The position numbers and the translations under genes are program-made. This document shows positions 1 through 64,000 of a stretch of 64,000 nucleotides of DNA, piece by piece. Position 1 is the stretch's first letter. Every line of letters begins with the position of its first letter. A model generated the notes under the pieces. That model did no database searches. It saw nothing but the letters and a program-made list of their open reading frames with translations, and was not told where the DNA came from. This DNA is from Oscillospiraceae bacterium (GTDB taxonomy: Bacteria; Bacillota; Clostridia; Oscillospirales; Acutalibacteraceae), in the NCBI GenBank assembly GCA_015066445.1, contig SVOK01000004.1:45498-109497 (forward strand), written 5' to 3'.

Positions 1-969
1 TGCACCTTTTTCGTCCTTTGCGCCAAGCTGTTGACCGAGCAAAATACCGATAGCAACACCGACCGCCATAAAAGCAACAGAAAAAACATTGAAAAAGGTC
101 TGGAGAATATTATTAGCCGCCACAACTTCTATACCACGAGCTGAATAACATTGATTAACCGTAGCAATACCCATACTCCAAAGCGCCTCATTAAGCATTA
201 AAGGCATACCCTTTTTTATAATTTCTTTTACAAGGTTAGCAGGAACATACAGACTTCTATATACGCCGATAATAAAAGGGCTGTTTTTAGCCGTCATACG
301 AGTCCAGATTATAATTATTACAAGCTCAACATAGCGTGAAGCAACTGTAGCGATAGCGGCGCCCTTAACACCCAGGGCGGGCGCACCGAAATGCCCAAAA
401 ATCAAAATATAGTTAAATACTAAATTTGTTACTACCGCAATACTACCTGCCACCATTGGAAGTACAGGTCTGCCACATTCTCTGAGAGTTCCCGAATAGC
501 ATTGTGACAACGCAAACGGCACCAAGCCAATGAGCATAACATTAAGATAATCCCTTGCTTCTTTTAAAGTGATAACAGGGTCAACATTGCCACTTTCCCC
601 TTGCAGGTAAAGATTTATAAGCGGTTTGCCCGCAACAATAAACAAAACCACCGCTAATACCGAAAGAATTAAGCTTATAATAAGTTTAAAGCGGAAGGTG
701 TGGCGAACACCGTTATTATCACCCTTGCCAAAAAACTGCGCACCAAAAATACCCGCACCTGAAATAGCTCCAAAAATGCAAAGGTTAAACACAAATATAA
801 GCTGGTTTGTAACCGTTACACCCGAACTTGAAGCGATATCAAGTCTGCCAACCATAATATTATCAAGCATATTAACAAGGTTGGTAATGCCGTTTTGAAG
901 CATTATCGGTAATGTAAGCGCTAACACCTTTTTATAAAAAGCCTTATCGCCTATATATTTTCTAATCAT
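1..969 (-). CDS. MATE family efflux transporter (C-terminus outside window)
   Basis: A 323-codon open frame starts at an ATG (969) behind an AAAGGTGAT ribosome binding site and runs off the left edge, so only the N-terminal two thirds or so is present. The translation is very hydrophobic and opens MIRKYIGDKAFYKKVLALTL, followed by PIMLQNGITNLVNMLDNIMVG, the typical first-helix signature of MATE (multidrug and toxin extrusion) exporters. These are 12-helix membrane proteins of about 450 residues that expel cationic compounds using a Na+ or H+ gradient. It is transcribed divergently from spo0A across a 256-bp gap. The substrate cannot be told from sequence. Confidence 0.9.
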   Translation of the reverse strand, partial: MIRKYIGDKAFYKKVLALTLPIMLQNGITNLVNMLDNIMVGRLDIASSSGVTVTNQLIFVFNLCIFGAISGAGIFGAQFFGKGDNNGVRHTFRFKLIISLILSVLAVVLFIVAGKPLINLYLQGESGNVDPVITLKEARDYLNVMLIGLVPFALSQCYSGTLRECGRPVLPMVAGSIAVVTNLVFNYILIFGHFGAPALGVKGAAIATVASRYVELVIIIIWTRMTAKNSPFIIGVYRSLYVPANLVKEIIKKGMPLMLNEALWSMGIATVNQCYSARGIEVVAANNILQTFFNVFSVAFMAVGVAIGILLGQQLGAKDEKGA

Positions 970-1170
970 AAAATCACCTTTGGCATTGTATATCAAAAAG
1001 CAATTAAAGTCAACCAAAACCGACTCTTTATAACACCGTTTTTAATTGATTTTCTAAATATATAAAACTTCATTAAAATAATTGTTATTTTTACCACTTT
1101 TTGGAAGTATTTTTGTTGAATTTTGCAAAATTTACATTAAACAAGGGTTTTTATTGGTTTTTCGCTTGAT

Positions 1171-1199
1171 TTTACAGCGACAATATGTTAATATATGTA
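1171..1199 (+). promoter_or_regulatory. Candidate sigma-A promoter of spo0A
   Basis: TTTACA (1171-1176), a 17-base spacer and TATGTA (1194-1199) lie 27 bases before the spo0A start codon. An AGGAG ribosome binding site follows near 1211. The hexamers are close to, but not exactly, consensus. A sigma-H promoter, known for spo0A in Bacillus, was not recognised. Confidence 0.4.
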
Positions 1200-1225
1200 A
1201 AAATTTGATGAGGAGAAATTAAAAA

Positions 1226-1993
1226 ATGGAAGAACAAATCAAAATTATTATTGCCGATAGCAACACAGAATTAGGTAAAAATTGTGCTAAAGCATTTGAA
1301 AGCTTCGGAGCCGATGTTGTGATGTGTGAAAAGGATGGTAAAAGAGTGTTAGCCAAAATCAAAAGTGAAAAGCCTGATATTGTATTAGCAGATGTATTTA
1401 TGCCAAATTTAGATATTTTTGGAGTACTTAATAAAGTAAATACTATGACCGAATTTGAAAAACCTTTAGTTATGGCAATGTCAAGCTTTGATAATGAGGC
1501 ACTTGAAAAAGAAATGATGGACGCAGGCGCAAGCTATTATTTTTTGAAGCCATTTGATATAGGCAATATGACAAAGTTTGTAATGAATTTTTCAAAACAC
1601 AAGCTCAGAAATTATAAAACCTTAAAACCCAAAGCCACCGATAAAAATATTTTAGAGCTTCAAATAACCGAGGTATTACATAAAGCAGGAATTCCCGTTC
1701 ATATTAAGGGCTATCAGTATTTAAGAGAAGCGATTATGCTGACTGTTAATGACAGCGAAATGCTAAATGCAGTTACTAAACGCCTCTACCCCACTGTTGC
1801 AGAGATTTTCGGAACAACCGATTCAAGAGTTGAAAGAGCAATACGCCACGCAATAACAGTGGCTTGGGAAAGAAACAACCCTGATACATTAAACCGCCAC
1901 TTCGGTTACTGCCTTTACAATGATAACGAAAAGCCCACCAACAGCGAGTTTATTGCTATGGTGAGCGACAGTTTGAAATTAAATTTAAGATAA
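1226..1993 (+). CDS. spo0A: Sporulation master response regulator Spo0A
   Basis: This 255-residue protein has the two-domain layout of Spo0A. A receiver domain (about 1-120) carries phospho-acceptor Asp56 in VLADVFMP and the conserved Lys in FLKPFD. The first acidic-pocket residue is Ala10 rather than Asp (IIADSN), leaving Asp11. The C-terminal half (about 145-255) is the sporulation-specific DNA-binding domain, with HIKGYQYLREAIML, TDSRVERAIRHAI and KPTNSEFIAMV almost as in Bacillus Spo0A. Phosphorylated Spo0A binds 0A boxes to start sporulation and other stationary-phase programmes. It is a single gene with its own promoter and a strong hairpin just after the stop. It indicates a spore-forming lineage but does not prove that this strain sporulates. 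Confidence 0.96.
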   Translation: MEEQIKIIIADSNTELGKNCAKAFESFGADVVMCEKDGKRVLAKIKSEKPDIVLADVFMPNLDIFGVLNKVNTMTEFEKPLVMAMSSFDNEALEKEMMDAGASYYFLKPFDIGNMTKFVMNFSKHKLRNYKTLKPKATDKNILELQITEVLHKAGIPVHIKGYQYLREAIMLTVNDSEMLNAVTKRLYPTVAEIFGTTDSRVERAIRHAITVAWERNNPDTLNRHFGYCLYNDNEKPTNSEFIAMVSDSLKLNLR

Positions 1994-2000
1994 GATACAA

Positions 2001-2037
2001 AAATACCGTTCAGCCAGAGTTAGACCGAACGGTATTT
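2001..2037. terminator. Bidirectional terminator between spo0A and degV
   Basis: A perfect 11-bp inverted repeat (2001-2011 with 2027-2037, AAATACCGTTC/GAACGGTATTT) with a 15-base loop lies between two convergent genes and has T-rich flanks on both sides. Confidence 0.85.
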
Positions 2038-2055
2038 TATTATATATAATTTCTA

Positions 2056-2925
2056 TTATCTTTCCTTGCCTATAAAGAAAACTGCAAGAGTGCCGGGACC
2101 TGCGTGAGCGGCAATAACAGGGTCTATCATATTATAAACCACGTTTTTAACGCCATAACGCTTTTTAACCTCAGCTTCAATGAATTTAGCATCCTGCTCA
2201 CAATCACCGTGAACAATGAATATATCCTGATTTGCAACATCGATACCTTTTTCACCGATAGAAGCTATAAGATGCTCCATAGCAGCGGCTCTGCCTCTCG
2301 CCTTGCCTGTTACATAGAGCTTACCGTCATTAGCAACATGGAGCAACGGCTTTATACCAAGAAGAGTTCCGAAAACAGCGCTTGTGCCCGAAAGTCTGCC
2401 GCCACGCTTTAAGAAAAACAAATCATCAATAGTAAATGTGTGGCAAATAGAAAGTCTGTTCTGCTCTACCCATTCAGCAATTTCTTCCATAGATTTGCCC
2501 TCGTTTTTGAGCTTGACAGCATAATGCACAGCCATACCCTGACCTAAGGAAGCACAAAGAGTATCAACAACCAAAACCTTGCGCTCGGGATAAAGCTCTT
2601 GGTAATCCTCAGCAGCAAGCTTTATGTTCTGGCAAGTACCTGAAAGACCTGAAGAAAAGCAAAGAACTAAAACATCGTCTCCGCCTTCAAGAATTTGAGG
2701 TATAACCTTATCACAATCTCCTCTGCTTGCAAGTGATGTGGTGATAACAGCCTTTTCACGAAGCAGACGGTAGGTTTCGGCAAAATCGGTTTTTTCACCC
2801 TTTATATAACTATCATAATCCTTATCGCCTATTCGGTATTTAAGTGAAATCACTTCAACACCGTATTCCTTAATCTGTTTGTCAGTAAGGTTGGCGCAAG
2901 AATCAGTAACAATTTTAAAGCCCAT
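2056..2925 (-). CDS. DegV family fatty-acid-binding protein
   Basis: The 289-residue protein matches DegV over its full length. It begins [11 protein letters not shown], has TSLASRGD near residue 90, [10 protein letters not shown] near 115, and the [20 protein letters not shown] block near 180, all typical of the family. DegV (FakB) proteins hold one fatty acid in a two-domain cleft and present it to the FakA kinase for phospholipid synthesis. No fakA is visible here. The start is an ATG with AAAGGAG upstream. Whether it is a true FakB or an orphan DegV cannot be decided from sequence. Confidence 0.92.
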
Positions 2926-3019
2926 AATTTAAACTCCTTTTTAAAAACTGCTATTAATATATATAATTATTATATATACTTCAACCTACTGATGATTTTT
3001 GGAATTCTAATAATAAAAT

Positions 3020-3058
3020 ATTCACAGTAGAGTTTAAAATTTCAACTCTACTGTGAAT
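3020..3058 (-). terminator. Terminator after the ECF S-component gene
   Basis: A perfect 15-bp stem (3020-3034 with 3044-3058, ATTCACAGTAGAGTT and its complement) has a 9-base loop and a T-rich tail on the minus strand. It ends the cobalamin-riboswitch transcript. Confidence 0.88.
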
Positions 3059-3068
3059 AGAATTTCCT

Positions 3069-3611
3069 TTATTTAAGCGGTTTTAAAGCCTTATCAAGTG
3101 AATTTGTGAGTACCCTGTAAAGCAAAAGGGTTAAAATAAAATTTCCGCCGCAATGCAAAAGGTCAAACCAGATGCCACCTATTATATTCGCCACACCCAT
3201 TGAAATTCCGCCTATGATAAAATAAGGAACCGAACAAAATGTGCCAAACAACAAACCGTAAATCGCAGAAAGCAAGGCATAGAAAATGGCACTATCGATT
3301 TTTCTTACAAGAAAAATAACAATGCACAAAATTGCCCATACATACAAGTAATTTATTACCCACATTGAAAGTCCATAGGTCATAATTTCACAAAAAACAA
3401 ACACATAAACTGCCACAAAGGCTTTTACCCCGAATTTACGTGTTATTAAGATTATGAGTAATGATACTATTTCTATATTTGGCAGTCCCGACATTACCAC
3501 CTGAGAGACATACATCAACACACCCAAAAGGATAAGGACTAATATTTCAAACAGTTTAACTCGGTGTGTGCGTGATTTCAAATTCGTCACCGTCCGCAAC
3601 AGGCAATTCAT
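3069..3611 (-). CDS. ECF-type transporter substrate-binding (S) component, probably for cobalamin
   Basis: This 180-residue, highly hydrophobic protein has about six membrane segments, the size and shape of an energy-coupling-factor S-component. It carries GLLFGTFCSVPYFIIGG and a late ANIIGGIWFDLLH helix with Gly and Asp as in S-components. It overlaps the 3' end of the DUF4430 gene and lies in the same cobalamin-riboswitch transcript, so vitamin B12 or a precursor is the likely substrate (inference). The shared EcfA/A'/T module must be elsewhere. The ATG at 3611 gives a 56-base overlap; a TTG at 3581 is an alternative start that would shorten it. Confidence 0.75.
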   Translation of the reverse strand: MNCLLRTVTNLKSRTHRVKLFEILVLILLGVLMYVSQVVMSGLPNIEIVSLLIILITRKFGVKAFVAVYVFVFCEIMTYGLSMWVINYLYVWAILCIVIFLVRKIDSAIFYALLSAIYGLLFGTFCSVPYFIIGGISMGVANIIGGIWFDLLHCGGNFILTLLLYRVLTNSLDKALKPLK

Positions 3612-3948
3612 TCATACCTGCATTTGTCATTTCGCCGCCCTTAGTAACGCACCACCAAGCGCCATCCTTATTGTAATCAGCCCGTACACCGTCTATGTAG
3701 GTATAAAAGCCCGATTTGTACTCATCTTCCTTGATAAGCTTTTCTTCTAACAATGCATCTGCCAAGAATTCAGCATCGGTGCTTATTTCAAACTCTTTTT
3801 CGGATTTATTCTCATAAACCACCGTTACAAGAATATCCTTATCACCTTTTTGGGTTTCGGGTAAGTTTTTAATAAGTACCACGCCGAATACCGCCACTAA
3901 TACAGCTACCAAAGCCGCCAAGCCAATAATAATTTTTTTGTTTTTCAT
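3556..3948 (-). CDS. DUF4430 domain protein, secreted, riboswitch-controlled
   Basis: The ATG at 3948 follows AAAGGAG, giving 130 residues; an upstream in-frame extension is riboswitch leader, not protein. An N-terminal membrane segment or signal (KKIIIGLAALVAVLVAVFGV) is followed by a compact domain containing ADALLEEKLI, GFYTYIDGVRADY and GAWWCVTKGG. That is the pattern of DUF4430, related to the C-terminal domain of animal transcobalamin/intrinsic factor. Together with the cobalamin riboswitch upstream and the S-component downstream, the simplest reading is an extracytoplasmic B12-capturing partner of an ECF transporter. Family and regulation are well supported; the binding role is inference. 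Confidence 0.82.
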   Translation of the reverse strand: MKNKKIIIGLAALVAVLVAVFGVVLIKNLPETQKGDKDILVTVVYENKSEKEFEISTDAEFLADALLEEKLIKEDEYKSGFYTYIDGVRADYNKDGAWWCVTKGGEMTNAGMNELPVADGDEFEITHTPS

Positions 3949-3956
3949 TTTAAAAA

Positions 3957-3996
3957 CTCCTTTGTATTGTGTCTTAACAACATCAATACAAAGGAG
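3957..3996 (-). promoter_or_regulatory. Hairpin that sequesters the DUF4430 ribosome binding site
   Basis: A perfect 13-bp inverted repeat (3957-3969 with 3984-3996, CTCCTTTGTATTG/CAATACAAAGGAG) buries the AAAGGAG ribosome binding site of the DUF4430 gene in a stem with a 14-base loop. No U-tract follows, so it looks like the translational OFF state of the riboswitch upstream. The segment at 4021-4028 can pair over 8 bases with the B12 box (4089-4096), which may be the competing fold. Confidence 0.7.
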
Positions 3997-4079
3997 ATAT
4001 ATGCACAAAAATAAGGCCGCAATACTCGGCATTAAGCTGCAACATACACCGTCAATTACTCGTGACACTCTGTATTGAT

Positions 4080-4245
4080 AGCTAACGGCGAGTATTCCGA
4101 CTTATTGCGCGGGACTTCGGGGTTAAGTCTCAGGCTTTGCGTCTTCCCATAAGCTGACTTACAGTGACATTATGCAAAGCTTAACGCAAATTACGGCGAC
4201 GAGTTCGCAGAGGAATTGCACCTCTATTCCAGTTTAAATCTTTTT
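4080..4245 (-). ncRNA. Cobalamin (B12) riboswitch
   Basis: Read on the minus strand, the leader has the ordered core blocks of cobalamin riboswitches: GGAATA, then a GAGGTGCAATTCCTC hairpin (4210-4224), CACTGTAA (4159-4166), GGGAAGAC (4141-4148) and a B12 box AAGTCGGAATACTCGCC (4087-4103). It lies between the terminator of the upstream ABC-F gene and the DUF4430 gene. In this class adenosylcobalamin binding shuts expression off. Here the downstream hairpin covers the ribosome binding site, which suggests translational control of the two-gene B12 uptake unit. The exact 5' end is approximate. Confidence 0.88.
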
Positions 4246-4255
4246 AAATCAAAAA

Positions 4256-4284
4256 GATACCGCCAGCCCTTGCTAAGCGGTATC
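4256..4284 (-). terminator. Terminator after the ABC-F gene
   Basis: The 8-bp stem GATACCGC/GCGGTATC (4256-4263 with 4277-4284) is followed on the minus strand by TTTTTGATTT. It separates the ABC-F transcript from the riboswitch leader. Confidence 0.85.
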
Positions 4285-4317
4285 ATTTTAACACTAACTT
4301 AAAATTATGTCAATATA

Positions 4318-6216
4318 TTAAATCAAATTTGCGAGTTCTTCTGACAAGCGCTCCCATTCACCCATGGCAATATCAAGATCGGTCTGAAGCTCCTCCTGCT
4401 CTTTCTGAAGTTCAGAAAGCTTTAAATAATCGGACAAATTTTCCTCAAGCTGAAGCTCTGCCTCAATACCGCCGAGCTTTTCCTCCAAAAGGGCAATTTT
4501 TTCCTCCGCCTTTTTAACCGCCCTCTCCTTTTTAGATTTTTCCTTTAAAGGGGTAACATAGGTCTTTTTCTCTTTTTGAGGTTTAATCTCCGCTACAACG
4601 GTTTCCTGTGGCTTTTTAAGGCTTTCGAGATAATTTTCATATCCGTAATTATAAAGCACAGTTTCCCCACTCTTAAAATCAAGCACCTTCGTTGCTATCT
4701 TTTTGATAAAATAGCGGTCGTGAGAAACGAATATCACCGTACCCGAAAAACCTGCAAGCATTTCTTCAAGTGTTTCCTTACCAACAATATCCATATGGTT
4801 TGTGGGCTCATCCAAAATAAGAAAATTCGGTCGCTTTTTGAAAATTTTGCAAAGTGCCAAACGCACACGCTCTCCACCCGAAAGCACATTGACAGTTTTG
4901 AAAACATCCTCACCGCTGAATAAAAATGCTCCTAATGAGCTTCTTGCTTCAAACTCTGTAAGACTTGGAAATTCATTCATAAAATCATCAAGAACGGTAT
5001 TATCACTTTCGTACTGCGCCATTTGCTGATCAAAATAGCCAATACTTGCTCTGCCACTGAATTCAAATCTGCCTGATAACGGCTTCACCGCTCCCACAAG
5101 AGTTCTTATAAAGGTAGACTTACCCAGTCCGTTACCGCCTATTATACCTATACGGTCGCCCTTTTCAACCTTTAAATTAACTGTGGACAATGGTTTATCA
5201 TAGCCAACCGCCAAATCGCATACCTGAAGCATATCCTTAACACCTGCGTCGATTGGCTCAAAATCAGCATTAAAGGTACGCAAATCATAAGATTCGGGAG
5301 CTTCAATTGGTATCATTCGTTCAATTTGCTTCAGCTTTGACTGAGCCATTGCCGCCTTGGTGGGCTTATATTTAAAACGGATAACAAGCTCATTAAGGCG
5401 CTCTATTTCCTTTTTTTGTGCTAAATACTCCTTTTTTTGTTGCTCACGCACCTGTTTTTTAAGCTCGGTGAATTTAGTATAATTTCCAACATATTTATAG
5501 GTTTTACCGTGTTCAATTTCATAAACTGTATTAACAACATTATCAAGGAACATTCTATCGTGCGAAACTATAACAAAAGCCTTTTTATACTCCTTTAAAT
5601 ATTCCTCAAGCCATTCTATGGCTTCAATATCAAGGTGGTTTGTAGGCTCGTCCAGGAGCAGAATTTCAGGCTTTGATAACAGAAGCTTTAAAAAGGCGAT
5701 TTTAGTCCGCTGTCCGCCCGAAAATTCATAAAGAGGTCGGGTTTTCTGCTCATCTGTAAACCCGAAATGCTTTAACGCCGCCTCATATTCCCTTTCAAAA
5801 TAGAAACCTCCCAAATTAGTAAATGTATCTAAAAGATTAGTATAAAGCTTTATACTCTCATCGCTTCCGGTAATCTCCATATCAAGCTGAGCCGAATCCA
5901 TTTGCTCCTTTATAGACAAAATTTCGGTATAAGCGCTTCTTATTTCTTCAATTAAGGTTACACTGTCATCGCTAAAGGTCATCTGAGAAAGTGTACCGAT
6001 TTTAGGTTTGCCCGAAACTGTAAAAAAGCTATCCGTTTCACTTTCGCTTTTAACAATATCATATTCACCTGAAATAAGCTTTAAAAGGGTGGTTTTTCCG
6101 CAACCGTTACGTCCTACAACGGCAATTCGGCTACTATCATTAACTTCAAAATTAACCGAGCTTAGTATTCTCTCGCCCGATAAATCCACTGCGCCGTTTT
6201 GAATTTTAAGCTGCAT
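4318..6216 (-). CDS. ABC-F family ATPase (two ABC domains, no membrane segments)
   Basis: This 632-residue soluble protein has two ATP-binding cassettes in tandem. The first has Walker A GRNGCGKTT (about residue 36), signature SGGQR and Walker B LLLDEPTNHLD. The second has GGNGLGKST (about 358), LSGGERVRLA and LILDEPTNHMD. The interdomain linker is rich in Lys and Gln, and a C-terminal coiled coil rich in Lys and Glu (about 545-632) follows, as in Uup/YdiF-like members. ABC-F proteins act on ribosomes, easing stalled translation or giving antibiotic resistance. No drug-responsive leader peptide is apparent, so a housekeeping role is more likely. The start is an ATG after AAAGGAGG. Confidence 0.92.
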   Translation of the reverse strand: MQLKIQNGAVDLSGERILSSVNFEVNDSSRIAVVGRNGCGKTTLLKLISGEYDIVKSESETDSFFTVSGKPKIGTLSQMTFSDDSVTLIEEIRSAYTEILSIKEQMDSAQLDMEITGSDESIKLYTNLLDTFTNLGGFYFEREYEAALKHFGFTDEQKTRPLYEFSGGQRTKIAFLKLLLSKPEILLLDEPTNHLDIEAIEWLEEYLKEYKKAFVIVSHDRMFLDNVVNTVYEIEHGKTYKYVGNYTKFTELKKQVREQQKKEYLAQKKEIERLNELVIRFKYKPTKAAMAQSKLKQIERMIPIEAPESYDLRTFNADFEPIDAGVKDMLQVCDLAVGYDKPLSTVNLKVEKGDRIGIIGGNGLGKSTFIRTLVGAVKPLSGRFEFSGRASIGYFDQQMAQYESDNTVLDDFMNEFPSLTEFEARSSLGAFLFSGEDVFKTVNVLSGGERVRLALCKIFKKRPNFLILDEPTNHMDIVGKETLEEMLAGFSGTVIFVSHDRYFIKKIATKVLDFKSGETVLYNYGYENYLESLKKPQETVVAEIKPQKEKKTYVTPLKEKSKKERAVKKAEEKIALLEEKLGGIEAELQLEENLSDYLKLSELQKEQEELQTDLDIAMGEWERLSEELANLI

Positions 6217-6252
6217 TAACCGTTCCTCCTTTTAAATTTCAGTTAAAGTAAT

Positions 6253-6276
6253 TTGGGCGAACTGCTGTCCGCCCAA
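6253..6276 (-). terminator. Possible terminator after the PPIase lipoprotein gene
   Basis: TTGGGCG/CGCCCAA (6253-6259 with 6270-6276) forms a GC-rich 7-bp stem just after the stop codon. The following minus-strand tail (AATTACTTT) is only moderately U-rich, so read-through into the ABC-F gene is possible. Confidence 0.42.
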
Positions 6277-6281
6277 GGTTT

Positions 6282-7298
6282 TTATTTTATTTTAGCGTAA
6301 CCCTTGATAATCTTGGATACCTTTTCGCTTACAACCATATTTTCGAAATAGTACTCTCCGTAATATTCCTTTAATTGGTCTGCGGTTACTTCGCTCTCAC
6401 CGATTTCCTTAATCATTTCTTTAATTCGATTGTCAACATCCTCGGTGGTAACTTCCTCTTTTTCCTTATCAAGAATAGCATAAAGCACCATCTGCTCGTT
6501 CATTAAAGGATATACCTGCTCATCAAGAAACTTTTTATCAAATGCTTCTTGGGTCATACCGGTCTGAGAAATATAAGTATCAATAGTCATACCGTAATAC
6601 TGAAGATTTTTTTCAAAAAGCTTGATTAAATCGTTCTTTAAGATTTCGATATCCTCCTCAGGATAATCCTTGACCTTAGATTTATCTATAACTGTTTCAA
6701 GCAAATTACCCTTTATAGCACGGTCCTTAACATCTGCCTCATATTCCTTTAAGGTTTTAAAATTAATCTGCTTGTAATAATCCTCAGGAGACATAGGGTC
6801 TGTGGTTTTTACGTAATTTACCTTAACAGTAAACACAACAGCCTTACCTGCAAGGTCGCTGCTTTGATAGTTTGTTGGGAAAGTGAGATTAAGGTCTACT
6901 GTGCTGCCTATTTCAACACCGATAAGACCGGTTTCAAAACCATCAATAAAGCTATTAGAACCGATTGTTAAATCGTATCCCGAAGCTGTACCGCCCTCAA
7001 ATGCAACACCGTCTTTTTTACCAACATAATCAATATTAGCGGTATCACCATTTGCTACAGTACCCTCGGTTTTTCTAACATATAAACCGTAATCCTCAAC
7101 ATCGCCTGCGATAATCTCATCATATAATTTCTTAAACTCATCCGACGAAGTATCAATTTTAATTCCCTTGTATTCTGCCAAATCTACATATTTAGTAAGC
7201 TTTACAGATTTGTAAAGTATTCTGTCCTTCTCGCCACACCCTGTAAGACAAAGTGCCGCAAAAGCTACAACTAAAATTAAACTTATTATTCTTTTCAT
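6282..7298 (-). CDS. Trigger-factor-like peptidyl-prolyl isomerase, lipoprotein
   Basis: The 338-residue protein starts with a lipoprotein signal ending LCLTGC (Cys about residue 20). An FKBP-type domain (about 75-170) follows, with NGDTANIDYVGKKDG, FIDGFETGLIGVEIG and FPTNYQSSDLAGKAVVFTV, and then a helical region (about 180-338) like the trigger factor C-terminal chaperone arms. The ribosome-binding domain is missing. This suggests an exported foldase on the outer face of the membrane, a role usually held by PrsA. Its ATG overlaps the prfB stop (ATGA), so translation is probably coupled. The FKBP domain is clear; the chaperone role is inference from architecture. Confidence 0.85.
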   Translation of the reverse strand: MKRIISLILVVAFAALCLTGCGEKDRILYKSVKLTKYVDLAEYKGIKIDTSSDEFKKLYDEIIAGDVEDYGLYVRKTEGTVANGDTANIDYVGKKDGVAFEGGTASGYDLTIGSNSFIDGFETGLIGVEIGSTVDLNLTFPTNYQSSDLAGKAVVFTVKVNYVKTTDPMSPEDYYKQINFKTLKEYEADVKDRAIKGNLLETVIDKSKVKDYPEEDIEILKNDLIKLFEKNLQYYGMTIDTYISQTGMTQEAFDKKFLDEQVYPLMNEQMVLYAILDKEKEEVTTEDVDNRIKEMIKEIGESEVTADQLKEYYGEYYFENMVVSEKVSKIIKGYAKIK

Positions 7299-8431
7299 AT
7301 TTCTTCTCCCTCTGCGTTTCCTAACTCACCGTTAGAAGCCGCTTTTAAATAAGCATTTATAAATCCATCCAGATCGCCGTCCATAACAGCATTGATATTA
7401 CCCGATTCAAAGCCTGTTCGGTGGTCCTTAGCAAGAGTGTAAGGCATAAATACATAAGACCTTATCTGCGAACCCCAGGCAATTTCCTTTTGAACACCCT
7501 TAATATCCTCAATTTTTTCAAGATGCTCGCGCTCTTTAATTTCCAAAAGCTTGGATTTAAGCATACGCATTGCCTGATCTCTGTTCTGGAACTGACTTCT
7601 CTCATTCTGACACGCAACGACTATGCCTGTTGGAATATGAGTAAGTCTTACCGCAGAAGAGGTTTTATTAATATGCTGTCCGCCCGCTCCCGAAGAACGG
7701 AAAACGTCCATTTTAACATCTTCTTCTCTTATCTCTATATCAGCATCGTCTGCGATTTCAGGCATAACCTCAAGAGAAGCAAACGAGGTGTGACGTCTGC
7801 CCGAAGCATCAAACGGAGACACACGCACAAGTCGGTGTACACCAGATTCACTCTTCAGATATCCATAAGCATTTTCACCCTCTATAAGCAGGGTTGCGCT
7901 TTTAAGACCCGCCTCATCACCGTCAAGAAAGTCAAGCATCTGCACCTTGAAGCCGTGACGCTCTGTCCAACGTGTGTACATACGCACAAGCATTGAAACC
8001 CAGTCCATTGCCTCTGTACCGCCTGCACCTGCGTGAAAAGTGAGAATTGCATTATTTTTATCATATTCCCCTGTAAGCAGAGTCTGAAGCCTTAAAGAAG
8101 CTAAATTGTTTTCAAGCTCGGTTATAGAAGCCTCTATTTCCTCAACGAGTGAAAGGTCGGCCTCCTCGTCGCCCATTTCGATAAGCACCAAAAGGTCATC
8201 AAAGGAAGCACACATTCTGTCATAGGTTTCAACTGTGTTTTTAAGCTTTCCTGTTCTTTGAAGTATCTTCTGGGAATTTTCCATATCGTCCCAAAAGCCT
8301 GGAGCCGAAGCCTTGGTTTCAAGCTCTTCAATTTCACGGGTTAATCTATCATAACCCAAAGCGTCCTTAAGGTCACGAAGCTCACCCTCGTTTGATAAAA
8401 GACGCAAATTAAGCTGCTCAAATTCAAGCAT
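7295..8431 (-). CDS. prfB: Peptide chain release factor 2
   Basis: The 378-residue protein matches RF2 (365 residues in E. coli). It has RVSPFDASGRRHTSF with the SPF anticodon-like tripeptide for UGA/UAA recognition, and SSGAGGQHINKTSSAVRLTH with the universal GGQ that triggers peptide release. The reading frame is continuous from an ATG behind CGGAGG, so the programmed +1 frameshift near codon 25 seen in many prfB genes is absent. It follows prmA by 20 bases and overlaps the PPIase gene by four, forming a prmA-prfB-PPIase operon. Confidence 0.97.
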   Translation of the reverse strand: MLEFEQLNLRLLSNEGELRDLKDALGYDRLTREIEELETKASAPGFWDDMENSQKILQRTGKLKNTVETYDRMCASFDDLLVLIEMGDEEADLSLVEEIEASITELENNLASLRLQTLLTGEYDKNNAILTFHAGAGGTEAMDWVSMLVRMYTRWTERHGFKVQMLDFLDGDEAGLKSATLLIEGENAYGYLKSESGVHRLVRVSPFDASGRRHTSFASLEVMPEIADDADIEIREEDVKMDVFRSSGAGGQHINKTSSAVRLTHIPTGIVVACQNERSQFQNRDQAMRMLKSKLLEIKEREHLEKIEDIKGVQKEIAWGSQIRSYVFMPYTLAKDHRTGFESGNINAVMDGDLDGFINAYLKAASNGELGNAEGEEI

Positions 8432-8451
8432 AATTTTCCTCCGTTAATAAA

Positions 8452-9375
8452 TTAAATGCTTTTACTAAGCACAAATGCACACCAATTGTCTTTATATTTT
8501 TCTTCAATAATAGTAAAGCCGTTTTTGACAACTGCTTCAAATATATCTTCTTTTCTTATATCAATTATACCCGAAATTATAAGTACACCGTTATCGGTCA
8601 TAAATTTATCCACATCGGGAAGCAATCTTATAATTACATCGGCAACAATATTAGCGCAGATAACCTCATATTTACCGCTGATTTTATCAGCAAGGTCACC
8701 CACAATAAATTTTACCTTATCGCTTATATTATTAATTTGGGCATTTTCGGTAGCAGTTTTAACCGACTGCGCATCAATATCAACACCAACGGCATTTTCT
8801 GCTCCCAAAAGCACCGAAGCCAAAGCCAGAATTCCGCTTCCGCAACCGATATCAAGCATTTTAACGCCGTCACAAATTTTATCCTGTAACAGTTCAAGGC
8901 AAAGCGAGGTAGTGGCGTGAGTGCCTGTTCCGAAAGCGGCGCCGGGGTCAATTGATAAAATTGTTCTGTTTTGCGGATTTTCGTAATTTTCCCAGCTTGG
9001 CACAACTGCTAATTTTTCGCCGATTTCAATGGTATGAAAATATTTTTTCCAATTTTCGTTCCAATCGCTGTCATCCACTCCTACAGAGCCTGCTTCAAAG
9101 GGCACACCCTCAGCAGTAAGACGCTCTTTCAAAAATTCCAACGCCTCTGCCGCATTATCACATTCAGAAATGTAAATATGAATAATTGAACAGCTTCTGT
9201 CCTTATTAATAAGCTCCTCATCTATGAGGTCTATATGAGCAATATCCCAAGCCGACTGCTCTAAATCGGAATAATCTTCAATATAAATTCCATAAGGAAC
9301 GGTCATATTGGCAATAGCCGCCGCAGTATCTGTAAACTCCAGAGGAACGTTTACCGTGATTTCAGTCCAGTTCAT
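8452..9375 (-). CDS. prmA: Ribosomal protein L11 methyltransferase
   Basis: This 307-residue enzyme has an N-terminal substrate-recognition domain (about 1-95) starting MNWTEITV and a class I SAM methyltransferase domain. The latter contains DPGAAFGTGTHATTSLCL, the SAM loop MLDIGCGSGILALA and ANIVADVIIRL in place of the usual NI(L/V)A motif. PrmA trimethylates ribosomal protein L11. The ATG at 9375 is preferred over one 18 bases upstream because AGGAG sits 8 bases before it and would lie inside the longer reading. It is the first gene of the prmA-prfB operon. Confidence 0.95.
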   Translation of the reverse strand: MNWTEITVNVPLEFTDTAAAIANMTVPYGIYIEDYSDLEQSAWDIAHIDLIDEELINKDRSCSIIHIYISECDNAAEALEFLKERLTAEGVPFEAGSVGVDDSDWNENWKKYFHTIEIGEKLAVVPSWENYENPQNRTILSIDPGAAFGTGTHATTSLCLELLQDKICDGVKMLDIGCGSGILALASVLLGAENAVGVDIDAQSVKTATENAQINNISDKVKFIVGDLADKISGKYEVICANIVADVIIRLLPDVDKFMTDNGVLIISGIIDIRKEDIFEAVVKNGFTIIEEKYKDNWCAFVLSKSI

Positions 9376-9467
9376 AATTCGACTCCTAAACAAATATTCA
9401 AATTATTATAACATTTTTCACCCCAAAAGAAAAGAGTTATTTTAAAATATCACAAAAATAATATAAA

Positions 9468-9506
9468 AAGACTTTCTTATATGCTTTAAACATAAAAGAA
9501 AGTCTT
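9468..9506 (-). terminator. Terminator after the GH3 gene
   Basis: An 11-bp stem AAGACTTTCTT/AAGAAAGTCTT (9468-9478 with 9496-9506) is followed on the minus strand by TTTTTATATTATTTTTG. Confidence 0.82.
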
Positions 9507-9517
9507 AAAATTACATA

Positions 9518-11656
9518 TTAAATAATTTCAACAGTTGTTTTATTTGTGGTGAGACAGTTTTCACCGATATATATTTCAAACTCACCCTTTTCAACGGTGT
9601 AATCACCGTTTTCGGTATAAAAGCCCAACTTATCATAACCCAATTGGAAGCTAAAGGTTTCAGTATCACCCTTGTTTATAAGTCTTTTTTCAAAAGCCTT
9701 AAGCTCACGAAGCGGGCGCATAACAGAGGCAATTTTATCCCTTATATAAAGCTGTACTGTTTCCTTACCATCATAATCACCCGTGTTTTTAACCGAAACA
9801 GTAAAATTAAAGCTCTTACCGTTCTTTAAATCTGAAAGGGTGATTTCATTAGTCCGAGAGACAATTTCGCCATACTCGAACTCTGTATAAGAAAGACCGA
9901 AGCCAAACGGAAATGCGGGTGTGGGATAACTATCCACATAACAGTTTTGAGGATTTTCGCCGTAATAGCAGTCAACCTTTCTGCCGCTTGAGGTTACATT
10001 GTAATACATTGGGATATGCCCTGTTCTTTTTGGGAATGTAACCGCTGTTTTACCGCTTGGTACAACATCACCAAATAATATATTACAAGCCGCATTTGCG
10101 GTTTCGCTTCCCGCATGCCAAGCATAAAGAATAGCATCAAGATACTCTGCCACGCCCTCCATAGCCATAGGTCTGCCGCAGAAGAACACACCCACAACCT
10201 TTTTACCAAGCGCTTTATATCTGTGAATAAGCTCAACCTGATTTTTAGGCAAGGAAATATCCGAAACTGAATATGCTTCACCTGTAACCTTTTCACTTTC
10301 TCCTAACGCTAAAACCACAACATCGGCCTTAACAGCTCTTGCTATGCTGTTATCAAGAACAGCAATATTATCGTCGCTAAGCAACATATTATTGCCGATA
10401 ACCGCTTTCATAGCCTCAGCAAAGTTTGGTGTTTCCTCTGCCTTACCGTCAAGAGTCCAGCTGCCCAAAAGCGCTCTGCGCTCTCTTGCAAATGGGCCCA
10501 CCAAAGCAACCTTTGAATTTTTACTTAAAGGCAACACACCGTCGTTTTTAAGCAGTACCATTGATTCTTCCGCAATAGCTCTTGCGTCCTTTAAATGCTC
10601 AGTGCGGTCGATTTCAGGCGCATCGCAATAAGGTTTTTCAAAAAGACCCTTTTGAAGCTTAATCTTTAAAACTCTTCTGACCGCCGTATTTATAGTTTCT
10701 TCTGAAACCTTACCTTCAATAACCAGTTGTTCTAAGTTATTAATATATACCTTATCGGTCATATTCATATCGAGTCCTGCATTTATAGCAAGCTCGGCAC
10801 AATCGGCATCATTTTCAGCAACACCCTGCTTTTTAAGTTGGCATACAGCGTCCCAATCTGATACAACAAAGCCCTCAAACCCAAGTTTTCCGCGCAAAAT
10901 ATCGGTAAGATATTTTTTGCCCGAGGTAACAGGCTGACCGCTTATATCGTTAAATGATGACATTACTGTGCCAACACCTGCATTTACAGCAGCCCTGAAC
11001 GCAGGAAGATAATAGTTATACAAATTATAATCAGATATTTCGGTGCGGTGATAATCTCTTCCTCCCTCGCTAGCTCCGTAGCCTATATAATGCTTAGCGC
11101 AAGCCACTAGGCTATCTTTATTGGAAATATCATCACCCTGAAAACCCTTTACACAAGCTTCTGCCATAGTAGCTCCAACATAAGGGTCTTCGCCGGGACC
11201 TTCAATAATTCTACCCCAACGTGGGTCTCGGGATAAATCAAGCATAGGAGAAAAGGTCCAGTTAACACCGTCTGCCGTAGCCTCCCTTGCTATATTGCGG
11301 TAGCATTTTTCAACAAGCTCAGGATTAAAGCTTGCAGCCGATGCTAAAGGTACAGGATAAACTGTTCTGTGACCGTGAATAACATCTCTGCCGTAAATAA
11401 TAGGAATACCAAGTCTGCTTTCTTCAACAGCAATTTTTTGCATCTTGTTTATAAGCAGATTTTCAGTGATAGCAGTATCATCATTACCTGCGTGGGCAGT
11501 GGTAGCCATAATAAAAGAACCGATTTTGCCCTGACGTATCTGTTCAAAAACTGCTTCATCAGCCTTAAGCGGCGCTTTCACCTGATTTAACTGACCGATT
11601 TTTTCCTGCAATGTCATTCGGGAAAGAAGTTCCTCTATTCTGCTTTCAATATCCAT
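9518..11656 (-). CDS. Glycoside hydrolase family 3 (beta-glucosidase type), cytoplasmic
   Basis: The ATG at 11656 follows AAAGGGG and gives 712 residues. Domain order is GH3 N-terminal barrel (about 1-320), GH3 C-terminal domain (about 375-590) and a fibronectin-III-like domain (about 640-700). The catalytic nucleophile is Asp267 in FVVSDWDA; the substrate-binding AKHYIGYG and DPRWGR motifs are also present. There is no signal peptide, so it acts on imported oligosaccharides, releasing terminal beta-glucosyl or related sugars. It lies 13 bases after the isomerase-like gene with a terminator behind it, forming a two-gene operon at the end of the glycan locus. Exact linkage specificity is unknown. 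Confidence 0.94.
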   Translation of the reverse strand: MDIESRIEELLSRMTLQEKIGQLNQVKAPLKADEAVFEQIRQGKIGSFIMATTAHAGNDDTAITENLLINKMQKIAVEESRLGIPIIYGRDVIHGHRTVYPVPLASAASFNPELVEKCYRNIAREATADGVNWTFSPMLDLSRDPRWGRIIEGPGEDPYVGATMAEACVKGFQGDDISNKDSLVACAKHYIGYGASEGGRDYHRTEISDYNLYNYYLPAFRAAVNAGVGTVMSSFNDISGQPVTSGKKYLTDILRGKLGFEGFVVSDWDAVCQLKKQGVAENDADCAELAINAGLDMNMTDKVYINNLEQLVIEGKVSEETINTAVRRVLKIKLQKGLFEKPYCDAPEIDRTEHLKDARAIAEESMVLLKNDGVLPLSKNSKVALVGPFARERRALLGSWTLDGKAEETPNFAEAMKAVIGNNMLLSDDNIAVLDNSIARAVKADVVVLALGESEKVTGEAYSVSDISLPKNQVELIHRYKALGKKVVGVFFCGRPMAMEGVAEYLDAILYAWHAGSETANAACNILFGDVVPSGKTAVTFPKRTGHIPMYYNVTSSGRKVDCYYGENPQNCYVDSYPTPAFPFGFGLSYTEFEYGEIVSRTNEITLSDLKNGKSFNFTVSVKNTGDYDGKETVQLYIRDKIASVMRPLRELKAFEKRLINKGDTETFSFQLGYDKLGFYTENGDYTVEKGEFEIYIGENCLTTNKTTVEII

Positions 11657-11669
11657 TATTAATTCCCCT

Positions 11670-12587
11670 TTATTCACCGTATCGGTTTTTAAGTAAATTT
11701 CGCATAACCTTAACCGCATAATCAGCAGATTCTATTTCAAGATCTTTACCGCCGATAACGCCTAAATTAAGCTCCATATTATAAACTCCGCTATAGCCAA
11801 TTTCATCTAAAGCGTCAAATACATCGTTCCAATCTATACAGCCAGTAAGCGGAATTTTATGCTGGTCGGTAAGAGTATCATTATCGTTAAGATGAAGCAC
11901 CTTTATATCACTGCCTAGTCTTCTTATAACATCGGCAGGAGCAGGATTATTAAAACGCATAGCTTTATTTGAATGACCCGTATCCATACAAATCGCCATA
12001 TAATCTTTGTTATCACCCACTGCGCAAACATCATTATAGGATTTCTGGAATTCTTCTATATTCCCGAAAAAGTCACAACAATTATACTTGTCCGCATCTC
12101 CGAAGGTTTCGCTTGCTATTATAACGCCATATTTTTTAGCCACTGCAACCGAACGGTTAAAAAGGTCGAAATTAAGGCTGTGCATCAGCTCTTTGGGAGC
12201 ATCAGGTCCTAAATGAATAGTAGTAGTTGAGTGAACAACACAGTATTTGGCCTCTAAAGCGTTGCAAGCAATGCAGTCTCTACGCATATTCTCAATAAAT
12301 GCTTCATCCTCAGAGGGGATATTCTTAAAGCCTGATATTCTGCCGTGAGTCTGGCAAATTTCAATTCCTAAATCATCAGCAAGCTTTTTTAAACCTCTGT
12401 AATAAGAATAAATTTCATCATCACTCTTAGCATAGATGGTATCGGGCTTTCTGTAATCGTGAATACTTCTTATTATTGTAGAAAAATCAACCGCATCTGC
12501 ACCAATAGATTTTGCTATTTTTAGTGCCTCGGCATCTCCAAATTTTGTTTGCAAAAAATGTGTGGAAATTCCAACCTTTCGTTTCAT
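11670..12587 (-). CDS. Sugar phosphate isomerase/epimerase-like TIM barrel protein
   Basis: The preferred ATG (12587) lies five bases after AAGGGTGG, giving 305 residues; a GTG nine bases upstream is less likely. The translation has the xylose-isomerase-like TIM barrel pattern: SIGADAVDFS near residue 30, CQTHGRISG, ASETFGD (metal-binding Glu), MDTGHSNKA and HLNDND (metal-binding Asp and His), and a final Glu in YNMELNLG. The conserved Glu/Asp/His/Glu set implies a divalent metal and a keto-aldose or epimerisation reaction on a sugar. It is transcribed with the GH3 gene, so it probably processes a sugar released from the same glycan (inference). Confidence 0.85.
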   Translation of the reverse strand: MKRKVGISTHFLQTKFGDAEALKIAKSIGADAVDFSTIIRSIHDYRKPDTIYAKSDDEIYSYYRGLKKLADDLGIEICQTHGRISGFKNIPSEDEAFIENMRRDCIACNALEAKYCVVHSTTTIHLGPDAPKELMHSLNFDLFNRSVAVAKKYGVIIASETFGDADKYNCCDFFGNIEEFQKSYNDVCAVGDNKDYMAICMDTGHSNKAMRFNNPAPADVIRRLGSDIKVLHLNDNDTLTDQHKIPLTGCIDWNDVFDALDEIGYSGVYNMELNLGVIGGKDLEIESADYAVKVMRNLLKNRYGE

Positions 12588-12615
12588 ATTAACCACCCTT
12601 TTTGTTAGTAGAATA

Positions 12616-12644
12616 ATTATATCATATTAAAACCAAAAATTAAA
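12616..12644 (-). promoter_or_regulatory. Promoter of the isomerase-GH3 operon
   Basis: On the minus strand an extended -10 (TGATATAAT, hexamer at 12616-12621) lies 17 bases after TTTAAT (12639-12644). The block ATATTTAATTT, 15 bases, TATAAT is laid out exactly as in the GH2 promoter at 38933-38961. Confidence 0.5.
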
Positions 12645-12683
12645 TATTAAAAATATAATATTATTGAAGGTTAATTTTAAAAA

Positions 12684-12711
12684 CAAAAGGCCGAGTTCCC
12701 CCGACCTTTTG
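12684..12711 (-). terminator. Terminator ending the main glycan operon after GH43
   Basis: A hairpin with arms CAAAAGG and CCTTTTG (12684-12711), extended by CG pairs across one mismatch, is followed on the minus strand by TTTTTAAAATTAACC. It lies five bases after the GH43 stop. Confidence 0.8.
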
Positions 12712-12715
12712 ATAA

Positions 12716-13684
12716 TTATTTTGGAACACTTGCATTTTCACAGTACAAAAGCTGAGGATTATTGTTTTCATCAAAAGCAATTTCTAAAATAACATATGTA
12801 GAAGTGAAATATTCTGCACTGCTATTTCCCCAACGGTCGCCAAAGTAATAATACTTGCCGTCTTTTTTACTGTAGAACACAAACGCAGGCTGACTGCGGT
12901 ATGTAACCTCATCGCCTATTTTTTCCAGCTTTTCCCACTTAACCATATCATTTGACATAGAAAATTTGCACTGATTAGGTCTCCAACCTGTGCAGCCCGA
13001 GGTAAGCACATAAACCTTGCCGTCCTTATTGAAGAAAGCAGGCGCTTCCCTCTTTTCACCTGGGAACATAACCAGTTTATTCTCGGTAACGTCAAGATAA
13101 TCCTCTGTGAGCTCATAGGCAATTAAATCTAAATTCGCATTACAAGCCGCAACAAAGTACATCTTACCGTCGAATTCATGAAGAGTGCAGTCTCTTGATT
13201 CATTGCCGTGTGGTCTGAAAGAGCCGTGGTAAACAAAATCACCGTCAGGCGTATCACAGGTTGCAACAGCACAGCGAGCGGCATCGTAATCGTGACCGTT
13301 TTCATAGTGCATCCACATAACAAATTTCTTTGTCTTTTCGTTATACACTACCTTTGGTCTCTCGATATTGGAAATAATATTATGCTCGCTATCCCAACGC
13401 AGGACACCGAGTCTTTCAACACTCGGGTCGAAAGACTCCTCTTTCCTTTTCAGCAACAAATCATTTGTTTCGTTAATTTTCTTAACAGGGCTGTCAGAAG
13501 TTAAGACATTGTTGCAAAACTCCCAGTCCTTAAAGTTTTTTGTACGGTAGCATGACACAAAATTATTATCTGTTCTATTTTCGCCGTACCAGTAATAATA
13601 ATCACCGTATTCAAGCATAAAACCGCCGTGAGCGTGAATTTCGTTATTTTCGGTGTCATACCACCGCATACCGTTGATTAACAT
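12716..13684 (-). CDS. GH43-like five-bladed beta-propeller glycosidase, cytoplasmic
   Basis: The 322-residue protein begins INGMRWYDTENNEIHAHGG and then shows YYYWYGENR, ERPKVVYNEKTKKFVMWMH, GSFRPHGNESRDCTLHEFDG and SQPAFVFY, a repeated beta-strand pattern typical of GH43 and its relatives. The closest family feel is the branch that includes exo-beta-1,3-galactanases, with Glu of ERPK and Asp of SRDCTLHEFDG as candidate catalytic positions. It has no signal peptide, so it would act on imported oligosaccharides. AAGGAG lies before the ATG. It is the last gene of the long operon starting at the AraC gene. Specificity is uncertain. Confidence 0.75.
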   Translation of the reverse strand: MLINGMRWYDTENNEIHAHGGFMLEYGDYYYWYGENRTDNNFVSCYRTKNFKDWEFCNNVLTSDSPVKKINETNDLLLKRKEESFDPSVERLGVLRWDSEHNIISNIERPKVVYNEKTKKFVMWMHYENGHDYDAARCAVATCDTPDGDFVYHGSFRPHGNESRDCTLHEFDGKMYFVAACNANLDLIAYELTEDYLDVTENKLVMFPGEKREAPAFFNKDGKVYVLTSGCTGWRPNQCKFSMSNDMVKWEKLEKIGDEVTYRSQPAFVFYSKKDGKYYYFGDRWGNSSAEYFTSTYVILEIAFDENNNPQLLYCENASVPK

Positions 13685-13719
13685 TATTTTCTCCTTGAGA
13701 AATCTTATTTTGGATAAAA

Positions 13720-16700
13720 TTATTTATAATATCTTACATAGTCAACAGCCATCTGAGCCGGGAATTCGGTATTAGCGATGTCTGCCATAGCTTCTTCACT
13801 ACCGCCTACTGCAAGAGTAACGAGTAAATACATATCCTCGTTGTTAATCTCAGCAAAGGTTTCAGCATCTTTAACATATTTATGAGTCATTACGCCATCA
13901 ACATAATATGCAACATATTCCTCAGTCCACTCACAACCAAATGTATGGAAGCTGTCATAGAAATTACCGTCTATTTCAGTATTATACACGCCATCATCGG
14001 GTCTGATTTTGTTGGCAACAATATTACCCTCTGCGTCATAGGTTGCATAGTGGAAGTTGTGGAATACTGTATCAGCCTTATATCCATAGTGCTCAATTAC
14101 ATCGATTTCGCCATTTTCGGGCCAGGTTGTTTCACCGTCACGGTTAGAAGTGCCGCCGAACCAGAAGCCGGACCATAGACCTGCACCCTTGGGTAGCTTT
14201 GCACGCATTTCAACATAGCCTGTTTTGAAATCGAACTTGCCGTATGTATCAATACCGCCACTGGTGTAATCATAGGTTCTGTTATTTGCTGTTGCGGTTT
14301 CCTTAACAGCCTGCAAAATAAGACAGGAGTTACCGTCAACATCGTTGTCCATAAATAAGTTATCAGAATCGTTTTGATAATACTGATACTCATTATCAGC
14401 AGCAGACTTACGGTCAGCCCAATTGTTACGGTCAATATAGCTTCCTGTAAAATCATCATTCCAAGCAAGGCTATAGGTAGTGCCTTCTCTAACAATAGTA
14501 ATGTCTGAAACTATCTCGGTATCAGCTGCTATTTGCTTTTTAAGGTTAACTATATCTCTTACGTCTACATTTGTATCCTTGCTTGCATCAAAGAAAGATT
14601 CAGCTATTTCAGTATCAAAGCCTAATAAATGGCTACGCATAAGAACACGGTCGTCTGCATTTAAAAGCTTATCGTTGTTAGCGTCGCCTGCATAAGGAAG
14701 TTGAATATACATAGCCTCGCTTGCTGCAGAAGGATAACCGTTATCGGTAACAGCTTCTCTGTAATATATAGGATAAATACCAGTTTCTAAATTAAGATTA
14801 TTGAATATACCGCTTCCAGTGAAGTGAACACCGTCAACACTGTATTGGTAACCATTTTTAGCAGTAACTTTAATGCTGTTAGGAGTAACATTCTCAACAA
14901 CTACATCTTCTTCAGTGCAATCATAAAGCTTAACTATAGCTACATTATCAAAATAAAGAGCTACATTAGAAGCATTCTGAGGCTGCATGGAGAACTTAAA
15001 TTTATCAGTACTGCCTGTTGCTTTAAGTATTGTGCTTGAGGTTTTCCAAGCACCGCCTGTGCCCTCCTCAGCAGTAAGAGAAAGATTACACTTATAACCA
15101 ATATCATTATTTAAAATTGCACCTAAAGTACCTGTATAAGCATCACTGTAATAATCAAACTCAATTATATAATAACTGCCCTTTTCGATAGCAATAGCTT
15201 CATCAAAATCATTATAAACAGAGCCGTTTGCCTGACCGTTTGTATGTGAGAAAACGAGCTTTGTAGTATCATTACCAGCTACAGAATTTGTGCTATATCT
15301 CCAAACGCTTGTTGAACTGTCAACTGCGCTACCTGACTTTTTACCCTCAAAGGTAATCGGAGACTCTGGGTTAAAGGGAGTGAGAGAGAAATTATCAAAG
15401 TACATATAATTCTCGGTCAAGTTATTTGTAGTAATACCGAATTTAAGAGTAGCTGAGCCTTCGCTTGCTGTAAAGAATGCAGTCTGATGAACCCATTTAC
15501 CATTTGTACCTTTTTCGGCATCTATTGGTAATGAGATAGTTTTAATGTTCGCATCTTGGTTACGAATAGTAGCTTCCTTAAAGTCAACTCCTGCTTCGCA
15601 ATAGAAATCGAAATCAAGTCTGTATTTATTTCCGGCAACTATAGGAACTGCTGTAGCACCATAGGTAACATTCATTGTAAGGCTGCCTTTAGCTTTACCT
15701 GTATAAAGTCTCAACATTCTTGTATCGTTGCCTGCAATACCTTCTGCAGCGTCATAGAAACTCCAAACAGAGCTACTCAAGGTACCTGCTGTACCATTTG
15801 CAGTATCAAAACTGATGTTTGAATAATCGTCAGCAGCCTCTACTGGAAGCTCTACCAATGAGAAGTTATCGAAGTACATATATACATCAGGTGTAGCAGT
15901 ATTTAGTTCTACGCCTATTTTGAAAACTGAATCAGCAGGAGCTGTAAAATATAATCTAAAGCTTTTCCAAGCACCATCTGTACCATTCTCAGAGGTTATA
16001 CCCATCATAGTACCGTTATGAACCTTACTTGAGCTTTTATCAGTAGCAATAGCTGCACTTGAGGTTCTGATGGTTAATTGCTTGAAATCAATACCTGCAT
16101 CTGCATAATAATCGAAATCAAGACGGTAAACCTTACCGTTTGTTATATTAACAGTATTGCTGCCGTAAGTAAGCTGAGCCATTAAGTTTCCGGACTTATT
16201 TGTATCTAACTTAAGCATTCTTGTTGCATTTCCTGCAATAGCACCGTTAAAACCATCATAGAAAGACCAATAGCTACTACTCAAATTACCTGCTATACCG
16301 TTTGCGGTATCAAAGCTGATGTTTGAATAATCGCCCTCTGTTTCAGCGGGAAGCTCTATAAGAGAAAAATTATCAAAGTAAATAAACACATCAGAAACAG
16401 CAGTTTTGGGAGTAATACCTACCTTAAGATTAGCATCTTCATCTGCTGTAAATGCAAGCTTAATGCTCTTCCAAGCGCCTGCTGTACCATCGGTAGAAAG
16501 ACCGAGAGTTGCAGCAGTTATTAAACCTGAAGAATCGCTCTTATCGGTTACTATTGCACCAGAATCTCTTACAGTCATACCGTTAAGATCTACGCCTGCA
16601 TCTGCATAATAATCGAAAGAAAGAGAATAAGTTTTTCCACTTTCAATAGCTACATAGTTGCCATCTGCTAAAAGCCAAGCTGCAAGATTACCTGTAGCAT

Positions 16701-16938
16701 CTGTTTTAACCTTAAGCATTTTGGTAGCATTTTCGCCTACAGGATTTTCAGCAGCATTATAAAAAGACCACTTAGAGCTGCTCATATTACCTGCAGTGCC
16801 GTTTTCACCGTCAAAGTTGATATTAGAATAATCAACTGCTACTGTAGTGTCAGTAGCGAACACCGTACCCACGGAAAGTGATGTCAGCAGGAGTGCTGCT
16901 GTACAAAGAATTGCCAATAACTTTTTAAAAGTTTTCAT
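13720..16938 (-). CDS. Secreted multidomain GH16 endo-glycanase with four CBM-like repeats and an internal dockerin
   Basis: The ATG at 16938 follows AAAAGGAG and gives 1072 residues. A signal peptide (about 1-28) is followed by four related beta-sandwich repeats of about 155-170 residues starting near 37, 203, 372 and 527. A small Ig-like stretch (about 680-755), a type I dockerin (about 760-815; GDANNDKLLNADD and FDASKDTNVDVRD calcium loops) and a GH16 domain (about 830-1072) follow. The GH16 active site GEIDVIEH puts nucleophile Glu944 and acid/base Glu949 in the beta-bulge form found in laminarinases, lichenases and agarases. It should cut beta-1,3- or mixed-linkage glucan, or a galactan, outside the cell. 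The dockerin in mid-protein is unusual and implies docking to a cohesin not encoded here. Confidence 0.9.
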   Translation of the reverse strand: MKTFKKLLAILCTAALLLTSLSVGTVFATDTTVAVDYSNINFDGENGTAGNMSSSKWSFYNAAENPVGENATKMLKVKTDATGNLAAWLLADGNYVAIESGKTYSLSFDYYADAGVDLNGMTVRDSGAIVTDKSDSSGLITAATLGLSTDGTAGAWKSIKLAFTADEDANLKVGITPKTAVSDVFIYFDNFSLIELPAETEGDYSNISFDTANGIAGNLSSSYWSFYDGFNGAIAGNATRMLKLDTNKSGNLMAQLTYGSNTVNITNGKVYRLDFDYYADAGIDFKQLTIRTSSAAIATDKSSSKVHNGTMMGITSENGTDGAWKSFRLYFTAPADSVFKIGVELNTATPDVYMYFDNFSLVELPVEAADDYSNISFDTANGTAGTLSSSVWSFYDAAEGIAGNDTRMLRLYTGKAKGSLTMNVTYGATAVPIVAGNKYRLDFDFYCEAGVDFKEATIRNQDANIKTISLPIDAEKGTNGKWVHQTAFFTASEGSATLKFGITTNNLTENYMYFDNFSLTPFNPESPITFEGKKSGSAVDSSTSVWRYSTNSVAGNDTTKLVFSHTNGQANGSVYNDFDEAIAIEKGSYYIIEFDYYSDAYTGTLGAILNNDIGYKCNLSLTAEEGTGGAWKTSSTILKATGSTDKFKFSMQPQNASNVALYFDNVAIVKLYDCTEEDVVVENVTPNSIKVTAKNGYQYSVDGVHFTGSGIFNNLNLETGIYPIYYREAVTDNGYPSAASEAMYIQLPYAGDANNDKLLNADDRVLMRSHLLGFDTEIAESFFDASKDTNVDVRDIVNLKKQIAADTEIVSDITIVREGTTYSLAWNDDFTGSYIDRNNWADRKSAADNEYQYYQNDSDNLFMDNDVDGNSCLILQAVKETATANNRTYDYTSGGIDTYGKFDFKTGYVEMRAKLPKGAGLWSGFWFGGTSNRDGETTWPENGEIDVIEHYGYKADTVFHNFHYATYDAEGNIVANKIRPDDGVYNTEIDGNFYDSFHTFGCEWTEEYVAYYVDGVMTHKYVKDAETFAEINNEDMYLLVTLAVGGSEEAMADIANTEFPAQMAVDYVRYYK
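14930..16830 (-). repeat. Four tandem CBM-like domain repeats within the GH16 gene
   Basis: Four copies of a domain of about 155-170 codons lie head to tail. The first three begin YSNI(N/S)FD; the fourth begins ITFEG and is more diverged. Shared blocks include SSxWSFYD, GN(A/D)TRMLxL, (Y/F)RLDFDYYADAG, GAWKS and YMYFDNFSL. Copies 2 and 3 are most alike, pointing to recent internal duplication. The fold resembles CBM4/9/22-type sandwiches; the ligand is unknown. Confidence 0.75.
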
Positions 16939-16975
16939 AGTATTTCGCTCCTTTTTTAAATATATATATATTATT

Positions 16976-19048
16976 TTATTGGGATACAAACTGTTTCACA
17001 GCATCGTTCTGTGAGGCGGAAGCCACATCCAACACATTAAGTGTGATAGCTTCGCCATAGGTATAAACCGTGCCTGTTCCATTCATAGGGGAAATAACAA
17101 TAAATGGTTTTACTTCAATATCCATATCCTTGTAAAGTGCTCTTATGTTTATGATTTTTGAAGTAAACTTTATATAATCTGCCGCAGAATCAACAACCTT
17201 TGTGTGATAGCCAGCGGACACAAGATCATCAGCCATTAAGGCTTCATCAAATCTCATCGGGCCCATAATATCAAGCTTTTTAGGGCGGTAAATCATACCG
17301 TAATCCGAAACTAAATATTTTTCGCCTGCTATCTCGATAACCTTGCTGTTACCGTAGGTGGATTTGAAACCGAGCTTAAACTGCAAGGATATATCAGCAT
17401 AGCCCTCAAAATCCTCGGTGTTTCGTCCTACCGAAACCTCAAAGGCTTCTTTTTCGGTAAGAAGCATTTTTTCATTGGCGATTACATTATCAATACGAAC
17501 TAATCTGAAATTATCAAAATATACAACAGCCGAAGTGTTTTCTGCCTTAGCGTAACACATTATCTGCAAAATATCATCAATATCAGCAGTGGCTGTAAAT
17601 ATAAAGTTGGCTTTTTTCCAGCCGCCGTCAGTTCCCTTTTCGTTTGATATATCAAGGTCAGCTTTGAACAAATTCTCGCCCGACTTATTCTTGATATAAA
17701 ACTCGCCTAAAGTACCCTCGTACCCTTCAGCATAATAATCGAAGGAAAGACTGTAATTAGCGCCATCTTTAATAGGAATGGTACGCTTACCCTTATAAAG
17801 CTTAGTGACATAGTATTTAAGTCTTGCTTCATCAGGGTCAAATCTAAGCATTGTAGTTTCGTTACCACCTACAGGCTCTGCCTTACCGTCTACCCAAGAC
17901 CAGCCTGCAGAGGTGAGCGCCGCATTAGTACCGTCAAGGTCAATATCAATAATATCGATATCCATATCAGGCTCTTCAACAATTTGGAAATTATCAAAAT
18001 AGGTCTCATTACCCATAACATCGGATTTTACACGTATGAATAAATAATTGGCATTCTCTGTCTTTGGTGTTACCACAAAGGAAGCCTCACCGTTTACCCA
18101 ACCTTGCGTGTCATTTGTAAGAGTAATAATATCGCCTATCTGGTAATTAGTCCAAGCGCTGTTTTCGGCACTTGTTCCAACAGTAAAGTTAACTTTACCT
18201 GTTTTGGACGGATTATAGTACTTGAATTTAACAGTATAATATTTACTTGGCTTTACTGGTACGGTAGCCATTCCGTTATAGAAAGCTACACCGTAATCCG
18301 TTCCTGCTGCAGCGGCTGTAAATTTTAACATATTAGTAGAATTACCTACAATATACCTTTTTTCACCGCTTGCATATTTAAGACCGCTTGAATTAAGGTT
18401 TTTGTTTTCTCCGCTGTCAAAATTAATTATACCATCAGCAGTATTAAGAAATGTAGCATCAGGTTCTCCCTGCTCTATTTTGGTAGCTTTAATAGTAATA
18501 TCATCAAAATAGATACAAACCTTTGAGTACTGACCAGAAACATTAAGACCGAAAGAAAGGGTCTTATTTTCAGAGGCAGGAACAAAGCTTACGGTTGCGG
18601 TTTTCCAAACTCCGCCTGTACCGTTGCGTGAATCAAGTTCAAGTGTCGCACCACCTAAAAGCGCAACATTATCACGGAGCATAAAATCGCCAAGCACGCC
18701 GCCGCCGATACCCTCACTGTAATATTTAAAAGTAACCTCATATTCACTATTGTAATCCAAGGCATACTTTTTGTCCGAAGCGGAAGGCATTATGAAAGAA
18801 ATATTATATGTATTTCTTGCAGGTGGGTCAAATTTGAGCAGTGAAGTTTCGTTCCCTGCTATGCCGCCTGCAGGCTTATCATAGCTCCAGCCACTGCTAC
18901 CGTTATAGCTGCCGCTTGTGGCTTCTTCAAAATCAAAGGTATAAGTTGTGGTATTTGCATCACCTGAAACCACGATAACACCAATAACCAGACTAAAGGC
19001 AAGAACTAAGCAAAGCAAAATTTTTGTTAAATTAAAACTTTTTTTCAC
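16976..19048 (-). CDS. Secreted carbohydrate-binding protein with three CBM-like repeats, no catalytic domain
   Basis: This 690-residue protein has an N-terminal signal segment (KKSFNLTKILLCLVLAFSLV) and three sandwich repeats related to those of the neighbouring GH16 gene. Each has a GN(E/S)TxxLKF start, a Tyr-rich (V/L)(T/S)FKYY core and a YFDxxxI/YFDNF end. From about residue 530 a different domain follows, beginning EKMLLTEKEAFEVSV and ending TGTVYTYGEAITLNVLDVA. It resembles an uncharacterised domain common at the C-terminus of clostridial extracellular glycan proteins. No glycosidase motif or wall anchor was found. It probably holds polysaccharide near the cell for the GH16 enzymes (inference). 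It starts 15 bases after the membrane GH16 gene. Confidence 0.75.
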   Translation of the reverse strand: MKKSFNLTKILLCLVLAFSLVIGVIVVSGDANTTTYTFDFEEATSGSYNGSSGWSYDKPAGGIAGNETSLLKFDPPARNTYNISFIMPSASDKKYALDYNSEYEVTFKYYSEGIGGGVLGDFMLRDNVALLGGATLELDSRNGTGGVWKTATVSFVPASENKTLSFGLNVSGQYSKVCIYFDDITIKATKIEQGEPDATFLNTADGIINFDSGENKNLNSSGLKYASGEKRYIVGNSTNMLKFTAAAAGTDYGVAFYNGMATVPVKPSKYYTVKFKYYNPSKTGKVNFTVGTSAENSAWTNYQIGDIITLTNDTQGWVNGEASFVVTPKTENANYLFIRVKSDVMGNETYFDNFQIVEEPDMDIDIIDIDLDGTNAALTSAGWSWVDGKAEPVGGNETTMLRFDPDEARLKYYVTKLYKGKRTIPIKDGANYSLSFDYYAEGYEGTLGEFYIKNKSGENLFKADLDISNEKGTDGGWKKANFIFTATADIDDILQIMCYAKAENTSAVVYFDNFRLVRIDNVIANEKMLLTEKEAFEVSVGRNTEDFEGYADISLQFKLGFKSTYGNSKVIEIAGEKYLVSDYGMIYRPKKLDIMGPMRFDEALMADDLVSAGYHTKVVDSAADYIKFTSKIINIRALYKDMDIEVKPFIVISPMNGTGTVYTYGEAITLNVLDVASASQNDAVKQFVSQ

Positions 19049-19063
19049 TTTAAAATTCCTCCT

Positions 19064-20899
19064 TTAAAAATGATCTGCTATCTGACCCAAATTCTTGGTC
19101 TGATGAATATGAATATATTCAACCTCGAATTCGGATACTGTAGTTTTATCAGGCATAGGAATAGTACTGTTAACACCAATTTTGTTATAACCTATTCTTA
19201 TTTCCTTTAACTGAGCAAACATATCCATACGGTCTTTGTTAAGGCTATATTCACCGAACTTAATACCGTCAAAATAAAATCTTATAGCATCTTCGGTAAT
19301 TTCACAGCCATAGGTATGCCATTCATCATTAAGGGTCTCGCCCTCGGGCAAGGTGATTTTTCTTGCAAACCAATGAGCATCGCCCTTATTGATATGCTTA
19401 GAAACAAGCTTATTAGTAGCGTCGGGAACATACCACCAAAGGTGAACATTTGCCGCAAACTGATTATCAACACCGAACTGCTCCATAAGGTCAATTTCAG
19501 GGGAATTAGGATAAGCAGTATAATTTCTCGCTACCCAAAATCCCGGATAAACACCGCTTCCCTTTGGAAGCTTTGCTTTCATTTCAAGATAACCGTAATC
19601 GTAGGTTACACGGTCTCTTGAAACAAGCTCGGGAGACTGTACCCAGTTTATTAAATCTTCAGTGTGAAATTTAAATACAAGCTTGCCGTCCTTAACATAT
19701 CTTACACGTTCATCCTCAGCAAAGCTGACTGTGCCACCTGTAGCAATTCCTGTTACTGTATTAAGATAACCCGGTCGGTTTATCCAGTTAGAAAGGCTGT
19801 CATCATCGAACTCATCGGCAAATGCAATATTATAATCTGTGTCAGACTCTTCATATTTACCATTAAGGCTCATATTTACCGGAATAAGCTTTTCGGATTT
19901 TTTCTCAACAGCTTTATTTACAGCATCATAAAATGCCTTTGTAGCACGGGAAAGCGAATATGTATGACCGCCGTTTATAACAAGCTTTGTACCCTCTTGC
20001 TTGATATAGTAGGAGTCTCTGTCAGCAACAGCGGTGCTTTCAGCTCTGTTAGTGTTTCCTACCAATATTTCATACGCAGAAGCAGAAGTTTTAGTATCAA
20101 AGCAGATAGGAATTTCATAGCCTGTAGCTTCACGTATTGCATCAACTGCAGAGTACAAATAACGGGTGTAAATATAAGAACAGCCGTTAGGAACTACTAT
20201 CTTCCATTGGCGGAAATCCACGCCTGCTATCTGTGCTGTTTTAATAACAGGACTTTTTTGATAAACATAGCAATATCCCTTTTCCATTTCGGGGTAATCG
20301 TCACTCATAAAGGTTTCCATAAAATAATCTATCGCCTTTTCAAGCGCCGCTGTTGAAAGAGCGTTAATTGCTATATTTCCGTCCTTTTCAAGAATAACAA
20401 AATCGTTTGCATTTTTGTTTTTGTTTTTCTCAAGCAAAGCCTTTGCATCCTTAGAAAGCTGACGGTTGGTATCGCCTATCAACAATTCCACCTGAGCTTC
20501 AGGTAAAGGCTCTTTATCAGTTGTAGGAGGAGCTAAGGTTGTGTACTTTTCGTGAGCCGCAAGATAAATCCGGTTCACTAACAGAACGCCGTCCTCTTCC
20601 ATATTTGCAGGATAAGTAAACAGATGTGAGAAATAGTCGAATTCGTTAAGATAAATGAGATTATCCTCTTCATCCTCGAAATCATAATCAAAATCATCAT
20701 CCATTTCGATATCATCGAAATCGTCATCTGTATCGTCTACAGTATCGGAAACGGTATTACCCGGCTTCTTATTCTTATCACCCGAAGGCTTTTTATCCTT
20801 TCCAAAGGGGAAGAATATTGTTGCCAGAACAATAGCCGCAACCAAAAGGAGAGCGAGAACTGAAATTAATATGATTTTTTTAGCCTTGGAATTAATCAT
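19064..20899 (-). CDS. Membrane-anchored GH16 family glycanase
   Basis: The 611-residue protein has one N-terminal membrane helix (about 9-30) acting as an uncleaved anchor, and then a Lys-rich and strongly acidic linker (about 34-80, mostly Asp and Glu). A middle region (about 110-345) contains two LLIGDTNR/EILVGNTNR motifs like the N-terminal domains of hexosaminidase- and glucuronidase-type enzymes. The GH16 domain (about 360-600) has active site SPEIDLMEQFG, with nucleophile Glu468 and acid/base Glu473. It would sit on the outer face of the membrane and trim long beta-glucan fragments before import. Its ATG, behind GGAGGC, overlaps the preceding stop by eight bases, so translation is coupled. 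Confidence 0.88.
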   Translation of the reverse strand: MINSKAKKIILISVLALLLVAAIVLATIFFPFGKDKKPSGDKNKKPGNTVSDTVDDTDDDFDDIEMDDDFDYDFEDEEDNLIYLNEFDYFSHLFTYPANMEEDGVLLVNRIYLAAHEKYTTLAPPTTDKEPLPEAQVELLIGDTNRQLSKDAKALLEKNKNKNANDFVILEKDGNIAINALSTAALEKAIDYFMETFMSDDYPEMEKGYCYVYQKSPVIKTAQIAGVDFRQWKIVVPNGCSYIYTRYLYSAVDAIREATGYEIPICFDTKTSASAYEILVGNTNRAESTAVADRDSYYIKQEGTKLVINGGHTYSLSRATKAFYDAVNKAVEKKSEKLIPVNMSLNGKYEESDTDYNIAFADEFDDDSLSNWINRPGYLNTVTGIATGGTVSFAEDERVRYVKDGKLVFKFHTEDLINWVQSPELVSRDRVTYDYGYLEMKAKLPKGSGVYPGFWVARNYTAYPNSPEIDLMEQFGVDNQFAANVHLWWYVPDATNKLVSKHINKGDAHWFARKITLPEGETLNDEWHTYGCEITEDAIRFYFDGIKFGEYSLNKDRMDMFAQLKEIRIGYNKIGVNSTIPMPDKTTVSEFEVEYIHIHQTKNLGQIADHF

Positions 20900-23162
20900 T
20901 GTTCTGCCTCCTTTTCCTTATTTCAAAATAATAAACAGCGATAAGCCCCAAAGCGGATAGCAAGCCTAAAACAATAAATAGCATAGGTCTGCTGTTATCC
21001 CCCGTAGCAGAGCTTTCGGTATTGGCATTATCCTTACCGCTGTTCTTATCAGTAGCAGGATTATCATTTTCAATAACGGTATCAGCCGGTATATCAAGCT
21101 CGCTTATAATAACCGACTCTCCGCCCTCAAGCTCAGCATCATCAGGCATCCATTCAATGGTGAAATCATCAAAATAAATGCTGTTATTACTTGTTGTGAA
21201 AACAGAAAGGTATTTTTCGTAAACTGTCATAAGATAGCTTACCTTAACCCATTTGCCCTGAGGAAGCTCGCTAATACTTGTTACAAAATATGTAGCATCA
21301 TCCTCGCAAGACCAGGCATAATAAGGAGATGTTGTATGAGCTAATAAAATTTCACCGTCAGGGTTATTTGCCTTATCAACCTTTACTGCAAAGGAGACAA
21401 GATAGTTTTGGTCGGGTACTAACGGTTCCATATTATCGTCAAATAAGGTGAAGGCTTTTTTAAGGTCCTTCTCCCCTTTTCTGAAAATCGAATTCGGAGC
21501 AGATACAACATTGCTTTGTTTATTTCCGCTTTTTGTAGCGTCATAAACCTCTATATCCAAATCGTAACCCAAGGATACACCTGTATGGTTATAGGTATCA
21601 TCAAAATTCTGAGTTTGCTTAAGCTTTGCCCATTTAGCATAAATTCTTTTGCTGAAATAGAAACCATCGTCCCAGAATTCATTCAGATGCCAGTTATCCT
21701 CGCTCCAGCTGATAAACTTATACCCTTCTCGTTTAGGCTCTTTTATACTGAGCGGAGCATCCTCTTTGCCTGTCATATAATCAGAATTTTCACCGTCACT
21801 GTAGTCTATTAACATAATAATAGGCTCGTCATCAGGAACTGCCACCTCGGTGATTTCTATATCGTCGATATAAATATCGGATTTATTGTTATCGTCACCC
21901 GTAATATAGAAAACAAGATAGTTTTCCTCAGGAGCGAAAAGCTCGGTATAGAAATAATAGGTTGCGTGCTTCCATTCGTCTTCCTTTGAAAGTACAAATG
22001 TGCCGCCTAAAACCTGCGTTCCTGTATAAAGCGAAGTTCCACTTGTCATAGTTTCAAAGTAAGCTGGAGTACGGGTATAATTCCTGTAAGAAAAGCTCAC
22101 CTTATAAAGTGTTTTATCTTTAACTGTAACACGGTTGCCGTCCTCAGTTATAAGAAGTCTTCTCGCACCGTAAGCACCTATATTACGGTATTTAAGGCTT
22201 TTACCGGGAGAATTAAAGCTCTCTTTTGAAATAGCGGTCTGTATTCCTACCGAATCTTTATACGGAGAATCATAGCTTGAGCTGTTAAAGTCAATATAAT
22301 AACCACCTGAAGCTATCCACTTAGCATATAAAGTAAGATTACGTGTGAAAACGCTGTCGCTGAACTTTTGTGTTAAAGCCTTATCGGTATACCAGCCTGC
22401 AAACACGAAGTTATCTTTAGTAGGAGTAGCAGGCAAAGTGATATTCCTGTTCATCAAGCCATCGATATCAGAAACTGCGCTTCCGCCATTAGTATCAAAT
22501 TTTAGGGTATATGTTGGAGCCGTTCCTACTGCTTTTACTGTTATATCATCAATATAGATATAAACATCTGTACCCATTCCCTCATCAGTATAGGAATAGA
22601 AGCCAATAGCCAAAGCATTACAGTCATTACCGGAAAACTCGATAAATGTTTTATTAGTCGCTATTTTTATCGTTTTACTATGCCAAGTATTTTTCTTGGT
22701 AGTAGCAGTGACAAGCTTCTCTGCCCTACCGATTTCCTCACGCAGTTTTGAGGAGTTTGGAGTAACAGAGCTGCTTGAAAAGAAGCCTAAATCAACGCTA
22801 CAGGCAGTACTGCCCTTTAGCATATATTTAAAACTAACCTCATACTGCGTTGCCGCATTAAGCTCAATTGCCTTAGTACCGTCAAATGAGAGTAAAGCGA
22901 ATGCGCCGCTTTTGGCGTTAGTCACTTCCCATTCATAACCGTAACGTAAAGCTTTTTTACCGCTTGCGGCAGTATTCTTATCTGCGCTAAGCAAAATTCC
23001 ATTTTCACTCGTTTGGGGATAACCCAGCTTATAGCTTTCAAAATCAACTGTGCCGTTTACATCGGCTGCGAAGGAGCTTATCCCCAAAGGAAGTGAGAAT
23101 ATAACGCAAATCACAAGCAGATAAGAAAGAATTTTAGTTAAAATATTCTTTCGTGATCTCAT
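20892..23162 (-). CDS. Wall- or membrane-anchored carbohydrate-binding surface protein with InlB-type repeats
   Basis: The 756-residue protein has a signal peptide (about 1-32, ending SSFAAD) and three CBM-like sandwiches. Between them are Listeria-Bacteroides (Flg_new/InlB B) repeats: the first is complete (LKFDTNGGSAVSDIDGL to FAGWYTDKALTQKF and LTLYAKW), the second partial (GYKFISWSEDNW to RIYAKW). The C-terminus is SSATGDNSRP, a 20-residue hydrophobic helix and IRKRRQ, the layout of a sortase signal but with ATGD instead of LPxTG. It may be sorted by a divergent sortase or simply stay membrane-bound. It likely tethers glycan at the surface; no catalytic motif is seen. Confidence 0.78.
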   Translation of the reverse strand: MRSRKNILTKILSYLLVICVIFSLPLGISSFAADVNGTVDFESYKLGYPQTSENGILLSADKNTAASGKKALRYGYEWEVTNAKSGAFALLSFDGTKAIELNAATQYEVSFKYMLKGSTACSVDLGFFSSSSVTPNSSKLREEIGRAEKLVTATTKKNTWHSKTIKIATNKTFIEFSGNDCNALAIGFYSYTDEGMGTDVYIYIDDITVKAVGTAPTYTLKFDTNGGSAVSDIDGLMNRNITLPATPTKDNFVFAGWYTDKALTQKFSDSVFTRNLTLYAKWIASGGYYIDFNSSSYDSPYKDSVGIQTAISKESFNSPGKSLKYRNIGAYGARRLLITEDGNRVTVKDKTLYKVSFSYRNYTRTPAYFETMTSGTSLYTGTQVLGGTFVLSKEDEWKHATYYFYTELFAPEENYLVFYITGDDNNKSDIYIDDIEITEVAVPDDEPIIMLIDYSDGENSDYMTGKEDAPLSIKEPKREGYKFISWSEDNWHLNEFWDDGFYFSKRIYAKWAKLKQTQNFDDTYNHTGVSLGYDLDIEVYDATKSGNKQSNVVSAPNSIFRKGEKDLKKAFTLFDDNMEPLVPDQNYLVSFAVKVDKANNPDGEILLAHTTSPYYAWSCEDDATYFVTSISELPQGKWVKVSYLMTVYEKYLSVFTTSNNSIYFDDFTIEWMPDDAELEGGESVIISELDIPADTVIENDNPATDKNSGKDNANTESSATGDNSRPMLFIVLGLLSALGLIAVYYFEIRKRRQNND

Positions 23163-23173
23163 CGATTCACCTT

Positions 23174-24562
23174 CTATTTTACTGCCTTTAGCATATCGTT
23201 AGCTTTGGTAACAGCATTCTCAATCTTATTCTTGGACTGTTGAACGCCCTTGTTAAGCTGTGAAGAATTAAGCTTTAAGAAAATCTTATCAATTTCGGAA
23301 TAACCGTAGGTATAAGTAATAGCAAGAGGTCCTTTGCAGATAAACATATAATCTGTGCTTTCAGGCAATCTCTTATTAAGAACATTAGCGAATTCCTTAG
23401 CCTTGGAATTTGCAAAGTAATTATCAAAATTCCAGTTCTTTTCATCAAGATAGTAGTTAAGGAACACACCTGCTGCCTTGGGATTAGGAGCACCCTTCAT
23501 AAGACCGTAAGCAAACATAAGAGCACCCTTAGGATAATCGGGGTCGCTTGCATTTTGCTTAGGAAGATAGGTAAAGCCCCAGTCAGACTCCTTCATTGAG
23601 GTATAGTAACCGTCAGCCTGTAAAGCAAATACGTCGTTTATAGACATACCGCAGGTACCTGCAACCAATTTTGCAGAATTGTAGGTAGGATTAAGATAGC
23701 CTGCCTTCTGACCGTCAAGAATGTACTGCCAAACCTCTGCAAACTTAGCCTCATCGGTAGCACGGTAGAATTCCTGTTTAGAAGAATCATACTTTACATA
23801 AGAAGCGCCGTAAGCTGCCATAAATATAGGAGTTGAGAAGTGTGCGCCAACATATTCGCTTCCAAGACCTGAAATTGCCTTAGCAGCCTTTGCAAAGGTG
23901 TCCCAAGTCCAGTTGTTCTGATTAACGTAATCCTCAGGGCTGGTAATTCCTTCAAACAAGGATTTATTGTAAGAAAGTACAAAATACTTTAAATCCCACT
24001 GAGCATTTATAAGATAGGTATTACCGTTAATGGTTGAGGTTTCAACTATCGTTTTATTCCATTTAGGATCTTTTACATCAATACCTGCATTTGTTATAGG
24101 CTGAGCAAAAGAAAGGGTTCTCGGGAATTCCTGATTATCAATGAAAATATCAACCGACTTACCCGCATTCATTCTGGAAGCCATTTTAACGATATAGTCA
24201 TTCTGTGTTACAGGAACAACCTTTACCTTAATTCCGGTTTCCTTGGTGAACTTTTGAATAACATTGGCACGTTCTGTACCGTTAAAATCCTCCCAAGAAG
24301 CAAAGGTAACTGTAGTACCACGTAATGAATCTGCAGTCGAATCGGAAGCTGTGCTACCGGTACTTGCTGTACCAGAAGCGGTATCTCCGGCTGTACTTTC
24401 AATAGAAGCGGGGTCAGATTCAGTTCCACCGTCTTCAACCTCTCCGCCAACAAGAGCAGAAGTATCTGCATCAGGCTCGGAGCCAGTGTCACTCTTTCCA
24501 CAAGCAGAAAGAGATGTCAGACATATCGCAATAAGCAATAAAACAGATAATAGCTTTTTCAT
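23174..24562 (-). CDS. ABC sugar importer 2: solute-binding lipoprotein (family 1)
   Basis: The 462-residue protein has a lipoprotein signal ending SLSAC, then a low-complexity Ser/Thr/Glu/Asp linker (about 24-78). A family 1 extracellular binding domain follows: TVTFASWEDFNGTERANVIQKF, MNAGKSVDIFIDNQEFP and LMKGAPNPKAAGVFLNYYLD are typical. It would deliver oligosaccharides to the two permeases encoded just upstream in the operon. The ATG follows AAAAGGAG. The order permease-permease-binding protein is reversed relative to most such operons. Confidence 0.92.
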   Translation of the reverse strand: MKKLLSVLLLIAICLTSLSACGKSDTGSEPDADTSALVGGEVEDGGTESDPASIESTAGDTASGTASTGSTASDSTADSLRGTTVTFASWEDFNGTERANVIQKFTKETGIKVKVVPVTQNDYIVKMASRMNAGKSVDIFIDNQEFPRTLSFAQPITNAGIDVKDPKWNKTIVETSTINGNTYLINAQWDLKYFVLSYNKSLFEGITSPEDYVNQNNWTWDTFAKAAKAISGLGSEYVGAHFSTPIFMAAYGASYVKYDSSKQEFYRATDEAKFAEVWQYILDGQKAGYLNPTYNSAKLVAGTCGMSINDVFALQADGYYTSMKESDWGFTYLPKQNASDPDYPKGALMFAYGLMKGAPNPKAAGVFLNYYLDEKNWNFDNYFANSKAKEFANVLNKRLPESTDYMFICKGPLAITYTYGYSEIDKIFLKLNSSQLNKGVQQSKNKIENAVTKANDMLKAVK

Positions 24563-24604
24563 AAAAAACTCTCCTTTTTTATATTTGATAACCTAAGTTA
24601 TCTT

Positions 24605-25576
24605 TTAGCCTGTAATACCCACACGGTCAATGCTTTTGATAAATCCTTTTTGCACGAACATATAGGCAATAAGCACAGGCATTATAAACATTAAACAACC
24701 AGCCATTGAAACAGCAGTAATAATATCGGAATTAGTGCTTACAGAGGAGGTAATGGTAGTTATCATATTAGCTACCGCCACCGCAAGCGGATAATCCTGA
24801 GAAGTATACATAACCGATAAATAATAATCGTTCCAATGCCATATCACAGCGAATACGCTGACCGTAAGTATAACAACTCTTGAGGACGGCAACGCTATTC
24901 TTATAAAGGTTGCAACTGCTGATGCACCGTCTATCTGAGCGGCTTCCTCAAGCTCTTTCGGAAGGCCCTTGAAGAACTGCATATAAATAAATATCATAAT
25001 ACCGCTTCTAAGGCCCACACCGAATATTGACGGCAGATAAAAGGTTAACGGAGTATCAAGAATATTTATCTTTATATCTGCACCCGTTATCTTGTTAATA
25101 AGTCCTACAATACCCAAAAAATCAAGATTTGAGAAATTTACAACGGTTGGAATTATTATCATTGTGGACGGCACGATAATAGTCATCATTAAAGCCGCCA
25201 TAGTAATCTTTTTGGTTGGAAAATCAAATCTTGCAAGGCCGTATGCTGCAACCGAGCAGGATAAAATTTCGAGCACTGCACTTACCATCTCTAAAGTAAT
25301 GGTGTTTTTAAGTGAATCTGTAAAATTAAGCACTTTAAATGCGTCTTTAAAGTTTTGCCAGGTTGGGTTTTGCGCCAACCACACAATACCGGGATTCATA
25401 AAATCTTCAGGTGATTTAAAGGCTGAGCTTATCATATAGATTAGCGGATAAACTACCAAATAGCCGATAGAAAACAGAATGAAATATCGGAATATCGCGA
25501 AGGATACTGTTTTAACAGTAGTAAGCTTTTTATACTGCTTTAGTCTTAAAGCTGTAACATCTTTATTACTTTCCAT
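24605..25576 (-). CDS. ABC sugar importer 2: permease (MalG type)
   Basis: The 323-residue inner-membrane permease has six predicted helices and the cytoplasmic EAA loop ELEEAAQIDGASAVATFIRI, which contacts the ATPase. Its ending ADxVGITG is characteristic of MalG-type partners, here IDRVGITG. The ATG lies after AAGGAGG. It pairs with the MalF-type permease immediately upstream (12-base gap). No ABC ATPase gene exists in the locus, so it presumably uses a shared MsmX-like ATPase. Confidence 0.93.
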   Translation of the reverse strand: MESNKDVTALRLKQYKKLTTVKTVSFAIFRYFILFSIGYLVVYPLIYMISSAFKSPEDFMNPGIVWLAQNPTWQNFKDAFKVLNFTDSLKNTITLEMVSAVLEILSCSVAAYGLARFDFPTKKITMAALMMTIIVPSTMIIIPTVVNFSNLDFLGIVGLINKITGADIKINILDTPLTFYLPSIFGVGLRSGIMIFIYMQFFKGLPKELEEAAQIDGASAVATFIRIALPSSRVVILTVSVFAVIWHWNDYYLSVMYTSQDYPLAVAVANMITTITSSVSTNSDIITAVSMAGCLMFIMPVLIAYMFVQKGFIKSIDRVGITG

Positions 25577-25588
25577 TTTGCACCCTCC

Positions 25589-26482
25589 TTAATCCCAACG
25601 TTTCATACAGAACCGATTAAACAGCAATATAAGCAGACCCATAAAGGAGCTTATAACAGCAAAGAATATCCATAGCATTGCCGAGCTTTCAGCATACATT
25701 TGCGACTGCATATAAGCGTAAGCTGTTTCCATTACTATATCGGTTTTTGAGGTCAGCATTTCTACGGTTGTAAAAACAATAACCAAAACTGTAACTCTTG
25801 ATAATTGAGGGAATGTAATATACCAAAATTCTTCCCATTTAGTAGCACCTTCTACATGAGCTACCTCATAAAGCAAATCTGGAATTGCCTGCATACCCGA
25901 AATAAAAAGTATTATCTGTATTCCGCAGTTCCAAAGCGCTGTCATAAGATTTCCCATTATAGACAGAAAATAGGTTTCAAGCTGAGGCGGTAATCCTAAA
26001 AAATCCAAAATTTGAGAAGAAGAGAACATATCCTCCTGCAAGCTTGAAGAAACACCTAAACCCTGAACACTGTAATTAGTACGCATAAGAAACTCTATTA
26101 CCACGCCGCTTGCAATAATTACGGGTAAGAAATACATTGTTCTGAAAACAATTCTTCCCTTGAATTTTTGATTAAGCATAATCGCCAAAACAAGACTTAG
26201 TATCAGAATTACAGGGAAAGAAGCTATAAACTTAGTAAGGCTCGTTGTAAGGTTATCAACAAAATCGGGGTTTTCAAACAGCAATGAATAGAAGTTTTTA
26301 AATCCCACAAATTTAAATTCGGCCTTACCGTAATCCAACTTAACCTCAGAAAAAGCATATCTTAAGGACTGAAATAACGGAAACAGAAAAAACAGGATAA
26401 AACCGATGCTCCAAGGCAATAAAAACAGTTGCCCGTTTCTGCGCTTTATGGCTTCTGTGCCCTTATGCTTCTTTTTAACCAT
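25589..26482 (-). CDS. ABC sugar importer 2: permease (MalF/UgpA type)
   Basis: The 297-residue permease has a Lys/Arg-rich start, NGQLFLLPWSIGFILFFLFP as first helix, FVGFKNFYSLLFENPDF as outer loop and an EAA-type loop EVAHVEGATKWEEFWYITFP. Its ATG overlaps the stop of the DUF5696 gene by one base (TAATG) with AAGGGAG upstream, indicating coupled translation and a functional link with that protein. Confidence 0.92.
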   Translation of the reverse strand: MVKKKHKGTEAIKRRNGQLFLLPWSIGFILFFLFPLFQSLRYAFSEVKLDYGKAEFKFVGFKNFYSLLFENPDFVDNLTTSLTKFIASFPVILILSLVLAIMLNQKFKGRIVFRTMYFLPVIIASGVVIEFLMRTNYSVQGLGVSSSLQEDMFSSSQILDFLGLPPQLETYFLSIMGNLMTALWNCGIQIILFISGMQAIPDLLYEVAHVEGATKWEEFWYITFPQLSRVTVLVIVFTTVEMLTSKTDIVMETAYAYMQSQMYAESSAMLWIFFAVISSFMGLLILLFNRFCMKRWD

Positions 26483-28719
26483 TATTTCACTCCCTTACAA
26501 AACAAATAGCTTTCTGCCTTAATTATATTGCCGTCCTGTTCTAAATCAGAGGCAGTATAATTGATATAAACCGTGACACCGTTATCAAAAACAGTTTTAT
26601 GTAAACCATTCTCCAAAATACTGTGTCCGCTGATTTTGGCATTGGATATCATCTGGAAATCTTCACCGTAAGCCTTAATATCAGCCTTAATATCGTCCTT
26701 AATATCATCATAAACAGAGCCGTAAAAAGCAGAAGAAAAACTGTCAAAGAGCTTTGTGCTGCCGTTATTGATAAGTGTATATGACAGACCGGCTCCTATT
26801 TCTGCCGCTCTTAAAATCATTTTGTTATTATCGGCAGACAAATTTACAGAAGTTGTACTAAGCGGTACATAACCCTTAAACACAATTCCGTAGAAAGGAA
26901 CATCATAGCTGAACATATTATTTTTAGATGATGTGAGCGGCACATCATAAATAACATCTGAGCCTGCGGCGGCATAATCGTTAGCTTCGTTAACAGCAAC
27001 CGCATAACCGCTCTTTTTAACCGAGGCTATAGCTTTGCTGACATCGCTCGCCATATTACCCTTGTTAAAATATTTTACCTTACTGTAATCCGAATAACAA
27101 ACAGACGATAAAGTATCAAGACCGAAGCCTTTAATTCCTGTATCCCCAAGCTTATCGGTTAATTTTTCTGTAATTTCAGGAATAAGCCCTCTCGAAACCA
27201 AAAGATAAGGAGAAAAATCTGAGGTTTTTTTACGCAAATAAATATTATAGTAATATTGCTTTATTTTGCGTTTATCCTGCGAAAGTGCAGTATCAGAGCT
27301 TTTAGAAATACCGCTTCCCGACTTCCCTACGCCGATAACATCAGCATTGAAGAATAAATTACAATCGTTTTCTTTAGCAAATGAGGCTAAGTCCTTAAGA
27401 CCGCTTTTACCACCTAATTTGCTGTTAACACTATAGCCGCCTGCAATAGTCTTAACATCTATTCCAGATTTACCAAAACCTATAAGGTCAGCATTAACAG
27501 TACCGTTAACCTGAGCTTTAAGTTCTGAAATCATATCCTCTGCCTCAGCAAGAGTGGTAGTAGCGAAGAATTTATCGTATTTAAAGCCTAAAAAGGTTTC
27601 TGTGATATTTACTCCGCCCACTATTTTAAGATTGAGCAAGGAATCCTTAACAGAGGATTTCATACTGTGGTTTTCTTTCAAAAACTCTCTGTATGTATCC
27701 GCCATACCAACATAGTTGGCATTTTCCCCTCTTAATAAATGGAATGCCACGCTCACAGTATCCTGCGACATATCATTACTGTAAAGCTTAACCTGCTGTT
27801 CATTTTTGATTTTAGACCACTGATAAGCACGGAAGGCGAATTTTGCCCACACACTGCTGTATCCAGTATTGGCAGCGCCGACCTCAGCCTCAATAAAAGC
27901 ATGCTCGGCGCCATTTTCGATAATTGCGCAAAAAGCGCTGTCGGCAGAGGTTTTAGCTCCATAAACCGCCAAGCGGTTTTCGGGGAATTTTTCAGTGTCA
28001 AGCTCACGCTCTCTGTATCTTGCAGCATCGTTGCCATAAAGCTCACGGCTATAGCTGTAAAAACCTTCAGCAAGCTGGCAAGGCTCTACAATAGCGCCCG
28101 AGCCAGAGGGGATGAACAAATATCCGTTTTCTGATAAATTATCTATTCCGCAAGCATAAGGAACCAGAGCCACGCTGTAAAGCGAAAATTCATCCTCAGT
28201 AATGCGAGCGGAGTCAACCGAAACTCTTACAACATTATCCTTAAAGGTATACTGCACAGGAACAGAAATCTTAACCTCTTCAAAATAATATGTAATTTCT
28301 ATACCGTTATCTATTTTTTTAACGCTGTAATTTCCGCTTTCAACACAGTTTTTATAAGAATAAGCAATAGATATTTTAGAGGTTGTGGGCTCAACATATT
28401 CAATTATAATCGATGATTTGAGCTTTGAGTGAAGCTTTACGGGATCGCCGTATTCATCAAGCTTTTCTTCAAACGATTCAAGCGGTGAGGTTGCCCACAA
28501 AATTTTACCGCTTTTACTTTTAAGCATTACAGTAGCATCCCCGCCTGCAAGCTCAAAGATATATTCCTCATTTTCGGTAATAGTTAAACCATCAGATGGA
28601 GAAAATTCTTTTGGCGTTTTATATACCGCATTATCCACCTTGGCAATACCGCAGGAAGAAAGTATGAGAGAAGAAACGAGGACCGTGATAATTAAAGTAA
28701 TAAATTTTACCTTTTTCAA
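26482..28719 (-). CDS. DUF5696 family lipoprotein, glycosidase-like fold suspected
   Basis: The best start is a TTG at 28719 behind AAAGGGGGAAG, giving 745 residues; a GTG at 28752 lacks a ribosome binding site and overlaps the upstream gene. The signal peptide ends LILSSCG, a lipobox. An N-terminal beta-rich region (about 25-330) precedes a region with barrel-like segments: NADLIGFGKSGID, LFFNADVIGVG, IKGFGLDTLSS and AVAVNEANDY. This matches DUF5696, a family found beside ABC sugar importers in Paenibacillus and clostridia. The layout (sandwich plus barrel) suggests a glycosidase acting at the membrane, with Asp and Glu in the last two segments as candidate catalytic residues. That is inference; no activity is established that I know of. 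Confidence 0.78.
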   Translation of the reverse strand: MKKVKFITLIITVLVSSLILSSCGIAKVDNAVYKTPKEFSPSDGLTITENEEYIFELAGGDATVMLKSKSGKILWATSPLESFEEKLDEYGDPVKLHSKLKSSIIIEYVEPTTSKISIAYSYKNCVESGNYSVKKIDNGIEITYYFEEVKISVPVQYTFKDNVVRVSVDSARITEDEFSLYSVALVPYACGIDNLSENGYLFIPSGSGAIVEPCQLAEGFYSYSRELYGNDAARYRERELDTEKFPENRLAVYGAKTSADSAFCAIIENGAEHAFIEAEVGAANTGYSSVWAKFAFRAYQWSKIKNEQQVKLYSNDMSQDTVSVAFHLLRGENANYVGMADTYREFLKENHSMKSSVKDSLLNLKIVGGVNITETFLGFKYDKFFATTTLAEAEDMISELKAQVNGTVNADLIGFGKSGIDVKTIAGGYSVNSKLGGKSGLKDLASFAKENDCNLFFNADVIGVGKSGSGISKSSDTALSQDKRKIKQYYYNIYLRKKTSDFSPYLLVSRGLIPEITEKLTDKLGDTGIKGFGLDTLSSVCYSDYSKVKYFNKGNMASDVSKAIASVKKSGYAVAVNEANDYAAAGSDVIYDVPLTSSKNNMFSYDVPFYGIVFKGYVPLSTTSVNLSADNNKMILRAAEIGAGLSYTLINNGSTKLFDSFSSAFYGSVYDDIKDDIKADIKAYGEDFQMISNAKISGHSILENGLHKTVFDNGVTVYINYTASDLEQDGNIIKAESYLFCKGVK

Positions 28720-28732
28720 GCTTCTTCCCCCT

Positions 28733-30883
28733 TTAAGAATAAATAATCTCACTTATAAGCGTTACAATAAATCCGCCTAACTGTTGCACCAATGTAGCTG
28801 TAATAAAAATAAGGAATACAACCACTACCATACCAAAAAGCGAAAGCAACGCAGTTCCCACAAATCTGCCGAATGAAAAATCGTGAATTTTAAGGCTTCC
28901 CACCGTTATCATAATACCTGCATACAATAAACAAATGACATTAAACACAGTCAAAAATCCTACTTCATTGGCAACAAAGAAATGTGAAAGGCCAAGGAAC
29001 AGCAGGTTATATATTATAAGTGGCATTAAGGAATAGGAAATAACAACAAAAATTTCTTTAAGCTTTCCTATTCCGCCAAACAAGGTACATACTGCCCAGT
29101 TAGCAACTGTCCATAACAGAACAAAGCCAAAGGTCTGAATAAGAGTTAAAAATGCGTTGAATTCAGCAGGGTCGTAATCTGTAAACAAAAATCCGCCTGC
29201 AGTAGTTTTTAAAACTGTTGTGCAGTAGAAAACAGCTATTAAAACAAACGCTAATTTGCAAGAACCCTCATTTTTATATTTAACTCTATCAAACGAATTA
29301 AACGGGTGAAGCAAGGAGTTTAGCATTGTATTAAGCTTGATATTTTTCACAGGCTTCTTTTCTTGCTTAGAGCGTCTTTGCACCCAGATTATAACCAAAA
29401 CCAACAGTACTATAATCCCTATAAATATAATCGGGAAATATTTAGCCAAAAATTCTCTTCTTACGCTTTTAAAGGCTAAAGAGTAGGTCTGCTTATCATA
29501 ACCCTGCTTAGCATAATCTAAAGCCAAATCGTATTTTTCTTCGGAATTATATATCTTTGCAAGACTTTTGTAGGCTAACTGATTATTCTTATCAAGCGAC
29601 ATTATTTTCAGCCAGTCTTCTTTACATTTATCATAATGACCCGAAATTATAACATCGTCAGCATTCATAACCAATTTGCCGTAATCAGTAGCCTTGAAAA
29701 TTGTAACCCTGTTAAGCTCTCTATCGGAAACTAAAACATCATCACCGTTTAAAGCTATTGCTGAAGGCAGGCTGAATGTACCGAGAGTTTCTCCCCTGCC
29801 TATACCGCCGCCGAAAACACACAAAAGCTGATTTTCTCGGTCGTAGACAAAAATTCTGCCGTAGGTTGAATCTATAACATAGACAAAGTTTTTGTCATCA
29901 ACTGCAATACCTAACAAGTCCTGTGCTTTGGTAACATTAAGCACCTTTGAAACGGTGGCATCGGCATAATTAAAATCATCATTGCCGAAAACGCTCACAC
30001 CGCCGGGATTAAATCGCTTTACCTGACCTGTTTGCACTTCTATTGAAGACGAATCGGTAACACCGGTAACAGTATAAACAAAATCCGAGCCGTCAACCAC
30101 CAAATCCACAAACTGGTAAGGAAGCTTACTGTCCGACAAAGCACGCTTTTCATTGGTCATAAAAAGCTCTGTAAACAAAGCCTTAATTGATTCGCCAATT
30201 GTACTTGCCACATTATTAGCGCCGAAAAATCCTAAAAATTCATTATCGGGTGAATAAAGCAATGCACCGTAAAAAGAGCCTTGGCTTAAAACGTAAATAT
30301 ATCCTCTGGAATCCTCTGCAACCTTAATCGGGCTATAGGTGAAATCCTCAGGAATAATATTGCTTTCAGGCAAAATTAATTCGTATAAATAGTTACCGTT
30401 CTTATCTGTTGCAAGCACAGTTTCATAATCTGTATTTGCAATAAGAATAGCACCTTCATCATTTACGAATATACCGCCTGCGTTATCAAAATAATATTCT
30501 TCGCCGTCAGTGCTCTTTACAACCTCAATTTTAGAAACAAGCTGATATTTATTATCAAGTATATAAACCACGCCTGCTCCACCGTCAAGAATATAAACAT
30601 TACCGTCCTTATCGGTGCAGACATCGTTTATTTTAATAAGCTCCTCTGCTCCAAGATATTTGTAATCAATAGCAAAGGACGGCTCATACATCGGCTTAAT
30701 ATATACCGCCTTTTTCTCCTGCCCTGCATAATCTTGCCAATATGTATAGGATTCGTAAGAAATCTCGGGCGAATCAAGTGCAGTTGATGCCTCTGCCAAA
30801 AGCATGGGAACAGAGAGTAATACTACTGCTAAAAAGGCAATTATTCTTTTAAAGCACTTCATATTTATAATCATCCTTTTCAA
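28733..30883 (-). CDS. NHL/beta-propeller - TPR - Yip1 membrane protein
   Basis: This 716-residue protein starts at a TTG eight bases after AAAGGAG. A signal or anchor helix (about 8-30) is followed by NHL-type propeller blades (about 60-405), such as NDVCTDKDGNVYILDGGAG, GIAVDDKNFVYVIDSTYGRI and PSAIALNGDDVLVSDRELNR. A short TPR pair (about 425-475), a transmembrane helix (about 488-508) and a C-terminal Yip1-like domain with five or so helices (about 545-716) complete it. The propeller should lie outside the membrane. It sits between the two permease pairs and is probably an accessory factor for glycan capture or transport. No function is established for this architecture. Confidence 0.8.
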   Translation of the reverse strand: MKRMIINMKCFKRIIAFLAVVLLSVPMLLAEASTALDSPEISYESYTYWQDYAGQEKKAVYIKPMYEPSFAIDYKYLGAEELIKINDVCTDKDGNVYILDGGAGVVYILDNKYQLVSKIEVVKSTDGEEYYFDNAGGIFVNDEGAILIANTDYETVLATDKNGNYLYELILPESNIIPEDFTYSPIKVAEDSRGYIYVLSQGSFYGALLYSPDNEFLGFFGANNVASTIGESIKALFTELFMTNEKRALSDSKLPYQFVDLVVDGSDFVYTVTGVTDSSSIEVQTGQVKRFNPGGVSVFGNDDFNYADATVSKVLNVTKAQDLLGIAVDDKNFVYVIDSTYGRIFVYDRENQLLCVFGGGIGRGETLGTFSLPSAIALNGDDVLVSDRELNRVTIFKATDYGKLVMNADDVIISGHYDKCKEDWLKIMSLDKNNQLAYKSLAKIYNSEEKYDLALDYAKQGYDKQTYSLAFKSVRREFLAKYFPIIFIGIIVLLVLVIIWVQRRSKQEKKPVKNIKLNTMLNSLLHPFNSFDRVKYKNEGSCKLAFVLIAVFYCTTVLKTTAGGFLFTDYDPAEFNAFLTLIQTFGFVLLWTVANWAVCTLFGGIGKLKEIFVVISYSLMPLIIYNLLFLGLSHFFVANEVGFLTVFNVICLLYAGIMITVGSLKIHDFSFGRFVGTALLSLFGMVVVVFLIFITATLVQQLGGFIVTLISEIIYS

Positions 30884-30888
30884 ACTGA

Positions 30889-31797
30889 TTACTCCTTTAT
30901 TCCTGCGCTTGACATAGCTTCTACAACATTACTCTGAGAAATGAAATAAACCAAAATGGGCGGAATCATCATAATAACCGTTACCGCCATTGCACTACCT
31001 GAACGTGCAATACCGCCTGCGGTAATTTGTGACATAATCTGAGGCAAGGTTTTAAGCTCCTCGGAAAAAATTGTTCCCTGAGGAACAGCCGCCCAGTTAT
31101 CACGGAAGGTAAATAATGTAAGAGTAAGCCATGCGGGCTTAACTATCGGGAAAACTATCTGGAAGAAAATACGGAAATTGCCCGCACCGTCTATTCCCGC
31201 AGCTTCAATAAGAGAATCGGGAACAGAGCCTTCCATATACTGCTTCATAAGAAATACACCCATTGTTGCAGCCAGATGCGGAAGTATGTATACAGAATAA
31301 GTATCTATCATTCCGAGCTTTGAAAAAATCAAATACTGTGGAACCGCCAAGGTATAAGCTGTGAACAGCAAGGCATACTGAACGATATTGAAATAAGCCT
31401 TACGGATTTTAAGCTTACTTTTTGCAAGCACAAAAGCCGCCATTGAAGCTATGATTACATAAACAACAGTGGTAACAATACTAACAAAAAGGCTGTTAAA
31501 AATGTATCTTGAAAGGGGTATTTTCAGGTTTGAAAGCAGGTTTGGTAAAGATAAATAGTTCTGCAATGTAGGTCGCTGTACCCAAAAAAGGCTTGGTGGA
31601 AATTTCAACAGCTCATCTATTGGTTTAAACGAGGTTGTTACGCAGTAAATGAGCGGTAAAACCGAAAACAAACCGCCTGCAATAAGAATAAGACAATAAA
31701 AGAAGTTGCCAACCTTTGAACGTGTATATCTTCTGACAGTTGAGCCGGATTTCTGCATAGATAAAACAGCTCTCAGCTTTTCGTTTTTAATCTTCAT
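30889..31797 (-). CDS. ABC sugar importer 1: permease (MalG type)
   Basis: The ATG at 31797 follows GAGGGGAG and gives 302 residues; the longer frame would overlap the preceding gene without need. It has six predicted helices and an EAA loop SLIEAAGIDGAGNFRIFFQI, and ends EAMSSAGIKE. The TSFKPIDELLKFPPSLF outer loop is typical of carbohydrate permeases. It is five bases from the NHL-Yip1 gene, suggesting the two products work together. Confidence 0.92.
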   Translation of the reverse strand: MKIKNEKLRAVLSMQKSGSTVRRYTRSKVGNFFYCLILIAGGLFSVLPLIYCVTTSFKPIDELLKFPPSLFWVQRPTLQNYLSLPNLLSNLKIPLSRYIFNSLFVSIVTTVVYVIIASMAAFVLAKSKLKIRKAYFNIVQYALLFTAYTLAVPQYLIFSKLGMIDTYSVYILPHLAATMGVFLMKQYMEGSVPDSLIEAAGIDGAGNFRIFFQIVFPIVKPAWLTLTLFTFRDNWAAVPQGTIFSEELKTLPQIMSQITAGGIARSGSAMAVTVIMMIPPILVYFISQSNVVEAMSSAGIKE

Positions 31798-31810
31798 ATC
31801 CGCACTCCCC

Positions 31811-32707
31811 TCACTTACCGACGCCGTTAAGAACTTTTCCGATAAGCCAACGGGCAAAAGCCATTATTGCAAACAGGCATACTGCTATTGCGCAAGCGTA
31901 ACCGAGTTCGTATCTTACTGTACCTACATCGGACATATACGCCACCATTGTATCCGCCGCATTGCCAACACTTGGATAGCCTGCAAGCTCAACAGCTATA
32001 CTTCCAACAGTAAAGCTTGACTGAATCTGCATTACTGCACTGAATAAAAGCATATGCTTCATAGCAGGAAGTGTTATGTACCAAAGCTCCTGCCAACGGC
32101 TTCTTATACCGTCGATAGCGCCAGCCTCATAAAGCTCATTGTTAACATTCTGAAGACCTGATATATTTGATAAGAAGGATATACCCATACTCTGCCACAG
32201 CTGAACTATCATAATAACAGGTAAAACATAAACCTCATTTTTAAGCCAAGCCACCGGCTCGGTTATAAGGTTCATTGAAAGCAAAACGCTGTTTATATAA
32301 CCGTAAGAGTCGTTACTGAAAGCTACCTGCCATATATAGTAAGCATTTCCCACAAGAGCAGGGGCATAAAACAGGAACGATAAAAATGTTCTGATGGCGG
32401 GTTTGAATTCGTTTATAAACCAAGCCAGCACAAAGGAGAGCAAAAAGCCTACAGGACCTGTGAAAAACGAGAACAAAACTGTATTTTTAACTGTTGTTAA
32501 AAATACCTCATCATCAACAAACATACGGAAATAGTTATCAATTCCCACAAATTCCATCTTATGAATCATATCATAAGAAGTAAAGCTTAAAGCAATGGAG
32601 GATATTATAGGCAAAACCAAAAACAGTAAAAACATTACTGTAAAAGGGGCTAACATAACGTAAAAAGACGCTTCGCTGCGAAAACAGCTTTTTCTTTTGG
32701 TACTCAT
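31811..32707 (-). CDS. ABC sugar importer 1: permease (MalF type)
   Basis: The 298-residue permease opens EASFYVMLAPFTVMFLLFLV, has FVGIDNYFRMFVDDEVF as outer loop and an EAA loop ELYEAGAIDGIRSRWQELWY. It lies 20 bases downstream of the frameshifted binding-protein gene and 13 bases upstream of its MalG-type partner. If the binding protein is really broken, this pair would depend on the SBP of importer 2 or another. Confidence 0.92.
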   Translation of the reverse strand: MSTKRKSCFRSEASFYVMLAPFTVMFLLFLVLPIISSIALSFTSYDMIHKMEFVGIDNYFRMFVDDEVFLTTVKNTVLFSFFTGPVGFLLSFVLAWFINEFKPAIRTFLSFLFYAPALVGNAYYIWQVAFSNDSYGYINSVLLSMNLITEPVAWLKNEVYVLPVIMIVQLWQSMGISFLSNISGLQNVNNELYEAGAIDGIRSRWQELWYITLPAMKHMLLFSAVMQIQSSFTVGSIAVELAGYPSVGNAADTMVAYMSDVGTVRYELGYACAIAVCLFAIMAFARWLIGKVLNGVGK

Positions 32708-32727
32708 ATTAATTTCCCCTTTCTTTG

Positions 32728-34599
32728 TTAATTACTGTAATCATTGATTTTGCGTGTTATCTCATTATCGGCAACCTTACTCCAGGTAAGCAAAGCTTCC
32801 TTGGTGGAGGAATTTCCGTTTACTACCGCCCAATAAGCCTGATCTACCGCACGGGTAAGATAATAGCTACCAGGCACCTCAGCTACCTCTTCAACATTCT
32901 CCCAAGCAGAAAGAATTACATTTAAATCCTGCTTTTTCCAGGACATATTTGACACCGCTTCAATATTTGCAGAAGCCACTCTGCCGAGAGTTCCTAAAAT
33001 TGTTTCAACGCTGTCAGAATATTTAAGCTGAGTATCGGCATCAGTCCACCATTTAAGGAATTCCCAAGCATATTTTTCATTACCTGTGCCTGAAATTATT
33101 CCGCAGCCTGTACCCGAGCCTGCTATGGCGTTATTAATCTTGCCGTTCTCCCCTTCAACTCCGGGAATTTCAGCTATTGACCAATTCTCGCTGATTTCGG
33201 GAGCTGCATTCACAAGAGTTTGATAAAGTGTGTAGCTTTCAATACCAAGAGGCATTGTTCCAATTCTGAATCGGTTATAGAAGCTGGCTTCCTTAGGAAG
33301 CTTATATTTTGTATAAAAATCGGTCCAGAATTCAAAAACCTCTAAGGTTTCGGTATTGCTTAATGTGCAGGCAGTACCCTCATTATTATACATACTAAGT
33401 CCGTTCTGGTGCATAAGTGTCGGGAAAAGGCTTAGTCCGCCAACACCTGTATTTACAGTGGTAGCAGTAGTAATTTTAAGGTAAGGTATCCAGACCTGCA
33501 TATTATTGCGCTGTAAAGTAACCGTAGCTTCTATAAACTCTTGCCAGGTGGTTGGTACCTTGATATTTAATTTATTGAGTATATCACTGCGGTAATACAT
33601 AACATAAAATGCCTGCGTATCAGGAAGTGCATAAACACCACCATTATACTCATAAGGCACCGAAGCCGTTTTTGAAAAACGCTCGCTCACATTTTCGTAA
33701 TCCTTGAATTTTGTAAGATCGTACAATGCGTCTCGCATAGCAAGGTTTACAGGCTCACTTCGAGCCATATGTAAAGACAAATCAGGCGGATTTCCTGCCA
33801 GAATTCCCTTGATTATACCTGCGTTTACGATTTCGAGTTTAACATTTATATTCTTTTCGGGAGTAAAATCTTCGGCTATCATATTGCCGAGAATTTCAGC
33901 TTGGTCTCTGCCCCAGTTTACCCAAATTTTTATGGTTGGTCTGTCACCGCCGGCAGTTCCCAAGGTATTATAATCTGCACTAAAAGAAGCGATAAATCTG
34001 CTGATACCGAAAAAGAGCTTGTTAAAGAAGCCTTTTTCTACCGCTTCAGCTTCCTTTTCGGGAGCCGAAAGAATTATTCTGTCAAGTGAGAGCGGCATTG
34101 ATTTCATATCATAAAGCCAACCGCCAACACCAGTATAATTGCTGTAATAATCGGACAAATATCTTTGAGCGGTATAAGGGTTATCTATCATAGATTTAAG
34201 CACTCTTGCCATACTTTTAAGTGCCGCTATCATAGAACTACCCGACATTTGTGTAGATTTATTCATTTCATCTGCCAAGGAAACAAGGCTGTCATAATCA
34301 GCCTGCAAATTCTCATTCAAATCGGGAATTTGGCGGAATAAATCATAATCTCTGTTTTTATCGGGTGACTCACCTGTTATCATAGAAATATTTATGTAAA
34401 TATCTCCAAGGGAGTTTACCACCTTTTCTAAGCGTCTGTAATATTCGGCGGTAGTGCTTAGTGTTACAGACATTGTGATAATGTGCTCGCCCTTTTTAAG
34501 ATAAAACATATAAGGCTCTTTCTCTTTAGAAGAAAACTCTGAATACTGCCAACCGTTACCGTAAACAAAAGGCACAGCTTCTGCCTCTTTAAAAGGCAC
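32728..34599 (-). CDS. C-terminal fragment: solute-binding domain of importer 1
   Basis: This 623-codon open frame begins at a GTG without a recognisable ribosome binding site. From about residue 215 it carries a family 1 binding domain (PTIKIWVNWGRDQAEILGNM, AGNPPDLSLHMARSEPVNLA, TQAFYVMYYRSDILNKL, YAWEFLKWWTDADTQLKY). It lacks its own signal peptide, so it could only be exported as part of the full-length protein. Confidence 0.7.
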   Translation of the reverse strand: MPFKEAEAVPFVYGNGWQYSEFSSKEKEPYMFYLKKGEHIITMSVTLSTTAEYYRRLEKVVNSLGDIYINISMITGESPDKNRDYDLFRQIPDLNENLQADYDSLVSLADEMNKSTQMSGSSMIAALKSMARVLKSMIDNPYTAQRYLSDYYSNYTGVGGWLYDMKSMPLSLDRIILSAPEKEAEAVEKGFFNKLFFGISRFIASFSADYNTLGTAGGDRPTIKIWVNWGRDQAEILGNMIAEDFTPEKNINVKLEIVNAGIIKGILAGNPPDLSLHMARSEPVNLAMRDALYDLTKFKDYENVSERFSKTASVPYEYNGGVYALPDTQAFYVMYYRSDILNKLNIKVPTTWQEFIEATVTLQRNNMQVWIPYLKITTATTVNTGVGGLSLFPTLMHQNGLSMYNNEGTACTLSNTETLEVFEFWTDFYTKYKLPKEASFYNRFRIGTMPLGIESYTLYQTLVNAAPEISENWSIAEIPGVEGENGKINNAIAGSGTGCGIISGTGNEKYAWEFLKWWTDADTQLKYSDSVETILGTLGRVASANIEAVSNMSWKKQDLNVILSAWENVEEVAEVPGSYYLTRAVDQAYWAVVNGNSSTKEALLTWSKVADNEITRKINDYSN

Positions 34600-34610
34600 T
34601 TCGCCGTCAA

Positions 34611-35528
34611 TTAAAATTTACGGTAAGAGGTTGTGTTAACAGCCTCGCTTTGCTTAAATTTAAAGCCAAGCTTATAATAACCGCTTTGCGGCACATTCAC
34701 TTTCCAGCTTATTTCTTCTGAAGGTGAATTCCAGCTGTTGAAGCCTATTGTGTTAAGCAGAGTTTTAGTAGCGCTTGAAGGGCTTAAAGACGGGTCACTG
34801 TTATCGGATTTTGGAATTAAGGTTTTATCGGTCTTGTAAACCGCATTTTCTGCCTCAATAACTATCTGCTCGCCTTTATAGCTTTCAGCTTTATAACTTT
34901 TTTTATAAGTAGCATAATCGGGTGCTTCCAAAGGTGCGGTTAATGTGATTTGTTTAATTTCAAGACTTCCTGATAATACTTCTATCTCAAGTGTATGATT
35001 TCCTTCTGTCAGGTCAAATTCATAAGGGTCAAGTGCAATACCTGTGGAATCGGATATATATTGCTTTGTAAATCCGTCCCAAAGAGCTTGATCAGGTGCA
35101 GATTGATTACCCACACTGTCGGCACGAATTTCGCCACCGTCAACCCATATCTGTGGCAATTCCAGTGTTGCCATTTCTTCAAAGCAAAAGTCACCGTCAA
35201 TTTTTAAAGCAAATTCGGGCTTATCCTTGCTCTGTGACGCATTATATTCAATTTCAATTATGTAACGTGAATCACTGTCCACAGCAAACTCGAAGCTTGC
35301 CTTTTCCTCGCTGTTAAGCTTTACTGTACCGTTAGATATAAGCTCGGTTTCACCGTCTGCTGCCGAGAATTTAAGTTCCTCTTTATAATCGAAATAAGTT
35401 CCCTTAACTGCTTGCGACTGTAAATCGGTACCAATATCTAATGCGGTATCACTGCTGTTTTCCGCTAATACAGAAAAAGCAGGCAATATAAAGACTATAG
35501 CAAGTAAGGCTGCAAATAAACGTTTCAT
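34611..35528 (-). CDS. N-terminal fragment: secreted carbohydrate-binding-like module of importer 1 binding protein
   Basis: This 305-codon frame has a signal peptide (KRLFAALLAIVFILPAFSVLA) followed by two beta-sandwich stretches. The first contains FEFAVDSDSRYIIEIEYNA and the second WKVNVPQSGYYKLGFKF, typical of CBM6/35-like modules. It stops abruptly at TAA (34613-34611) in the middle of a strand. Its ATG lies 23 bases after the AraC gene. If translated alone it would be a secreted module without a transport domain. Confidence 0.7.
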   Translation of the reverse strand: MKRLFAALLAIVFILPAFSVLAENSSDTALDIGTDLQSQAVKGTYFDYKEELKFSAADGETELISNGTVKLNSEEKASFEFAVDSDSRYIIEIEYNASQSKDKPEFALKIDGDFCFEEMATLELPQIWVDGGEIRADSVGNQSAPDQALWDGFTKQYISDSTGIALDPYEFDLTEGNHTLEIEVLSGSLEIKQITLTAPLEAPDYATYKKSYKAESYKGEQIVIEAENAVYKTDKTLIPKSDNSDPSLSPSSATKTLLNTIGFNSWNSPSEEISWKVNVPQSGYYKLGFKFKQSEAVNTTSYRKF

Positions 35529-35551
35529 AGCACCGTCTCCGTTTAAATTCT

Positions 35552-36421
35552 TTACAAGGTATATAAATCCTTGAACTCTCTGGGCGAATAGCCGTATTTC
35601 TTTTTGAATATTCTTGAGAAATAAAGCGGGTCCTCGTACCCTATTGATTCAGCTATCTTTTTAATACTGAAATTGCTGTTCAGCAATAAATTTTCTGCAG
35701 TATTAAGCCTTTGCTGTGTAATATAAGCTCTGGGGGTACAACCAAAGTTTTCTTTAAAAATAATTGTAAACTGATTTACTGAGCAACCGTAAATATCGGC
35801 GTAATACTCTATCGGTAAATTCTGGTCATAGGTTGTGAGAATATTTTTAGCAACCTCCAAAAGTCTTTCGTTGACAACGTTTTTTTGTTTATTGTTGCAA
35901 AGTGCATCACCGATGTAGCTTAAAAATATATTAAGATAGCTACTGCATATCGCTCTGTAAAATTCTGTAGGTCTTTTGAATTCGGCGATTATATTGTAAA
36001 TCGTGGATTCTAAATGCGAGGGCTTAAAATTAAGATGCGCAAACGAAGTATCAAGGTTACAGCTTTTTAAAACCTCTTCAACCTTTCTGCCGGTAAAGTG
36101 AACCCAGAAAACTCTTGTTGTATTCTCCATAGCATAAGAATAAAACTGAGATTCCTCGGGGCGAAAAAGCACTATCGAATTTTCGTTCACAGAATTCCGC
36201 TTTCCGTTATGCTCAAACACACAGCTTCCTTCCTCGATATAAAGCAAAAGATAATCCTTTCGTCCGCTTTTTCGGCTCATAACATAATTCTTTTTTAAAC
36301 CTGTATAACAATCTATGCCGCAAGAATTAACGAATAAATCATATTCATCGGTGGCGTAATCAGAGTCTAAGACAAACTGACCGTCTCTGCCTGATATGAA
36401 ATAATTGTGCTGATTTTTCAA
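35552..36421 (-). CDS. AraC family transcriptional regulator of the glycan locus
   Basis: The preferred start is a TTG at 36421, eight bases after GAGGTG, giving 289 residues. An N-terminal cupin-like sensor domain (about 1-150; GSCVFEHNGKRNSV, VFWVHFTGRKVEEVL) is followed by a C-terminal double helix-turn-helix (about 185-285), with YGCSVNQFTIIFKENFGCTP and the AraC signature IAESIGYEDPLYFSRIFKKK and YGYSPREFK. Such regulators bind a sugar and activate transport and hydrolase genes. It is the first gene of the long operon, and the same 16-bp element occurs before it and before the GH2 gene, consistent with autoregulation. Confidence 0.92.
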   Translation of the reverse strand: MKNQHNYFISGRDGQFVLDSDYATDEYDLFVNSCGIDCYTGLKKNYVMSRKSGRKDYLLLYIEEGSCVFEHNGKRNSVNENSIVLFRPEESQFYSYAMENTTRVFWVHFTGRKVEEVLKSCNLDTSFAHLNFKPSHLESTIYNIIAEFKRPTEFYRAICSSYLNIFLSYIGDALCNNKQKNVVNERLLEVAKNILTTYDQNLPIEYYADIYGCSVNQFTIIFKENFGCTPRAYITQQRLNTAENLLLNSNFSIKKIAESIGYEDPLYFSRIFKKKYGYSPREFKDLYTL

Positions 36422-36491
36422 GCCTAAAACACCTCGCAAATAAAAACATAGATTTTTTCATTTTTTAAAAGGACCATTTTAATTCGTTTTA

Positions 36492-36521
36492 ATTATAACA
36501 GTTTTAGTATGCTAAATTAAA
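36492..36521 (-). promoter_or_regulatory. Promoter of the AraC-importer operon
   Basis: On the minus strand TTTAAT (36516-36521), 18 bases and TATAAT (36492-36497) precede the AraC gene by about 70 bases. The block TATTTAATTT before TATAAT recurs in the GH2 and isomerase-GH3 promoters. Confidence 0.5.
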
Positions 36522-36539
36522 TAGATTTTTTAAAAAAAA

Positions 36540-36555
36540 TATGGAATTTTTCACA
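36540..36555 (-). promoter_or_regulatory. Candidate AraC operator upstream of the AraC gene
   Basis: TATGGAATTTTTCACA on the plus strand differs at one base from the element before GH2 (38980-38995). It lies 18 bases upstream of the -35-like hexamer, the same distance as there. A degenerate copy (about 36520-36535) abuts the -35, as expected for tandem AraC half-sites. Confidence 0.55.
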
Positions 36556-36711
36556 ATATCACATATAAAATATCCACAAATACATAATTTTGTTAAATAT
36601 TGCTATAAAATTTTGTAAATTTTAATTTTTTTGAGTTTAAATACTTTTACTTTTTTAAAAATTAAAAAACAGTTATTTGAATTCAAAATATAAACTTTGT
36701 AAATTGAAAAA

Positions 36712-36746
36712 TATGGATAAATTCACTTGTTATGGATTTTTATTCC
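36712..36746 (-). promoter_or_regulatory. Tandem upstream copies of the operator-like element
   Basis: TATGGATAAATTCACT (36712-36727) and TATGGATTTTTATTCC (36731-36746) are direct repeats with a 19-base period. They lie about 175 bases upstream of the proximal copy, so they could be a distal operator for looping or serve a second promoter that I could not define. Confidence 0.4.
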
Positions 36747-36753
36747 GATTTAA

Positions 36754-36782
36754 AAAGAGGGCTGTGAAATACAGTCCTCTTT
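36754..36782 (-). terminator. Terminator after the GH2 gene
   Basis: A 12-bp stem AAAGAGGGCTGT/ACAGTCCTCTTT (36754-36765 with 36771-36782, one G-U pair) has a five-base loop and lies six bases after the GH2 stop. Confidence 0.82.
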
Positions 36783-36788
36783 AAATAA

Positions 36789-38906
36789 TCAGCAATATAT
36801 GCCATATATTAAAATATTATATTTTTCATTCACACACCGAACAGTTACCTCTTTAATGCTCTTAACCTCACCAAACGCAAGATTAAGCATATTAATTTGA
36901 TAATTTTCACGGTTTTTCTCATAACTGAATTTTGCAAATGGCTTAGCATTCTCAGCAACAGGATTAATGCGTGAAGATCCGAGTGTGGTTAAAACGGTTG
37001 TAATATCGACACCGTTTTTAAGTCCAAATATCTGTTTTTCGCCGTTTTCAAAGGTCACTTCAACCTCTGCCACGGCTTCGCCGTACTCCCCTGCAATGGG
37101 ATAACCGTAAGGCATAGCAACTGCGCCTATGATATTTATACTGTCGCACTCACCGTCTCCCGAAAATACAACGGGATAATCATTTGCAACAACAAATGGG
37201 GTTGTTGCAATTGCCTCAACCTCTTGTTTTTGAAGCTTTGGACCCACAGCTGTTTTACGTGCTCTCATACGGATACGGTACTCGGGTATTGGCTCATCTA
37301 CCGAAGTCAAGCATTCAGCGAAATCTTTACCGCCTGTTCCCGTCATAGGTTTACCGCTGAATTCACATAGCTGTTCATATTCGTAAAGCTTTGTAAAATC
37401 GTTATCCACTTCTTCGCTGAGAGCCTCGCAAAAAGCGGGGAAAATCATAGTGGGATTACGGTATTTATCAGTAAGACCTTCTCTGAGCACACCGTCAATA
37501 CAAGCCGGTCTTCCACGGTTAAAATCATTAAGCTCGGACCATTCCCAGAAGCACATTCCCGCAAGGGCAGCTTCATCAGAACGGTTCACAAACAGCTTTT
37601 TCATTGCTATTATAAAATCCTTTAAAAGATGAGGATTATCATAAACATAATATCCTCCCCATTCGGTAAATATTAAAGGCTTATCGGTTAAATATTCTGC
37701 CGAAATTTTTGAACGCTCAAAGGTTGGAGCGTAAGGGTGCATAGTATAAAAATCAAAACCACAGATATTATAATACTTTTTTGTATCCTCAAGGCTCATA
37801 CAGTTAGCACCCGAAACCATACGGGTGGGGTCATATTCCTTGCAAGCCTTTGCAGAATCAATTAAAAACTGCTCAGTAAAACGGCACTCATTAAAACAGA
37901 GCCAAAACGCAATCGATGGATGATTACGGTCTCGCATTATAGTTCTTTTTAAAACCTCAATACTGCCTTCTGCAACCTCTTTATCCGAAGTATCCGACCA
38001 CCAAAGTCCGGGTTCTTCCGAAACCATAAGACCGATTTTATCAGCCAAATCCAAAATCTTTTTATTGTGAGGATAATGAACAAGTCTCACAAAATTACAG
38101 CCTGCATTCTTAATCATTCTAAGATCTGTTTCCATTTGCTCAACCGTTGGAGTATGACCACTGTCACCAAACATTTCATGCTTGCAAACGCCCTTAATAA
38201 AACAGGGCTCGCCGTTAAGCAATATAGCATGCTTATCACAGGTAATCTCTCTGAAGCCCACATTATGGCAATATTTTTCTTCACCACAAGAAACCTCTAA
38301 CTGATAAAGAGTAGGGCTATCGGGCGACCAAAGCTCTACCCCGTTTACTGCAACTGCTACTGCTTCTGTATTGGAGCTTTGCTTAAAGGCACAAATTTCT
38401 TTGCCTTTTAAAAACAGCTTTACATCGCACTCTTTATCGAGACTTGCCTTTATTTGCACGTTAACCTCAGCATCTTTATAATTATTTTTAAGGTCAGTCC
38501 AGAAAAATACATCCTCAAAATAGAAACTATCAGCATAAAGTATTCCAACATCACGTATAATTCCGCCAAAGTTTTCCCAACCTTCGGTAGGACCGAATTT
38601 GGGCTTTATATCCTCTAACTCAACTCTTAATATATTTTCTTTCTGCTTTGCAATTTCTCCTATTTCAAAACGGTATTCGCTGTAGGGAAGCATTTTTCCC
38701 AAAAAGGTTTCATTTAAATAAACCGAAGCTTCATATGTAATACCCAAGAATTCTAAAAAAATATGCTCTGATTTTTGTTCCAAATCAAAACAGAGCTCAC
38801 ATTCAGAATGACCCACAGCCAAACAGGAATAAGGAACTGTAACAGAAGTTTTTGCGCCCTTTCCTATTCTGTAGCTCCACTCGCCGTTCAAGCTTTGATA
38901 CTTCAT
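36789..38906 (-). CDS. Glycoside hydrolase family 2 (beta-galactosidase/beta-glucuronidase type)
   Basis: The ATG at 38906 follows GGGAGG; the frame extends 15 bases further but without need. The 705-residue protein has a GH2 sugar-binding sandwich (about 1-130; LNGEWSYRIG, GGIIRDVGIL), an immunoglobulin-like domain (about 130-220) and a TIM barrel (about 225-490). Acid/base Glu340 lies in LCFNECRF and nucleophile Glu415 in LIFTEWGGYY. A C-terminal sandwich (about 520-705) follows. With no signal peptide it should work on imported sugars. It has its own promoter and an AraC-type operator, so it is probably co-induced with the importers. Galactosidase, glucuronidase and mannosidase activities cannot be separated by eye. 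Confidence 0.92.
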   Translation of the reverse strand: MKYQSLNGEWSYRIGKGAKTSVTVPYSCLAVGHSECELCFDLEQKSEHIFLEFLGITYEASVYLNETFLGKMLPYSEYRFEIGEIAKQKENILRVELEDIKPKFGPTEGWENFGGIIRDVGILYADSFYFEDVFFWTDLKNNYKDAEVNVQIKASLDKECDVKLFLKGKEICAFKQSSNTEAVAVAVNGVELWSPDSPTLYQLEVSCGEEKYCHNVGFREITCDKHAILLNGEPCFIKGVCKHEMFGDSGHTPTVEQMETDLRMIKNAGCNFVRLVHYPHNKKILDLADKIGLMVSEEPGLWWSDTSDKEVAEGSIEVLKRTIMRDRNHPSIAFWLCFNECRFTEQFLIDSAKACKEYDPTRMVSGANCMSLEDTKKYYNICGFDFYTMHPYAPTFERSKISAEYLTDKPLIFTEWGGYYVYDNPHLLKDFIIAMKKLFVNRSDEAALAGMCFWEWSELNDFNRGRPACIDGVLREGLTDKYRNPTMIFPAFCEALSEEVDNDFTKLYEYEQLCEFSGKPMTGTGGKDFAECLTSVDEPIPEYRIRMRARKTAVGPKLQKQEVEAIATTPFVVANDYPVVFSGDGECDSINIIGAVAMPYGYPIAGEYGEAVAEVEVTFENGEKQIFGLKNGVDITTVLTTLGSSRINPVAENAKPFAKFSYEKNRENYQINMLNLAFGEVKSIKEVTVRCVNEKYNILIYGIYC

Positions 38907-38932
38907 AACCTGACCTCCCAAGTTTTTTAATT

Positions 38933-38961
38933 ATTATACCATTAATAAAACTTAAATTAAA
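38933..38961 (-). promoter_or_regulatory. Promoter of the GH2 gene
   Basis: On the minus strand an extended -10 (TGGTATAAT, hexamer at 38933-38938) lies 17 bases after TTTAAT (38956-38961). The weak -35 is what one expects of an activator-dependent promoter. Confidence 0.5.
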
Positions 38962-38979
38962 TATGAATTTTAAAAGGTT

Positions 38980-38995
38980 TATGGATTTTTTCACA
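38980..38995 (-). promoter_or_regulatory. Candidate AraC operator upstream of GH2
   Basis: TATGGATTTTTTCACA on the plus strand matches the element at 36540-36555 in 15 of 16 positions and lies 18 bases from the -35-like hexamer. A degenerate second copy (TATGAATTTT at 38962) abuts the -35. Confidence 0.55.
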
Positions 38996-39000
38996 AAAAG

Positions 39001-39033
39001 AAACCGTTAAAGTGATTTTCGCTTTAACGGTTT
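39001..39033 (-). terminator. Terminator after the PHP hydrolase gene
   Basis: A perfect 12-bp stem AAACCGTTAAAG/CTTTAACGGTTT (39001-39012 with 39022-39033) is followed on the minus strand by CTTTTTGTGAAAAAA. Confidence 0.88.
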
Positions 39034-39039
39034 AAAAAT

Positions 39040-39972
39040 TTAAGTTTCTTCTAAAAATATAGGGTTAGTCCAAGCCTTGTTACCGTTCTTATCAACAACA
39101 GTAATTCTGACATAAGAATAAGGTCCTGCCCAATGCTTCAGTTCAAACTCAGCACGGGTGAGAGAGCCGTCCTCCGACTTTACCATTCGGGTTGGGTGCT
39201 TATCGCTTTGTAGGCGTATTTTTGCCACGTTTGAACACTCAATTACAGCCTTGTTATCCTCAATGTAAAAATCATAAATCTCAGGTCCGCAAGTAGAATA
39301 AAACTCCCCTGCCTCTAACGCCCTTAAAATGTCATTAACATTATTTTCTGCATTTACCATTACCCAACCGTTACAATGCTCACTTAAAGCGTGACCGTCA
39401 TCAGTAGCAACACCGTAAATGTTTATACCTTGACCGAGCAGTTCGTCCCAATATGCCGCATCGGTATCCATATCACAATTAATTGCACTACCGCTGTTCC
39501 AAATTTCCATAGCAAAATTACCCTTTTGCTTTTCAAAATATTTAGCAGGTGTACTGCTCCATTCGGGGTGACAGTAAACAGTTAAGTTTTTATTGTTATG
39601 CGCTTTATCAAGAAAGCTTTGGTACTCGAATTGATCCTTAGCCTTGCCACGTTCCAAAACAACATCCTGTTCAAATCCATTGCCGTCCTCTTTTTGGGGG
39701 CCAATACAGAGAGTATGAAAATGACGGCAACCGTGACCGCTATCGATTTGGTTATCAAATTCCATACCGGGAATAATTGTGAGTCCGGTTTCAGGTGCAT
39801 AGTTTATGTAATTATAATTTCTGTGGTCTGTGATAGCTAAAAAATCATATCCGTTCTGCTTATGAATACGGATAACCTCGTCAGGAGCCACCTTACCGTC
39901 TGAACGGGTGGTATGACAGTGAAGTCCGCCCTTTAGCATTTTCCTTTTAAGCTTAAATGCCTGTTGTTTCAT
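39040..39972 (-). CDS. PHP domain metal-dependent hydrolase (CehA/McbA-like)
   Basis: The 310-residue protein has the metal-binding motifs of the PHP fold: GLHCHTTRSDG (HxH), FLAITDHRNY, a later VYCHPEW and VATDDGHAL. The C-terminal part (about 225-310) is beta-rich and ends SYVRITVVDKNGNKAWTNPI, as in CehA/McbA-type hydrolases. The family cleaves phosphoesters and other esters with two or three metals. It follows the CBM9-like gene by 14 bases and has its own terminator, so the two form a small operon at the edge of the glycan locus. The substrate is unknown. Confidence 0.85.
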   Translation of the reverse strand: MKQQAFKLKRKMLKGGLHCHTTRSDGKVAPDEVIRIHKQNGYDFLAITDHRNYNYINYAPETGLTIIPGMEFDNQIDSGHGCRHFHTLCIGPQKEDGNGFEQDVVLERGKAKDQFEYQSFLDKAHNNKNLTVYCHPEWSSTPAKYFEKQKGNFAMEIWNSGSAINCDMDTDAAYWDELLGQGINIYGVATDDGHALSEHCNGWVMVNAENNVNDILRALEAGEFYSTCGPEIYDFYIEDNKAVIECSNVAKIRLQSDKHPTRMVKSEDGSLTRAEFELKHWAGPYSYVRITVVDKNGNKAWTNPIFLEET

Positions 39973-39986
39973 AGTAAGACCGCCTT

Positions 39987-40529
39987 TTAGGTGAAATCTT
40001 TAAGATAGCAGAAGTATGATGGCACGTGGAATTTGGGGAACATTGTGGGGAAAAGCGCAAATAAATGCTTATCAAGCTCGCCACCATCAGTTTCAAGACG
40101 GTAAGCATTGAAATAAATTTCACCGTCACCGCTCATTATATTTTTAAGTTCAAACTCAAGCTCTGCAATATAACCGAAATCAGTTCTTTCCACATTACTC
40201 TTTACAAAACACTCATCAACAAAATCAATGTCAAGCACAGGGAAGTTCTGCTCATCAACACCGCAATTAGTCATTTTAGCTATCATAAGCTGATTTTCGG
40301 TGCTTATTTCAATTTCATAATAAACCTTACGCTCAGGGTCAGAGCCGATTAAAATTTCGCAAGCATCACCTGCAGAATGAATATCGTTATATTTTTCACC
40401 CGAGCTATAATACTCGGTATGGTGAGCTGTAAACTTAAACTTCACAACTCCGTCTTTCTCAGTTATATCAACTGTAGTATCATAAACTGGTTTTCCGCCT
40501 GTACGGCAATCCTTTAATTCGTAAAGCAT
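39987..40529 (-). CDS. Carbohydrate-binding family 9-like protein, cytoplasmic
   Basis: The 180-residue single-domain protein has a CBM9-like pattern: VVKFKFTAHHTEYY, GDACEILIGSDPERKVYYEIEIS, GYIAELEFEL and GEIYFNAYRLETDGGELDKH, with a terminal PSYFCYLKDFT. It has no signal peptide. Family members without an enzyme domain often accompany PHP or glycosidase genes, but their role is not known. A possible promoter (TTGACT and a poor -10) lies near 40600. The ATG is behind AAAGGAG. Confidence 0.72.
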   Translation of the reverse strand: MLYELKDCRTGGKPVYDTTVDITEKDGVVKFKFTAHHTEYYSSGEKYNDIHSAGDACEILIGSDPERKVYYEIEISTENQLMIAKMTNCGVDEQNFPVLDIDFVDECFVKSNVERTDFGYIAELEFELKNIMSGDGEIYFNAYRLETDGGELDKHLFALFPTMFPKFHVPSYFCYLKDFT

Positions 40530-40694
40530 AATTTAATTTACTCCTTTAATAACCTCTAAGTGAAACAATAATACAACTTATTTTTATCACAGAATATACT
40601 TTTAGTCAATACGGGTTTCCTGAATTTTTAATCTTTTTCCCAACTTTTACATCAGAAACCTTTGTTATGTAACCAATAACCTTATTAAAATAAG

Positions 40695-40735
40695 CCCCAT
40701 AGCCAAAGTATTCTTGCGAGCTTTTTGCTATGGGG
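40695..40735 (-). terminator. Terminator after the nuclease lipoprotein gene
   Basis: A 9-bp stem CCCCATAGC/GCTATGGGG (40695-40703 with 40727-40735) is followed on the minus strand by TTATTTTAATAAGG. Confidence 0.8.
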
Positions 40736-40740
40736 TTTTG

Positions 40741-41658
40741 TTACGGATTACAACCTTTACAGGGAGAATAGCCCTTTTCTAAAAGAGTGCTTCTGTCCTC
40801 TTTGGAAAGCTTTTTATTGCTTGCCTTTATATCCTTTGCAAGACTGCAATTAGCAGTATGAAATTTTTTAGAATTAGTATTTAATATATATTCGGTTTCA
40901 GTCTCATTTCCGTCAGGCGTTATTTTATCGCCTGCAAGCTTACTCTCACCGTTTGAATAATTGATTTCAATTCCGGGCTGACTGTTATATGCATAAACAT
41001 TAAAGCATATACCCTCACCGTTATCCTCAACCGAAAACGCTTCCATCTGAACTCCGCTTGCGAGTAAATCCGAGCTTTTATAAACAGGTGTAACCCTATA
41101 AATCACATGATTTTCTGTTTCTCTTACATAGTCAGCTATCATATTTTCAAAAGGCAACATTCCTTCGATATTAAGATAGCGAGTTCCTGTTATAAGATTT
41201 TGTTCATTAGCGTTTTCTCCCGTAAGCTGAAAGCCTATCAAATGACAACGGTTGTATAAATATTTACCGTCAACAATATCATATTTAACGGTGTGCCAGC
41301 CTGTGGGCTTTACCTGACCGATACTTCCCCGTTCCTCTGTGGGCATAATATCTGTACCAATGCAAGCCATAACTACACCGCATCTGCCAAAACTATCAAG
41401 CTTTGAATAGCTTTCATAGCTTTTTGTTACTAAATCCTTGCTATCAAATTGAGGCTCGTTATTCCTTATTGCAACATAAGGCTCACCGCTAAATTCTGGT
41501 GCATCATTTACAGAAGCAATATAATCCTCGGGATAGCTCTGAGACGAAGAAGAATTAACTTCAATGTTTTCGTTTGGCTTTTCTGTATCGCCGCAGCTAC
41601 AAAAAATCAAAGTTGCGCTTAAAATCAGGCACAAAGCTAAAATCAATTTCTTTTTCAT
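40741..41658 (-). CDS. DNA/RNA non-specific endonuclease (EndA/DNA-entry type), lipoprotein
   Basis: The 305-residue protein has a lipobox FCSCG, then a nuclease domain (about 55-225) with the His-Asn active site YNRCHLIGFQLTG and NEQNLITGTRYLNIEGMLP, as in streptococcal-type DNA-entry nucleases (usually NRSHL; the Cys is a variation). A C-terminal segment (about 255-305), FHTANCSLAKDI and YSPCKGCNP, is a small Cys-rich module also seen after surface thermonucleases. It probably degrades extracellular DNA at the cell surface. Its ATG overlaps the upstream stop (ATGA), so it is coupled to the two genes before it. Confidence 0.87.
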   Translation of the reverse strand: MKKKLILALCLILSATLIFCSCGDTEKPNENIEVNSSSSQSYPEDYIASVNDAPEFSGEPYVAIRNNEPQFDSKDLVTKSYESYSKLDSFGRCGVVMACIGTDIMPTEERGSIGQVKPTGWHTVKYDIVDGKYLYNRCHLIGFQLTGENANEQNLITGTRYLNIEGMLPFENMIADYVRETENHVIYRVTPVYKSSDLLASGVQMEAFSVEDNGEGICFNVYAYNSQPGIEINYSNGESKLAGDKITPDGNETETEYILNTNSKKFHTANCSLAKDIKASNKKLSKEDRSTLLEKGYSPCKGCNP

Positions 41659-42056
41659 AAGCTGTATATCTCCTCTGTAATCTCAGGGTGGGAATTACCG
41701 ACAAAATTTTCTGTACTAACAAGCCTCATATTTTCTAAAAAACCGATAGGAAACTTAAAATCAGATGGGTATTTTCTGTTCCAGCGGTAAAGAATTAAAC
41801 CCTCAATTTTTTCGGTAAATTCAGTAATATCTGCATTTTCAACAAAGCAATATTCGCCATCGGCGGCTTCTTTAAGAAAATCCTTGCTGACAGAAACCTC
41901 GTGTTTTGCAAAAAGCTTTGCAGAATAGTCGTTCACCCAAAGTCGGCTTTTAGCAGAAAGCTTTGATACCCTATTAATCAATACTTCATCTGAGCTTTGG
42001 CGCCTTTTGTTAAAAAGCATACCGTTTCCATCATCAAGGCAGGCTATAATAATCAT
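41655..42056 (-). CDS. Small conserved protein often mislabelled ribonuclease Z
   Basis: The 133-residue protein opens IIIACLDDGNGMLFNKRRQSSDEVL, with LWVNDYSAKLF near residue 40. I recognise this short clostridial family from proteins named ribonuclease Z, but it has none of the metallo-beta-lactamase motifs (no HxHxDH), so that name is unsupported. It overlaps both neighbours by four bases (ATGA on each side). The function is unknown; a link with the nuclease is suggested by coupling only. Confidence 0.7.
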   Translation of the reverse strand: MIIIACLDDGNGMLFNKRRQSSDEVLINRVSKLSAKSRLWVNDYSAKLFAKHEVSVSKDFLKEAADGEYCFVENADITEFTEKIEGLILYRWNRKYPSDFKFPIGFLENMRLVSTENFVGNSHPEITEEIYSL

Positions 42057-42739
42057 TCGTAATACCTACCGTTAAGAAAAGCTATTGTTCTTTCAACAGA
42101 TTCTTTACATTCCTTGGAAACATCTTCCTTATTCGCTCTATAATCATACATAGCGCAATAATCGGATAAATCCTTATAAAGGCTTTTTGTATGCTCGCTT
42201 GTTATTCTTGTGAGATTTTTTGCAAACTCACTGCCATAGCTTCGCATTTCCTTTTTTTCTATTCCTGCCATAAGACGCTCATAATGAGGCAGGCAGAACA
42301 TAGGCTGATTATTAAACATCTCTCTGAAATCACGTTCTTTTTCATAACAACGGTAAATTGTTGCTATCATTCTTGAAATACCGTATTCAATTTTGTCACA
42401 AATAAAGCAGGTTTCGCTGATTTTAGCGGCTCTCTCCCCTTTTTTTGCAGGAGATACAAAAATATTCTTGGTAAAAACGTTTTTGTTAATTTCGTCTATA
42501 TGAGTTTGAAGCATAAGCGCTAACTGAAGTCTGCCACGGTGAGCCATCATATCAGTATAATGCTTTTCGCAAAAGCCCACACGGTTAGTTTCAATTCTTA
42601 CATCGGGCTCCATCATAGCGTCACCCATTATGTAATCAATAATTCTGTGCTCAATAGTATCCCTCATTCGGCATATAGGGCAACCGTCATTTTCCTCAAA
42701 AACCTCACTGACAGGTATGGTACAAATATCATCTCTCAT
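42053..42739 (-). CDS. DUF6062 family protein, probable zinc-binding
   Basis: The ATG at 42739 follows AGGAG and gives 228 residues. Four metal-binding-like pairs are spaced through it: CPICRMRD (about 19-22), FCEKHY (about 60), CFICDKI (about 110) and CLPHY (about 150). The body is helical. This matches DUF6062, known in Clostridia without assigned function. It is the first gene of a three-gene, four-base-overlap operon ending with the surface nuclease and is divergent from ogg across 68 bases. Confidence 0.75.
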   Translation of the reverse strand: MRDDICTIPVSEVFEENDGCPICRMRDTIEHRIIDYIMGDAMMEPDVRIETNRVGFCEKHYTDMMAHRGRLQLALMLQTHIDEINKNVFTKNIFVSPAKKGERAAKISETCFICDKIEYGISRMIATIYRCYEKERDFREMFNNQPMFCLPHYERLMAGIEKKEMRSYGSEFAKNLTRITSEHTKSLYKDLSDYCAMYDYRANKEDVSKECKESVERTIAFLNGRYYE

Positions 42740-42807
42740 AGCTTTACTCCTAAAATTTATATATTTACATTTTAGCATAAAAATTATATAATATCAATGG
42801 TGATTAA

Positions 42808-43644
42808 ATGTATATAAAGGAATTTAAAAATAATAATGTCTACATATCCGGCATCTCAGACTTTGACCTGCCCCAAACTCTTGACTGCGGTCAGGCGTTC
42901 CGTTGGGAAGAAGCCTCTGTAGGCAGATGGAGGGGCGTTGCTTATAACAAGTATTTAGAGCTTGAAAAGCTGAGCGACGACACTATTGTGCTTTATAACA
43001 CAAGCGAAGAAGATTTTAATAATATATGGTGCGATTATTTTGATTTAAACCGAGATTACGGCGAAATTATTGACGCCATAAGCGGTAACGAGATATTAAA
43101 AGCCGCCGCCTCATTCGGCAGCGGTATAAGGGTGCTTAATCAGGAACCTTGGGAGACTCTTTGCTCGTTTATAATATCCCAAAACAATAATATCAAGCGA
43201 ATTAAGGGTATAATTGCCCGTCTTTGTGAGAATTTCGGCGAAGATATGGGAGGATATTATTCTTTCCCAACCGCTCAAAGGATTGCAAGCCTTACTCTCG
43301 AAGATTTAAGTGTTCTTCGTTCAGGCTTCAGAGCAAAATATATTCTCGATGCCGCTAATAAAGTTGCAAACGGAGAAATTGATTTATTAAATCTTAAAAA
43401 TATTGCTGTAGACGATGCTAGATGTGAGCTTATGAAGATAAAGGGCGTAGGCCCAAAGGTTGCCGATTGTGCTCTCCTGTTCTCACACCGTCATATTGAC
43501 GCTTTCCCGAAAGATGTATGGATAAAGCGTGCTATGGAGGTATTGTTCGGGGGAGAGCTACCTAAAGAGGCTGTTCCGTATGCAGGGATTGTGCAACAGT
43601 ATATTTTCTTTTATGCCCGAGAAACTAAGCTTAAAATTGATTAA
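42808..43644 (+). CDS. ogg: 8-oxoguanine DNA glycosylase/AP lyase
   Basis: The 278-residue protein resembles OGG1. The N-terminal domain (about 1-105) has TLDCGQAFRW. A helix-hairpin-helix GPD domain carries SQNNNIKRIKGII, the hairpin IKGVGPKVADC with catalytic Lys217, and DAFPKDVWIKR with the active-site Asp236. It removes oxidised guanine and nicks the abasic site. It is a single gene divergent from DUF6062 and convergent with the TtcA-like gene. Confidence 0.94.
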   Translation: MYIKEFKNNNVYISGISDFDLPQTLDCGQAFRWEEASVGRWRGVAYNKYLELEKLSDDTIVLYNTSEEDFNNIWCDYFDLNRDYGEIIDAISGNEILKAAASFGSGIRVLNQEPWETLCSFIISQNNNIKRIKGIIARLCENFGEDMGGYYSFPTAQRIASLTLEDLSVLRSGFRAKYILDAANKVANGEIDLLNLKNIAVDDARCELMKIKGVGPKVADCALLFSHRHIDAFPKDVWIKRAMEVLFGGELPKEAVPYAGIVQQYIFFYARETKLKID

Positions 43645-43651
43645 AAAACAA

Positions 43652-43703
43652 AATTGTCGCAAGAGTGGCACCTTCCTTACGGAGTGTTTCTCTTGCGGCA
43701 ATT
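43652..43703. terminator. Bidirectional terminator between ogg and the TtcA-like gene
   Basis: A 14-bp stem AATTGTCGCAAGAG/CTCTTGCGGCAATT (43652-43665 with 43690-43703, one G-U pair) has a 24-base loop and T-rich flanks and lies between convergent genes. Confidence 0.8.
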
Positions 43704-44540
43704 TTAATATTTCTCTAAGAATGTATGCGCCTCACCGCTATCACGGTCACGCCAGCCGGGCATTGTTGCCATATTAACATTATGAAGGCTTCTGAAAATG
43801 CAGTCATCTGCCTCGGGGTTCTGCAACTTTATATCAGCTATAAGCTGTTTGATTTCTTTTCGTTTTGATGTAAGCTCAATATCGGCATTTTTCTCGGTCA
43901 TTTTGCAGGCGCACTGCAAAAATTTAAAGCCATTATAATTAGCCCAGGATATAATATCGTTTTCCTTAACCTTATAAAGCGGGCGGATTAGCTCCATACC
44001 CTCAAAATTAGTGCTATGAAGCTTTGGAAGCATTGTTTTAATTTCCGATGAATACATCATACTCATTAAAACAGTTTCTATAACATCGTTAAAATGGTGA
44101 CCTAAAGCTATTTTATTACAGCCCAGCTCCTTTGCTTTACTGTATAGACAGCCTCTGCGCATACGGGCGCAAAGATAGCAGGGCGAGCCTCCTGCCCTAT
44201 CTGTAACCTCAAAAATATCACTTTCAAATATATGCACAGGCAGATTAAGAAGCTTAGTATTATACTCGATAAGCTTTCGGTTTTCGGCATTATAACCTGG
44301 GTCCATTACAAGATAAACCAATTCAAATGGAACATTACTGAATTGCTGTAGCTGTCTTAAACAACACGCCATAAGCACTGAATCCTTACCGCCCGAAATA
44401 CAAACGGCAATTTTATCATTAGGTTTTATAAGCTCATACTCCTGCACAGCACCTATAAAATTACTCCAGATAGTCTTTCTGTATTTTTTAATTATACTTC
44501 TTTGCACTTCTATGTGCTTTTCTAATTCTCTTTTAGCCAA
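43704..44540 (-). CDS. TtcA family tRNA 2-thiolation PP-loop ATPase
   Basis: The 278-residue protein starts at a TTG behind AGGAG. It has the PP-loop SGGKDS (residues 49-54), a CxxC pair (Cys121 and Cys124 in CYLCARMRRG), GHHFNDVIET and a third Cys in QCACKM, which is the Fe-S and ATP-binding set of TtcA/TuaH-type tRNA thiolases. TtcA makes 2-thiocytidine at position 32 of tRNA; some relatives act elsewhere. It lies just after the hydrogenase-operon terminator. Confidence 0.87.
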   Translation of the reverse strand: MAKRELEKHIEVQRSIIKKYRKTIWSNFIGAVQEYELIKPNDKIAVCISGGKDSVLMACCLRQLQQFSNVPFELVYLVMDPGYNAENRKLIEYNTKLLNLPVHIFESDIFEVTDRAGGSPCYLCARMRRGCLYSKAKELGCNKIALGHHFNDVIETVLMSMMYSSEIKTMLPKLHSTNFEGMELIRPLYKVKENDIISWANYNGFKFLQCACKMTEKNADIELTSKRKEIKQLIADIKLQNPEADDCIFRSLHNVNMATMPGWRDRDSGEAHTFLEKY

Positions 44541-44558
44541 AATAATTCTCCTAAAATA

Positions 44559-44594
44559 AAAACTCCGTTACAATTATACTTGTAACGGAGTTTT
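44559..44594 (-). terminator. Terminator ending the hydrogenase operon
   Basis: A perfect 15-bp stem AAAACTCCGTTACAA/TTGTAACGGAGTTTT (44559-44573 with 44580-44594) with a six-base loop lies 31 bases after the hydA stop. Confidence 0.92.
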
Positions 44595-44625
44595 ATTTCA
44601 ATAGTAAATATAATGATTGTAGTTA

Positions 44626-46377
44626 TTACTTACCGTATTTATCACGAGCTACATAGCTTGTGTGTAAATCGTGGTGAGCCTTGTGACCGCCGAAGCCGTC
44701 ATACCACTCACTATAAAGTGTTTTAACTACAGGAGATTCGTGTGACTTTCTGATAGACATAGCTGCATCCTGATCATAAAGAGCCTTTGCACGAACTGCC
44801 TTAAGATCAACAGTATCACGAACATACTGAGGCTGAATAGGCTGACCGCCGCCGTTTACACAGCCGCCGGGGCATCCCATAATCTCAACAAAGGTCCAAC
44901 CGTCAGGGTTGCCAGCCTTCATTCTGTCCATAACAACCTTAGCAGCAGCAGCACCTGAAGCTACAGCAACCTTAATATCACTGCCAGCGATATTAACAGT
45001 AGCCTGCTTTAAGCCCTGTGTGCCACGGAGAGCAGTAAAGTCAATTTCAGTATTATCCTTGCCTGTGAGCCAGTCGTTAGCAGTTCTGAGAGCTGCTTCC
45101 ATAACACCGCCTGTTGCACCGAAGATAACAGCTGCACCGGTATCCTCACCCAAAGGATTGTCAAATTCTTCATCGGGAAGAGCCTTGAAATTGAGACCTG
45201 CACGCATAATCATACGTGAAAGCTCACGGGTTGTGATAGCAATATCAACATCAGGAACACCTGCTGCAGACTGATCCTCACGACCGATTTCAAACTTCTT
45301 AGCAGTACAAGGCATAACAGATACAGAAACTATATCCTTAGGATCAATGCCAGCTTTTTCTGCATAGTAGGTCTTGATAACAGCACCAGCCATCTGCTGA
45401 GGAGACTTGCAGGATGAGAGGTGATTAATCATATCAGGATAGTAATACTCGCAGAACTTAACCCAACCTGGTGAGCAGGAAGTAATCATAGGAAGAACTC
45501 CGCCGTTCTTAATACGCTCAACTAATTCGTTAGCTTCCTCAACGATAGTAAGGTCAGCGGCAAAGTCAGTATCGAATACCTTATCAAAGCCGAGTCTTCT
45601 GAGAGCTGCAACCATCTTGCCCTCAACATTAGTGCCGATAGGCATATCAAAGCACTCACCGAGAGTAGCACGGATAGAAGGAGCAGTCTGAACAACTACG
45701 TGCTTTGTAGGATCAGCTAATGCTTCCCAAATCTTATCGGTATCGTCCTTTTCAACAAGAGCGCCTGTAGGACATACAGCAGTACACTGACCGCAGGAAA
45801 TACAGGGAACGTTGTTAAGACCAACCTCAAACGGAGTACCGATAGCAGTATCAATACCACGGTTGTTAGCACCGATAACGCCAACATACTGCTCTTCACA
45901 AGCAGCAACGCAGCGACGGCAAAGAATACACTTATTGTTATCTCTAACAAGGTGAGCAGTAGAGTTATCAAGCTCATACTCAGGCTTGAAGCCGCCGAAA
46001 GCGGACTCCTCTACACCATAGTCACGGCAGAGCTTCTGCAATTCGCAATTTGTTGAACGAACGCAGGAAAGACACTTTTTATCGTGAGTTGAAAGAATAA
46101 GTTCAAGAGTTGTTTTTCTTGCCTTCTGAATTTTTTCAGTATTGGTAAGAACCTCCATACCCTCACTTGCAGGATAAACGCAAGCGGTAACTATACGGAA
46201 GCCTCTACCCTCGTTAACCTCAACAACACAGATACGGCAAGCGCCGATCTCGTTCTTTTCCTTCATAAAGCAAAGGGTGGGAATTTCAACACCGGCAATG
46301 CGAGCGGCATCTAAAACAGTAGAGCCCTTGGGTACGCTTACAGCAATACCGTTAATTTTAACATTAATCATATCCAT
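44626..46377 (-). CDS. hydA: Electron-bifurcating [FeFe]-hydrogenase, catalytic subunit HydA
   Basis: The 583-residue protein has the full cluster set: [2Fe-2S] Cys36/47/50/66, His-ligated [4Fe-4S] His98/Cys102/105/111, and two [4Fe-4S] at Cys150-160 and Cys192-202. The H-cluster motifs are TSCSPGW (299-305), MPCTAKK (Cys357) and GCPGGCVNGGG (Cys502/506). The first motif has Ser where most enzymes have TSCCP, a recognised variant. With HydB and HydC it should make H2 from NADH and reduced ferredoxin together. The C-terminal tail (about 515-583) has the short accessory segment common in this group. It is the last gene of the ten-gene operon. Confidence 0.96.
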   Translation of the reverse strand: MDMINVKINGIAVSVPKGSTVLDAARIAGVEIPTLCFMKEKNEIGACRICVVEVNEGRGFRIVTACVYPASEGMEVLTNTEKIQKARKTTLELILSTHDKKCLSCVRSTNCELQKLCRDYGVEESAFGGFKPEYELDNSTAHLVRDNNKCILCRRCVAACEEQYVGVIGANNRGIDTAIGTPFEVGLNNVPCISCGQCTAVCPTGALVEKDDTDKIWEALADPTKHVVVQTAPSIRATLGECFDMPIGTNVEGKMVAALRRLGFDKVFDTDFAADLTIVEEANELVERIKNGGVLPMITSCSPGWVKFCEYYYPDMINHLSSCKSPQQMAGAVIKTYYAEKAGIDPKDIVSVSVMPCTAKKFEIGREDQSAAGVPDVDIAITTRELSRMIMRAGLNFKALPDEEFDNPLGEDTGAAVIFGATGGVMEAALRTANDWLTGKDNTEIDFTALRGTQGLKQATVNIAGSDIKVAVASGAAAAKVVMDRMKAGNPDGWTFVEIMGCPGGCVNGGGQPIQPQYVRDTVDLKAVRAKALYDQDAAMSIRKSHESPVVKTLYSEWYDGFGGHKAHHDLHTSYVARDKYGK

Positions 46378-46396
46378 TATATTTTAGGCTCCTTTC

Positions 46397-48220
46397 TTAT
46401 ATTTTGGAAATAGCTTTAAACTTACAGTTGCCCATACATACTCCGCACTTAACGCACTTTTCAGCGTCAATTTCATAAGAAGGTAACTTATGACCGGGAG
46501 CTATGTAATCGGTCTTAACAATAGCGCTAACAGGACAGTTTCTTGCGCAAAGTCCGCAGCCGATACACTTATCCTTATCAATTGTAAAGGTAAGAAGATC
46601 TTTACATACGCCTGCAGGACATTTCTTATCAACAACGTGAGCTACATACTCGTCACGGAAGAATTTAAGAGTAGCAAGAACGGGGTTAGGAGCAGTCTGA
46701 CCGAGACCGCAAAGTGAGTTCTGCTTAATATAGTTACAGAGCTCTTCGAGCTTATCAATATCCTCAAGAGTACCCTTACCCTTTGTGATATCATCGAGCA
46801 TTTCAAGAAGTCTCTTAGTACCAACACGGCAAGGAGTACACTTACCGCAAGACTCGTCAACAGTAAATTCAAGGAAGAATTTAGCCATATCAACCATACA
46901 GGTATCCTCGTCCATAACGATAAGACCACCTGAACCCATCATACAGCCGATAGCAGTAAGGTTATCAAAGTCAACCTCGGTATCAATAAGAGACTCAGGG
47001 ATACATCCACCGGAAGGACCACCTGTCTGAGCAGCCTTAAACTTCTTACCGTTAGGAATACCGCCACCGATATCATCAATAATGTGACGAAGTGTTGTAC
47101 CCATAGGAATCTCAACAAGACCTGTGTTATTGATGTTACCGCCAAGGGCGAATACCTTTGTACCCTTAGAACGCTCAGTACCCATAGAAGCAAACCATTC
47201 AGCACCCTTTAAGATAATCTGAGGAACGTTAGCAAAGGTTTCAACGTTATTTTCAACGGTAGGCTTGCCGAAAAGACCCTTAACTGCAGGATAAGGAGGA
47301 CGGGGTCTTGGCTCACCACGGTTACCTTCAATTGAGGTCATAAGAGCGGTTTCCTCACCGCAAACGAATGCACCTGCACCGAGGCGGATATGAAGGTCAA
47401 AATCAAAGCCAGATTCAAAAATATTCTTACCTAAAAGTCCGTACTCACGTGCATCGTCAATAGCCTTCTGTAAACGCTTAACAGCGATAGGATATTCAGC
47501 ACGAACATATACATAACCCTCGGTAGCGCCGATTGCATAACCTGCAATAGCCATAGCCTCTACGAGACAGTGGGGGTCGCCTTCAAGAACGGAACGGTCC
47601 ATAAATGCACCGGGGTCGCCTTCGTCGGCATTACAAACAACATACTTCTGGTCTGCCTTGTTAGGAGCACATAGAGACCATTTGAAGCCTGTAGGGAATC
47701 CGCCGCCGCCACGGCCACGAAGACCGGAATCGGTGATTACCTTAATAACATCCTCAGGTGTCATTTCAGTAAGTACCTTACCAAGAGCTGCATAACCGTC
47801 CATTGCGATATACTCTTCAATGCTTTCGGGGTTGATAACACCGCAGTTACGGAGTACAACACGGTTCTGAGACTTATAGAAGGTGGTATCACCAAGAGCT
47901 ACATTAAGCTTTTCTTCAGTAGAAAGCTCCTCGCCTGTTTCACTGTAAACAAGACGCTCAACCTTTCTACCCTTAAGAAGATGCTCTTCAACAATTTCCT
48001 TAACATCGCCAACCTCTACACGGCTGTAGAAGGTACCGTCAGGATAAACGATAACAACAGGACCTAAAGCGCAAAGACCAAAACAACCGGTCTCAACAAC
48101 CTTAACTTCTTCAGAAAGACCGCAAGCTTCGATGTTTTCTTTGAAAGCCTGCTGAATCTGTACACTACCCGAAGAAGTACAGCCTGTACCGCCACAAATA
48201 AGTACATGTGAACGAATCAT
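46397..48220 (-). CDS. hydB: Electron-bifurcating hydrogenase, NuoF-like flavoprotein subunit HydB
   Basis: The ATG at 48220 lies seven bases after GGAGGT and gives 607 residues. A thioredoxin-like [2Fe-2S] domain (about 1-95, Cys9 and Cys14 and then ETGCFGLC) is followed by a NuoF domain with RGRGGGGFPTGFKW (FMN/NADH) and CNADEGDPGAFMDRS. A [4Fe-4S] site SCGKCTPCRVG and two C-terminal ferredoxin clusters (CIGCGLCARNCP and CVKCGVCMGNC) come next. It is the presumed bifurcation site taking electrons from NADH and ferredoxin. It sits directly before hydA. Confidence 0.96.
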   Translation of the reverse strand: MIRSHVLICGGTGCTSSGSVQIQQAFKENIEACGLSEEVKVVETGCFGLCALGPVVIVYPDGTFYSRVEVGDVKEIVEEHLLKGRKVERLVYSETGEELSTEEKLNVALGDTTFYKSQNRVVLRNCGVINPESIEEYIAMDGYAALGKVLTEMTPEDVIKVITDSGLRGRGGGGFPTGFKWSLCAPNKADQKYVVCNADEGDPGAFMDRSVLEGDPHCLVEAMAIAGYAIGATEGYVYVRAEYPIAVKRLQKAIDDAREYGLLGKNIFESGFDFDLHIRLGAGAFVCGEETALMTSIEGNRGEPRPRPPYPAVKGLFGKPTVENNVETFANVPQIILKGAEWFASMGTERSKGTKVFALGGNINNTGLVEIPMGTTLRHIIDDIGGGIPNGKKFKAAQTGGPSGGCIPESLIDTEVDFDNLTAIGCMMGSGGLIVMDEDTCMVDMAKFFLEFTVDESCGKCTPCRVGTKRLLEMLDDITKGKGTLEDIDKLEELCNYIKQNSLCGLGQTAPNPVLATLKFFRDEYVAHVVDKKCPAGVCKDLLTFTIDKDKCIGCGLCARNCPVSAIVKTDYIAPGHKLPSYEIDAEKCVKCGVCMGNCKFKAISKI

Positions 48221-48235
48221 AAAACTTACCTCCAA

Positions 48236-48607
48236 TTAATTCTTAGCAGCAGCTATTGTATAATCGGTAACAATTTTGCCGCCCTTAAGATGTTCTTCAA
48301 CTACACGCTTAGCCTTATCAGCATCCATCTTTACATAGGTAACCTTGTCCTTACCTGCTTCAAAGATTTCAACGATAGGCTCATACTGACAAAGACCAAT
48401 ACAGCCTGTCTGAGAAACGGTAACCTTATCAGCTAAACCGCCCTCATTTACACACTCAACTATTGCGTTCAGTACAGGACGAGCGCCTGCAGCAATACCA
48501 CAGGTAGCCATACCTACAACAACGCGAACGTCGGCAGTGCCTTCGCGAAGAACAACCTTGTCCTTCATTTTTTCTTTGATTGCCTGTAATTCAGCCAATG
48601 ACTTCAT
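48236..48607 (-). CDS. Thioredoxin-like [2Fe-2S] ferredoxin of the hydrogenase operon
   Basis: This 123-residue protein has the NuoE/HydB N-terminal-like [2Fe-2S] pattern: VGMATCGIAAGARPV with one Cys and QTGCIGLCQYEPIVE with two more, spaced as in thioredoxin-like ferredoxins. Such a gene accompanies hydABC and the sensory hydrogenase in Thermotoga and clostridial operons (established context, from memory). It may carry electrons to or from the complex or the sensor. It lies 15 bases upstream of hydB. Confidence 0.88.
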   Translation of the reverse strand: MKSLAELQAIKEKMKDKVVLREGTADVRVVVGMATCGIAAGARPVLNAIVECVNEGGLADKVTVSQTGCIGLCQYEPIVEIFEAGKDKVTYVKMDADKAKRVVEEHLKGGKIVTDYTIAAAKN

Positions 48608-48639
48608 AATATATATCTTCCTTTCTGTAATATACTAAA

Positions 48640-49182
48640 TTAAATATATTGTTCGTTAAGATATTCTTCTATCCACTTTATAACATCGTAGGTATTAAGC
48701 GGTACATCACCTAAAACCCCACGAAGCTCACGGGTATCAAGCAAAACTTCCCTTTCTTCTTTTTTATGAACGAAAAGAAAATCTGTATCAGGATGACCCT
48801 GAATTAAAGTGGTTATACTTGCAACCACATCACCTAACGGTGTGCAGTCTATATGATTCTTGTGAAACACAGCAGTTACTACAGTTCCGTGCTCGTCGGG
48901 GTATTCGGATATATGCTTTGAGCTTATACTAAGGTTTCCGCCCGTAAGCTCAGCTTCTAATTTTAAAAGCGGAAGTCCCATACCAACCTTACGTGTGGTG
49001 CGGGTGGTATAAAAAGGATTTGTGACCGTTTTTAAAATTTCATCTGTCATACCGCAACCGTCATCTTTGATAGTTAAGGTAAGCTTATCGCCTTCCTCAA
49101 CAATTTTAATTTCTGTAAGGGTTGCCTTTGCTTTAACCGAATTCTCCGCAATATCCAGAATATTTAAAGATAATTCTTTCAT
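48640..49182 (-). CDS. Histidine-kinase-like ATPase domain protein of the hydrogenase operon
   Basis: The 180-residue protein is an HATPase_c domain alone: ILDIAENSVKAKA (N box), IKDDGCGMTDEIL (G1), TTRKVGMGLPLLK (G2) and a C-terminal extension (about 120-180) of unknown role. It has no histidine phospho-site or sensor domain. In this operon type such ATPases accompany the sensory hydrogenase and are thought to be part of its signalling output. It overlaps the PHP gene by four bases. Confidence 0.85.
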   Translation of the reverse strand: MKELSLNILDIAENSVKAKATLTEIKIVEEGDKLTLTIKDDGCGMTDEILKTVTNPFYTTRTTRKVGMGLPLLKLEAELTGGNLSISSKHISEYPDEHGTVVTAVFHKNHIDCTPLGDVVASITTLIQGHPDTDFLFVHKKEEREVLLDTRELRGVLGDVPLNTYDVIKWIEEYLNEQYI

Positions 49183-49913
49183 AGCTCACCTTTTAAGAAA
49201 CGTATTACATATTCGCCCGCATTATCGCTTTCTGCAGGAATTTCGGGCAGAGTTAAAAACTCATTCTGCTCCTTGATATCCCACAAAAAATGTGCATCAG
49301 AGCTTATTACAAGCTTTTCCTTTTCTATTCCGCTAAGCTCTGCGCATTCATCAAGCTTTTCTGCAAGATGAACCTCTGCACAACCAAAATGCGGAGTTTC
49401 AGGGAAAACGCCAAGCACTGCAATTACTCCGTTGGAATCACGGTCGATATGAGCCGGATAGCAAATACCACCGTAGCTCTCAACAAAGCTTGGTGCTTCA
49501 TCAAGACTGAGTGTTGTAGCATTACTGAGTAAATGCTCCTCAGAGCCTATGATATTATCTTCGCTGTCACATATAAGCTGATTACCAAAAATATCCGCTC
49601 GGTTTGGTATTAAAATCCTTCTTTGCTGTAAGGCTTCATCAAAAGCCATAGCTTTTTTAAGATTTTCAAAAAGGCAAACCACGTGAATATCCTCAGCGGT
49701 AGTAAGCTCCATACCTGCCACAGGTAAAATCCCGTGTCGCTTAGCCGCTTCAAAAAAAGCGGGGCAGTTTTTACAGGTATTGTGATCTGTCAGCGCCATA
49801 AGATTCAAGCCGTTAAGCTCCCCCATTCCCACAATGCTGTCCGGTGTGGAATCATCGTCCCCGCAGGGTGACAGACAGGAATGAATGTGCAAATCGTAAT
49901 AATACTTTTTCAT
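49179..49913 (-). CDS. PHP domain phosphoesterase of the hydrogenase operon
   Basis: This 244-residue protein has the four PHP motifs: YDLHIHSCLSPCGDDD, MALTDHNTCKNC, CYPAHIDRDSNG and ISSDAHFLWDI. Metal ligands are His, Asp and Glu within these. The substrate is unknown, but PHP proteins of this type are conserved in hydS operons and may act on a signalling nucleotide or phosphoprotein (inference). Start and stop both overlap neighbours by four bases. Confidence 0.85.
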   Translation of the reverse strand: MKKYYYDLHIHSCLSPCGDDDSTPDSIVGMGELNGLNLMALTDHNTCKNCPAFFEAAKRHGILPVAGMELTTAEDIHVVCLFENLKKAMAFDEALQQRRILIPNRADIFGNQLICDSEDNIIGSEEHLLSNATTLSLDEAPSFVESYGGICYPAHIDRDSNGVIAVLGVFPETPHFGCAEVHLAEKLDECAELSGIEKEKLVISSDAHFLWDIKEQNEFLTLPEIPAESDNAGEYVIRFLKGEL

Positions 49914-50236
49914 AAGACCTGACTTAAAAACACAGCTGTATCATAAATGCTGCATTGTGCCGAAATAATATTTATGTTTTTTTGTTTAGCGGTTTCTATT
50001 ACCTCTTCTTCAACCTTAACACCCTCAGCAAGTATTATGCAGGAGGTATCTGCCAAAGAAGCTACCGCCAATATATTTAAGTTGGACATTATGGTAATCC
50101 AAGCGTTTCCGCTTTCGGCTCTGCCCATAACCCAGCTTAAAAGGTCGCCAATGTATACACCTGAAATGTCACGCTCGGGCTCAGATAAAATAATTGGAGT
50201 AAATAACTCTAAATCAGCTAAAGCCTTAACTGTCAT
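49910..50236 (-). CDS. DRTGG domain protein (second copy in operon)
   Basis: The 108-residue protein is related to the DRTGG-domain protein encoded at 51942-52298. It contains YIGDLLSWVMGRAESGNAWI and AVASLADTSCIILAEGV and ends YDTAVFLSQVL. DRTGG domains are small alpha/beta modules found next to CBS and kinase-like domains; some bind nucleotides. It overlaps hydS by one base and the PHP gene by four. Confidence 0.75.
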   Translation of the reverse strand: MTVKALADLELFTPIILSEPERDISGVYIGDLLSWVMGRAESGNAWITIMSNLNILAVASLADTSCIILAEGVKVEEEVIETAKQKNINIISAQCSIYDTAVFLSQVL

Positions 50237-51504
50237 TACTTATCCTCGCCTTCCTTCAGTTTATGCTGTCTTATCAGACAATCTTCGATTTTAGCCTGTT
50301 TCTTGACAACGTCCTCTGCAAACGCCCTGCAATTAGGCGCTCCGCAGGAGCCACAGTCTATACAAGGAAGCTCTGATTTGAGCTTTTGTATTTCAGACAT
50401 CATTCGCATAGATTCCTGCATACTGTCACTAAGTCTTGAAATAGGCTTATAAACAGGCATTTCTTTGAACAAAACATCTTCGGGCAGTTTTTCCTTCTGC
50501 TCATCAGTTAAGAAGTTTTGCGAAACAGGAAGATAACGCCTTAGCGCTTGTAATCTGGCTTTAGCTATAAACGGATTCTGAATGGTCATAACTCCGCCTA
50601 CGCAACCGCCTGTACAGGCGTTGAGCTCGATAAACTCAAGCGGAGGTATATTACCGTTTTCCACCTGATCAAGCACTTTTATTACATTATCAATACCGTC
50701 TGCCGCTAAATAACTGTCGTTAAATATTGCGGTCGCTTCTCCACCAGAAGAAGCCCATCCGATGCCTATCATACCTGAATTGGAGAGAGATTTCACCTCA
50801 GCACCGTATTTCATAGCAGAAATAAGCTGAAAATATATATCGTTTACTGCCACAACGCAGTCAACACGGCTTTTATAATCGGCAAAGCCATTTTTAACAT
50901 AGCTTGCCTTTGCAGGACACGGGGAAATAAAGCATACTCCTATTTCTTCGTCACGAAGCTCGGGGTGTTCTCGCTTTGCTTTATCACGTGCCAACATTGC
51001 CGCAACCTCCATTGGAGGAAGCATTTTAATTATATTTTCTTTAAGAGATGGAAATCTCAGACCTATAAGCCTTAAAACAACAGGACAAGCCGAGCTTATA
51101 ACCGGCTTTTTAACCGTGTTGTTTTTAAGATAAACTCTTGTATATGCAGAAACAAGCTCTGCTGCTGCGGATACCTCGAAAACATCATCAAATCCGATTT
51201 TAAGAAGTCCGTCCAGAACATAGTCTACATCGTCAAGATTTTCAAACTGACCATAAAGCGTAGGTGCAGGAAGAGCAATCTTCCATTTAAAGCCATCCAT
51301 TGCGGAAAGCTTACTGCACTTGGCTTTTTTAGCGCTTTGAGGACAAACCCTTATACATTCGCCGCAGTCTATGCAACGTCCTTCGTTAATAACCGCACGG
51401 TTATCCCTTATTCGGATAGCCTCGGTAGGACAGTGTTTAAGACAGGTAGTACAGCCGTTACATTTCGGGGCATCTAAATATACTGAATGCTCATAAGTAT
51501 TCAT
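50236..51504 (-). CDS. Putative sensory [FeFe]-hydrogenase (HydS-like)
   Basis: This 422-residue protein has two N-terminal ferredoxin clusters (Cys15/18/21/25 and Cys44/47/50/54), a hydrogenase large-subunit domain (about 70-335) with degenerate H-cluster motifs SSACPVV (Cys140), SPCPAK (Cys196) and ACTGGCVGG (Cys297/301), and a C-terminal [4Fe-4S] motif CIDCGSCGAPNC (Cys381/384/387/392). The Ala in SSACP replaces the proton-relay Cys of catalytic enzymes, as in sensory hydrogenases of Thermotoga type. It probably senses H2 or redox state to control the operon through the HATPase and DRTGG partners (inference). Confidence 0.85.
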   Translation of the reverse strand: MNTYEHSVYLDAPKCNGCTTCLKHCPTEAIRIRDNRAVINEGRCIDCGECIRVCPQSAKKAKCSKLSAMDGFKWKIALPAPTLYGQFENLDDVDYVLDGLLKIGFDDVFEVSAAAELVSAYTRVYLKNNTVKKPVISSACPVVLRLIGLRFPSLKENIIKMLPPMEVAAMLARDKAKREHPELRDEEIGVCFISPCPAKASYVKNGFADYKSRVDCVVAVNDIYFQLISAMKYGAEVKSLSNSGMIGIGWASSGGEATAIFNDSYLAADGIDNVIKVLDQVENGNIPPLEFIELNACTGGCVGGVMTIQNPFIAKARLQALRRYLPVSQNFLTDEQKEKLPEDVLFKEMPVYKPISRLSDSMQESMRMMSEIQKLKSELPCIDCGSCGAPNCRAFAEDVVKKQAKIEDCLIRQHKLKEGEDK

Positions 51505-51523
51505 AAATATTACCTACCGAAAT

Positions 51524-51949
51524 TTAATTAATATTAACCCTCATAGTTATTGTAGTGCCTTCGCCCACAACCGAATCGATTTTCATATAATCTGTGTATC
51601 GCTTCATATTAGGAAGTCCCATTCCGGCTCCAAAGCCCAAAGAACGGATATTATCGGTCGCAGTGGAAAAGCCCTCCTGCATAGCCTGATTAATATCTTT
51701 TATTCCGGGGCCCTTATCGCAAAGACGGATTTCAATATATTCCTCTGTTACAGATACGTCGGCAGAGCCGCCGCCTGCGTGGATAACCATATTGATTTCA
51801 CCCTCATACATAGCTATAGATACACGTCTTATAATTTCGGGCGGTAACCCTAACTGTCTTAAATTCTTTTTCACTCCAACAGATGCCTGCCCGGCAGATG
51901 TGAAATCGCCGCCATCAACGTCGAAATGAAAGTTAAGAATGTCAGACAT
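51524..51949 (-). CDS. Anti-sigma-factor-like ATPase (HATPase, RsbW/SpoIIAB type)
   Basis: The 141-residue protein has the compact GHKL fold: VSIAMYEGEINMVIHAGGG (N box), CDKGPGIKDINQAM (G1) and GFGAGMGLPNMKRY (G2). This is the layout of serine-kinase anti-sigma factors such as SpoIIAB and RsbW. No sigma factor or anti-anti-sigma factor gene is adjacent. It may phosphorylate a DRTGG or another partner in the hydrogenase sensory module (inference). It overlaps the upstream DRTGG gene by eight bases. Confidence 0.87.
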   Translation of the reverse strand: MSDILNFHFDVDGGDFTSAGQASVGVKKNLRQLGLPPEIIRRVSIAMYEGEINMVIHAGGGSADVSVTEEYIEIRLCDKGPGIKDINQAMQEGFSTATDNIRSLGFGAGMGLPNMKRYTDYMKIDSVVGEGTTITMRVNIN

Positions 51950-52298
51950 TTTTAGCCCTGTTTCCTACAAGACCGTTGCTGTAAAGAATACCGCAGGCCT
52001 CGTATAATCTTTTGGTTGTAGCCAATAACACAATACCGCTCTCATTTGCAAGCTCAATCATTTCGGCAGTGGGAAGCTTTGAACGAACAAATACGATACA
52101 TTTCATATCCATCATTTCTGCGGTACGAATCACCTGAGAGTTAACAAGGCCTGTCATTAAAACGGCCTGATCCTTAACATAGGCTAAAACGTCGCTCATC
52201 ATATCACTGCCACAGGCTGAGTAAACATGTTCGCTTAAGCCTTCCTCACAGCAGATAACCTGAGCTTCAAGTAAATCCTTAATTGTACTGATTTTCAT
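51942..52298 (-). CDS. DRTGG domain protein (first copy in operon)
   Basis: The 118-residue protein has the DRTGG-like core SDMMSDVLAYVKDQAVLMTG, MDMKCIVFVRSKLPTAEMI and a final YEACGILYSNGL. It resembles the second copy at 49910. Both lack the kinase domain with which DRTGG is often associated. It sits between hydC and the anti-sigma-like ATPase, supporting a regulatory role within this operon. Confidence 0.75.
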   Translation of the reverse strand: MKISTIKDLLEAQVICCEEGLSEHVYSACGSDMMSDVLAYVKDQAVLMTGLVNSQVIRTAEMMDMKCIVFVRSKLPTAEMIELANESGIVLLATTKRLYEACGILYSNGLVGNRAKNV

Positions 52299-52322
52299 AC
52301 AGCTTCTCCCTTCGGGAAGAAT

Positions 52323-52826
52323 TTATTTACTGAATCCGTATTTTTCCAAGATGCCGTCAACATCGTCAGCAGTAAGACGACCGTAAACCTCTTCGTTAAC
52401 GGTAAGAACAGGAGCCAATCCGCAAGCGCCTATACAACGGCAAGCGGTAAGAGAAAACTTTCCGTCCTCTGTACACTCATCTGCGCCGATACCGAGTCTT
52501 TCGCTCAGCTTGTCAAAAATATCACCTGCGCCCTTAACGTAGCAAGCGGTACCAAGACATACTGAAATGTTGTACTCACCCTTAGGTGTAAGTGAGAACT
52601 GTGCATAGAAGGTAGCAACACCGTAAACTTTTTCAAGCGGTACGTCCATTCCTTCAGCGATCATTTTCTGCACTTCGATGGGAAGATAACCGTAGATATC
52701 CTGTGCACCCTGCATAACAGCCATTAAAAGACTCTTGTCATGCTTGTTAGCATCGATTAATTCCCAAAGCTTTTTTTCTTGTTCGGCAGTTCCCTTAAAG
52801 GGAAGGTTACTAATCTTTTTTAGCAT
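52323..52826 (-). CDS. hydC: Electron-bifurcating hydrogenase, NuoE-like subunit HydC
   Basis: The 167-residue protein is a NuoE/HydC thioredoxin-like [2Fe-2S] subunit: YGVATFYAQFSLTPKGEYNI, CLGTACYVKGA and TACRCIGACGLAPVLTVN with four Cys ligands. It is the first gene of the operon and the smallest subunit of the trimer. The other subunits lie about 4 kb downstream, with the sensory module between. The ATG lies 26 bases after AATCCTCCTC-like leader sequence on the opposite strand, with GGAGGATTC before it. Confidence 0.94.
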   Translation of the reverse strand: MLKKISNLPFKGTAEQEKKLWELIDANKHDKSLLMAVMQGAQDIYGYLPIEVQKMIAEGMDVPLEKVYGVATFYAQFSLTPKGEYNISVCLGTACYVKGAGDIFDKLSERLGIGADECTEDGKFSLTACRCIGACGLAPVLTVNEEVYGRLTADDVDGILEKYGFSK

Positions 52827-52913
52827 TTGAACCGAATCCTCCTCTATATTTTTGTAAGTCTGCTTTGGCGAACTATCAAGCCTTCACTTAACATAGTTTT
52901 GCCAAGGCATACA

Positions 52914-52930
52914 TATACTACTGTAGTATA
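52914..52930. promoter_or_regulatory. Perfect palindrome, candidate operator of the hydrogenase operon
   Basis: TATACTAC-T-GTAGTATA is an exact 8-bp inverted repeat around a central T. It covers the -10 of the candidate promoter, so a bound repressor would block initiation. It does not look like a Rex box (TTGTTAAxxxxTTAACAA). Confidence 0.55.
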
Positions 52931-52953
52931 ACATATAAATTTCAATTTGAAAA
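52925..52953 (-). promoter_or_regulatory. Candidate promoter of the hydrogenase operon
   Basis: On the minus strand TTTTCA (52948-52953), 17 bases and TATACT (52925-52930). The -10 is good and the -35 weak. It lies about 100 bases before hydC. The 133 bases further upstream (52954-53086) show only A/T runs and no gene. Confidence 0.45.
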
Positions 52954-53086
52954 CCCCTTTTTTCAAAAAAATTGATAATTTTTTAACGATTTTGCAGTAA
53001 ATCAGTGAATTTTGCGGAAATTTCCAAATTTCTGAGAAAAAATCGGTTTAAAAGCACTCTTCTTTTCTACTTCGCCCACAAAAAAT

Positions 53087-53121
53087 AAAAACAGGAAACC
53101 TTTTCTGAGGCTTCCTGTTTT
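53087..53121 (-). terminator. Terminator after the GNAT gene
   Basis: Arms AAAAACAGGAA and TTCCTGTTTTT (53087-53121), extended by CC/GG across a mismatch, with a T-run on the minus strand. It directly abuts the GNAT stop codon. Confidence 0.75.
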
Positions 53122-53634
53122 TCATTCCATAGTATAAATAAAATTTATTGTATCAAATTCAAATTCGGTACCGTAATACATTGCGGTATACTGCTCGCCT
53201 GAAGCTTCCTCGGGGAATTTCCGTATAAGTGTTTCAAAATCTTGGCTCGGTTTTATATATGGTATTTCTTCCCTTTTAAAACTGTTCACTGATTTAAAAC
53301 CAAATTTTTTATAAAAAGAAACAAGCTTCTCAGTTGCAGGGCGAAGAAACAAATCCTTTCCCTCACCCTTAACTTCTTCAATAAGCCTTGCCATATATCC
53401 CCTGCCCCTATATTCTTTCAGGGTTGCGGCAGCATAAATATATAAAACCGTTTTAGTTTCGGTCTTAGTTTTAAGCTCGCACGGAAGTGCGAAAAGCATT
53501 GAAACAATTTTACCATTTTCTTCAATATAACGGCAGTATTTGAAGCAATGCTCAAAAAGAGCTTCTTCAAAAGGTAAATCAGGCTCAGGGAAAGCCTGTT
53601 TATAAAGCTTTAAACATAAAGTTCGTTCATTCAT
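53122..53634 (-). CDS. GNAT family N-acetyltransferase
   Basis: The 170-residue protein has the GNAT acetyl-CoA loop EYRGRGYMARLIEEV (about 75-90) after the strand VLYIYAAATL, and FYKKFGFKSVNSF (about 107-119) at the fourth motif. It lies five bases after the DUF2156 gene and ahead of a terminator, so the two are co-transcribed. The substrate cannot be told. Confidence 0.88.
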   Translation of the reverse strand: MNERTLCLKLYKQAFPEPDLPFEEALFEHCFKYCRYIEENGKIVSMLFALPCELKTKTETKTVLYIYAAATLKEYRGRGYMARLIEEVKGEGKDLFLRPATEKLVSFYKKFGFKSVNSFKREEIPYIKPSQDFETLIRKFPEEASGEQYTAMYYGTEFEFDTINFIYTME

Positions 53635-53639
53635 ATTTT

Positions 53640-54512
53640 TTACCTTGCAACATATTTTTTCAACAGTATATCAGGATTATAAGAGAGCTTTGCTTTGCGA
53701 AGTCCCTCAAGTCCCATATCGTCTTCACGGTTAATATACTTATATCCGCTAAGCTCGTTTTTGGCAAATTCTCTGTTAATAACAGTATAGCCCTCAGCAT
53801 ACTCGGACAACGCCTTTTCAATATGAATATCAAAAACATCTTCGCTTATAGGCGAGCCGATCGTAAACGCAACTACATTGCCGTCAACAAAAATTGCTCC
53901 GCCCTTAGCGCCCAGTATTTCCATATTAGCGAGTATATTACAAAGCCCCTGCTTTTCGCAAAGCATATCCTCATCAGCCTTATCAGCCTTTTCGGCATAC
54001 CAACGCTCGGCACAAAGCTTTACCGCCTCAACATTTTCGGCAGTTATAGTTTCATAATGCCAGTTATACTTTTTAGAAAAACTGTTTATGTGATTTCGCT
54101 TTGAATGAAATTTCTTTCCCGAAAGCTCTGCCAGATTTTCTCTTAAATAGATATATTCAAATGCGTCTCTTACTTCGGTGAAATTATATTCATCAGCAAA
54201 ATCTGCCTTAAATTTTTCAAATGCGGTACATTCAGGCGACCAGAACACAGGCTTTTTATCACCGCAATATTCTTTAACAATAGCAATTCCTGCTTTTAAA
54301 TCTCCGCCCAAAGGCAAACGGAAGCTTTCCTTTTCGCCATAGCCAGATTTAATAAAAATCTGACCGTCCTTAATTGCCATCATATTATTATATTTACATT
54401 GCCACACAAGTAAATTAACGAAGGCATTTTCGCAGGAAAGCTCTGCATTGTTTCCTATATATCTGTTATAGATATCAACATCATCTATTTCGATTTTTTT
54501 AAATTCCAACAT
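53640..54512 (-). CDS. DUF2156 (phosphatidylglycerol lysyltransferase C-terminal-like) protein
   Basis: The 290-residue soluble protein has two GNAT-like halves, with FHSKRNHINSFSKKYNWHYE near residue 135, AIFVDGNVVAFTIGSPISED near 205 and YKYINREDDMGLEGLRKAKLS near 260. This is the DUF2156 family, related to the catalytic domain of MprF but without its membrane part. It probably transfers an acyl or aminoacyl group to an unknown acceptor. Its own ATG has only a weak GAGAG before it. Confidence 0.82.
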   Translation of the reverse strand: MLEFKKIEIDDVDIYNRYIGNNAELSCENAFVNLLVWQCKYNNMMAIKDGQIFIKSGYGEKESFRLPLGGDLKAGIAIVKEYCGDKKPVFWSPECTAFEKFKADFADEYNFTEVRDAFEYIYLRENLAELSGKKFHSKRNHINSFSKKYNWHYETITAENVEAVKLCAERWYAEKADKADEDMLCEKQGLCNILANMEILGAKGGAIFVDGNVVAFTIGSPISEDVFDIHIEKALSEYAEGYTVINREFAKNELSGYKYINREDDMGLEGLRKAKLSYNPDILLKKYVAR

Positions 54513-54535
54513 AATAATATTTCTCTCAAAAATGT

Positions 54536-54560
54536 TCGGGCCGATTTAAAACCGACCCGA
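54536..54560 (-). terminator. Terminator after the PBP1A gene
   Basis: On the minus strand TCGGGTCGG and CGGCCCGA can pair (54536-54560, with G-U pairs) around an A/T loop, a few bases after the stop. The downstream T-run is interrupted. Confidence 0.6.
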
Positions 54561-54565
54561 TTTTT

Positions 54566-56923
54566 TTAGTTAGCAGCAGGAGCTTCAGTAGAAGAACCCG
54601 TTGAAGATTCCGTGGTAGACTCAGCAGAAGACTGTGCTGCCTGTTCATTCTTTTTAGCTTCTTCAGCAAGAATATCTGAAGGCTTACCCAAAAGCGAGCC
54701 ACTGTGGGTTGCACAAGCTGAGGGAACATTACTCTTTTTATACCAGCCTATCGCCTTTGAAGGACAAGCATCTGTAGCGAGTTGACCCGAAGCGGTGCAA
54801 TAGAACTTATCAACAGCATAGCTGCTGTCAGTAAATTCTTTTGCTTTAAGACCAGAGTGCACCTTGGACATAACATTGCCCCACATTTTAAGTGCAATAC
54901 CGCTGTGCTTGCTTGCAATTGGCTGCTGAATTTCATAACCGCACCAGCAAGAAGCAACATAATAAGGTGTGCCGCCCACAAACCAAAGGTCATTCTGGTC
55001 GTTAGAGGTACCTGTTTTTGCGTATATCTTCATATTATTTACATAAGAAGCCGCCGCCTTACCTGTACCGTTAGAGCCGTAAACAACTGTTTGCAGCAAA
55101 TGGTTCATTACAGTAGCAGTATCCTCACTTATAGCCATTTTGGGCTGAGTCTCTCTCTCTAACACTGTTTTACCCTTTTGGTCGGTAACCCTTGTATAAA
55201 AGCTTGGTTCGTAATATAAACCGCCGTTACCGAAAACAGCAAACGCAGCCGCAGATTCAAGTGTGGTAAGACCGCCATTTGTACCGCCCATTCCTAAAGG
55301 AGAAAGGTTGATATCCTCTTCATTAAGAGTGGTAACACCCAGCTTTTGTGTTAAGAAATCATAGCAGGTTTGGGGAGTAAGCTTATTAACAAGCTGAACA
55401 GGTATTGTGTTTACAGAACGCTCCAAAGCATACTGAACAGTAATATTGCCCCAATAGGATCTATACCAGTTAACAGGTGACCAATTTTTATAAGTGGTTT
55501 TGGTATCATTAACAATGCTTGAATAGGTTATTAAATCCTGCTCTATTGCAGGCGCATAGGCCGCAATAGGCTTCATTGTTGAACCTGGCTGACGCACCGC
55601 ATCGGTAGCGTTATTAAAGCCTCTGTTAGTAGTCTTTTCACCTATTCCGCCGACTATACCTTTAACATTACCCTCATAATCCATAACGGTAATGCCGCCT
55701 GTCATCTTTTTGCCGTCCTTACCAACTACCGCATAGGTAGCAGAATCAAGGAATACGCTTTCTGCCGCCGCCTGAATTTGGGGGTCAACAGTAGCATAAA
55801 TTCTGTAACCGCCGTTATAGAAAAGCTGTTCTGCGTGACTTTCCTCATAGCCGTATTTATCAGCAAGGTCCTTGGAAACCTGTTTGATAAGCGCATCAAC
55901 AAAATATGAATTAACTTCATTCTGATTAAGCACACGCTCGTCTGCTACTATATTAAGCTCGGTTTCCTTTGCGGTGTTATACTCTTCCTCGGTGATATAT
56001 CCTTGGTCATACATTTCAAAAAGCACTGTATTGCGGCGCTCTTTATTTTCCTCAGGGTTATCGTCAGGAGAATAATAGGTAGGACTTTTTGTAATTGCCG
56101 CTATAGCAGCGCACTCAACAATAGTTAGATCCTTAACTGTTTTGCCGAAATAATAGTTTGCAGCAACCTCAACGCCATAAGTACCGTGACCTAAAGGAAT
56201 GGTATTAAGATAACATTCAAGAATAATATCCTTGGAATATTTTCCCTCCAAATATCTGGCACGCATAATTTCTCTTACCTTACGGCTTGCCTTTTGAGAA
56301 CGGTCGTTAGTAAGGTTTTTAACCAACTGCTGAGTAATGGTTGAGCCACCCTGGCGTGAAGAATAAATCGGTACGAATTCATTTATAAATGCGCCCATAG
56401 TACGCTTCCAGTCAACACCGTCATGATCAAAAAAACGCTTATCCTCAATAGCAACAAAAGCATTTGCCAGCATTTGGGGAATACCCTCATAATTCGGGTC
56501 TTTTTTATCAATAGCAACCTTATCATAGTCAACCCAGATACGGTTAAACTCACCGTGCAAACGGCGGTATTCTTTATAGTTACCGTCACCCGAATCGACA
56601 TAGATGGTAGTAGTATATTGGAGAGAATTTTCCAAATCCTCCTCCATGGTGCCATCAACCATAGTAAAAGCATAGAACATAAAGCAGCCCACAACAAGGC
56701 TAACAGTTATGATACCAACAAGAAATACTGTTAAAACTGCTTTTAAAACACGCTGCTTAACACTTTTTTTCTTTTTGGTCTCCTTCTTTTTCTTTTGCTC
56801 TGAAGCAATTGTTTTTGAAGAAAAGCTGTTAAGGTCAAAGCTTGTTTCACCGTTTTCTACAATATTATTGGAATTATCATAGCTGAAAAGGTCTTTATCA
56901 TCAAAATTATTATTTTGCTCCAT
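54566..56923 (-). CDS. Class A penicillin-binding protein (PBP1A type)
   Basis: The ATG at 56923 follows GGAGGTG and gives 785 residues. A cytoplasmic Asn-, Glu- and Lys-rich tail (about 1-60) is followed by one membrane helix (about 61-85). The GT51 glycosyltransferase domain (about 125-300) has catalytic Glu160 in AIEDKRFFDH and QGGSTITQQLVKN. The transpeptidase domain has Ser448-xx-Lys451 in GSTMKP, Ser503-x-Asn505 and KTGTS at 635. A Ser/Thr/Glu-rich tail ends it. It polymerises and cross-links peptidoglycan on the outer face of the membrane. Confidence 0.96.
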   Translation of the reverse strand: MEQNNNFDDKDLFSYDNSNNIVENGETSFDLNSFSSKTIASEQKKKKETKKKKSVKQRVLKAVLTVFLVGIITVSLVVGCFMFYAFTMVDGTMEEDLENSLQYTTTIYVDSGDGNYKEYRRLHGEFNRIWVDYDKVAIDKKDPNYEGIPQMLANAFVAIEDKRFFDHDGVDWKRTMGAFINEFVPIYSSRQGGSTITQQLVKNLTNDRSQKASRKVREIMRARYLEGKYSKDIILECYLNTIPLGHGTYGVEVAANYYFGKTVKDLTIVECAAIAAITKSPTYYSPDDNPEENKERRNTVLFEMYDQGYITEEEYNTAKETELNIVADERVLNQNEVNSYFVDALIKQVSKDLADKYGYEESHAEQLFYNGGYRIYATVDPQIQAAAESVFLDSATYAVVGKDGKKMTGGITVMDYEGNVKGIVGGIGEKTTNRGFNNATDAVRQPGSTMKPIAAYAPAIEQDLITYSSIVNDTKTTYKNWSPVNWYRSYWGNITVQYALERSVNTIPVQLVNKLTPQTCYDFLTQKLGVTTLNEEDINLSPLGMGGTNGGLTTLESAAAFAVFGNGGLYYEPSFYTRVTDQKGKTVLERETQPKMAISEDTATVMNHLLQTVVYGSNGTGKAAASYVNNMKIYAKTGTSNDQNDLWFVGGTPYYVASCWCGYEIQQPIASKHSGIALKMWGNVMSKVHSGLKAKEFTDSSYAVDKFYCTASGQLATDACPSKAIGWYKKSNVPSACATHSGSLLGKPSDILAEEAKKNEQAAQSSAESTTESSTGSSTEAPAAN

Positions 56924-57100
56924 AAAAGTAACACCTCCGTGCAATATCTGATTGCAAACATCGTTATTTTACCACATTTATCCTTAAAAATCAACTTTTC
57001 CGCCTCAGGTTACAAAATTGTAAATTTTAAAACTTTTCTTAAATTTAGCATTTAAAGACAAAATATGTACAGAATAAAGATAAAAGGAGCTTTAAAATAA

Positions 57101-57928
57101 ATGAAAAAAACTATTCTGTCTGTCTTTATATTACTGTTGATTTTGTGTCTTGCGGGCTGTAAAAACAATGAAAGGAAAACCGCTGTAACCGTCATTTCAA
57201 GAGAGGACGGCTCGGGCACAAAAACAGCCTTTGAGGATATTTTTAAAATTGAGCAAACCACCGTAAATGCTGAAATAACCAATTCCACCGCCGTTATGAT
57301 AAATACCGTTATCGGGGACAAAAATTCCATAGGCTATATTTCCTTAGGGGCTATAAATCCTGATATTAAAACCATTAAAATAGATGGCAGCGAATGTAGC
57401 GCCCAAAACATTAAAAACGGAAGCTACAAAATAAAGCGCAGCCTTAATATTGTAACAGATGAACGCATTAACGATATTGCGAAAGATTTTATTAAGTTTT
57501 CTTTAAGTAAAGAGGGACAAGCGGTTGTAGAAAAAAGCGGATATATAAGTATTGACACCAAAGAACAATATAATTCAGCCAATTTGAGTGGTGAAATAAC
57601 TGTTTCCGGCTCTTCCTCAGTAGCGCCCGTTGTTGAAAAGCTCAAGGAGGAATATATAAAGCTTAACCCCAATGTTACTATAGAAATACATCAAAATGAC
57701 TCCACAACCGGAATCGGCAGTATTATTGAAGGTATTGCAGATATTGGTATGGCTTCAAGAGAGCTTAAAAACTCCGAAATCAAAAAGGGACTCTCATCAA
57801 AGCCCATTGCTTTAGACGGAATTGCGATAATTGTAAACAAGAAAAATCCGTGCGACGAATTATCAAGTGAGCAAATAAATAAAATTTTCAGCGGTATAAT
57901 AACTAACTGGAATGAGTTGAGGAATTAG
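57101..57928 (+). CDS. pstS: Phosphate-binding lipoprotein PstS, circularly permuted
   Basis: The 275-residue lipoprotein (lipobox CLAGC) begins with what is normally the second half of PstS: TVISREDGSGTKTAFEDIF, ITNSTAVMINTVIGDKNSIG, YISLGAINPDIKTIKIDG and a terminal EGQAVVEKSGYISI. After a short linker (about 150-160) comes what is normally the first half: ITVSGSSSVAPVVEKLKEEY, NDSTTGIGSIIEGIADIGMA and FSGIITNWNEL, where the protein stops. All phosphate-contact loops (GSSS, STTG, EDGSGT) are present, so it probably binds phosphate. It is followed directly by pstC, pstA and pstB. The rearranged order is read directly from the sequence; its spread in related bacteria is not known to me for certain. 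Confidence 0.9.
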   Translation: MKKTILSVFILLLILCLAGCKNNERKTAVTVISREDGSGTKTAFEDIFKIEQTTVNAEITNSTAVMINTVIGDKNSIGYISLGAINPDIKTIKIDGSECSAQNIKNGSYKIKRSLNIVTDERINDIAKDFIKFSLSKEGQAVVEKSGYISIDTKEQYNSANLSGEITVSGSSSVAPVVEKLKEEYIKLNPNVTIEIHQNDSTTGIGSIIEGIADIGMASRELKNSEIKKGLSSKPIALDGIAIIVNKKNPCDELSSEQINKIFSGIITNWNELRN

Positions 57929-57930
57929 TC

Positions 57931-58785
57931 TTGCAAAAATTAAGCGAAAAATTTATGAAAGCAATTTTCTTTACTGCGGCGCTTGTATCGGTAATAGCAG
58001 TAATACTGATTTGTCTTTTTTTAGGAATTAACGGAATTTTAACTATTGAAAAAATAGGTGTAAAAGATTTTTTGACCGGCACCTTATGGCAACCTCTTAA
58101 AGGGCTTTACGGTATACTTCCTATGATAATCGGAAGTATTTATGTAACAGCAGGAGCGATAATATTAGGTGTTCCTTTAGGGCTGCTCTGCGCCGTATTT
58201 TTAGCCTACTTTTGTCCTAAATGGTTGTATCGGATTTTAAAGCCCGCCACAGACCTTTTAGCAGGAATCCCCTCTATTGTTTACGGCTTTTTCGGGCTTA
58301 CCGTAATAGTCCCTTTAATACAGCGCCTTTTTGGAGGCTCCGGCAAGGGTGTGCTTGCGGCTTCACTAATTTTAGGAATTATGATATTGCCGTCAGTAAT
58401 AAGTATTTCCGAAGCCGCTTTAAGAGCCGTTCCTAAAAGCTATTATGAGGGTGCATTGGCACTTGGTGCCACTCACGAAAGGGGAGTTTATTCAGTAAGC
58501 CTGCCTGCGGCTAAATCAGGCATTGCAGCAGGAATTGTTTTAGGTGTTGGCAGAGCTATTGGCGAAGCAATGGCAGTAAGTATGGTGGCAGGAAATCAAC
58601 CAATAATACCAGGCAGTATTTTAAGCGGTGTTAGAACACTTACTTCAAATATAGTATTGGAAATGGGCTATGCTGAGGGGCTTCACCGAGACGCTCTTAT
58701 AGCCACAGGAGTTGTGCTGTTTGTTTTTATTCTTATAATTAATATTATGTTTTCACTTTTAACTTCTAAAGAAAGGAATAAGTAA
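57931..58785 (+). CDS. pstC: Phosphate ABC transporter permease PstC
   Basis: The 284-residue permease starts at a TTG two bases after the pstS stop, with GAGG in the end of pstS as ribosome binding site. It has six helices; GVKDFLTGTLWQPL at the start, AGIPSIVYGFFGL in the middle and the EAA-type SYYEGALALGATHERGVYSV are typical of PstC. It overlaps pstA by one base. Confidence 0.94.
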   Translation: MQKLSEKFMKAIFFTAALVSVIAVILICLFLGINGILTIEKIGVKDFLTGTLWQPLKGLYGILPMIIGSIYVTAGAIILGVPLGLLCAVFLAYFCPKWLYRILKPATDLLAGIPSIVYGFFGLTVIVPLIQRLFGGSGKGVLAASLILGIMILPSVISISEAALRAVPKSYYEGALALGATHERGVYSVSLPAAKSGIAAGIVLGVGRAIGEAMAVSMVAGNQPIIPGSILSGVRTLTSNIVLEMGYAEGLHRDALIATGVVLFVFILIINIMFSLLTSKERNK

Positions 58786-59648
58786 TGCTAAGCTCAATAA
58801 AAAACAGGATATCTTATTTTAAGAAAAGACCCGTAGCATTAATATTATTTTTAATAACCTGGTCAGCAGCAATAACAACCGTTTTAGCAATCGCCTTTAT
58901 AATAGCTTATATCCTCGCTAAGGGTTTGCCACACATAACCCCTTCCCTTTTTGAATTTAAATACACAAGTGAAAACGCCTCTCTTACCCCTGCTCTTATA
59001 ACCACGCTTTACATCACTCTTTTTTCCCTGCTGTTAGCTGTACCGCTTGGTATTTTTTCAGCAATTTACCTTGTTGAGTATTCAAAACAAAAAAGCCCTT
59101 TGGTAAAGCTTATTCGCACCACCACCGAGGTTTTGGCGGGAATCCCATCTATTGTTTTCGGGCTTTTTGGATATCTTATATTTGTTATATTTTTAAAGTT
59201 GGGCTATTCAGTAATATCCGGAAGTCTTACTCTTGCTATTATAATTTTACCTGTAATAATCCGCTCAACCGAGGAAGCGCTTTTATCGGTTCCCATATCT
59301 TATAGAGAGGCAGGCTTTGGCTTGGGCGCAGGAAAGCTTCGCACAGTGTTCAAGGTTATTATTCCCTCCGCATTGCCTGGTATTTTTTCAGGAATTGTGC
59401 TTTCCTCGGGCAGAATTTTAGGCGAAACCGCCGCTCTCATTTACACCTTAGGTACAGCGTCAGGAGTTCCCAAAACCTTTTTAAAAGGTGGCAGAACACT
59501 CGCTGTTCATATGTACGCACTTTTAAACGAGGGGCTTTACTATAATCAGGCTTATGCCACGGCGGTAATTCTTTTATTGCTTGTTTTAATTATAAACAGT
59601 ATTTCCGCCTTTTTAGTACACCTTAAAACCAAAAAGCTTAAAGGATAA
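58785..59648 (+). CDS. pstA: Phosphate ABC transporter permease PstA
   Basis: The 287-residue permease has six helices, [17 protein letters not shown] and [20 protein letters not shown], and the PstA-type end [15 protein letters not shown]. It partners PstC in the same membrane complex. The start ATG overlaps the pstC stop. Confidence 0.94.
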
Positions 59649-59652
59649 AGTT

Positions 59653-60402
59653 ATGAATAAAATATCGGTTAAAAATCTTAATCTTTGGTATGGGAATCAT
59701 AATGTGCTTAAAAACATAAGCCTTGATTTACCCAAAAATCAGATAACCGCATTTATCGGTCCTTCAGGCTGCGGAAAATCCACCCTGCTCAAATGCCTTA
59801 ACCGAATGAATGACCTTAACGAAGAATGCCGAATAACAGGTGAGGTTTTATTGGACGGGAAAAGCATTTATCATAATACCGATGTTGACACACTCCGCCG
59901 CAGGGTTGGAATGGTTTTTCAAAAGCCTAATCCGTTTCCAATGTCCGTTTTTGATAACATTGCTTTCGGTCCTCGCACCCACGGAATACGCAATAAGGAA
60001 AAACTATGCGAAATTGTTGAAAGCTCCCTTAAAAGCGCCGCAATTTGGGATGAGGTTAAGGACAACCTCAAAAAAAGCGCTTTGGCGCTGTCAGGCGGAC
60101 AACAGCAAAGACTTTGTATTGCAAGAGCATTAGCTATAAAGCCTGAAGTGATTTTAATGGACGAGCCAACTTCTGCATTAGACCCAATATCCACACATAA
60201 AATTGAGGAGCTGGCGTTAAAGCTAAAGCCTGATTACACTATCGTTATTGTAACCCATAATATGCAGCAGGCCGCAAGAATTTCGGATAACACCGCTTTT
60301 TTCCTTTTAGGCGAAGCAGTAGAATATTCACCCACTAAAGAGCTTTTTGAAAACCCAAAGGATACTCGCACCAAGGATTATATTGAAGGCAGATTCGGCT
60401 AA
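59653..60402 (+). CDS. pstB: Phosphate ABC transporter ATPase PstB
   Basis: The 249-residue ATPase has Walker [10 protein letters not shown] (about 38-46), signature LSGGQQQRL, Walker [13 protein letters not shown] and the PstB-specific [10 protein letters not shown] end. It powers phosphate uptake. phoU, which usually follows pstB, is absent; a terminator begins a few bases after the stop. No PhoP/PhoR genes are in the window. Confidence 0.96.
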
Positions 60403-60406
60403 AAGG

Positions 60407-60446
60407 AAAAAATTAAGCCTCGTTTATTCCGAAGCTTAATTTTTTT
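60407..60446 (+). terminator. Terminator after the pst operon
   Basis: A 12-bp stem AAAAAATTAAGC/GCTTAATTTTTT (60407-60418 with 60434-60445) ends in a T-run. It may also serve the convergent cyclophilin gene. Confidence 0.85.
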
Positions 60447-60459
60447 ATAACTTATTGAT

Positions 60460-61056
60460 TTATATTTCTGTAATTTCTATGGTTTCAATAACAACAGGCT
60501 CAACTGGCTTGTCATTAGCTCCTACCTTAACGGCGGCGATGCTGTCAACAACATCTGAGCCTTCCATAACCTGACCGAAAACAGTGTGACGGAAATCAAG
60601 CCAAGGGGTGCCGCCCATTTTTTCGTAAGCCTCAACAGTAGACTCAGGGAATGACTCTGGCATCTGTTTCATCTGAGCTAACATACTTGCAGGAACGCTG
60701 TTTGCCTGAACAATAAAGAACTGACTTCCGTTTGTGTTAGGACCTGCATTTGCCATTGAAAGAGCACCACGAAGATTATGAAGTGCAGGGTCAAACTCGT
60801 CCTCAAAGCTTCTGCCCCAAATAGACTCTCCGCCCATACCTGTACCCTCAGGGTCGCCACCCTGAATCATAAAGTCCTTAATAACTCTATGGAAAATAAG
60901 ACCGTTATAATAACCATTTTTAGCGTGAGTTGTAAAGTTTTCAACTGTTTTAGGAGCTTCCTTTTTAAAAAGCTTAATTTTAATTTCACCCATATTGGTC
61001 TTCATAACCGCAACAATATCGCCGCTCTCGGGCGCTTTTAACTGATAATTTGACAT
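60460..61056 (-). CDS. Cyclophilin-type peptidyl-prolyl cis-trans isomerase
   Basis: The 198-residue cytoplasmic protein has [19 protein letters not shown], with the catalytic Arg and the Phe-Met-Gln run, [14 protein letters not shown] and [18 protein letters not shown]. An insertion (about 115-145; [16 protein letters not shown]) lies between the last two motifs. It speeds proline isomerisation during folding. The ATG follows GGAGG. Confidence 0.93.
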
Positions 61057-61137
61057 AAATTAAACCTCCAAATGTTTTTTATATTTTAACAGTAATTAAT
61101 CCTTTTTTCAACACTATTTTTTAAGTAAAGCGACGGT

Positions 61138-63042
61138 TTAGACTGTAATTCGCTTAGATGGAAAAACAATTTCGTCTGCCTTACAGCGGATTTGATAGAA
61201 TTGCTTCACCCATTCGGGCAGTTTTTCCACTTCGTCCTTAATCTTAATGAGCGTTCTCTTTCCTACTCGTCTGTCCATATATGCGAACACACGCAACAAA
61301 TAGTTGTCGGAGTTCAAAGATGTTGTGATGTCGGTTTTGAGATAACTGGTAAGGGAATTGATAAAATCAGCATCACACAATTTACACTCTGGCATCCATT
61401 TTTCTTTTTCTAATTCCCCATAAGAAACCTTTTTGCCCTTGTGGTAAAGTTGAGATACTTCCCGTTCCTGTGCATACATCTCCACCCACGAAAAGGAAAC
61501 CAGTTCTTTTTTGTTATAGTTAATAGTTGCTCTGCCATAAGCATTATGAACCTCGTGATAACTGGTGTAGAAATAAGAGATTTTATCTTTTAGAGAATCG
61601 CAAAGCAAATCATTCATCTGCTTTTTCAGATTGCTCCAAGACTTGTATCTGCTTTTTTCATCAGAAATCATTTCCGTTTCATTGCTACACTCATCGCCCT
61701 TTTTCCTACTCAAACAAACAACAGTCTCTATATGCGAAGTGCGTGGGAATAAATCACACGGAGTATACTCTACAAGCTCATAACCCATTTCACCAAATAT
61801 CTTAATATCACGGGCAAGAGTTGCAGGGTCGCAGGAGACATACACTACCCTTTCGGGTGAGAATTTGTTAGCAATGGTATCTATCAGTTCCGCGCTACAG
61901 CCCTTTCGGGGTGGGTCAACTATTACAACATCTGTCTTAATATTTTCCTTTGCAAGCTCCTCCGCAGCCTTTGCCGCATCAGCGCAGATAAACCGTGCGT
62001 TCTCTATTCCGTTAAGCCGAGCGTTATACTCAGCATCCTTTACAGCCTCGGGTATAATTTCCACACCGATTACGCTTTTAGCCTGCCTTGCCATCGAAAG
62101 ACCTATAGTACCTGCTCCGCAATAAAGGTCTAATATATTTTTATTTTTGGGTTTTGCATACTCTGACGCCTTTTTATAAAGCTTTTCTGCCATAGTGCGG
62201 TTAACCTGATAAAAGGATAGCGCCGAAAGTCTTACTTTGACATCGCAAAGAATATCGGTTATATAACTTTCCCCATAAAGAGTTTTGCATTTATCCCCGA
62301 GTATAACATTGGTATTTTGTTTATTAATATTAATCTGCAAGCTTTTAAGACTCTCACCCAAAGCGTTTTTCAATTCCGTGATAAGCTCATCCTCAAAAGG
62401 CAAATCATCGTCGTTTATAACAAGAGTAAGCATTATTTCGCCCGTCTGCTCTGCCTTGCGGATATATATATGTCGAAGAAGTCCTTTGCTGTTATCCTCA
62501 TTATAAATGCTAATTTTATTTTTTGCTATCCACTTTTCGCAGATTTCGACGATTTCGCCGAATTCCAACGGTTGAAGCTTACAGTCACCGCAAGGAACAA
62601 TTCTATGAGAATGAAAAGCATAAAAGCCTGCCTTACCGCTTAAACAAATTGGAAACTGCGCCTTGTTTCTATAGCGGTCAGTATCTTCACCATATAAAAT
62701 CGGTTGAGGCGCTAAATCCACACCGCCTATTCGCTTAATAACCTCATAAACCTTGTTTGATTTAAGCTTTAATTCAGCTTCATAGCTAATATGTCTGTAA
62801 ACACAGCCTCCACACTGATTAAAAACAGGACAGTCGGGAATAATTCTGTCAGGCGAAGGTGTGATAATTTCCAAAGCCTTACCGAAGGCATAATTCTTTT
62901 TAACCTTTAAAATTTTGACCTTGGCTTTATCGCCCACTGCGGTAAGAGGAACAAACACTGCCATACCGTCAGATTTTCCAACACCATTGCCCTCGTTAGT
63001 CACATCAATAATATCTAAAATAATTTCATCATTTTTTTGCAT
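61138..63042 (-). CDS. rlmD: 23S rRNA uracil-5-methyltransferase RlmD with an extra C-terminal SF0329-like domain
   Basis: The 634-residue protein has a TRAM domain (about 1-60), Fe-S cysteines Cys71, Cys77, Cys80 and Cys151/154, a SAM-binding LDLYCGAGTIGLSMA and the catalytic Cys404 in YVSCDPATLARD. The enzyme core ends near 445 (HIETVVCLSRK), where relatives normally stop at about 450-460. A further 190 residues follow, with WSNLKKQMNDLLCDSLKDKI, YGRATINYNKKELVSF and LNSDNYLLRVFAYMDRRVGKR. I recognise this part as similar to the stand-alone SF0329 family of unknown function. The frame is continuous. RlmD methylates U1939; what the tail adds is unknown. Confidence 0.88.
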   Translation of the reverse strand: MQKNDEIILDIIDVTNEGNGVGKSDGMAVFVPLTAVGDKAKVKILKVKKNYAFGKALEIITPSPDRIIPDCPVFNQCGGCVYRHISYEAELKLKSNKVYEVIKRIGGVDLAPQPILYGEDTDRYRNKAQFPICLSGKAGFYAFHSHRIVPCGDCKLQPLEFGEIVEICEKWIAKNKISIYNEDNSKGLLRHIYIRKAEQTGEIMLTLVINDDDLPFEDELITELKNALGESLKSLQININKQNTNVILGDKCKTLYGESYITDILCDVKVRLSALSFYQVNRTMAEKLYKKASEYAKPKNKNILDLYCGAGTIGLSMARQAKSVIGVEIIPEAVKDAEYNARLNGIENARFICADAAKAAEELAKENIKTDVVIVDPPRKGCSAELIDTIANKFSPERVVYVSCDPATLARDIKIFGEMGYELVEYTPCDLFPRTSHIETVVCLSRKKGDECSNETEMISDEKSRYKSWSNLKKQMNDLLCDSLKDKISYFYTSYHEVHNAYGRATINYNKKELVSFSWVEMYAQEREVSQLYHKGKKVSYGELEKEKWMPECKLCDADFINSLTSYLKTDITTSLNSDNYLLRVFAYMDRRVGKRTLIKIKDEVEKLPEWVKQFYQIRCKADEIVFPSKRITV

Positions 63043-63164
63043 TAATCTTCCAGCACCTAAATATAATTTATTAGGTTTATTTTAGCATAGAAATCTGTCA
63101 TCGTCAAATTTAAGTTTCACAAACCTTTAAAATCGGCAGATTTCGACTTTTTTCAAGTCTCTTA

Positions 63165-63193
63165 TTGACATATTAATCCTAATACTTTATAAT
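63165..63193 (+). promoter_or_regulatory. Consensus sigma-A promoter of the small membrane protein gene
   Basis: TTGACA (63165-63170), exactly 17 bases and TATAAT (63188-63193): both hexamers match consensus in all six positions. An AAAAGGAG ribosome binding site follows before the ATG at 63237. Confidence 0.85.
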
Positions 63194-63236
63194 TAAAGAG
63201 CTATAATTAGCGAATATTTTAAAAGGAGAGAAAGAA

Positions 63237-63470
63237 ATGCAAGTAGCTGCAAAAATTTTCATCATTATCGGTATGATAAGCGGCTGTTGGATGATTTTAC
63301 CCCTTGTTTTCGGTATTATCGTTCTTAAGAAGATGAGCAACAATGAAGTTACCACAGCTTGGAAAGTACTTACTTTAATCTTTGTAAGTCTTCTCGGCGG
63401 TATATTCCTTCTTTGCACACCTAATACCACAGCTGAGCCTGCACAAGCAGAAATCCCTCCACAGGCTTAA
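63237..63470 (+). CDS. Small two-helix membrane protein, unknown function
   Basis: The 77-residue protein has two hydrophobic helices (about 5-30 and 44-62) joined by a Lys-containing loop (VLKKMSNNEVTTAW) and a short Pro/Ala-rich tail. I do not recognise a named family. The perfect promoter and good ribosome binding site suggest strong, constitutive expression. The gene lies next to the end of a mobile element but its codon use resembles the chromosome, not the element. Confidence 0.72.
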   Translation: MQVAAKIFIIIGMISGCWMILPLVFGIIVLKKMSNNEVTTAWKVLTLIFVSLLGGIFLLCTPNTTAEPAQAEIPPQA

Positions 63471-63489
63471 TCGGTTAAACAGTTTTAAA

Positions 63490-63540
63490 ACCACCCCGTC
63501 GGCTTTCCGTGATGTTCTTAACGGAGAATTAGTGGGTGGT
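63490..63540. other. Structured non-coding segment between the membrane protein gene and the recombinase
   Basis: ACCACCC (63490-63496) and GGGTGGT (63534-63540) are exact inverted repeats, with TCCGT/ACGGA nested inside. It has no U-tract and is not a standard terminator. Its place beside the recombinase makes it a candidate element end or attachment region, which cannot be proved without the other end. Confidence 0.3.
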
Positions 63541-63544
63541 ATGT

Positions 63545-63572
63545 AACCGGAAGGTGTAAAAACCTTCCGGTT
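63545..63572. terminator. Terminator between the small membrane protein gene and the recombinase gene
   Basis: A perfect 10-bp GC-rich stem AACCGGAAGG/CCTTCCGGTT (63545-63554 with 63563-63572) is followed by ATTACTTTTT on the plus strand. It lies nine bases before the recombinase stop. Confidence 0.72.
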
Positions 63573-63580
63573 ATTACTTT

Positions 63581-64000
63581 TTATGCGGTTTTTGCTGTTG
63601 GTTGTGCGAGGACGTCGATTGCGGGGACACCTTCCTGTTCGGGAAGTCGGAAGGCATAGTGGATTTGGATCGGGTTGCCCGCCGTTCGTGAGTATTTCTC
63701 GAACTTCTCGTACACCTCTATTCTGCGGATGAACACTCGCAGCAGTTCGGGTGTCAGCTTCGGCATTTCGATATACTGCTTGGCGTTGCGGATAAATTCT
63801 TGTATGCATTTATCCCGCATATCTACCTCGCCGATTCGCTCTACCAACTCTTGCAGCTCACGTTTCTTTTCCGCCTGCTCTTGCTCATATCCATTTGCCA
63901 TGGAATCATATCGTTCGGGTGTGATTCTTCCCGATACTCTATCCTCGTACAAACACCGAATGATGTTGTCCAGGTCTTGGATTCGCTTTTCAAGCTGCTC
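63581..64000 (-). CDS. Large serine recombinase, C-terminal fragment (gene continues beyond window)
   Basis: The open frame runs off the right edge; 139 residues are visible. It begins within a coiled-coil stretch (EQLEKRIQDLDNII) and continues YEDRVSGRITPERYDSM, and later LTPELLRVFIRRIEVYEKFE, the DUF4368-type C-terminal region of large serine recombinases such as TndX. These excise and integrate Tn4451-like transposons and other elements. The coding region is clearly more GC-rich than the rest of the window, which supports foreign origin. The catalytic Ser domain lies outside the window. Confidence 0.85.
   Translation of the reverse strand, partial: EQLEKRIQDLDNIIRCLYEDRVSGRITPERYDSMANGYEQEQAEKKRELQELVERIGEVDMRDKCIQEFIRNAKQYIEMPKLTPELLRVFIRRIEVYEKFEKYSRTAGNPIQIHYAFRLPEQEGVPAIDVLAQPTAKTA

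Follow-up and report, generated by a model that had tools for sequence, protein, structure and literature searches.

A likely phosphate-binding protein PstS with its two halves in swapped order, encoded at the head of a pstSCAB operon

Permuted and canonical relatives of the window protein

Permuted binding proteins as such are already known. TpMglB-2 (Tp0684) is a circularly permuted type I sugar-binding lipoprotein, termed 'Type Ic', which still binds and closes, and its relatives come mostly from treponemes and Gram-positive bacteria (PMC4990184). Permutation also occurs among other two-lobed binding domains, namely in a structural family of betaine- and molybdate-binding proteins with CysB (OpuAC, ProX, the molybdate-binding protein and CysB; CPSARST, PMC2395249). 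The protein described here is encoded in the window, a 64,000-nucleotide stretch of DNA from an Oscillospiraceae bacterium that was analysed as a whole, and resembles TpMglB-2 in being a permuted, predicted lipoprotein receptor. However, TpMglB-2 belongs to another fold class, has another cut site and shows an added fourth hinge crossing (PMC4990184); in the window protein, two hinge strands in the predicted model and the match to 4H1X speak against such a crossing. The members of the OpuAC, ProX, molybdate-binding protein and CysB family are distant from one another, at <24% identity, and were recognised by structure (PMC2395249), whereas the relatives of the permuted PstS share clear sequence similarity.

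PstS2 of Streptococcus pneumoniae (SP_2084, PDB 4H1X, released 2012) shares with the window protein the C-N order of its halves, a cut in the interhalf loop and a joining linker. The pneumococcus possesses it beside a canonical PstS1 (4exl), which phmmer aligns to the window protein in two stretches, the best covering window-protein residues 165-273 on chain positions 5-115, while the search of the window's genome turned up no second one. The canonical PstS of Clostridium perfringens (4GD5/4Q8R) matches each half of the window protein at 89-92 bits, with a C-half that superposes at 36-38% identity, and both proteins have the REDGSGT and GSxS motifs. They differ in that the canonical halves run in the opposite order, with the termini and anchor presumably on lobe I. 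Similar to the permuted PstS, the fused tandem PstS proteins (N-C-N-C, 526-577 aa) contain a C-to-N joint inside one chain, but they keep two complete receptors and are not sister to the permuted clade.

An earlier note on this DNA, which knew of no description of a permuted PstS, did not mention that the same order is already present in 4H1X. On the matter of description we concur with it: literature on PstS and permutation, judged by title and the start of the abstract and in a coverage outside which most subscription journals lie, yielded none, and neither did the accessible parts of the literature on 4H1X, pneumococcal PstS2, SP_2084 and permuted binding proteins. In the available text of the article on pneumococcal Pst1 and Pst2 (PMC4913102), 'permut' occurs 0 times. 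The permuted PstS is widespread, structurally solved in a relative and apparently unremarked, and as a variant it is apparently new; the comparison reveals the permuted order in PstS2, a pneumococcal protein with a public structure.

Half order, cut site and predicted lipid anchor

The ORF at 57101..57928 (+), located there by the earlier note and checked by translation, encodes 275 residues. The signal peptide (57101..57160, +) carries the lipobox LAGC, whose Cys20 is the predicted lipid-anchored residue, as judged from the sequence and a lipobox pattern scan over relatives. The C-half of PstS (residues 27-153; 57179..57559, +) comes first, and the N-half (residues 162-274; 57584..57922, +) comes second, connected by an eight-residue linker (residues 154-161; 57560..57583, +) that fills the gap between the two half-profile matches and joins the old C- and N-terminal ends. 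Both PstS half-domains were found by TIGR02136 in two separate stretches, with profile positions 161-294 (84 bits) upstream of positions 35-157 (111.5 bits). The half-domain profiles used to set the edges were built from alignment A1, which comprises 41 permuted sequences with the window protein among them, and are hence not independent of it.

A search against PDB sequences using phmmer revealed that 4H1X ('Phosphate-binding protein pstS 2'), the crystal structure of pneumococcal PstS2, covers residues 26-273 in one stretch with an E-value of 9.5e-53, an end-to-end match. No full-length match in the normal order was obtained, as the canonical PstS 4q8r and 4gd5 align in two crossed pieces, and the N-before-C order was found with neither TIGR02136, phmmer nor the half-profiles. 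The E. coli-type PstS 1ixh was matched in its N-half alone (E 0.012); it is absent among the 50 structural matches listed for the window protein, which excludes nothing. On these alignments, the ORF encodes a circularly permuted PstS, as the earlier note had proposed.

The whole-protein TIGR02136 score, composed of the two crossed stretches, is 188.3 bits and lies under the curated cut-off of 206.6 bits; the protein is therefore not filed as a plain member of the family, as expected for a permutant. Its match to Pfam PF12849 (PBP_like_2) is 119.5 bits, above the gathering cut-off of 27, and 41/41 members of A1 match this family at E 0.001 or better. Several relatives are named only 'substrate-binding domain-containing protein', which together with the sub-cut-off score illustrates how a family cut-off can hide a permuted order.

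The permuted pstS heads a pstSCAB operon. Downstream lie the pstC permease (57931..58785, +; TIGR02138, 288.8 bits, cut-off 196.45), the pstA permease (58785..59648, +; TIGR00974, 256.6 bits, cut-off 193.45) and the pstB ATPase (59653..60402, +; TIGR00972, 412 bits, cut-off 343.2), all three NCBIfam equivalogs above cut-off, and the operon is intact as previously noted.

In the predicted model, the first hinge strand (residues 112-119; 57434..57457, +) would run from lobe II to lobe I and the second (residues 232-246; 57794..57838, +) from lobe I to lobe II. Both strands are unbroken, and the chain would therefore still cross the hinge twice, in the order II-I-II, not I-II-I. The new ends fall in the loop between the helices that close the N-half and the strand that opens the C-half, and published PstS domain limits (PMC12421899) would place this loop in lobe II. 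These observations depart from the earlier note, which had put the new ends at a point between the two lobes and expected an altered connection at the hinge: the interlobe strands are whole in the model, the two crossings are those of canonical PstS, and the ends probably lie within lobe II. Its expectation of a displaced lipid anchor fares better, since the lobe bearing the termini and the anchor would differ, having shifted from lobe I to lobe II.

The short joining linker it described corresponds to the eight residues 154-161. Among 66 non-redundant permuted proteins, the joint spans -2 to 7 positions (quartiles 5 and 6), and from the end of the N-half to the terminus of the chain there are -3 to 8 residues. 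The half-profiles of 70 canonical proteins lie -2 to 2 positions apart, and the C-to-N joint of 19 tandem N-C-N-C proteins spans -7 to 14 positions. Measured from the lipobox Cys, the first core position lies at a median distance of 15 in the permuted proteins (lipobox in 61/65 non-redundant proteins) versus 21 in the canonical ones (60/70), a comparison that shows no difference in anchor-linker length in these non-redundant sets (Mann-Whitney p 0.19); over all distinct proteins the medians are 14 (179/300 permuted) versus 21 (87/106 canonical). The tethering-strain idea put forward for TpMglB-2 (PMC4990184) does not transfer simply to PstS, because the N-terminal strand enters a likely anion-binding loop directly in both orders. 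The two PstS halves show a like order of secondary structure in the model, and a comparison by hhalign gave no sequence support for their being ancient repeats of each other (probability 0.4%).

Origin of the swapped order

We hold with high confidence an overall explanation in which the window protein is a permuted, predicted lipid-anchored PstS that serves PstCAB as phosphate receptor, with its anchor on lobe II and a single origin through duplication, fusion and trimming. Like any PstS, its two lobes would close on phosphate and deliver it to PstC and PstA of the importer encoded immediately downstream. Because the cut falls where the two halves meet, in a loop putatively of lobe II, the binding loops and both hinge strands would stay whole; the old ends, presumably in lobe I, are bridged by the short linker, and lobe II, in place of lobe I, would bear the termini and hence the lipid anchor. 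Judging from the trees and from the tandem proteins that exist, the order most likely has a single origin: pstS would have been duplicated in tandem and fused in frame, after which the N-half of the first copy and the C-half of the last were lost. The permuted PstS has likely been inherited since then together with its own permease.

For phylogenetic analysis, the halves were cut at the profile edges and put in one order, and near-copies were removed, leaving 168 rows: 67 permuted, 71 canonical and 30 units contributed by 15 tandem proteins. The joined FastTree tree sets all permuted rows, including 4h1x and Treponema, on one side of a branch with a support of 94, and the half trees alone each give a single permuted clade (support 87 in the N-half and 97 in the C-half). 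A more careful tree of 55 rows (27 permuted and 28 canonical, no tandems) divided the permuted rows into two groups, with a single group in 18% of bootstraps and the bootstrap not settled. With the permuted rows constrained to stay together, the log-likelihood was 5.94 higher, and the AU test did not reject the constrained tree (p-AU 0.602). Removal of the long-branch row L053 restored a permuted group with a support of 95/92, present in 98% of bootstraps. L053 has the same cut as the other permuted PstS, and its PstC falls within the permuted clade. The window protein, whose composition was flagged as unlike the rest of the tree alignment, falls with 4H1X and separately from canonical PstS both in the joined tree and, once L053 is removed, in the careful tree. 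The permuted PstS likely form one clade within canonical PstS, the divergent row L053 being less firmly placed.

The tandem fusions are scattered in the canonical part of the tree, with 10 label changes, of which starred branches force at least 6; in 12/15 tandem proteins, the row nearest to each unit is the other unit of that protein. These proteins came from a search with a tandem query and from two phylum-survey genomes, and show repeated origin, not frequency. By these trees, fused tandem PstS arose repeatedly among relatives, which favours duplication, fusion and trimming as the route by which the permutation came about. In the 168-row trees the permuted clade has no tandem protein as its neighbour, and we therefore propose this intermediate by analogy.

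A different history, in which the order came from joining halves of two canonical pstS genes or arose more than once, is unlikely yet carries some weight. That halves can recombine is suggested by mixed proteins that carry an additional half (6 C-N-C and 5 N-C-N of 441 distinct), and the 55-row tree split the permuted rows. However, the N-half and C-half FastTree trees each return a single permuted clade and the cut and junction length are uniform. The ten complete mixed proteins each stem from a single metagenome contig, 1.7-8.8 kb long, and may be assembly chimaeras. Duplication and fusion with a single origin therefore remains our preferred reading. Striking about the permuted PstS are, besides this likely single origin, a cut that stays fixed, tandem forms that coexist with it and a predicted shift of the anchor, whose consequence is so far putative.

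The proteins with one and a half receptors are P0005, P0028, P0263, P0277 and P0290 (C-N-C), P0343 (C-fragment, N, C), and P0032, P0266, P0270, P0272 and P0286 (N-C-N). For most of these, scores place the C-N part with the permuted family and the extra half with canonical PstS; they would be either recombinants or assembly chimaeras. Three complete receptor units per chain were seen in P0245, P0246, P0247, P0248 and P0250 (782-836 aa). At locus L007 (G048:C220), two canonical pstS lie side by side on one strand as an unfused tandem, with ~210 bases between the matches.

This receptor exists in canonical, tandem-fused and permuted form, all close enough for ordinary sequence trees, and a single pneumococcal cell harbours both orders (4exl and 4h1x). 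Two questions can thereby be tested directly: by what route circular permutations come about, and whether a binding protein is affected by which of its lobes is fixed to the membrane.

Likely phosphate-receptor function, permease partner and distribution

The REDGSGT motif (residues 34-40; 57200..57220, +) and the GSSSV loop (residues 170-174; 57608..57622, +) are likely anion-binding. Across the 41 aligned permuted sequences, R34, E35, G37, S38, G39 and T40 of the former and G170, S171 and S173 of the latter do not vary, and neither do S201, S219 and R220. We take the GSGT and GSxS loops to bind phosphate as in E. coli PstS, and the invariance of the motif residues points to retention of the phosphate-contact loops, as the earlier note had stated.

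The protein of 4H1X is SP_2084, which is pstS2 (PMC12687362). Going by its name, D39 PstS2 would be the same permuted protein as TIGR4 SP_2084. In S. pneumoniae D39, Pst1 or Pst2 is reportedly sufficient for phosphate uptake at 1 mM, loss of both cuts the uptake rate of unencapsulated D39 by about half, and Pst1 weighed more than Pst2 at 200 uM phosphate after starvation (PMC4913102). As uptake of phosphate by the pneumococcal Pst2 has been reported, the permuted form most likely works in vivo and, by analogy, the window protein likely works as a phosphate receptor, in keeping with the functional protein that had been predicted.

It is quite improbable that the permuted PstS has changed its function and become a receptor for phosphonate, phosphite, arsenate or sulfate, or a sensor, instead of a phosphate importer subunit. 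Such a change would agree with the TIGR02136 cut-off not being reached and with the lack of a PhoU match in the window's own genome (G000, 87% complete) despite the pst operon. However, the PstC, PstA and PstB equivalogs lie directly downstream, a PstC match was found within the examined flanks of 44/46 distinct permuted loci (33/34 canonical loci), all 41 aligned sequences keep the motif loops unchanged, the order pstSCAB-phoU is found in the operons of Treponema saccharophilum and Monoglobus pectinilyticus, and phosphate uptake has been reported for pneumococcal Pst2 (PMC4913102).

The PstC associated with permuted PstS form one clade with a support of 99 in a FastTree tree of 78 sequences (one short row dropped), and these phylogenies indicate that receptor and permease have stayed together in this sample. 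Operon linkage explains the matching clades as well as co-adaptation does. PstC differs by clade at 11 positions, for which kinship alone can account, and the only indel tracking the permuted receptor is one alignment column. Tentatively, and with more doubt than confidence, two natural classes of Pst importer might be distinguished by receptor topology, separated by a single ancient event of duplication, fusion and trimming that reversed the order of the PstS halves, shifted the lipid anchor from lobe I to lobe II and tied the new receptor to a permease lineage of its own, so that the anchored receptor would dock with PstCA in a different geometry; if so, pneumococcal Pst1 and Pst2 would be a side-by-side pair of both.

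In the first protein search, 7998 candidates were scored and gave 7988 relatives. Classification of the window protein and the best 120 of these 7988 by the half-domain profiles revealed the C-N order in 118/121, the remaining three being two C-N-C and one N-C-N. With the Treponema saccharophilum homologue as second query, 120/120 matches listed were C-N. The order is thus common to 238/241 proteins among the matches listed in both searches, in addition to 4H1X, a degree of conservation that rules out chance. Named carriers include Treponema saccharophilum, Monoglobus pectinilyticus, S. pneumoniae and Clostridia, the last as the earlier note had believed. An assembly or annotation artefact that swapped the halves of a normal gene, which that note had itself raised and which a 42-contig draft might invite, has practically no chance of being correct and is ruled out by the conserved order among these relatives and in the 4H1X crystal structure, with P0002, a full-length protein 94% identical to the window protein, coming from a different public contig.

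The window genome is a 1.75 Mb draft in 42 contigs. A scan of its contigs with one protein query gave a single locus, and the permuted pstS is the only PstS found in this 87% complete draft, from which a second one could be missing; a further profile match (E 0.016, over positions 7-77, in a 511-residue frame) was not significant. Within the window's order, 62/147 genomes match the permuted profile at E 1e-25, comprising 33 with the C-N order (31 full span and 2 partial) and 29 with canonical PstS only. Three of the 33 also carry a canonical PstS, and each PstS in these three genomes has a separate PstC gene beside it. Mutual exclusion of the two arrangements within this taxonomic order is suggestive only: of the 147 genomes, 33 have a permuted and 32 a canonical PstS, and 3 have both where 7.2 would be expected (Fisher p 0.055), canonical relatives being counted at E 1e-25 or better. 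Among 398 genomes of the phylum, where at most six candidates were scored per genome and the counts are a lower bound, at least 14 full-span permuted matches at E 1e-40, at least 2 tandem matches and at least 4 with a canonical piece were found. The genome G043, of the same genus and 99% complete, has neither PstS nor PstC matches, and the pst operon is therefore patchy, seemingly gained or lost within the genus.

Elsewhere in the window, 61138-63042 (-) encodes a uracil-5-methyltransferase-like protein (TRAM and PF05958) with a C-terminal SF0329 domain fused on. Near the window's end, a short ORF at 63581-63952 (-) matches PF14287 (DUF4368), and we presume it to be the tail of a serine recombinase.
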